From: a virus
DNA length: 23,320 nt
Virus record (IMG/VR): IMGVR_UViG_3300045119_000111
Coordinates: 1-23,320 of that record
Strand: one strand, 5' to 3'
Shown here: piece by piece, positions 1-23,320 of the stretch
Layout of the letters: every line of letters starts with the position of its first letter
How positions within the stretch are numbered: position 1 is the stretch's first letter
Notes under the pieces: generated by a model
What the model was told of the DNA's origin: nothing
The model's database searches: none
The model's input: only the letters and a program-made list of their open reading frames with translations
Position numbers and translations under genes: made by a program

Positions 1-861
1 ACGCTGCGCCGCCTCGGCGATCTTCACCACGTCGTGGTGCCCCTGGATGATGGCGGCCCGGATGTGGCCGCTGTCCCAGTTGCCCGGCTGAATGTACTTG
101 TCGGCCTGCATGAGCACCTTGCCCGCAAGCTCCTTGTCGACCGTCGAGGGGTCGCCGCCTTCGCCGAGTAGCTCGACCAGCGTGCTGTCGGTGACGTGAC
201 CGGCACGCACCTGCTGCTCTTGCTGCACTGCATTTTGCAGCGGGACCTGCGACTGCTGGATGAGGCGCTGCGCTTCGGCGACCGCTTGCTGCTTCACCTG
301 CTCGGCGTACTGCTTGAACTGCACGCCGTCGATGAGATCTTCCTCGGTGAGGTTGTCCCATGCGTTCGGCGCCGGAGCAGCGGGAGCTGCAACACCCGGC
401 GACTGGAGCACCTGCTGTTCGGTGAGGCGGCCCTCCATGAAGGCACGCACTTGCGCCGGGTCCTTGCCGAGGGCGGTGAGGCCCTGCGCAACGATGAGGC
501 GCACTCCGGCTTCGGTGGTGAGGCCCTTGCGGATCGCATTGGCCTCATCGACTGCTTCCTTGCCGCTGACGTGGCGACCATCGGCAGCGACGTATGCGTA
601 CTGCTCGAACGGATCGCCGCCCGGCGGCGCCTGCGGTGCCCCAGGCGGCGTTGCGGGCGTCGCCGGAGCGACGGGCGTTGCGGGCGGCACGGGCGTGCCA
701 GCCCACGTTGCTTGCTGCCGCTCGGCCAGCGTCGCCGGAGCGACGATCGGCTCCTTCTCGACCGGCGGTGCGCCAGCGGCGAGAGCGTCGGCGTCGAAGT
801 TGACTGCGGCGAGAGCAGCGCCAGCCTCTTCGACTGACTGGGGCTCGTCTTCAGTGCCCAT
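1..861 (-). CDS. Scaffold-like protein next to portal (3' end cut by window edge)
   Basis: The minus frame is open from an ATG at 861 to the window edge, giving 287 codons with no stop. An in-frame TAG lies 18 nt upstream of the ATG and a GAGG sits about 8 nt before it, which fixes the start. The protein begins MGTEDEPQSVEE and has an acidic N-terminus. A Pro/Ala/Thr-rich linker (about residues 50-80) follows, then a Gln/Glu/Ala-rich part (about 180-225) that looks helical. It lies directly downstream of the portal gene, where tailed phages usually encode the capsid scaffold or protease before the major capsid protein. The scaffold role is inferred from position and composition only; no catalytic motif is visible. 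The capsid gene should lie just beyond the left edge. Confidence 0.72.
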   Translation of the reverse strand, partial: MGTEDEPQSVEEAGAALAAVNFDADALAAGAPPVEKEPIVAPATLAERQQATWAGTPVPPATPVAPATPATPPGAPQAPPGGDPFEQYAYVAADGRHVSGKEAVDEANAIRKGLTTEAGVRLIVAQGLTALGKDPAQVRAFMEGRLTEQQVLQSPGVAAPAAPAPNAWDNLTEEDLIDGVQFKQYAEQVKQQAVAEAQRLIQQSQVPLQNAVQQEQQVRAGHVTDSTLVELLGEGGDPSTVDKELAGKVLMQADKYIQPGNWDSGHIRAAIIQGHHDVVKIAEAAQR

Positions 862-910
862 GATGAACCTCGGGTTCTAGGGGATGTTCGTCGTACGGAT
901 GCAGCGTAGC

Positions 911-3010
911 TTAGTTGCCCATCGAGGCGGCTTGCTGATCCGGCGACACGCCGGGGACAGCGCCGGGTTGACCGGCTGCGCCTTGCCCGAAGCCGCCGAG
1001 CTGTTGCGTGCTCGGCGTCTGCGGCGGTGTGCCCTGCTGCGGTTGCTGCGTGCCGGGGCCGGGCTGACCACCTTGGCCACCCGGTCCAGCCTGCGCACGC
1101 TGGCCTTGCGCCAGCGCCTCGGGCGACTGCGTCTGCTCCGGCGTCGGCACCGCAATGCCCATCTGGTGCAGCACGAGGCTTTCGTGGATCGCAGCGTGTG
1201 CGTCGATGAGCGCCTTGATCTCCGGTGCCAGCAGCTCGTACTCCCGGCTCGACCGGAACTGGTTGAGCACGTTGAGCGATATCTGGTGGTTGTCGAAGGG
1301 CTCGACCTGACATGGGACTCCGGCGATCATCTGTCCGATCTCACGCCACTGCTTCCGGGTCTGTGCGTCCTGCGTACGGATCGTGAAGTCGAAGCCCGGC
1401 AGCTCAAGCATGCGCACGACGTCTTGGATGCCAATGTCGTGCGGGTACATCTTGGCGAGCTGCATGACCATCTCGATCTGCGCCGCCTTCGACTTCGGCA
1501 GGCCCGACTCTGCATCGACGTGCACGTCGAGCTGCTCGTCAATGTCAGAGCCGAGGTAACGCTCGACTTCGAGCACGTTTTCGTCGGACCACGTCCGCAC
1601 GGTGCGCTCTTCGTCCCAAAACTGGCGGGCCAGCATCAGGATCTGCCAGCCGACGCCGGAAATAAACTTCGACAGCGAGGCTACCGACACCGAGAGGCGA
1701 GTGTCGTCGGCTTCCTGCAGCGCCATGATCGAAGCGGCGGGCGCCGTCGAGGCGGCCTTACCGGAGCTGGCGTCGTTGATGCCCGCTCGGTCCATCATGT
1801 CCTGCTCGTCACGCTCCATGCCCTCGTTGAAGCCTTGCGCCCAACCGGCGTTCGGCATCATCAGCTCGGGCTTCTCGCCGACCTGACGGTAGAGCATGAC
1901 CTCAACACGGTTGGTGACACGGCTCGGGTCGATGGAGCCGACTGGACCGATCCACTTCGGCACGAGCTGGCGCCGGATGGTGGCCGCACGAGACAGCGTG
2001 TCGTTGTAGTCGATCTGCAGCGGGATCAGGTCGCTCACCCAGGTGCGGCCGTCACGGCCGACGATGCCGGGAAGCATGTCGCACTGCTCGAACGGGAGCA
2101 CGCCGTGGTCGTACGGGTACTTGCCCTTGTACTCCAGCACCTTCTGCCCAGACCACGTCAGCACGAATCCCTTGGGCGCAGCCTTCGATGGCAGCATCCA
2201 GAGCTGGTGCACTTCGACCCACTCGCCGACGGCTTGCTCGGTATGCGACTCGTTGCCGAGCGCCATCACCTCTTGCGCAATGGTGCGTGTTGCGGTGCCG
2301 CCGGGAAGCTCTACGCCCCAGCGCTCCCACACGTCTTCACGAAGCATCGTCGTGGTGCGCCCGGCCCAGCGTGCCTTGCGCATGTCCTGCGCAGACGGTG
2401 CGACCCACAGCTCGTAGGCGGGCACCTGCTCCAGCACGATGTTCCCCTCGAACAGCGTGTCGTCGTCGGCGTCCTTGTCGGGGTTCGGGTTCTTGCCGAC
2501 GGCGTCGCCGAGCGTCGGGTCCCAGTAGAGGTGGGCGTACGACATGCCATACGTACCGACCTTGAAGAGGAACTGCTTGATCCACGCTTCCCACTGCAGC
2601 CGGTTCAGCTCCGACGCCATGAGGCGGGTGCCGACCTTCGAGGCGCCCAGGTCGTCGTCGTTGTCGGAGACGGGGCGGCACTGCGGCTCGGGCAGGTTCT
2701 TGGTCATCTTCGCCACCCAGCGCTCCAGCGCCGGGGCGATCTTGTTGGCGGTCAGGCGCACGACGGCGTTGGGGTCGTCGGTGAGCGTGGTCTTCGGCAT
2801 GGCGAAGGCCCGCTTCTGCACGTCCCACGACACCCACTGGTACGAGAGAACAAAGGCGAGGTTGAGGCGGAACTGGTAGTCGGAGACGGCGGCCCGGCCG
2901 ACCCGCTTCTTGTGGTTGGCCCACGCAATCATCTCGTCGTCGTTGCCAATCGGCGCCTTGAGCGGCTGCGCCGACGAGGTGCCGCCAGCCATCATGTCGT
3001 TGGACGCCAT
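911..3010 (-). CDS. Portal protein (P22-like)
   Basis: This 699-residue protein would form the dodecameric ring at the capsid vertex through which DNA enters and leaves. The N-terminal third has the features of P22-type portals. There is a helical start with the segment VLSYQWVSWD (about residues 54-63), then RLTANKIAPALERWVAKMT followed by a Pro-rich turn (NLPEPQCRPV), and an aromatic stretch around YGMSYAHLYWDP. The last 80 or so residues are a low-complexity Gln/Pro/Gly tail, as often seen in long portals. The gene lies two genes downstream of the large terminase and is followed by a scaffold-like gene, the classic packaging order. The TAG of the preceding gene lies 1 nt before its ATG, so translation is probably coupled. 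I am confident of portal and less so of the exact family. Confidence 0.88.
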   Translation of the reverse strand: MASNDMMAGGTSSAQPLKAPIGNDDEMIAWANHKKRVGRAAVSDYQFRLNLAFVLSYQWVSWDVQKRAFAMPKTTLTDDPNAVVRLTANKIAPALERWVAKMTKNLPEPQCRPVSDNDDDLGASKVGTRLMASELNRLQWEAWIKQFLFKVGTYGMSYAHLYWDPTLGDAVGKNPNPDKDADDDTLFEGNIVLEQVPAYELWVAPSAQDMRKARWAGRTTTMLREDVWERWGVELPGGTATRTIAQEVMALGNESHTEQAVGEWVEVHQLWMLPSKAAPKGFVLTWSGQKVLEYKGKYPYDHGVLPFEQCDMLPGIVGRDGRTWVSDLIPLQIDYNDTLSRAATIRRQLVPKWIGPVGSIDPSRVTNRVEVMLYRQVGEKPELMMPNAGWAQGFNEGMERDEQDMMDRAGINDASSGKAASTAPAASIMALQEADDTRLSVSVASLSKFISGVGWQILMLARQFWDEERTVRTWSDENVLEVERYLGSDIDEQLDVHVDAESGLPKSKAAQIEMVMQLAKMYPHDIGIQDVVRMLELPGFDFTIRTQDAQTRKQWREIGQMIAGVPCQVEPFDNHQISLNVLNQFRSSREYELLAPEIKALIDAHAAIHESLVLHQMGIAVPTPEQTQSPEALAQGQRAQAGPGGQGGQPGPGTQQPQQGTPPQTPSTQQLGGFGQGAAGQPGAVPGVSPDQQAASMGN

Positions 3011-3011
3011 G

Positions 3012-3323
3012 CTAGGACTCTAGCTCAACGTCCCTCGGGTCGACCTCAGTGGAGATCAGGCCTGTGGCGTCGTGCACGAAGAAGCGACGCTCCGGCTCGG
3101 GCGGCATCAGCTCCATTGCAGCGGTGGGGTGCATGCCCCGGAGCTGGTCGAGCGACGTCGCACGGGTGGCATCCTCCAGCTCTCGGATGCGGTCGACGTA
3201 GAAGCGCTCCTGCTCGACCAGGCGTGTCTGAGCTGACTGCACCAGCGCCTGCGTCCACACGATCTGCGTCTTCTGCAGCTCAATCGTTTGCTGCAGTGCG
3301 GCTATCTGCTCCCGGCGCCTCAT
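3012..3323 (-). CDS. Small coiled-coil protein between terminase and portal
   Basis: This is a 103-residue protein of unknown function. Residues 1-50 (MRRREQIAALQQTIELQ onward) form a long Gln/Glu-rich amphipathic helix that reads as a coiled coil. The C-terminal half is Pro-rich and acidic, with the segment RRFFVHDATGL. Its ATG overlaps the last 4 nt of the upstream gene (ATGA) and its stop lies 1 nt before the portal ATG, so it is co-translated with the packaging genes. It could be an assembly factor or head-tail adaptor, but nothing in the sequence decides this. Confidence 0.75.
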   Translation of the reverse strand: MRRREQIAALQQTIELQKTQIVWTQALVQSAQTRLVEQERFYVDRIRELEDATRATSLDQLRGMHPTAAMELMPPEPERRFFVHDATGLISTEVDPRDVELES

Positions 3324-3652
3324 CGCTGCGCCCGCTGCTTGCGTGCCTGCAGGCGTGCGGCGACTTCCAGCTCTTCGTCCAGCTCGATGACCCTCGCCTT
3401 GAGCTGCTCAACCTCGTGCTCCAGCTCGGCGTTGCGCACCTCCAGCTCGACGCCGTCGACCACGTTGAAGCCAGCCACTTCAGCCAGCTCTCGGATCGAG
3501 GCCGTCGAGAGCACAAGGGTGCCCTCGTTCCAGATGTTGACGCCCGTGTCGACACAGTCGCCACCGGAGCCGGAGAGGTAGCAAGCGCCTTGCGCTGCGT
3601 CGGCCGGGGGCTGAGGGAGCCGCTTGTAGAGGGCGTGGTTTCGGGTTGCCAT
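3320..3652 (-). CDS. Hypothetical protein with C-terminal coiled coil
   Basis: This 110-residue protein starts MATRNHALYKRLPQPP. GGAG lies 5 nt before the ATG. The N-terminal half holds two cysteines and a short segment resembling a beta-strand domain (VNIWNEGTLVLSTASIREL). Residues 60-110 form a strong heptad-like helix rich in Glu, Leu and Arg. The stop overlaps the start of the next gene (ATGA). Two consecutive small coiled-coil genes between terminase and portal suggest partners that act together in head assembly. That is inference from position. Confidence 0.75.
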   Translation of the reverse strand: MATRNHALYKRLPQPPADAAQGACYLSGSGGDCVDTGVNIWNEGTLVLSTASIRELAEVAGFNVVDGVELEVRNAELEHEVEQLKARVIELDEELEVAARLQARKQRAQR

Positions 3653-3660
3653 TTGGACTC

Positions 3661-5262
3661 CTACAGCTCGTCGGGAAGGCCGGTGATCGGGTTGTCCAGG
3701 GAGCGGCCCCGCTTGATCCTATCCCAGTCGGGTTCGGCATGGGCTGATAGCGGCTCGACGCCGTACTCGGGCGCCACGATGAACTGCTTAGGCCGGATGG
3801 TGGGGTCGGGCAGCTCTTCGCTGAAGGCGAAGCTGTACATGACGGCGTCGGCACGGTCGGGGGAGCTGAGCCCTCGCTTGCGCATCTCGGCCTTCGTCTC
3901 GACTCGGATCTGCCCCGTGTTGGTGTACGAGTAGCGGATCTGCGAGAGCTGTTCATCGAGCTTGTGGTCCCGCACCTGCATGGTGACGCCCTCACGCTCA
4001 AAGCGGCGGCGCAGTGCGTACCACCATGCACTGCGGTCGTTGGTGTACTGGTTGCCGTTGTGCGTGCCGCCCCGGAAGCCGATGATCTGCGACTCGGGGT
4101 GCATGAAGCGGTGCTTGATGGCCCACTCCTGCAGGCGCACAAACTCGCCGATCGCTCCGGCGCCAACGCCGTCGGCGTCGTAGATGATGAAGAAGGGGCC
4201 GTAGTCCTGCACCTTGCGGCGCACGGGCGAGAGCATCGGGGAGTTGGGGTCGCCGTTGATGAAGTAGTCGGTGCGCCCGGCGGGGTACCCGCTCACGTCC
4301 ACGACGTTGTCGCCACGGCGCACGGCCAGCACCGATTCTGCATCACCGTAGGGCGCAAGGTCGACGCCGAGTGCGATGGTGCCAAAGCTGTATGGCTGGC
4401 GCTGCTTCGCTGCCTCGACCCACACCTTGGGGATGAGCGTGTCCTCGCCCATATCCCAAAACTCTGCGCACACACGAGTGGTCCAGAGGTATGAGCCCGG
4501 CCCGTCGCCTTGGTCGATCAGGTCTTCGAGGTACTCCCTCGTGCAGAGGTTGCTGCCCTCGGGGATGTGCTCGCCCGTGAAGTGCGGCGTGTCTTGCGCC
4601 CGGATCTTGATGGTGGTCACCTTCGGCGCACGAGTCATCTGCGCTGCGTAGGTGTCGTCGGTGGTGGGGTTGAAGATCAGCAGCAGGCGTGTGTCGGCCG
4701 TGGCCATCAGCGACGTGATGCCCTTCGCCACGTCCTCGCTCACCGATGTCGCCTCGTCGCCGATGATGAGCTTGTGTGCTGCGTGGTAGCCCTGGAAGCC
4801 CTCTTCCTTCGTGGCGACTTGGCCTCGGATGAAGTGCTGGCCCGGCACGCCGTCAAGGAACGTGTCGGCGGGCGGGAGGTAGCCGGGGATGATGATGCCA
4901 CGGTTGGCGATCATTGCGAGCGCCATGCGGATCTCACCCCACAGGTTGTCCTTCAGGTGCGTCTCTTTGGACGAGGTGGTGAGGATCTTCGACCCTCGGC
5001 AACCACCTTTAGTGCCCGTTGGATCGCACTGCATACAAGGTGCGCCCGGAGTGTAAGCGTCGTAAAACGCCAGAGCCGCACGGGCGGCCAGGAATGTCTT
5101 GCCCGAGGCGTTGCACGAAGGTACAGCGACCTTCGCACGTACGACCGACAGCGCCGTGAGGACTTCATGTTGCTTCTCCCACAGCTCGTTGCCCGTTGCA
5201 GCTTCCACCCATAGACCTAGGTTACGCTGCCCCATCACTCGGAGCCCGTCACGGGCGTCCAT
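3661..5262 (-). CDS. terL: Terminase large subunit
   Basis: The ATPase-nuclease that cuts and pumps DNA into the capsid. The ATPase half shows a Walker A-like PSCNASGKT (about residues 48-56), Walker B LIIGDE (165-170) and a coupling motif LLLIFNPT (193-200). The RNase H-like nuclease half shows three acidic clusters: VDLAPYGDAES (D301), YDADGVG (D362/D364) and SSPDRADAV (D469/D472). The start is placed at the ATG at 5262, two nt after the endolysin stop, giving 533 residues. The open frame runs further upstream, but that part is an Arg-rich shadow of the endolysin gene. A second ATG nine codons later is a possible alternative. Unusual is a Cys-containing insert (C76, C79, C88) just after the Walker A strand. 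Confidence 0.93.
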   Translation of the reverse strand: MDARDGLRVMGQRNLGLWVEAATGNELWEKQHEVLTALSVVRAKVAVPSCNASGKTFLAARAALAFYDAYTPGAPCMQCDPTGTKGGCRGSKILTTSSKETHLKDNLWGEIRMALAMIANRGIIIPGYLPPADTFLDGVPGQHFIRGQVATKEEGFQGYHAAHKLIIGDEATSVSEDVAKGITSLMATADTRLLLIFNPTTDDTYAAQMTRAPKVTTIKIRAQDTPHFTGEHIPEGSNLCTREYLEDLIDQGDGPGSYLWTTRVCAEFWDMGEDTLIPKVWVEAAKQRQPYSFGTIALGVDLAPYGDAESVLAVRRGDNVVDVSGYPAGRTDYFINGDPNSPMLSPVRRKVQDYGPFFIIYDADGVGAGAIGEFVRLQEWAIKHRFMHPESQIIGFRGGTHNGNQYTNDRSAWWYALRRRFEREGVTMQVRDHKLDEQLSQIRYSYTNTGQIRVETKAEMRKRGLSSPDRADAVMYSFAFSEELPDPTIRPKQFIVAPEYGVEPLSAHAEPDWDRIKRGRSLDNPITGLPDEL

Positions 5263-5264
5263 GA

Positions 5265-6020
5265 CTACTTCAGGATCGCAGCGGCGGCGTCGGCGCCAAA
5301 CTTGGTGCCGTCGTGGTTCGGCAGCCCGGCCTTCACCTTGAAGGCAGCGACTGCGGTCGCCGTGTGCGTGCCGTAGGCGTCTCCTGCAACGCCGGAGTAG
5401 CCGTGCTGGATGAGCAGCAGGTTGAGCAGTTGCACGTCGGGTCCACGCATGCCGAGAGCGAGCGGCGTCTTGCTCGTTCGGTCTTCCCACTCGTGGAGCT
5501 TCTTCAGCGCCTCCCAGTCGATCTGCGGGAACACCTGATCGTGGAGCTGCTTGATGAAGTCGTCAATCGGAAATCTCGAGCCAGGATCGGTGTGACCCTC
5601 GCTCGCCGGGCTGTGATCGTCGGCGTGCTCGGCGATGCCACGCTCGGTCGGAGGCTGTCCTGGTGCGCCGGGGTCGACCCTGCGCACTGGGATGTTGTAC
5701 TGGCGCACCCACGCTGCGGCGACCCACACGGCACGCTCGATCATTGCCTTCGAGTACGGCGTGGTCCAGTCGGTGCTGGCTGCGTATCCGATGAAGCAGA
5801 TGCTCAGAGCGTGCGAGTTGTCGCCGCCCTCGGCCCACACGACCTCGCCGTCCTGCACGACACGCACGGTGTCGGCGTCATCCACGATGACGTGGTAGCC
5901 ACCGTCGATGCGGCTGAGGTAGCCAGCGAGGTTCTGCGCTGCGTTCGGTCCTTGCGGGCCTTCGTTGGTGTGCAGGTAGATGCGGTCAATCGACGCACCG
6001 TTGCGGCCTTCGATGTGCAT
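5265..6020 (-). CDS. Endolysin: N-acetylmuramoyl-L-alanine amidase plus peptidoglycan-binding domain
   Basis: This 251-residue lysis enzyme should cut the amide bond between MurNAc and the peptide stem. Residues 1-160 are an Amidase_2/PGRP-like zinc domain. Candidate ligands are H17 in IYLHTNEGP, H43 in GGYHVIVDD, and H143/D145 in GHTDPGSRFP. Residues about 188-250 match a PG_binding_1 repeat (MRGPDVQLLNLLL to the C-terminus). GGAGG lies 6 nt before the ATG. There is no signal peptide, so export would need a holin or another route. It lies immediately upstream of the large terminase within the late operon. No holin-like multi-pass protein adjoins it. Confidence 0.92.
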   Translation of the reverse strand: MHIEGRNGASIDRIYLHTNEGPQGPNAAQNLAGYLSRIDGGYHVIVDDADTVRVVQDGEVVWAEGGDNSHALSICFIGYAASTDWTTPYSKAMIERAVWVAAAWVRQYNIPVRRVDPGAPGQPPTERGIAEHADDHSPASEGHTDPGSRFPIDDFIKQLHDQVFPQIDWEALKKLHEWEDRTSKTPLALGMRGPDVQLLNLLLIQHGYSGVAGDAYGTHTATAVAAFKVKAGLPNHDGTKFGADAAAAILK

Positions 6021-6035
6021 GGGATGCCTCCAGGG

Positions 6036-6392
6036 TTAGCCGAGGGTGTAGAGATCGCCGGTCACGGTGACCGTGAGCTTGGCGGCGGTGTCCGCTGCGA
6101 AGCACAGCTCTTCGCCCGCTTCGACGGGCCAGTTGATCCAGCGCTCGTACTCGCCGTTGGTGGTGCCACCACCGGCCGGGATCTGGAGCTGGTCGATGAG
6201 CCGGTTCGCTGCGGTCGCCACGTTGCCCGAGGCGACAGTCACGCACAGGTAGTGCGCAGCGGTGTCGGTGTTGGCAACCTTGATGTAGCGGGCCACGACC
6301 TTGGTCCCCGAAGCGGGGTTGCACACCGACGCCGAGTTGGCGGCGATGAGCGGCTGGAAGGGACCGACGAGACGCTTGGGTACACGAGCCAT
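6036..6392 (-). CDS. Small beta-rich virion-associated protein
   Basis: This 118-residue protein has no recognised family. After MARVPKRLVGPFQPL it is mostly alternating hydrophobic residues typical of beta sheet (KVVARYIKVAN, HYLCVTVAS, KLTVTVTGDLYTLG), with few charged residues. GGTAGGG precedes the ATG. It sits between the tail fibre and the endolysin, 15 nt from each, in the same leftward unit. Small beta-sandwich proteins in this position are often tail or head decoration components, which is the most likely role, but this is inference. Confidence 0.7.
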   Translation of the reverse strand: MARVPKRLVGPFQPLIAANSASVCNPASGTKVVARYIKVANTDTAAHYLCVTVASGNVATAANRLIDQLQIPAGGGTTNGEYERWINWPVEAGEELCFAADTAAKLTVTVTGDLYTLG

Positions 6393-6406
6393 GCTTGAAC
6401 CCTACC

Positions 6407-8812
6407 CTAAGTCTTGATGACGAAGTTGACTGCCACGCTGGGCGGGATGGGGGCCTGGGCGCTGTCGGTGCTGCCGGTGACGTTGCTGGCCGACCCGGAC
6501 CATCCAAGTGCCGACACGCTACCGCCCGCCGTGTAGACGGCACCGCCGACTGATGGCGCAACGCTGTAGCTCGGGGTGACGGCCTTCGGGCCTGCGGAAC
6601 CACCGACGTCGGTACCGGCCGACACCGAGTTGGCATCGGAGGCCTGCGTGCCGGTGGCGTGTGTCGTAGCTGTCCATGCGCCTGTGGCAACACCACGTTC
6701 ACGCACGACGTTCGTGGTGGTGATGACGTGGATCTTGGCGAAACCGGAACCGGCGCCGTTACCCGAGAAGTCGTCAACGCCGAGGGACATACCGCCGACG
6801 CCGAGGGCGTTGAACGTACCGGCGCTGAACGTCGGTGCGGTGACGCTACCGCCCGGCGTGTACGCACCACCAGTGACTGTTCCTGTGGCCGTCGTGGACA
6901 GCGTACCGTCGGTGGCGTGACCACCGTGTTGGTGGGTTGCTGCTGCGGTCACCGTGCCAAGGTCGCCGCTTGCGCCGTACGGGAAGTGGTGTCGCATGTC
7001 GGGCACGTTGAAGTGCGTACCGTCGGCAGAGCCCCACGTCGTGCCGATACGTGCGAACAGCGCAGCGTATTGCGTGCGCAGGTACGACGTGCCGTCGCAC
7101 AGCAGCCAGCCGTCATCGACCGTCGTGTGCGCAACCATCTTCATGTCGCCGGGCGCAAAGCCTGCAGCGGGCGGGCCGGGTGGACCGGGCATACCGTCGG
7201 CGCCATCTTCGCCGGGTGGTCCCGGCGGTCCCTGCGGACCTGGAATGGTGCTGGCTGCGCCGGTAGCTCCCGGCAGGCCATCGAGCCCGTCGGCGCCGTC
7301 GGCACCGTCCATGCCCGGCGGTCCTTGCGGGCCGGGGATCGTGCTCGCTGCGCCGGTTGCGCCGGTTGCGCCGGTCGCTCCGGTGTCGCCCTTCATGCCG
7401 GGCGGGCCGGGTGCACCGTCCTCGCCGTCTTGGCCCGGCGCTCCTGTGAGGCCGTCACGCCCGATGATGCCGTTCGTTCCGTTCGTGCCGGGCACGCCTT
7501 GCGGGCCGGGCGGGCCGTCGTCGCCGTCGACACCGGGCGGGCCTTGCGGGCCGGTGAACGCACCGCTGTAGATGTAGCTCGTGAGCAGCGTGTCGCTGTC
7601 CTCAGTGATGATGCGGTTGTTCGTGCCAAGGTCGCAGAAGGCGCCCTCGCTCGCCTCGTGCTTACCACTTACGAGGAACAGGTTGTGCGCAGATGTGGCG
7701 TCAAGGTTGAGTGCGCACGCCGAGGCGCTGAGGATGCGTGTGCGGATCTGCGAGTTGGTGAGCCCGATGCACTCGATGCGTGCGATGGAGTGGATGCTGC
7801 CCTCAATGCCGTTGCCTCGCAGTACGACGTGGTCGCCGAAGTTGGCACCGGCCTGTTGGAAGTCGAGCTGTGCCGGGCCGGTGATGTCGACGCCCGCACC
7901 GCCGCCGTTGTCGAAGCTGCCCTTGATGATCTTGGTAGCGGTACCAGCCCATGTCAGTGCACCGAACGGTCCCTCGACACGTCCGTAGACTCCTGCGGCG
8001 AGCGAAAGTCCTCCGACGTTGCTGCCAAGGTTCACGATGTCGACCCGTGTCGTCGGGTTCACGCTGCCATTCGAGGCGATGATGTTGCAGTTGAGATCAC
8101 CGAACATGGTGATGCCATTGCTCGCTGTGACCGTGCCGGTCATTACACCGCCGAGCCAGATGACCCCGACGAGCGACGTCGTCTGCGTGTAGCCAGCGCC
8201 GATGCAGTTGTAGAAGTTGTAGTTGACGCCGACACCTTGGCTCGACTGCAGGATCAGGTTGGCCTGGAACTGCGAGTCGTACATCGAGCAGGTGCGCCCG
8301 CTCGGTGCGAGCACATGCGAGTTGCAGAAGCACTCACGCATAATGAGAGTGCCCTGGTCGACAACGTCGCCGTCGATAGACGGGCTGAAGTACACGCCCT
8401 CTGCGTACACCGGCTGAGCGAGCGTGCACGAGATGCCGCCCTTGGTGTCCCACCCGAGCGACGTGCTCGGGTCCATGCCGCTGCCGAGCAGCACGAGCGG
8501 GCCGTGCCCGGCGATGCTCGGCGCTGACGGCTCGATGATCTGTGCGTTGATGCGCTGGCGCACACCGACCACCATCGTCTTCGTGGTCGGCCAGCTCTCG
8601 TTGGCGACCAGCTCGGTGAGGTTGATGTACTCGTGCAGGCCGGGGTTCGACGCCGGGAGATCCGGGTCGATGACGCAGTCGTAGATCGTGACGCCGGGCG
8701 AGATGATGCTGGCCAGATAGGCGAAATCCTGCTCGATCTGGTAGCGCTGTTCGGTCGTCAGCCCCTGGATGTACGGGAAGGGGACCTGATAGAGCGGCTT
8801 GCCGGAGGCCAT
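6407..8812 (-). CDS. Collagen-like tail fibre with C-terminal tail-collar domain
   Basis: An 801-residue host-contact fibre. Residues 1-45 are a likely virion-attachment segment. Residues 60-420 are repetitive, Gly/Asn-rich and beta-strand-like, as in right-handed beta-helix fibres. Residues 421-549 are about 43 near-continuous Gly-X-Y triplets (GPQGPPG, GATGATGAT), a trimerising collagen-like rod. A phage tail-collar-like domain follows (about 555-612: WLLCDGTSY, then FNVPDMRHHFPYG). The end is a Gly/Ser/Thr/Ala-rich segment closing with PPSVAVNFVIKT, the usual ending of collar fibres. Transcribed with its neighbours in the late operon, 14 nt after the preceding stop. Tail fibre is well supported; the receptor cannot be inferred. 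Confidence 0.9.
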   Translation of the reverse strand: MASGKPLYQVPFPYIQGLTTEQRYQIEQDFAYLASIISPGVTIYDCVIDPDLPASNPGLHEYINLTELVANESWPTTKTMVVGVRQRINAQIIEPSAPSIAGHGPLVLLGSGMDPSTSLGWDTKGGISCTLAQPVYAEGVYFSPSIDGDVVDQGTLIMRECFCNSHVLAPSGRTCSMYDSQFQANLILQSSQGVGVNYNFYNCIGAGYTQTTSLVGVIWLGGVMTGTVTASNGITMFGDLNCNIIASNGSVNPTTRVDIVNLGSNVGGLSLAAGVYGRVEGPFGALTWAGTATKIIKGSFDNGGGAGVDITGPAQLDFQQAGANFGDHVVLRGNGIEGSIHSIARIECIGLTNSQIRTRILSASACALNLDATSAHNLFLVSGKHEASEGAFCDLGTNNRIITEDSDTLLTSYIYSGAFTGPQGPPGVDGDDGPPGPQGVPGTNGTNGIIGRDGLTGAPGQDGEDGAPGPPGMKGDTGATGATGATGAASTIPGPQGPPGMDGADGADGLDGLPGATGAASTIPGPQGPPGPPGEDGADGMPGPPGPPAAGFAPGDMKMVAHTTVDDGWLLCDGTSYLRTQYAALFARIGTTWGSADGTHFNVPDMRHHFPYGASGDLGTVTAAATHQHGGHATDGTLSTTATGTVTGGAYTPGGSVTAPTFSAGTFNALGVGGMSLGVDDFSGNGAGSGFAKIHVITTTNVVRERGVATGAWTATTHATGTQASDANSVSAGTDVGGSAGPKAVTPSYSVAPSVGGAVYTAGGSVSALGWSGSASNVTGSTDSAQAPIPPSVAVNFVIKT
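7166..7552 (-). repeat. Gly-X-Y coding repeats within the tail fibre
   Basis: This stretch encodes the collagen-like rod of the fibre. It is internally repetitive at DNA level: the block encoding GAASTIPGPQGPPG occurs twice, at about residues 487-500 and 518-531. GGC/GGT-rich triplets make it a likely site of slippage and length variation. Confidence 0.85.
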
Positions 8813-8827
8813 GATGGCCAGCCTACG

Positions 8828-9250
8828 CTAGACCGCTGTGACTTCGATGGTGTAGTCCATGATGTCGGTGTTGCTGTGGTCGGCGACCACACGCATCGAG
8901 TCTCGAATCATGCGGTTCACCGCTGCGTTCGTCTTGTCGACGGCGTGATGCGACACGAGCAGGTACGCATTGCCGGTCGCTGCGACCGCAGCCGTCGCCA
9001 CCAGCTCTCGGAACGTACCGCAGGTGTCGAGGAAGCCGACGCAGAAGACGACGCTCGGCGCAGAGCCGACCTTCGTCGCCTGGATGAACACCTCGACGCC
9101 CTCAGCCTCACCGACGAAGCCGAAGTCGAAGTTGCCGTCAGCGGTGTAGCCAGCGGCGCCGTTCGAGTTGACCAGGCGGATCGTGTTGGGACCGTTGCCC
9201 GCACCGAGGTTGCCCACAGCACGGGGGTCCGTACGGGTTGCAGCGGCCAT
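8828..9250 (-). CDS. Putative small virion protein
   Basis: This 140-residue protein is not assignable to a family. It starts MAAATRTDPRAVGNLG and is neutral to slightly acidic, with alternating hydrophobic strands (FGFVGEAEGVEVFIQATKV, SVVFCVGFLDTCG) and a C-terminal strand DYTIEVTAV. The start ATG lies 2 nt after the TAA of the upstream gene, implying coupled translation. It is flanked by another small beta-rich protein and the tail fibre, so a tail or baseplate component is likely by context. Confidence 0.7.
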   Translation of the reverse strand: MAAATRTDPRAVGNLGAGNGPNTIRLVNSNGAAGYTADGNFDFGFVGEAEGVEVFIQATKVGSAPSVVFCVGFLDTCGTFRELVATAAVAATGNAYLLVSHHAVDKTNAAVNRMIRDSMRVVADHSNTDIMDYTIEVTAV

Positions 9251-9252
9251 GA

Positions 9253-9621
9253 TTACTCGCCGATGGCAGTGACGTTGATGACGAGGGAGGACAGGTCGTC
9301 GCCGTCAGCGGTGTCGCTGTCGGTCGAGTCCCACACGCACAGCTTCTTGTTCGTGTAGTCGTACGCCACCGAGTAGCGGACACGCTGTTGCTGCGAGAGC
9401 ACGTCACGGGCACGAATGCGCACCTCGGTCACGACGCCGGGGAACCCGTACGTCGCCGGGTCGAACGCCACGCCTGCGCCGGTCCACTGGGACGGGAGCG
9501 TGATCTGCCAGCGGCCCTCGTAGTGGTTGCCCACCACGAAGATGTTGCGGCCCGTGCCCGGCTTACCGGAGGTGCCGTACGGGGATTCGACGGTGAGAGC
9601 TGTCGTGGTCATAGACGCCAC
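9253..9621 (-). CDS. Putative virion protein, paralogue-like to the 11635-12189 product
   Basis: This protein has 122 residues from a GTG at 9621 (AGGT about 8 nt upstream); an ATG three codons later at 9612 is an alternative. The C-terminal half (YSVAYDYTNKKLCVWD, then DDLSSLVINVTAI) resembles the product of 11635-12189 (YQVTYDLSGKKLLVRP, then TDLSALVVDFVAY) in order and spacing of elements. This suggests a duplicated beta-rich structural domain. It sits 9 nt after the metallopeptidase stop and 2 nt before the next gene. Function is unknown, and a repeated virion surface or tail component is the simplest reading. Confidence 0.72.
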   Translation of the reverse strand: MASMTTTALTVESPYGTSGKPGTGRNIFVVGNHYEGRWQITLPSQWTGAGVAFDPATYGFPGVVTEVRIRARDVLSQQQRVRYSVAYDYTNKKLCVWDSTDSDTADGDDLSSLVINVTAIGE

Positions 9622-9630
9622 GGTAACACC

Positions 9631-10056
9631 TCACGTCGAGGTGCCTTGCCCGTTGGCCAGCAGGCTCATTTCCCACAGGTGCCCGCCGAGCGTCTCGGCG
9701 ATGAGCGAGTCCCACACCTTCGGCGTGATCGCCTCGTAGAGCCCGGCGTGCACGTTCGTCACGGCCCACCCCCAGGCGCTCGCCTCCCACAGCAGTTGGT
9801 GCTCGCCCTCGGTCGCCGGGAGGGCGTTGCGTGCGTCGGGGCCGATCGGCCCGAGCAGGTGCCCCAGCTCATGCAGCGCAACCATGTACTGCCGCACCGT
9901 GTACGGGTGCGGGATGGTGACCTGCCATGCGGCGTGGTACGCCAGTGCGTCGCTCATCCAGTTGCGCCCGTTGCACCAGCGCACACGTATGCCGTGCTTG
10001 TTCACCAGCGTCGAGAGGTGCACCTTGGCTAGGTTGCTGGAGTAGCGCTGCGACAT
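9631..10056 (-). CDS. Putative zinc metallopeptidase (HExxH)
   Basis: A 141-residue protein with a clear HELGH zinc-binding motif at residues 62-66 in the helix RQYMVALHELGHLLGP. A possible third ligand is Glu91 in LLWEASAWGWA, an arrangement like gluzincin or ImmA/IrrE-type peptidases. The start is the ATG at 10056. The frame continues upstream to 10326, but that part is antisense to a convincing rightward gene and reads as shadow. This gene heads the leftward late operon ending in portal and scaffold. Possible roles are processing of a virion protein, cleavage of a host repressor, or help in wall penetration. The sequence cannot choose among them. Confidence 0.75.
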   Translation of the reverse strand: MSQRYSSNLAKVHLSTLVNKHGIRVRWCNGRNWMSDALAYHAAWQVTIPHPYTVRQYMVALHELGHLLGPIGPDARNALPATEGEHQLLWEASAWGWAVTNVHAGLYEAITPKVWDSLIAETLGGHLWEMSLLANGQGTST

Positions 10057-10085
10057 TGACAGAACCCTAGCCGGATCGGTAAGGT
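10056..10085 (+). promoter_or_regulatory. Sigma70-like promoter, probably giving a leaderless mRNA
   Basis: A perfect TTGACA lies at 10056-10061, then 18 nt, then TAAGGT at 10080-10085 (TAnnnT type). The expected transcription start, 6-8 nt downstream, falls on or next to the ATG at 10093, so the transcript would be leaderless or nearly so. The -35 box overlaps the start codon region of the leftward metallopeptidase gene. Confidence 0.6.
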
Positions 10086-10092
10086 TCCTGGC

Positions 10093-10323
10093 ATGGAGCA
10101 AACACGAGCGATCATGAAGGCCCGGAAGACCTGGAACGCCGCCGCTCAGAAGAGCCGTGGGCTGACCGAGGACGGCGCCGCCGAAGAGTTGTACGCCGCT
10201 GCGTCGGCCGTGCTCGAACTGCTCCGGCCGTTCGTGGAAACGCACACCGATGTTGGAGATGATGACAGCGAAGCGGGCTTCGGCGATCACATTGTCGACG
10301 GCGTCTACGACGACGATCTGTAA
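10093..10323 (+). CDS. Small acidic protein, moron-like single rightward gene
   Basis: This 76-residue protein has an unknown function. It has a basic helical N-terminus (EQTRAIMKARKTWNAAAQK), a helical middle (AAEELYAAASAVLELLRPF) and a very acidic tail (VGDDDSEAGFGDHIVDGVYDDDL). Third codon positions are strongly G/C, which supports real coding. It is the only rightward gene between two leftward virion blocks. It has its own upstream promoter and is followed by two inverted repeats, the usual arrangement of a moron expressed independently of the lytic operon. The acidic tail could mimic DNA or bind a basic partner; that is speculation. Confidence 0.72.
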   Translation: MEQTRAIMKARKTWNAAAQKSRGLTEDGAAEELYAAASAVLELLRPFVETHTDVGDDDSEAGFGDHIVDGVYDDDL

Positions 10324-10328
10324 CACGA

Positions 10329-10349
10329 ACCTAGGGTTTTAGCCTAGGT
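10329..10349. repeat. Short inverted repeat after the moron-like gene
   Basis: Arms ACCTAGG and CCTAGGT (7 bp) flank a GTTTTAG loop, starting 5 nt after the TAA of the rightward gene. Together with the adjacent longer palindrome it separates convergent genes. Confidence 0.55.
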
Positions 10350-10378
10350 CAATCGTATGGAGAATCTCCATACGATTG
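10350..10378. terminator. Perfect 29-nt palindrome between convergent genes, possible bidirectional terminator or operator
   Basis: The arms CAATCGTATGGAGA and TCTCCATACGATTG match over 14 bp around a single central A. The palindrome fills the gap between the rightward 10093-10323 gene and the end of the leftward 10380-11291 gene. It is AT-richer than its surroundings and has no T-tract, so a protein-binding operator is as plausible as a terminator. Confidence 0.55.
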
Positions 10379-10379
10379 G

Positions 10380-11291
10380 TTAGTACCCCGGCGTGGCGCT
10401 CGGCGTCGCACCGATGAGCGACTGAAGCTGCGGAGCAACCTGCGGCTGCGCTGCGGCGGCGTGCGCTGCGATCTCTTCCGGCGTCGGCAGGTGACCGGCG
10501 GCGCTCATCGCCTGCAGGTGCTGTGCCAGCATCGTCTTGTTCCGGTGGTGGTCGATCTGCGCTTGCGCTCGTGTGCCCGCCACCGATGCATGCGCTCGTG
10601 CGAGCGCCGCAGCGTTCAGCGCCTGCTGGTGCTCGCCCGTGGACGAGCCCGGCGAGAAGCCCCGAGCCATCGTCTGTTGCAGCGGCTCGACCATGCCGTG
10701 GAGTGCGGCGAAGTCGTGCGGCAGGTTCTCCAGGCCGGGCGGCACGCCGGGACCGCTGAAGGCGTTGGGCACGCCGTTGCCGTCCTGCGCCGGAGCGGCG
10801 AGGGTCGACGTGAGCTGCTGCTGCGCCATCTTGTTCCCGGCCATCGGGTCGATGCCCGCTTGGCCCATCGCCTGCGCTTGCCCGAGCGGCGGGAGATCCT
10901 TGAAGTTGACCTGCGTGCGGGCGTCACTGCGTGCGCCCATCGAGCCGGGCGGCTGCGCAGCGAATCCACCTACGGGGCCTTGCGGTCCCTGCTCGGGTCC
11001 CGCTGATGCGGGGGGACCGGCCGGGGCGCCGCCACCGGGCACGCCTTGCTGGAGGGGAGCGCCGGGAGTTGTCGGAGGGGCCGGAGCGGGAGCACCGGGC
11101 GGGCCGCCCGGCGGCACCATCGAGGGAGCAGCAGCTCGCCCGGCAACGGCCGGGTCGGGGGGAGCGCCTGCCGATGCAGCCGCAGCGCCCGCTGCAGCGC
11201 CGAGCGCAGCACCGCCGTCAGGATTCGCAGCGGGCTTCTTCGCTTGGCCGTCACTGTTCTTCTTCGGATTCGGAGTCTTCGACTTCGCCAT
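10380..11291 (-). CDS. Pro/Ala/Gly-rich low-complexity protein
   Basis: This 303-residue protein of unknown function begins with a Lys-rich stretch (MAKSKTPNPKKNSDGQAKK). It continues with about 100 residues of Pro/Ala/Gly low complexity (20-120). Later segments are helical and rich in Ala, Gln and His (HQQALNAAALARAHASV, then TMLAQHLQAMSAAGHLP). There is no membrane segment or catalytic motif. Composition resembles phage internal, scaffold-like or linker proteins. It ends against the 29-nt palindrome, so it is the last gene of the 14355-10380 leftward block. Confidence 0.68.
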   Translation of the reverse strand: MAKSKTPNPKKNSDGQAKKPAANPDGGAALGAAAGAAAASAGAPPDPAVAGRAAAPSMVPPGGPPGAPAPAPPTTPGAPLQQGVPGGGAPAGPPASAGPEQGPQGPVGGFAAQPPGSMGARSDARTQVNFKDLPPLGQAQAMGQAGIDPMAGNKMAQQQLTSTLAAPAQDGNGVPNAFSGPGVPPGLENLPHDFAALHGMVEPLQQTMARGFSPGSSTGEHQQALNAAALARAHASVAGTRAQAQIDHHRNKTMLAQHLQAMSAAGHLPTPEEIAAHAAAAQPQVAPQLQSLIGATPSATPGY

Positions 11292-11300
11292 GCGGCGAGT

Positions 11301-11633
11301 CTACGCCAGCGAAATCGAAACGGTGACCGGCTCCGCTTGCGCAGTGGTGATGTCGCCTGCTGGCCCCGCCGCCTTGTCCTGCGCACCGAGCGTGCCCGCC
11401 GGGTTGTTCGTGATCGCCGACGTCGCTGCGTGCACCTCGTTGGTGTCGAGGTACTGGTTCTCGGCGTTCGAGACAGAGCCGAGGTGCGGCGTGCGGGTCG
11501 GGAACCGGGCGTGAATCCAGTCGGTGATCTCTTTCGCCAGCCCGGCCTTGTCGAAGCCAGCCATCGGCCCATCTGCTGCGGCGTAGCCCTTCACCGTGAT
11601 CGTCACGGTGATGGCCGTCGATGAGATGGTCAC
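11301..11633 (-). CDS. Small hypothetical virion-block protein
   Basis: The start is placed at a GTG at 11633, one nt after the TAA of the upstream gene, giving 110 residues. Upstream in-frame sequence is Ser/Pro/Arg-rich shadow of the 11635-12189 gene. The N-terminus is strand-like (TAITVTITVKGYAAAD), then a helix (KAGLAKEITDWIHARFP), then Ser/Thr/Ala-rich sequence ending EPVTVSISLA. AAGG touches the start codon, too close for a normal ribosome-binding site, so expression probably relies on coupling. No family is recognised. Confidence 0.62.
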   Translation of the reverse strand: MTISSTAITVTITVKGYAAADGPMAGFDKAGLAKEITDWIHARFPTRTPHLGSVSNAENQYLDTNEVHAATSAITNNPAGTLGAQDKAAGPAGDITTAQAEPVTVSISLA

Positions 11634-11634
11634 C

Positions 11635-12189
11635 TTAGGCGATCTGGTCGTTGAACTGGTAGGCGACGAAGTCGACCACCAGAGCGGACAGGTCGGTGGT
11701 GTTCGTGACCTCTTGGTCGGTGGACCGGAGGTACTCGATCTCCAGCGTGCCGTTGACCGACGCCGTGCCAGCGGCGTTGCCGATGGTGTTGTCGGCGCAC
11801 ACCGCAAACTCGGACGTGAGATCCTTGCGTGCGTACGCAGGGGTGGCGGTGCGGCAGTCGGCCACGACCCGGAACAGCGTGTCGGTGGCGGCCACGACAC
11901 CTGTGCAGGTGACGTTGCCCGCTGCGGCGCCGTTCACGACACCACGCCGGAGCACGGGGCGGATCGGGCGCACGAGCAGCTTCTTGCCCGACAGGTCGTA
12001 CGTGACCTGATAGGCGAGCGCTGCGGAGCCCCGAGGCTGCAGGAAGATCTTGGACACGAAGTCGAGCCCGACGAGGGAAGCGGCCAGCGCCTCACCACCC
12101 GTGGGGTAGGACGAGTCGAAGGTGATGGTGCCGTGGCTGAGGCTGTACCCCTGCTCGGCAACGACGGCTTTGGTTGCGGTGAGTCCCAT
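11635..12189 (-). CDS. Putative virion structural protein, larger paralogue of the 9253-9621 product
   Basis: A 184-residue, beta-rich protein starting MGLTATKAVVAEQGYSLS. It shares with the 122-residue product of 9253-9621 the order: a strand with a YP/YG turn, a strand pair around YDLSGKKLLV, and a C-terminal TDLSALVVDFVAYQF. It carries an extra middle region (about 85-150) containing three cysteines. It lies in a run of small genes separated by 1-10 nt. A tail or capsid-surface role is inferred from context and composition. Confidence 0.7.
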   Translation of the reverse strand: MGLTATKAVVAEQGYSLSHGTITFDSSYPTGGEALAASLVGLDFVSKIFLQPRGSAALAYQVTYDLSGKKLLVRPIRPVLRRGVVNGAAAGNVTCTGVVAATDTLFRVVADCRTATPAYARKDLTSEFAVCADNTIGNAAGTASVNGTLEIEYLRSTDQEVTNTTDLSALVVDFVAYQFNDQIA

Positions 12190-12192
12190 GAA

Positions 12193-12462
12193 TCAGACTG
12201 TAGACCGACGGCGCTTGGGCTTGTGCTCAACGCTCGGGGACTGCGCCTTGACGGCAGCGATGGACTTCAGCCACCGGGTGCAGTCGGCGCAGAACCGGCT
12301 CGCCTCGATCGCCGTCGGCGTCGAGTGGAAGTCGAGTAGCGCCCGGCCGGGGTAGATGTAGTCGCACGACCCGCAGCGGCGGCACGCCGGGCAGGCGTCT
12401 CGGCCAGCACACAGCAGGCCGTGCCGGTTCAGGTGGTCGTTCTCTTCGTCAGTGAACGGCAT
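12193..12462 (-). CDS. Cysteine-rich, probable zinc-binding protein
   Basis: This protein has 89 residues from an ATG at 12462 with AGAGG about 7 nt upstream. The longer open frame above it is a shadow of the overlapping 12449-12709 gene. Seven cysteines (C18, C24, C27, C30, C33, C58, C61) include CPACRRCGSC and FCADC, consistent with one or two zinc ribbons. The C-terminus is strongly basic (EHKPKRRRSTV), which fits nucleic-acid binding. Its start overlaps the end of the previous gene by 14 nt. The function is unknown, and a small regulator or a structural zinc protein are both possible. Confidence 0.65.
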   Translation of the reverse strand: MPFTDEENDHLNRHGLLCAGRDACPACRRCGSCDYIYPGRALLDFHSTPTAIEASRFCADCTRWLKSIAAVKAQSPSVEHKPKRRRSTV

Positions 12463-12709
12463 CGGTGCACCTCTCGTGAAGGATCTGTGCTGGCCTGCGG
12501 AACAGGATCGAGAATCCGCAGTAGAACGGGCTGGCTTCCCACGCCGCTCGTCGGGCATCCGCCCCACGCTCATAGTCGGCCAGCCACTGAATCGTACTCG
12601 ACTGCGACCAGCGGGCCGCTTCCTCGGCAAGCATCGTGCGCTTCATCTCCCGTTCTTGTTCGAGACGGTAGCGGCGCAGGTGCTGCGTGAACGCATCGGT
12701 CTGAGGCAT
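12449..12709 (-). CDS. Hypothetical helical protein
   Basis: This 86-residue protein starts MPQTDAFTQHLRRYRLEQEREMK and is mostly charged helix in the first half. A Trp/Tyr/Phe-containing second half follows (WSQSSTIQWLADYERG, FYCGFSILF). The start codon follows the TGA of the 21-residue peptide by 1 nt. No recognised domain. It belongs to the tightly packed block downstream of the ATPase. Confidence 0.6.
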   Translation of the reverse strand: MPQTDAFTQHLRRYRLEQEREMKRTMLAEEAARWSQSSTIQWLADYERGADARRAAWEASPFYCGFSILFRRPAQILHERCTDAVH

Positions 12710-12710
12710 C

Positions 12711-12776
12711 TCAATCGAGGATCACGTAGAAGATGAACACGAGCAGGAAGATGTAGAAGAACGGGACCGGGTCCAT
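12711..12776 (-). CDS. 21-residue single-span membrane peptide
   Basis: A 22-codon ORF starts MDPVPFFYIF and is otherwise a hydrophobic run of Phe, Leu, Ile, Val and Tyr ending in Asp, enough for one membrane span. Its ATG shares a base with the TGA of the upstream gene (TGATG) and its own TGA lies 1 nt before the next ATG. That makes it a plausible coupled gene rather than a chance gap, despite its size. It has no neighbours that identify it. A micro-holin-like or membrane-sensing role is conceivable but unproven. Confidence 0.5.
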   Translation of the reverse strand: MDPVPFFYIFLLVFIFYVILD

Positions 12777-13081
12777 CAGGGGTTCACCCACTCGACCGGG
12801 ATCGCTCCCTCTTCGACTTCGACCGGGTTCGGTGCGCACTCCCAAAAGCGGGCGTGCGGCGGCGGCACGACGCCGTAGCGCTCGGGGTCGGCCATGTACT
12901 CGGGCAGCTCTTCGGCGATCTGCTCCATGAGCCGTGACACGAGGCCAGGCACGTCTTCGTTGTCGCAGTCGTCGGGCGGTTTGATGGCAGCGAACATGCA
13001 CACGGGCACGACGTCGCCGTCATCGAAGGCGCAGAGCGTGACGAGGTACTCACGCACGTAGGTGGGTCGGATGGTTGTCAC
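12776..13081 (-). CDS. Hypothetical acidic protein
   Basis: This 101-residue protein starts MTTIRPTYVREYLVTLCAFDDG. It has alternating strands in the first third, an acidic helix (VSRLMEQIAEELPEYM, about residues 48-63) and a Pro-rich, Trp-ended tail. Its ATG overlaps the stop of the ATPase gene by 4 nt, and its TGA overlaps the next ATG, so it is coupled on both sides. It could be a partner of the ATPase. No family is recognised. Confidence 0.68.
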   Translation of the reverse strand: MTTIRPTYVREYLVTLCAFDDGDVVPVCMFAAIKPPDDCDNEDVPGLVSRLMEQIAEELPEYMADPERYGVVPPPHARFWECAPNPVEVEEGAIPVEWVNP

Positions 13082-14355
13082 GGCAGACTCCTGGCGTTCG
13101 TGTTCCCGGTGGGAGCGTAGTTGCGGTTGACGTACACAAGCAAGCGGCCAGTGTCACCAAACTCCTTGGCGAGCACGAGCTTGCCGTCCTTGAGCAGTTG
13201 GTTGATCGCCAAGTGCTTCGCTTGGCTGTTGCCCTTGACGAGCGCCTTCAGCTCGGTCTTGTTGAGCGGCTGCTGGCCAGGTGCCACGAGAATCTTCATC
13301 ATGTCGTCCATGATGCGGGTCGGCACGATCTGCAGGTCGGGCGTCTTCAGCAGGTTGTCGTCGTCGGGCGGCCACAGCTTGGCGATGACATTGTGCTCGT
13401 CGCCGGGCACGACCTGCAGGTCGAGCATCGCAACGATCTGGCCCTCGGCGACCGATTCGCCGATAGCTTTCGCACGTACGGCGCCGGGCCGGTCCTTCGT
13501 GACTCGGATCTCGGCCTTGCCGCTCTTGCCGTGCGAAAACGGCTTCACCATCTTCGCCTTGAACTGTGTGCCGTCGAGCGCCGCCAGCTTCTGCCCGGCG
13601 CCGAGTGCATAGCGGTCGCCAGTGTTGGCCTTGGTGACGTGGTCCACGATGAGCACGGCGGGCTCGTCTTCGCCGCCCGCAATGACGAGCTTGCGTGGCA
13701 GCGCATTGAACCAGGCCACCACGTCGGTGTTCTTGTTGTCGTCCAGGTTCTCGTTGGCGAGCGCCTGCGTCAGCCCGTCGAGGATGATGAGCTTCGGGTG
13801 CGTGCGAGCGACGGTGCGCCACAGCCGCTTCTCTTTGCCCTCGATCGTCTCCATTGGGTTGATGTAGTGGAACGAGGCGGCCAGCCAAAACTCGGGCACG
13901 CCTATTTGGAGCATTCGGCGCAAGACACCGACAAGCGAATCCTCGAAGTCGATATAGAGCACATTGCCACCGTCCTCGATGACCTGCCGTGCGGCCAAGC
14001 ATGCGAACCAGCCCTTGGCCGACTCGGGCGGCCCGGCGATCGAGCTGATCTTGCCGGGGTACAGCAGCCGGGCGCCGTCGGTGCGGCGCAAGATCGTCGG
14101 TACGGCCTCAGGGGGTAGGCCCTCGGCGAGCAGGTCGCCGACGTCGTCCTCGTCCCAGGTGTCGGTCTTGGCGACGAGCCGTTCCTCGATGAGCACGATC
14201 TCGTCGGCGATCTCCTGCTCGGTCGGCTCAGTGGTGGGCTTGACGTCGGGCTCGTGCCACTCTTCGGGCGAGTGATCGGCCTCGACCCACGACAGGTCGA
14301 TGTAGCCCTCGGCGAGTTGGGGCGGCTTGGCGGTGCCCCGGCGGCGGGTTGTCAT
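13078..14355 (-). CDS. RepA/DnaB-like RecA-fold ATPase
   Basis: A 425-residue AAA_25-type ATPase, probably a replicative helicase or helicase-like replication protein. After a disordered acidic N-terminus (1-80), the core has Walker A GPPESAKGW (about 108-116). YIDFED follows (134-139, with the likely catalytic Glu), then Walker B LIILDGL (189-195) and VDHVTK (237-242). The C-terminal 100 residues look like a winged-helix module (TELKALVKGNSQAKHLAINQLLKDGKLVLAK). The start is the ATG at 14355 with GGAG 8 nt upstream; the frame above it is non-coding. Walker A has Lys-Gly-Trp instead of Lys-Ser/Thr, a variant seen in phage members of this family. It heads a block of small virion-like genes rather than a replication cluster. 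Confidence 0.82.
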   Translation of the reverse strand: MTTRRRGTAKPPQLAEGYIDLSWVEADHSPEEWHEPDVKPTTEPTEQEIADEIVLIEERLVAKTDTWDEDDVGDLLAEGLPPEAVPTILRRTDGARLLYPGKISSIAGPPESAKGWFACLAARQVIEDGGNVLYIDFEDSLVGVLRRMLQIGVPEFWLAASFHYINPMETIEGKEKRLWRTVARTHPKLIILDGLTQALANENLDDNKNTDVVAWFNALPRKLVIAGGEDEPAVLIVDHVTKANTGDRYALGAGQKLAALDGTQFKAKMVKPFSHGKSGKAEIRVTKDRPGAVRAKAIGESVAEGQIVAMLDLQVVPGDEHNVIAKLWPPDDDNLLKTPDLQIVPTRIMDDMMKILVAPGQQPLNKTELKALVKGNSQAKHLAINQLLKDGKLVLAKEFGDTGRLLVYVNRNYAPTGNTNARSLP

Positions 14356-14365
14356 GGCGTGCTCC

Positions 14366-14503
14366 GATGGGATAGAGGGTGGTACGGGCTGTACCGTAAA
14401 CCATGTGTTCCGCCCCTGTCCAGTCTGTTCCATGAAAACGCTCTGACCAGGGGGAATCCTCGAGAACAGATGGGATAGCTCATGCTCCGGGCACCCTATC
14501 CCA
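14366..14503. repeat. Repeated GATGGGATAG boxes upstream of the ATPase gene
   Basis: GATGGGATAG occurs at 14366-14375 and again at 14469-14478. The second copy is also the left arm of an inverted repeat, TGGGATAG (14471-14478) with CTATCCCA (14496-14503). Three related 8-10 nt sites around a probable promoter suggest a regulator binding site. An incidental repeat is possible. Confidence 0.4.
14393..14422 (-). promoter_or_regulatory. Candidate leftward promoter for the ATPase-virion block
   Basis: On the minus strand TGGACA (14422-14417) is followed after 18 nt by TACGGT (14398-14393). This is a TTGACA/TAnnnT-like pair that would start transcription about 30 nt before the ATPase ATG. GGTAC/GTACC arms overlap the -10 region. 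The match is moderate. Confidence 0.4.
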
Positions 14504-14572
14504 CGCCGACGGGCGACTTTAGGAGCCCGGCGCAGGGGATGCTTCACTACGGGACGGGATTACGGTGGGTCA

Positions 14573-14830
14573 ATGAGCGACGACGAGCACGTCCCCACCA
14601 TCGGTTGCCCCATCTGCGACGCACCGTGTCGGATGGGCTCGGAGTGGACCGAGCATGTGCGAGGGTGCGGCGCTATTGCTCGTTCGGACGGCCTCGATCA
14701 CGCCGAGCAGGGTCCGCTGGTGGGACGCCTCGGCGCCTGGACCGAACCGGCAACCCCAGCTCGGCCCTTTCCTCCGCAAGCGCAACCTCCTGACGACGGA
14801 CGGTGGAAGGGCTGGCCTCGGCGAGGCTGA
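14573..14830 (+). CDS. Small C2HC zinc-finger protein, rightward, overlapping a convergent gene
   Basis: This 85-residue ORF starts MSDDEHVPTIGCPICDAPC. C12-x2-C15-x12-H28-x3-C32 has the spacing of a C2HC/C2H2-type zinc finger, hard to explain as antisense noise. The rest is Pro/Trp-rich. The last 158 nt overlap the end of the leftward 14673-15821 gene on the other strand, and its C-terminal half looks less gene-like than the first. TACGGT at 14561-14566 lies 6 nt before the ATG, compatible with a leaderless start, but no good -35 box is visible. It may be a second moron-like insertion between leftward blocks. Confidence 0.5.
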   Translation: MSDDEHVPTIGCPICDAPCRMGSEWTEHVRGCGAIARSDGLDHAEQGPLVGRLGAWTEPATPARPFPPQAQPPDDGRWKGWPRRG

Positions 14831-15821
14831 CCGGGTCTGGCCAACCGGCGGCACGCCGTTCTTCGAGTGAGGCGCCCGGATTGCCCGGCCACGGCCGCTC
14901 GATGCGCTCGGGGTTCATCTGGTCGTTCACAGCGGCCTGGGCCATGATGTCGGTGATGTGCGCTCGTGTCTTGGGATCGAGCCCGGCCAGGAACAGCTCT
15001 GCGGCCCGAGCGGCGGCATCCGGGTCGATTGTCGGGTCTTTGGCGGGATATCCGGCCATCTCGGGCGAGTCATCGTGAAACTCGGCCATTTGGTCGGATT
15101 TCGGCCCATTCCATCGTGTTTTTTGCGATTCGTCAGGATTTAGGGTCCCTGCCGCCGCCGAAGGTGGCGTGGGGGCGCTGCCCGCCTCGGCCCCCGGCGT
15201 GGCAGCCGACCCAGGCGGCCCAACTCCACCATCTCGATCGACTTGACCATCCTGATCGACAACATCGACAAGATCGGCTTCATCGACAAGGTCGAGATCG
15301 GTGGGTCCACCGCCAAGCGCTGGCTGGCCCATGCGCTGCTCGAAGCGGGCTAGCGCACGACTCATCCCGGCTTCGAGCGCCGTCGAGAGATCGCCCGCCG
15401 CCTCCGCTTTGCGTGGCGCTGCGGCGAGGGCAGAGATCATGCCCAGGATCTTGCGGGCCTCCCCAATGCTGCGAGCGATGGACGTCGGGGACACAAGACG
15501 CTCGAAGTGTCGCTCGCCCGTCTTGGCGTCAGGCTTGCCGACTTGCACGAGCACACCGGCCTGCGCCGTCGCCAGTGCGTCGAGGGCGAGTGCGTACAGC
15601 CGCTGCGCCTCGGCGTTCACCGCATCACCGCCCGGTGCCGAGGCCCGGCCGTCGAAGATCGGCAGGAAGTCGGGCAGGTGCTCGTGCCGGTGACGCTGCA
15701 CCGACTTGTGGTGCAGGCCGTAGTGGCGTGCGACCGCTGCGACGTTCACGACCTGCGAGGCGAGCTGCCGGTCGATCTCAGCTCGGGACGGATGGGCGCA
15801 CACTTGGCAGACTTTCGGCAT
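14673..15821 (-). CDS. Zinc/HTH DNA-binding protein, possible small terminase
   Basis: The start at the ATG at 15821 has GGAGG 9 nt upstream and gives 382 residues. The N-terminus MPKVCQVCAHPSRAEIDRQL has a CxxC-x-H signature. A helix-turn-helix-like segment follows (AAVARHYGLHHKSVQRHRHEHLP, about residues 28-50), a combination common in small phage and mobile-element DNA-binding proteins. A long helical segment follows (about 70-160), then a disordered Asp/Pro/Gly/Ala region, and a basic C-terminus (LPVRSRRRGVPP). DNA binding plus an oligomerising middle would fit a terminase small subunit, but the gene lies 9 kb upstream of terL. A transcription factor is the alternative. Confidence 0.68.
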   Translation of the reverse strand: MPKVCQVCAHPSRAEIDRQLASQVVNVAAVARHYGLHHKSVQRHRHEHLPDFLPIFDGRASAPGGDAVNAEAQRLYALALDALATAQAGVLVQVGKPDAKTGERHFERLVSPTSIARSIGEARKILGMISALAAAPRKAEAAGDLSTALEAGMSRALARFEQRMGQPALGGGPTDLDLVDEADLVDVVDQDGQVDRDGGVGPPGSAATPGAEAGSAPTPPSAAAGTLNPDESQKTRWNGPKSDQMAEFHDDSPEMAGYPAKDPTIDPDAAARAAELFLAGLDPKTRAHITDIMAQAAVNDQMNPERIERPWPGNPGASLEERRAAGWPDPVSLAEASPSTVRRQEVALAEERAELGLPVRSRRRGVPPADPARRDRGRPNEQ

Positions 15822-15913
15822 GGCGCCGGGCCTCCAGCTCGTGGGACGGTTGCGATCTCCCCACGGTAACCAATCGTCCCGATCCGGCCTGCACAGCGGG
15901 TCGTGCCGTCCCC

Positions 15914-15937
15914 AATCGAACACCGAATCGAACACCA
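15914..15937. repeat. 12-bp tandem direct repeat, possible operator
   Basis: AATCGAACACCG is followed immediately by AATCGAACACCA. The pair lies about 35 nt upstream of the candidate rightward promoter and 95 nt upstream of the leftward HTH gene. Spacing near one and a bit helical turns suits a dimeric regulator, possibly the HTH protein itself; this is inference. Confidence 0.45.
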
Positions 15938-15969
15938 GATGAACAGCAGGGAAACAGATCCAGAATCGC

Positions 15970-15998
15970 TTGAGTCGAGCGCCTGGAGTGGCGATACT
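15970..15998 (+). promoter_or_regulatory. Candidate rightward promoter for the small-gene array
   Basis: TTGAGT (15970-15975), 17 nt, GATACT (15993-15998). Spacing is canonical and each box matches 4 of 6 consensus bases. The transcript would begin near 16005 and have about 430 nt of leader containing the inverted repeat at 16288-16413 before the first array gene. Confidence 0.42.
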
Positions 15999-16287
15999 CC
16001 TTTTACGAGCACACCGGCCCCGCCACCACGAGGGGGACGTGCAAAAGCTCGGAAGCATCGCACCAAGCCTGCGTGCTCGGTAAATCGCCAGGGTGACCGT
16101 CGGGAAGACGACGGCTGCACAATCCCTGTCGGGGCCGGAGCCACCACCAGCGTCTTGGGAGTGCGGGGGACATCCTCGTGAACAGCGGCGCACGCAAACC
16201 TCCTAGCGGTGCACAGGCTTAGTTGGGGCCAAGCTCACGACGGCGCAGCAATGCGACCGACACAGGGCCGTCTCAACGGTGCCAGTG

Positions 16288-16413
16288 CACTGCGCAGAGG
16301 CTAGATAGCACCTCTCCCGGCTGCTCGGGAATAGTGGGGCGCAGGCCAGCATCCTGCGGCATGTATAAGACCCAGCGGGCATCGACACCCAGCTACCTAG
16401 CCTCTGCGCAGTG
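16288..16413 (+). ncRNA. Candidate structured leader bounded by a 22-nt inverted repeat
   Basis: Arms at 16288-16309 and 16392-16413 pair at 21 of 22 positions, the outer 17 without a mismatch (CACTGCGCAGAGGCTAG with its complement). Inside are a TCCCG/CGGGA hairpin (16315-16330) and a CGCAGG/CCTGCG hairpin (16340-16358), followed by TGTATAAG at 16362-16369, which could be a -10 box. The element ends 23 nt before the first array gene and just upstream of its AGGAGG. It could be a regulatory RNA, a cruciform protein site or a promoter module. The RNA call is tentative. Confidence 0.45.
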
Positions 16414-16436
16414 AAGACACCAACCCAGGAGGAATC

Positions 16437-16676
16437 ATGTCCCGTAAAGACTTCGAGGCGCTCGCATCTAACCTGCGGTCGCAGCGACCCGCAGCGTGGA
16501 ACTACCGCAACACTGACGCCAATGCGGCCGAGGTGTGGGCGTGTGAAACGTGGCGGCGCTGCGTGCTCGCAGTGAGCGACGCTTGTCGCCTCTCCAACCC
16601 TCGTTTCAACGGCACGCTGTTTCAGGCGGCCTGCGGTTACGAGCCCACTAACGAACCGGCCTTCAAGGTCGTTTAA
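16437..16676 (+). CDS. Array gene A: small conserved-type phage protein
   Basis: A 79-residue protein starting MSRKDFEALASNLRSQRP and ending with NPRFNGTLFQAACGYEP. The pattern of a charged N-terminal helix, an aliphatic/Cys middle helix (WRRCVLAVSDACRLS) and a final NPxF...F..ACG motif is one I recognise from small unassigned proteins of high-GC phages and actinobacterial genomes. No function is known to me. AGGAGG lies 6 nt before the ATG. It is the first gene of the rightward array, preceded by a large inverted repeat and followed 1 nt after its TAA by a stem-loop. Confidence 0.8.
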   Translation: MSRKDFEALASNLRSQRPAAWNYRNTDANAAEVWACETWRRCVLAVSDACRLSNPRFNGTLFQAACGYEPTNEPAFKVV

Positions 16677-16677
16677 C

Positions 16678-16710
16678 CCAAAAGCCCGGCCGCTTGGCCG
16701 GGCCTTTTGG
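16678..16710 (+). terminator. Array hairpin 1
   Basis: Stem CCAAAAG plus CCCGGCC closes a GCTT loop with GGCCGGG, a bulged C, and CTTTTGG: 14 bp with a short T-run in the 3' arm. It starts 2 nt after gene A and resembles an intrinsic terminator or attenuator. Confidence 0.65.
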
Positions 16711-16711
16711 C

Positions 16712-16784
16712 GTGAGGCGGGCAGCAGGTGGCGCAAGCCACGCAAGCTGTATAACGGCACGTCCGCAGATGCTGCCCGCCTCAC
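16712..16784 (+). ncRNA. Candidate structured element bounded by a perfect 15-nt inverted repeat
   Basis: The arms GTGAGGCGGGCAGCA (16712-16726) and its exact complement (16770-16784) enclose a GTGGC-GCAA-GCCAC hairpin with a GNRA tetraloop (16728-16741). TATAAC follows at 16750-16755. It begins 1 nt after the preceding hairpin and ends 21 nt before gene B. The layout parallels the element before gene A. RNA function is inferred from the GNRA loop and pairing. Confidence 0.45.
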
Positions 16785-16805
16785 CTAACCCACCAGGAGG
16801 AAACA

Positions 16806-17054
16806 ATGGACCACTCATCCGCCCGCCACTCGGCGCCCGGCTCGACGTACCGAATCACCCCGCCGAGGATCTGCTTCTGCGGCAAGACGGTGCTGAAGCC
16901 CGGCGTAACGTGCCCTCGGAACTGCGAGAGCGACGAGGCAAAGGCACTGCGCCGTGCGGAACGTCGCACGGCGATCATCGACCGGGCCGCCCGTAACGAC
17001 GAGGCGGCACGCCAGGCACGCATCGCTGACAAGCGGGGCGTGATCGGCGGCTAA
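16806..17054 (+). CDS. Array gene B: small zinc-ribbon-like protein
   Basis: An 82-residue protein with four N-terminal cysteines, C23, C25, C36 and C40 (ICFCGKTVLKPGVTCPRNC). They could bind one zinc. A long Arg/Ala/Glu-rich helix follows (about 43-76) and then a short RGVIGG tail. AGGAGG lies 6 nt before the ATG. The basic helix fits nucleic-acid or ribosome binding, but there is no family assignment. It is flanked by stem-loops on both sides, like its neighbours. Confidence 0.75.
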   Translation: MDHSSARHSAPGSTYRITPPRICFCGKTVLKPGVTCPRNCESDEAKALRRAERRTAIIDRAARNDEAARQARIADKRGVIGG

Positions 17055-17060
17055 CGCAAC

Positions 17061-17095
17061 CCAACAACCCGTGCCGCTTGGCACGGGCTTGTTGG
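17061..17095 (+). terminator. Array hairpin 2
   Basis: The stem CCAACAA plus CCCGTGCC pairs across a GCTT loop with GGCACGGG, a bulged C, and TTGTTGG: 15 bp. It keeps the loop, the bulged C and the terminal CC/GG of hairpin 1 with a different lower-stem sequence. It is followed by CG and TGTAAG at 17098-17103. Confidence 0.65.
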
Positions 17096-17102
17096 CGTGT
17101 AA

Positions 17103-17425
17103 GGCAATGCGATATGCACACCGGCCCCGGTGAGGGGCCACGGTGCAGCACCGCCCACATGGGAACGCTGCGGCCAACCACCTCTAACGCCCAACCTGTA
17201 TCGCAGGGTTGCTCGGGCACCACGGGTCAAGGCCCCGGCCAGGAACCTAAATCACGGGCACCGCTGCACATGCCGCTGATCCCGGCACAGGTGAGCGAAA
17301 CGGAAGCACGTACGTGGGGACCAGGAACGAAGCCCTTACGGGGCAGCCGGTGTGCGGTGTGCACATCAACAGCACCGGCTCCTGACTGCCAACCACGGCG
17401 TGGCCGGTGCGCATATCGCAATGCC
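17103..17425 (+). ncRNA. Candidate large structured RNA closed by a 24-nt inverted repeat
   Basis: No convincing gene occupies this 399-nt gap. Its ends, 17103-17126 and 17402-17425, pair at 22 of 24 positions. Between them lie several hairpins: GGCCCC/GGGGCC (17123-17139), CGGTG-cag-CACCG (17141-17153), TGCCG/CGGCA (17271-17287), GCCC-ttac-GGGGC (17332-17344 area) and AGCCGGTG/CACCGGCT (17345-17380). The palindrome CACGTACGTG lies at 17307-17316. Termini pairing around a hairpin-rich core is typical of ornate non-coding RNAs. I see no tRNA, tmRNA, RNase P or group I intron signatures. It lies 28 nt before gene C. An origin-like or protein-binding DNA element is the alternative. Confidence 0.5.
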
Positions 17426-17453
17426 AAAACACCCAGTAAACACAGGAGGAATC

Positions 17454-17657
17454 ATGTACGTTCGTCCCAACTTCAAGACCAAGAAGGCCCTGAAGGAGGC
17501 CGTCGCCAACGGCGATCGTGTCGAGGTGTTCAGCCCCGGCCCGTTCCCCGCCAAGGCGAACGGCCGTGAGGCGATTGAGGGGCCGCACTACCCGGCGGCC
17601 CACACTTGGTACGCCAACGTCACCGTCGTTGACGGTGTGGTGACCAAGGTCGCCTAG
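17454..17657 (+). CDS. Array gene C: small conserved-type phage protein
   Basis: This protein has 67 residues from the ATG at 17454, with AGGAGG 5 nt upstream. It starts MYVRPNFKTKKALKEAVANG. The central VEVFSPGPF and the closing IEGPHYPAAHTWYANVTVVDG then KVA match a small protein pattern I know from many tailed phages (basic helix, PGPF turn, EGPHYP...H.WYA motif). No function is established to my knowledge. It follows the large folded region and is followed by array hairpin 3. Confidence 0.8.
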   Translation: MYVRPNFKTKKALKEAVANGDRVEVFSPGPFPAKANGREAIEGPHYPAAHTWYANVTVVDGVVTKVA

Positions 17658-17681
17658 AAGTCAGCCGGAATGGGTACCCGG

Positions 17682-17720
17682 CGCCACGAGCCCGCACCGC
17701 TTGGTGCGGGCTTGTCGGCG
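17682..17720 (+). terminator. Array hairpin 3
   Basis: The stem CGCC, ACGAG, CCCGCACC pairs over a GCTT loop with GGTGCGGG, CTTGT, a bulged C and GGCG. This is 17 bp with one G-U pair, followed directly by TGTAAG at 17721-17726. It begins 24 nt after gene C. Confidence 0.65.
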
Positions 17721-17748
17721 TGTAAGACCCAACACCTAGGAGGACATC

Positions 17749-18204
17749 ATGTCAGGCATCACCCTGGTTACTCATCCCACACCTCGTGTGCGTGATTACC
17801 TGTTGGCTGAGTCGGATGACCGGCTGCGTATCGACAGCAGGCGGCACGGTCGCTCGACCGTGTTCAGCCTGTCGCAAGCGCACGACGGGCACTACTTCTT
17901 GACGCCGCAGGCCACCGTGATCGCACTGCACCACATCGCCGAGCCGGGCCTCGAATACGAGGCGTCGGTCGGCGACGAGGTGCTCATCGACGGGTCGCTG
18001 TTCCGCATCTGCGAGGACAGGCCGCTCGACGGGCCGCACCTCGAACGAGTCTCCGACTCGTGGGGCGGGGCGATTGCGCACGTCGAGTGTGGCCAGTGCA
18101 GTGCCCTGTACGAGCAGGCGATCTCGGTCGCTCGTGTCACGGGCAGCGTCGAGGCAAGCGTCGAGTCGGGCGGCCACAAGGCCACGGCGACTCGCATCCA
18201 GTAG
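17749..18204 (+). CDS. Array gene D: hypothetical protein
   Basis: This 151-residue protein is the largest of the array, starting MSGITLVTHPTPRVRDYLLA. AGGAGG lies 6 nt before the ATG. It is strand-rich and acidic, with segments GHYFLTPQATVIALHHI and VGDEVLIDGSLFRICEDRPL that read as a beta-barrel-like fold. A CGQC pair (HVECGQCSALYEQA) lies near residues 121-126. No family is recognised. Only 28 nt separate hairpin 3 from its start, so this cassette shows the minimal unit: hairpin, TGTAAG, Shine-Dalgarno, gene. Confidence 0.78.
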   Translation: MSGITLVTHPTPRVRDYLLAESDDRLRIDSRRHGRSTVFSLSQAHDGHYFLTPQATVIALHHIAEPGLEYEASVGDEVLIDGSLFRICEDRPLDGPHLERVSDSWGGAIAHVECGQCSALYEQAISVARVTGSVEASVESGGHKATATRIQ

Positions 18205-18208
18205 CGTT

Positions 18209-18247
18209 ACCCCTCAACCCGCACCGCTTGGTGCGGGTTGTTTGGGT
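18209..18247 (+). terminator. Array hairpin 4
   Basis: CAACCCGCACC pairs perfectly with GGTGCGGGTTG over a GCTT loop. An outer ACCC/GGGT helix is separated by a small internal loop. TGTAAC follows at 18247-18252. It starts 5 nt after gene D. Confidence 0.65.
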
Positions 18248-18271
18248 GTAACAACAACCCAGGAGGTAGCA

Positions 18272-18607
18272 ATGAGCACATACGTCATCGGCTACGGGCT
18301 CCGCACCAACCAAGGTGTGGACCTCAACCAGAATGACCGCAACCTGTTCTTCAGCAAGCTCGTGCAGCTCATCGAGTCGATTGACGGCGAGATCTACTTC
18401 GCCGGAACCGGCACGGGCGTGTACGAGGGCGCCGAGGAACCGGCCGGTTCCATCACGTTCGCTGCAGAGGGTGACACGTTCACGCTCGACAGCCTGACAC
18501 GGGGCCTTGCCCCGATTGCGCTGGAGTTTGAGCAGGACTCCATCGCCGTTACTCGTGGCGGCACGCACTTCGTGTCGCAAGATGGCACCACGAGCAACGC
18601 CGACTAG
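18272..18607 (+). CDS. Array gene E: hypothetical protein
   Basis: The start is the ATG at 18272 with AGGAGG 5 nt upstream, giving 111 residues; the frame above it is the shadow of gene D. The sequence MSTYVIGYGLRTNQG continues through a helix (NLFFSKLVQLIESIDG) and several strands (EIYFAGTGTGVYEG, ITFAAEGDTFTLDSL). It has the look of a compact alpha/beta domain with an acidic surface. The function is unknown. It lies between hairpins 4 and 5. Confidence 0.78.
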   Translation: MSTYVIGYGLRTNQGVDLNQNDRNLFFSKLVQLIESIDGEIYFAGTGTGVYEGAEEPAGSITFAAEGDTFTLDSLTRGLAPIALEFEQDSIAVTRGGTHFVSQDGTTSNAD

Positions 18608-18614
18608 CCCTCGG

Positions 18615-18664
18615 CACGCAAAATCTCGAGCCCGCCCTGCATGAGGGGCGGGCTTGAGTGCGTG
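18615..18664 (+). terminator. Array hairpin 5
   Basis: CTCGAGCCCGCCC pairs with GGGCGGGCTTGAG (13 bp, one G-U) around a TGCATGAG loop. An outer CACGCA/TGCGTG helix is separated by an AAAT bulge on the 5' side. The loop departs from GCTT. A small palindrome GAGCAC-c-GTGCTC follows at 18666-18678. Confidence 0.6.
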
Positions 18665-18700
18665 GGAGCACCGTGCTCTCGCCCTACCCAGGAGGTAGCA

Positions 18701-18913
18701 ATGGACCACGACCAAGTCGGGCTTCGCCCGACCCGCAGGGTCACCGACCACGCCATCAGCATCCCCTCGGGCCTTGCGCTCGACCTGCTCGGCACGGCCA
18801 TCGACCTGTCAACCCTCGCCGTGCACATCCGAGAGATGTACCCGGCTGCGGCCCGCACACTCGAAAGCCACAGCGCCAAGCTGCGTGCGTTCGCAGAGGC
18901 GGCGAACCGCTAA
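18701..18913 (+). CDS. Array gene F: small hypothetical protein
   Basis: A 70-residue protein starting MDHDQVGLRPTRRVTDHAIS. Residues 20-66 form two probable helices (GLALDLLGTAIDLSTLAVHI, then RTLESHSAKLRAFAEAANR). It is mildly charged and has no cysteines. AGGAGG lies 6 nt before the ATG. No family or function can be assigned. It is bounded by hairpins 5 and 6. Confidence 0.72.
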   Translation: MDHDQVGLRPTRRVTDHAISIPSGLALDLLGTAIDLSTLAVHIREMYPAAARTLESHSAKLRAFAEAANR

Positions 18914-18914
18914 C

Positions 18915-18952
18915 CCGATCAGCCTCGGCGCTCCGGCGCCGGGGCTTTTCGG
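18915..18952 (+). terminator. Array hairpin 6
   Basis: CCTCGGCGC pairs with GCGCCGGGG over a TCCG loop with one G-U pair. The stem is extended below by AGCC/GGCT-type and CCGA/TCGG pairing with a small mismatch, and includes a TTTT run. It starts 2 nt after gene F. Confidence 0.6.
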
Positions 18953-18980
18953 CGTAGTAACCCAAGCTAAGGAGGCAGCA

Positions 18981-19286
18981 GTGCTGCTCGAATACAAGGT
19001 CCATCAGGACGATTACCACGGCGACATCCAAGTGCACGGTGTGCGCTCGATGCGGTTCGCCGTGCAGCAAGTGCAAGGTGAGATTGAGAACGGGTACGAC
19101 GTCACCAACGTCCAGCTCGACGGGGAACCGCTCGACCTCACGCCGTTCTGCACCCGTGTGTTGCACACTGGTGCGCCGTGTCCCAACCGTGCCGACAAGC
19201 GGTACCACCGGGACATCTGCATCACGCATCAGCACCAAGATGCGTACAACGAGGCCAGCGCCGCTGGCCGCTACCAAGGAGACTGA
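18981..19286 (+). CDS. Array gene G: hypothetical protein (GTG start)
   Basis: This protein has 101 residues from a GTG at 18981 with AAGGAGG 6 nt upstream. It starts with LLEYKVHQDDYHGDIQVHGV after the initiator. The first half is strand-rich. The second half has two cysteines and many histidines (FCTRVLHTGAPCPNRADKRYHRDICITHQHQD). C53, C64, C77 and the histidines could hold a metal. The function is unknown. The downstream gene H has its ribosome-binding site inside the end of this gene, so G and H are the one coupled pair in the array. Confidence 0.72.
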   Translation: MLLEYKVHQDDYHGDIQVHGVRSMRFAVQQVQGEIENGYDVTNVQLDGEPLDLTPFCTRVLHTGAPCPNRADKRYHRDICITHQHQDAYNEASAAGRYQGD

Positions 19287-19287
19287 A

Positions 19288-19422
19288 GTGGCACGCAAGC
19301 ACAACACCAAGCACCGCCGCTCCACGAGCAGCTACGGCGAGAAAGTACGGGAGGGCGGCGTGTCGAAGCTAGCTGACCCGATCCTGTCGGATGGGAGGCG
19401 AGCATCGGCTAAGCGCAGCTAA
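19288..19422 (+). CDS. Array gene H: small basic protein (GTG start)
   Basis: This protein has 44 residues from a GTG at 19288, with AAGGAG 6 nt upstream inside the end of gene G. The sequence ARKHNTKHRRSTSSYGEKVR after the initiator is strongly basic, and the end is DGRRASAKRS. Small basic phage proteins of this kind often bind nucleic acid. That is a compositional guess. The TAA is followed by a CCCGG/CCGGG hairpin near 19433-19451 and then array hairpin 7. Confidence 0.6.
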   Translation: MARKHNTKHRRSTSSYGEKVREGGVSKLADPILSDGRRASAKRS

Positions 19423-19468
19423 CCATCCATCGTCCCGGCCCGTATGACCGGGTGGTGCCCGGAAGCAA

Positions 19469-19505
19469 CCAGTGAGCCCGTCCCGTTGTGGGGCGGGCTT
19501 ATTGG
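19469..19505 (+). terminator. Array hairpin 7
   Basis: CCAGTGAGCCCGTCCC pairs along its whole length with GGGGCGGGCTTATTGG as RNA: 16 bp with three G-U pairs, loop GTTGT. It keeps the CC/GG base of hairpins 1 and 2 with yet another lower stem. TGTAAG follows at 19508-19513. Confidence 0.65.
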
Positions 19506-19543
19506 CGTGTAAGCTCCAATACCCAACGCCTCAGGAGGCAACC

Positions 19544-19900
19544 ATGCAAGGCATCACCAGAAGTCAGATCATCCCGGCCGTCAGCTCGAAGCAGGCGTTC
19601 GCCGAGATCGACGCACGCAATGCGGCGAAGGCGGCCCAGCACGAGCTGGTGCTCAGCCCGGCCGAGCTGCTGCACGACCACGACCCCGCCCGCTACCCGG
19701 CACCGCCGGAGCGCAAGGTGCGGATCGTGACCGAGACAGACGGCACGGGCGCCGAGATCCACGTCGAGGTGTTCCCCGACGGTCGGATCACGTTGTGGTC
19801 GAGCGACAACGTCCTGTGGTTCACGCCCAGCGACACGGTCGAGCTGATCGCAGCGTTGTGCGACGCACACGTCGAGTCGTCAGGCATAGTCAAGTCGTGA
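19544..19900 (+). CDS. Array gene I: hypothetical protein
   Basis: This 118-residue protein starts MQGITRSQIIPAVSSKQAF, with AGGAGG 6 nt before the ATG. The first 45 residues are helical and Ala-rich. Residues 58-95 are strands (RKVRIVTETDG, EIHVEVFPDGRITLW), followed by a C-terminal helix (DTVELIAALCDAHVES). The layout suggests a small alpha/beta domain. No family is recognised. Confidence 0.74.
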   Translation: MQGITRSQIIPAVSSKQAFAEIDARNAAKAAQHELVLSPAELLHDHDPARYPAPPERKVRIVTETDGTGAEIHVEVFPDGRITLWSSDNVLWFTPSDTVELIAALCDAHVESSGIVKS

Positions 19901-19930
19901 GCAGGCTGCCCGGCTAGGTGCAATGCGTGT

Positions 19931-20038
19931 CCTGTTTCCTTTCCGGGGCACGACAGGTGGCGGCGGATGCCACCTCGGGCGCTCCCACTTCGGTGGGGTA
20001 CTGCGAGCCAACGGGGCTCGCCCACAGGCCTAGGAGGC
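19931..20038 (+). ncRNA. Candidate structured leader with three hairpins before gene J
   Basis: Three stems lie in a row: AGGTGGC/GCCACCT (19955-19975), CCCAC-TTCG-GTGGG with a stable UUCG tetraloop (19984-19997), and CGAGCC/GGCTCG (20004-20020). GGGCG (19977-19981) can pair with CGCCC (20019-20023) around the last two, giving a junction. It replaces the usual array hairpin and abuts the AGGAGG of gene J, so control of gene J translation is possible. Confidence 0.42.
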
Positions 20039-20042
20039 CACA

Positions 20043-20240
20043 ATGCAGGTGACATGCCAGGACGGGCGCAAGCGCTCGTTGCACGGGACCAGCGGCAGCC
20101 AGTACGTCTACGCCAACGGGCGTCGGGTGTACGGCTACGTCATTCGAGCGTTCTCGGGTGACCGCTTCATTGCGTCGAGCACCGGCAAGTACCGGCACCT
20201 CGTCGCAGAGGCGCCGATCTCGGTCGGAGCACCCGCCTGA
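20043..20240 (+). CDS. Array gene J: small hypothetical protein
   Basis: A 65-residue basic protein starting MQVTCQDGRKRSLHGTSGSQ, rich in Tyr, Arg and Gly (YVYANGRRVYGYVIRAFSGDRF). It is probably a small beta-sheet protein. AGGAGG lies within TAGGAGGCCACA, 6 nt before the ATG. It is the last array gene and is followed by the strongest terminator of the window. No function is known. Confidence 0.7.
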   Translation: MQVTCQDGRKRSLHGTSGSQYVYANGRRVYGYVIRAFSGDRFIASSTGKYRHLVAEAPISVGAPA

Positions 20241-20262
20241 GATCCCCTCAGACGCAAACGAG

Positions 20263-20294
20263 AAAGAGCCCGGCCACCACGGCCGGGCTCTTTT
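20263..20294. terminator. Strong intrinsic terminator between convergent operons
   Basis: AAAGAGCCCGGCC pairs perfectly (13 bp) with GGCCGGGCTCTTT over an ACCAC loop, followed by a further T. A-rich 5' and T-rich 3' flanks make it work in both directions. Outer ACGCAAA and TTTGCGT can pair as well. It ends the rightward array and faces the leftward 20344-23320 operon. Confidence 0.9.
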
Positions 20295-20307
20295 GCGTTA
20301 CCCGTGA

Positions 20308-20338
20308 GTCACATGCGCCATTCCCGGCGCATTGTGAC
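20308..20338. terminator. Second hairpin at the convergent junction
   Basis: GTCACATGCGCC pairs with GGCGCA, a bulged T, then TGTGAC (12 bp) over an ATTCCC loop. It lies 5 nt beyond the end of the leftward 20344-20526 gene and has no T-tract. It may back up the neighbouring terminator for leftward transcripts. Confidence 0.5.
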
Positions 20339-20343
20339 AGCGA

Positions 20344-20526
20344 TCAGGTGATGACGGTGGCGACCGTGGCGCCCGACACGTCCTGGTTCTCACCGGCCAC
20401 GACCTGCGAGGTGAGCAGGCGGGTGACCTCTCGCCCGATGGTCTGCGTGACGTCGGTGCCGGTGGCGACGATCTTGGCGGCGGTGGTGTTGGGCAGGGTG
20501 ACGGTGATGGCGACGGCGACGGACAT
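20344..20526 (-). CDS. Small hypothetical protein
   Basis: A 60-residue protein starting MSVAVAITVTLPNTTAAK. It is Thr/Val/Ala-rich, lacks cysteine and contains a central amphipathic segment (IGREVTRLLTSQVVAG). It is the last gene of the right-hand leftward operon, 14 nt after the previous stop. The ITVT-type N-terminal strand recalls the 11301-11633 product, but similarity is too short to trust. Function is unknown. Confidence 0.6.
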   Translation of the reverse strand: MSVAVAITVTLPNTTAAKIVATGTDVTQTIGREVTRLLTSQVVAGENQDVSGATVATVIT

Positions 20527-20540
20527 GAGCCCAGCCTACT

Positions 20541-20702
20541 TCAGCGCCACGAGCGCCACTGCAGCTCCAGGGCGAGGGCGTACCAGTAGCTCTGCGGGGG
20601 CCAGCAGCCCCGTGGGCACGCTCGGGACCGTGAGGCGGCCACACGCTGCGGGAAGACCCTCAGGCGCTTGAGGCGCCACAGGGACTCATCGTGCGTGGGC
20701 AC
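20541..20702 (-). CDS. Possible small basic Trp-rich protein (GTG start)
   Basis: A 53-residue frame runs from a GTG at 20702 (inside the end of the HAD gene, 17-nt overlap) to a TGA at 20541. After the initiator it reads PTHDESLWRLKRLRVFPQR, with a Cys/Trp/Tyr-rich second half and five Trp in total. It fills an otherwise empty 160-nt gap in an operon where every other junction is tight, which is the main support. No clear ribosome-binding site was found. Confidence 0.38.
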   Translation of the reverse strand: MPTHDESLWRLKRLRVFPQRVAASRSRACPRGCWPPQSYWYALALELQWRSWR

Positions 20703-21027
20703 GCCGGTAGCTCTCGACCTGCACGAGCGTGGCGTCCCAGTCGCCCCGGAACCGCAGGCCCTTGTCATCGAGGTACACGTCGGCGGCGGGCTTGGCCAGC
20801 ACCACCCGCACCTCGTTCGGGAAGCCGTAGTAGTCGAGCCAGTCGGAGACGTGCACGAGCTGCGCCTCGGTCTGCGCTCGGGCGGTGTGCACGAGCACGA
20901 CGTGCCCCCGGCGCAGCAGCGCCCGCACGGCCTCGTACGCTCCGGCGATCGGCGGCCCCATGCGGCGGCCGGGCTTCGGGTGCGCTGCGTCGTGCAGCAC
21001 GCCGTCGAAGTCGAGGCACACGATCAT
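20686..21027 (-). CDS. HAD-like phosphatase
   Basis: A compact 113-residue hydrolase of the HAD superfamily. Motif I is CLDFDGVLHD (nucleophile D6, acid/base D8). Motif II is VHTAR (T48), motif III K79 in LAKPAADV, and motif IV acidic residues around VYLDDKG (D87/D88). There is no cap domain, so a small nucleotide or polynucleotide-end phosphate is a likely substrate, as for phage polynucleotide phosphatases. The exact substrate cannot be read. Its ATG shares a base with the stop of the upstream gene (TGATG). Confidence 0.8.
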   Translation of the reverse strand: MIVCLDFDGVLHDAAHPKPGRRMGPPIAGAYEAVRALLRRGHVVLVHTARAQTEAQLVHVSDWLDYYGFPNEVRVVLAKPAADVYLDDKGLRFRGDWDATLVQVESYRRAHAR

Positions 21028-21227
21028 CAGTCGTCCAGCTTGGCAAGGTTGTTGTGGTACTGGTCGTTGCGGTCGACGGCGCTGTGCGCCGAGGCGATCT
21101 CTCGCAGCTCGGCCTTGCGGTCACGCCCGTGCGTGCAGCCGCACCGGCCGTTGCCATCCTCTCGGAGGCAGCCGAGCCCCGAGCCCTTGTGCGGTGCGTG
21201 TCCGCACTCGTCGCATGCCCAGCCCAT
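21027..21227 (-). CDS. Small cysteine-rich zinc-ribbon-like protein
   Basis: This protein has 66 residues from an ATG at 21227 that overlaps the upstream TGA (TGATG). Cysteines C5, C8, C20, C29 and C31 with H10/H33 (CDECGH, then RCGCTHG) suggest a zinc-bound knob. A charged helix follows (RKAELREIASAHSAVDRN). The longer open frame above this start is shadow. Unknown function; a nucleic-acid or host-protein adaptor is plausible. Confidence 0.68.
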   Translation of the reverse strand: MGWACDECGHAPHKGSGLGCLREDGNGRCGCTHGRDRKAELREIASAHSAVDRNDQYHNNLAKLDD

Positions 21228-21373
21228 CACGCACTCCAGTCGATGTTCTTGCACGGCACAATCTTCGTGGCGGGCACCGTAGTGTCGACCTCGATCATCG
21301 TGCAGAGGCAGTCGATGGCGATGCACGCCTCGTCGGAGATGGCGTAGCGCTTCTTGTTGTAGGTGACGATCAC
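21227..21373 (-). CDS. Small hypothetical protein (GTG start)
   Basis: A 48-residue gene from a GTG at 21373, which overlaps the stop of the upstream gene as GTGA; its own TGA overlaps the next ATG. The protein begins MIVTYNKKRYAISDEACIAI and continues CLCTMIEVDTTVPATKIV, with four cysteines. Both junctions being coupled makes the gene convincing despite its size. No family is recognised. Confidence 0.62.
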   Translation of the reverse strand: MIVTYNKKRYAISDEACIAIDCLCTMIEVDTTVPATKIVPCKNIDWSA

Positions 21374-21543
21374 GGCTGCAGCTCCTTGATGTAGTCGACG
21401 TTGCCCGACGGGGCGGTGAACACACGCTTGCCCTCTTCGCCGGTCACGACGCTTACGAGCCCGCTGTCGGGCTCGCTGACGATGCCGTCGCCCCGCACGT
21501 TGAAGATGGGGCCGCCCTTGATCTGCACGGTGTAGAGGCTCAC
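21370..21543 (-). CDS. Small hypothetical protein (GTG start)
   Basis: This protein has 57 residues from a GTG at 21543 that overlaps the previous TGA by 4 nt (GTGA). It starts MSLYTVQIKGGPIFNVRGDG and continues with strands and a closing YIKELQP. The much longer upstream frame is a shadow of the phosphoesterase and other genes. It resembles a tiny beta-barrel, but the function is unknown. Confidence 0.62.
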   Translation of the reverse strand: MSLYTVQIKGGPIFNVRGDGIVSEPDSGLVSVVTGEEGKRVFTAPSGNVDYIKELQP

Positions 21544-21731
21544 GGTTCGATCTCCCCGGCGTCGAGCACGTCCTCGATGGGAACGCAGCGCTGTATGAGG
21601 ACGTACACGCCGTTGTCGAACAGGTCGATGACGTCGATGACCTCTTCGCCGTCTTCGAGGACCAGCTCGTCGGTGTCGCCGATGCCGCCGAGCTTCAGGC
21701 GCTCGTTGCGGAAGGTGCAGTGCCGGGGCAT
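21540..21731 (-). CDS. Small acidic hypothetical protein
   Basis: A 63-residue protein, MPRHCTFRNERLKLGG then a strongly acidic body (DTDELVLEDGEEVIDVIDLF and DVLDAGEIEP). Its ATG overlaps the TAA of the gene before it (TAATG). The acidity is notable beside basic neighbours, in particular the 47-residue basic product just upstream, which could be a partner. No family is recognised. Confidence 0.66.
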   Translation of the reverse strand: MPRHCTFRNERLKLGGIGDTDELVLEDGEEVIDVIDLFDNGVYVLIQRCVPIEDVLDAGEIEP

Positions 21732-21874
21732 TAGTCAATCCTCCGTTTGTCTCTGATCCGCAGGTTGCGGTCACGTCCGGTGAAGCCGTAGCTCGGGCCG
21801 GTGTTGCTCTTTCGCATGGCGAGGTACCACCGCTTCGCCTTCTTGGACCACGAGCTGTATCGCTTCGTCGCCAC
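21731..21874 (-). CDS. Small basic hypothetical protein (GTG start)
   Basis: A 47-residue, highly basic protein from a GTG at 21874 placed directly after the phosphoesterase TAG. It begins MATKRYSSWSKKAKRWYLAM and ends RNLRIRDKRRID. The TAA overlaps the next ATG (TAATG). AGG touches the start, so coupling rather than a separate ribosome-binding site probably drives translation. It probably binds nucleic acid, judged from composition only. Confidence 0.58.
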   Translation of the reverse strand: MATKRYSSWSKKAKRWYLAMRKSNTGPSYGFTGRDRNLRIRDKRRID

Positions 21875-22744
21875 CTAGTGCCGTCCCTTGAACACGCCGA
21901 TGCTGCGGCCGGTGTACCGCTTGCACAGGCTATTGAGTGAAACAAACTTGGGGTCGTAGTCGCCCCGTCGCACATCGTAGGCGATGACGATGCCCCGCCA
22001 GTGGTCATTGCCCTGGTGCCCGAGGTAGTCCTCGTCGTGGATGTAGAACGACCCGGCCACGAGCCCGAGGTGCGCACCACCGCCGACGATCTCCCGCCGA
22101 CCGAACCACAGGCCCTGTTGGTGGCCCATCGTGAACGAGCGGCCGATGGTCTTGATGCGTGCGTCCATCGACTGCCCGGCCAGCGGGCGCCCACTCATGC
22201 GGTTGGCGAAGTAGTGGGCGTACATCACGCCGTCGAGCGTGACCGGCTTCAGGAACGGGTGCACCTTGTAGCGGTCGTCATGCGTGACGGCCAGGTCATC
22301 GAGGGTCACGAGGCCTTCGAGCTGGGCGTCCTGCTGCGCTGCCCGCACGATGCGTTCCTCGTGGTTGCCCATCGTGGCGTGCGCCTCGGGGAACCACAGC
22401 TTCGAGCGGTCGGCTGGTGCGAGGTTGACGCTGTTGGCGCCCTCCTGCAGCGCACCGTGAAACGTGTCCCAGGCGTCGTTGCCGTACTTCACGTCGGTCT
22501 TGTACCGGCGACCCTCCATCAGCGTGCCACCCTTGCGGTCGTAGCTGCTGAGCGAGGGCATGTCGTACCAGTCCATGAGCTGGATCAGCTTCACGTTGGG
22601 GCGCCCGACAAACTTCTCGCCGATGTAGTGCCCGGCCCACTCCAGGTGCGCTGTCGGCGCACCGTACTTGTTCTGCGTGTCGGGGATGACGATGTGGACG
22701 GTGTCGTTCTGGAGGTGCCTCGGTGCTGTCATGGTCCTGGCCAT
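21875..22744 (-). CDS. Calcineurin-like metallophosphoesterase
   Basis: A 289-residue two-metal phosphoesterase. Recognisable motifs are IPDTQ (D22, replacing the usual DxH), MDWYD (D58/D61, the GDxxD position), MGNHEE (126-130, the GNHE motif), MYAHYF (H177) and MGHQQG (H208, the GHxH-like position). This set is typical of phosphoesterases in tailed-phage genomes, whose substrates range from nucleotides to DNA ends. GGAGG lies 9 nt before the ATG. It is in an operon with a HAD phosphatase, so the two may act on related phosphate substrates during takeover or nucleotide scavenging. Confidence 0.84.
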   Translation of the reverse strand: MARTMTAPRHLQNDTVHIVIPDTQNKYGAPTAHLEWAGHYIGEKFVGRPNVKLIQLMDWYDMPSLSSYDRKGGTLMEGRRYKTDVKYGNDAWDTFHGALQEGANSVNLAPADRSKLWFPEAHATMGNHEERIVRAAQQDAQLEGLVTLDDLAVTHDDRYKVHPFLKPVTLDGVMYAHYFANRMSGRPLAGQSMDARIKTIGRSFTMGHQQGLWFGRREIVGGGAHLGLVAGSFYIHDEDYLGHQGNDHWRGIVIAYDVRRGDYDPKFVSLNSLCKRYTGRSIGVFKGRH

Positions 22745-22745
22745 G

Positions 22746-23045
22746 CTACCGGCCTCCGATCAGCTTGTAGCGCCAGTCGCCACGGCCAAACTGCTCGGCC
22801 TGTGCTACACGCTGGCCCAGGTCGTTCTTCAGCTCACGCACCCGCCGGGTGGCGCTGCGCCCGCACACGTCTTCAAGCTGCGCACCGGGCACAAACTCTC
22901 CGGCGTTCTGCTGTAGCAGCGAGCGCACGCACTCACGCTGGTTGTCGTGCCGAGGCGCCGACTCGATGTACGCCTCGTGCGACCGGCCTTCCCACTCGGC
23001 CGCCTTGGCGTCACGCCTGGCGACGTAGTCATCGTATGCGCTCAC
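22746..23045 (-). CDS. Hypothetical protein with winged-helix-like C-terminus
   Basis: This protein has 99 residues from a GTG at 23045 that overlaps the upstream stop (GTGA). The N-terminal half is a charged helix (SAYDDYVARRDAKAAEWEG). Residues 38-95 (RECVRSLLQQNAGEFVPGAQL, then RSATRRVRELKNDLG) resemble the small helix-turn-helix modules in which an RxxxL(K/R)xxxG helix ends the recognition part. The tail is strand-like. DNA binding is plausible but not certain. Confidence 0.66.
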   Translation of the reverse strand: MSAYDDYVARRDAKAAEWEGRSHEAYIESAPRHDNQRECVRSLLQQNAGEFVPGAQLEDVCGRSATRRVRELKNDLGQRVAQAEQFGRGDWRYKLIGGR

Positions 23046-23173
23046 CGGAACCTCCGTTGCAGTGCTCTGCGCTCCGCACGGTTGCGGGGCGGATGGATGC
23101 CGCCCAGGTTGCGCTCGACCTTGAGGGGTTGAGCGGCCCGGACGGCGTTGCCCTTGCTGCGTCGCCGACTCAT
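23042..23173 (-). CDS. Small very basic protein
   Basis: This protein has 43 residues from an ATG at 23173 that overlaps the upstream stop (ATGA). It starts MSRRRSKGNAVRAAQPLKVE and ends PPRNRAERRALQRRFR, so about a third of the residues are Arg or Lys. The longer frame above it is shadow of the next gene. It is probably nucleic-acid binding or disordered. No family is recognised. Confidence 0.6.
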   Translation of the reverse strand: MSRRRSKGNAVRAAQPLKVERNLGGIHPPRNRAERRALQRRFR

Positions 23174-23320
23174 GGCGACACGTCGTACGGCTGCAGCCAC
23201 CGCTTGGCCCGGTCGGCCGGGTGCGGCGGGTTGTCCTCGATCACGAGCTTGGCCTTGGGGTTGAGCAGGATCTGCTCGCCCTCCCAGGTGTTCGGCCACT
23301 CGACGCCGTGGTCTTCGGCC
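23170..23320 (-). CDS. Hypothetical protein, C-terminal part only (start beyond right edge)
   Basis: The minus frame is open from the window edge to a TGA at 23170, giving 49 residues and no start codon in the window. It includes EWPNTWEGEQILLNPKAK and PADRAKRWLQPYDVSP. The stop overlaps the next ATG (ATGA), the same coupling used throughout this operon. The fragment is too short to identify. Confidence 0.6.
   Translation of the reverse strand, partial: AEDHGVEWPNTWEGEQILLNPKAKLVIEDNPPHPADRAKRWLQPYDVSP

What the first reader, a model, noticed from the sequence alone, without database searches (positions are those of the whole stretch)
17103..17425. About 320-nt candidate large structured RNA closed by a 24-nt terminal inverted repeat
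A 399-nt gap in an otherwise compact genome has no credible gene. Its ends pair at 22 of 24 positions and enclose at least five separate hairpins, including an 8-bp AGCCGGTG stem and a 10-nt palindrome. Phages rarely keep such non-coding length. Terminal pairing around a hairpin-rich core is typical of ornate non-coding RNAs such as GOLLD and ROOL, but I see no match to a known class.
Basis: partly seen in the sequence, partly recalled or inferred. Interest (0 to 1): 0.8.

Follow-up and report, generated by a model that had tools for sequence, protein, structure and literature searches.

The report
Rare structured RNA in phage operon
A 323-base non-coding stretch of an uncultured actinobacterial virus most likely makes a folded RNA whose ends pair into a long stem; one other virus carries a relative with different end letters that still pair, but what the RNA does is not known.

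Summary
A 399-nt gap (17055-17453) contains a 323-nt element whose 24-nt ends pair at 22 positions; none of 300 shuffles matches this. Folding energy (z -3.4) is not distinctive, because much of this genome, coding parts included, scores -3 to -5. The strong evidence is comparative. A related phage (G027, terminase 62% identical) carries a 282-nt counterpart in its early leader with two collinear identical blocks (22 and 20 nt). Its closing helix has a different sequence but pairs over 20 of 22 positions. The block spacing (166 versus 156 nt) excludes one shared reading frame. There is no Rfam family and no match in 50,697 phage records, and pattern scans of IMG/VR and GTDB found only G027. 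The element lies in the early operon. That operon and four related phages carry other, mostly unrelated IR-closed non-coding leaders. Best reading: a structured RNA domain of the early transcript, probably excised or stabilised through its end stem, working like the abundant early-promoter RNAs of mycobacteriophages L5 and D29. GOLLD/ROOL membership is not supported, and internal covariation is not significant with two sequences. Function remains inference.

The parts
17103..17425 (+). Element D: candidate structured RNA, 323 nt
   Evidence: Inverted-repeat-closed; homologue L045:7767-8048:- in G027
17103..17126 (+). 5' arm of closing helix P1
   Evidence: 22 of 24 pairs with 17402-17425; homologous helix in G027 has unrelated sequence but pairs over 20 of 22 positions plus wobble
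17402..17425 (+). 3' arm of closing helix P1
17122..17143 (+). Conserved block 1, CGGCCCCGGTGAGGGGCCACGG, holding hairpin CCCC-GGUGA-GGGG (17125-17137)
   Evidence: 22 of 22 identical in G027; hairpin in the common structure
17262..17297 (+). Hairpin Pb (CGCU-g-CAC ... GUGAGCG, inner GCCG/CGGC)
   Evidence: Pairs in both sequences with different 5' strands, CGCUGCAC versus CGUUCGCC
17288..17307 (+). Conserved block 2, CAGGTGAGCGAAACGGAAGC
   Evidence: 20 of 20 identical in G027
17345..17380 (+). 9-bp hairpin AGCCGGUGU / GCACCGGCU
   Evidence: fold, (probability 0.92)
17068..17087 (+). Intergenic GC hairpin CCCGTGCC-GCTT-GGCACGGG just upstream, one of a family that follows several early genes
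   Evidence: repeat families D1/D6; also in G021
15970..15998 (+). Candidate early promoter TTGAGT-17-GATACT, also present in G021
   Evidence: consensus scan only; sequence
16208..16282 (+). Element A in the early leader, conserved in G021 (77% identity)
16286..16415 (+). Element B, closed by a 24-nt inverted repeat (22 paired), just before the first early gene
16712..16784 (+). Element C, 73 nt, closed by a perfect 15-nt inverted repeat
17454..17657 (+). Downstream gene (67 aa, unknown), found in at least 20 other viral contigs, none with a clear homologue of D

Best explanation
Element D is a structured RNA domain carried in the early polycistronic transcript (+ strand) of an actinobacterial tailed phage. 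Its long closing stem, about 24 nt of freely variable but paired sequence, brings the ends together around a core with two sequence-constrained blocks. The stem most likely lets a double-strand nuclease of the RNase III kind excise the core, or shields it from decay, giving a stable non-coding RNA in early infection. This would work like the abundant processed RNA made from the early promoter of L5 and D29. Shown: pairing ends, homologue, conserved blocks, re-written closing helix, non-coding nature, place in the early operon. Inferred: transcription, excision, stability, and a trans-acting role in host takeover.
For: Closing helix 0/300 in shuffles. Homologue in G027 with two collinear blocks, E 8e-6 and 1.5e-5; the two phages share only 15 exact matches of 17 nt or more in 23 kb, and two of them lie in this element. 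Closing helix of G027 paired with unrelated sequence. Hairpin Pb pairs in both with different 5' strands; its two G-U pairs in G027 favour the + strand. No shared reading frame. D is tied neither to one neighbour gene nor to one place: third intergenic gap in W, first leader in G027, which fits a trans-acting RNA. Related phages G021, G032 and G035 also have early leaders closed by long inverted repeats, 0-1 of 300 shuffles. Precedents: L5/D29/StarStuff make a ~500-nt abundant, stable, processed, toxic RNA from Pleft (PMC5712189); Rhodococcus phage WC1 has its most transcribed loci in non-coding gaps (PMC10986025).
Against: Only two members known. The inner common structure is not better than shuffles when the closing helix is kept (14/100). 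No expression data. The D29 right-end region shows no long inverted repeat (85/300 shuffles as good) and no sequence similarity was found in the phage collection, so the L5/D29 likeness is by place and kind only. The minus strand folds about as well. The closest relative by terminase, G021, lacks D.
Confidence: 0.45

Rival explanations
1. A cis-acting RNA that modifies RNA polymerase (like HK022 put) so that it reads through the hairpins between the early genes.
For: Early operon; GC-rich hairpins follow several early genes; put RNAs lie downstream of early promoters and act without protein (PMC9378689); in G027 the element is in the early leader.
Against: In the window it lies about 1.1 kb downstream of the candidate promoter, after two genes and two such hairpins. 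put is about 70 nt with two stem-loops. The intergenic hairpins lack a clear T run and terminator-like sites are at chance level. The hairpin family was not seen in the part of G027 that was read.
Confidence: 0.18
2. A cis-regulatory leader (riboswitch, translational switch or mRNA stabiliser) for the gene just downstream.
For: Ends 28 nt before the ATG of the next gene; other elements B and C also sit directly before genes.
Against: Downstream genes differ in the two phages; the 67-aa gene has at least 20 relatives without detectable D; complementarity of D to the phage Shine-Dalgarno sites is at chance level (128/200 shuffles).
Confidence: 0.17
3. A DNA element (origin, recombination or protein-binding site, or small mobile insertion with terminal inverted repeats), not an RNA.
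For: An inverted repeat is symmetric in DNA; D occupies different places in the two genomes, as an insertion might.
Against: G+C 66%, the same as the window, so no AT-rich unwinding region. The terminal repeats differ completely between the two copies, unlike transposon ends. No transposase gene was seen beside it. Block 2 sits in a hairpin with G-U pairs on the + strand in G027.
Confidence: 0.1
4. A new large ornate RNA class akin to GOLLD, ROOL or OLE (self-assembling RNA).
For: Phage-borne, closed by its ends, rich in hairpins.
Against: No Rfam match, small size, not near tRNAs, inner structure not established.
Confidence: 0.05

Closest known systems
Pleft early non-coding RNA of cluster A mycobacteriophages L5, D29 and StarStuff (PMC5712189)
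   Same: Actinobacterial tailed phage; non-coding RNA in the early transcript; several hundred nt; no long conserved ORF
   Different: No detectable sequence similarity; the D29 region has no long closing helix; D in the window is 1.1 kb from the candidate promoter; no expression data here
Non-coding RNAs nc_1 to nc_3 of Rhodococcus phage WC1 (PMC10986025)
   Same: Intergenic non-coding regions of an actinophage
   Different: Those were seen by RNA-seq; no sequence relation detected in the phage collection
put antitermination RNAs of HK022 (PMC9378689)
   Same: Structured RNA in phage early transcripts
   Different: About 70 nt, two stem-loops, enterobacterial host; activity untested here
GOLLD, ROOL and OLE RNAs (PMC12286853)
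   Same: Large structured RNAs of bacteria and phages
   Different: Much larger and with established covariation; no Rfam match here

Membership tests
GOLLD / ROOL / any Rfam family | Match to the Rfam covariance model | tested here: not met
   No match at gathering score; nothing below E 0.18 at permissive threshold, and that on the other strand to an unrelated family; none for G027
GOLLD / ROOL / any Rfam family | Near phage tRNA islands | tested here: not met
   No tRNA in the window
GOLLD / ROOL / any Rfam family | Elaborate inner structure supported by covariation | tested here: inconclusive
   Two sequences only; 14/100 shuffles as good with closing helix kept
Early-promoter non-coding RNA of actinophages (L5/D29 kind) | Non-coding stretch in the early transcript of an actinophage | tested here: met
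   Place in the + strand early operon; G027 copy between the divergent gene and the first early gene. That the region is transcribed early is inferred from gene order
Early-promoter non-coding RNA of actinophages (L5/D29 kind) | Abundant, stable, processed transcript | not testable with these tools
   No RNA data for this uncultured phage
Early-promoter non-coding RNA of actinophages (L5/D29 kind) | Sequence homology to the L5/D29 RNA | tested here: not met
   No match in 50,697 phage records, which hold D29
HK022 put RNA | About 70 nt, two stem-loops | tested here: not met
   323 nt with a closing helix
HK022 put RNA | Suppresses transcription terminators | not testable with these tools
   Needs a reporter assay

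The most novel reading that the evidence does not exclude
D is the first described member of a new phage RNA family: a modular, trans-acting RNA excised through a sequence-free closing stem from early transcripts, in a phage group that keeps several unrelated inverted-repeat-closed RNA domains in its early leaders.
Probability: 0.35. Interest if true: 0.72.

Novelty: new variant of a known kind. Interest (0 to 1): 0.5.

Why it matters
Early non-coding RNAs are among the most abundant transcripts of some actinophages, yet their function is unknown (PMC5712189, PMC10986025). A comparative example with a defined boundary (the closing helix) and two invariant blocks gives testable parts. The finding that several related phages keep different inverted-repeat-closed domains in the same early leader suggests a fast-changing layer of phage RNA that annotation misses.

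Tried and rejected
(1) Pattern scans for the conserved blocks in IMG/VR and in GTDB genomes: apart from G027, the hits lacked the other conserved features; most lie in coding genes and were taken as chance. (2) blastn against the phage collection: no homologue. (3) Searches of 42 related records with D from W and from G027: only G027. (4) Structure-aware alignment of W's D with the leaders of G021, G032, G035 and with W's own leader: no clear score above shuffles except G027 (G021 part weak, 2/25). (5) Anti-Shine-Dalgarno idea: leader complementarity to phage SD sites is at chance except in G027 (2/200) and weakly in G032 (11/200), so not built on. (6) Coding: rejected. (7) Folding energy as proof: rejected because coding windows score as low. 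(8) Origin of replication: no AT-rich part; RNA-based prophage origins exist in cluster A phages (PMC7157519), but no parABS was looked for beyond the window. (9) No covariance model was built: two sequences are too few and the length exceeds what could be calibrated.

Full report
WHAT IS THERE. The window is a whole IMG/VR record of 23,320 bases, about half of a tailed phage. Portal and terminase resemble PHROG families, and the nearest named relatives of the portal are Arthrobacter, Microbacterium and Cellulosimicrobium phages at under 25% identity. Late genes run on the minus strand (911 to about 15.8 kb) and a cluster of small early genes on the plus strand (16437-20240). Between the stop at 17054 and the ATG at 17454 lie 399 bases. 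The stretch 17103-17425 has ends that pair at 22 of 24 positions. The best inverted repeat in shuffled versions never reaches it (0/300).

FOLDING ENERGY IS NOT THE ARGUMENT. The element folds at -151.7 kcal/mol, z -3.4, and its complement at z -2.8. But 300-nt windows along the early operon, coding parts included, mostly score -2 to -5.6.

A HOMOLOGUE EXISTS. Relatives found through the terminase and portal were searched with the element. Record G027 (IMGVR_UViG_3300028800_000139; terminase 62%, portal 50% identical) holds a 282-nt counterpart at L045:7767-8048, minus strand, in the early leader between the divergent minus-strand gene and the first early gene. Two blocks are identical and collinear: CGGCCCCGGTGAGGGGCCACGG (22 nt) and CAGGTGAGCGAAACGGAAGC (20 nt). 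Window and G027 share only 15 exact matches of 17 nt or more; two lie here and, by position, the others listed are in coding regions. The closing helix of G027 (CACTGCTCAGAATCGCTCGG with CCGGGCGATTCTGAGCAGTG) has nothing in common with that of the window (GGCAATGCGATATGCACACCGGCC) outside the CGG that belongs to block 1, yet it pairs. That is the best sign that pairing, not sequence, is kept. Block 2 closes a hairpin in both, with different 5' strands (CGCUGCAC, CGUUCGCC); two G-U pairs in G027 would be A-C mismatches on the other strand, which favours the plus strand. The distance between block starts is 166 in one and 156 in the other, so no reading frame joins them, and the G027 element has stops in all six frames.

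LIMITS. With the blocks held and the rest shuffled, 3 of 100 controls score as well. With the closing helix also held, 14 of 100 do. So the closing helix is supported and the inner folds are not yet. Exact-pattern scans of IMG/VR and of GTDB genomes found no third member; records very near the window's own genome may be left out by those tools.

SURROUNDINGS. The element is one of several. Upstream lie element A (16208-16282, 77% identical in G021), element B (16286-16415, closed by 22 of 24 pairs) and element C (16712-16784, perfect 15-nt ends). A promoter-like TTGAGT-17-GATACT at 15970 is shared with G021, which would give a non-coding leader of about 430 nt before the first gene. G021, G027, G032 and G035 have leaders of roughly 300-680 nt with inverted repeats beyond chance (0 or 1 of 300 shuffles), mostly unrelated in sequence to each other. 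G021, nearest by terminase (91%), has A but not D. Leaders of this phage group thus carry a changing set of stem-closed domains.

MECHANISM. D is not tied to one downstream gene or one position, its ends pair with free choice of sequence, and its core holds invariant blocks. Pre-ribosomal RNAs show the same plan (established knowledge): variable processing stems cut by RNase III around a conserved core. The most likely reading is a stable RNA excised from, or protected within, the early transcript. The nearest functional precedent is the ~500-nt RNA from Pleft of L5/D29, which is abundant, stable, cut into 100-400-nt species and toxic to M. smegmatis (PMC5712189); Rhodococcus phage WC1 likewise transcribes non-coding gaps most highly (PMC10986025). 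Transcription, cutting and function of D are inferences. Antitermination of the put kind and control of the next gene are the main rivals.

VERDICT. A real structured element, new to Rfam and rare, most likely an early phage RNA. It is not shown to be a giant ornate RNA. Interest is moderate: the anatomy is well defined, but there are only two members and no expression data.

Noticed in passing
window 16208-16282 and L046 10078-10151 (G021 48077-48150, minus): Element A in the early leader is 77% identical between window and G021, with an inner hairpin whose stem differs on both sides (GGCC/GGCC versus CGC/GCG) between conserved TCACGACGG and ACCGACACAGG. No Rfam match.
   Followed up: partly
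window 16286-16415 and 16712-16784: Two further inverted-repeat-closed intergenic elements (22 of 24 and 15 of 15 paired), each just before an early gene.
   Followed up: partly
L100 5530-5917 (G032) and L098 7370-7667 (G035): Related phages share GGGTAC(TC/CT)GTTCCTCTCTCCTC in their early leader, opening a long hairpin (17-20 bp) whose 5' strand could also pair with Shine-Dalgarno sequences of the phage (weak in G032, 11/200 shuffles; chance in G035).
   Followed up: partly
G027 leader, L045 about 8130-8150 minus strand: CTCCTCCTCTTGTG is complementary over 11 nt to the phage's own Shine-Dalgarno context CACAAGAGGAG (2/200 shuffles as good).
   Followed up: partly
window 16685-16702, 17068-17087, 17691-17710, 18217-18236: A family of GC hairpins (CCCGnnCCGCTTGGnnCGGG) follows several early genes in W and G021, with only weak T runs.
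   Followed up: no
L109 about 481-588 minus strand (phage D29 47980-48087): The non-coding early region of mycobacteriophage D29 holds a tRNA-like stretch (GGGTAGC ... CCAGGTTCGATTCCTGGCTACCCA); ARAGORN calls no tRNA or tmRNA there.
   Followed up: partly
window 6407-8812: Collagen-like GPP/GXY repeats in a predicted tail-fibre-like protein on the minus strand.
   Followed up: no
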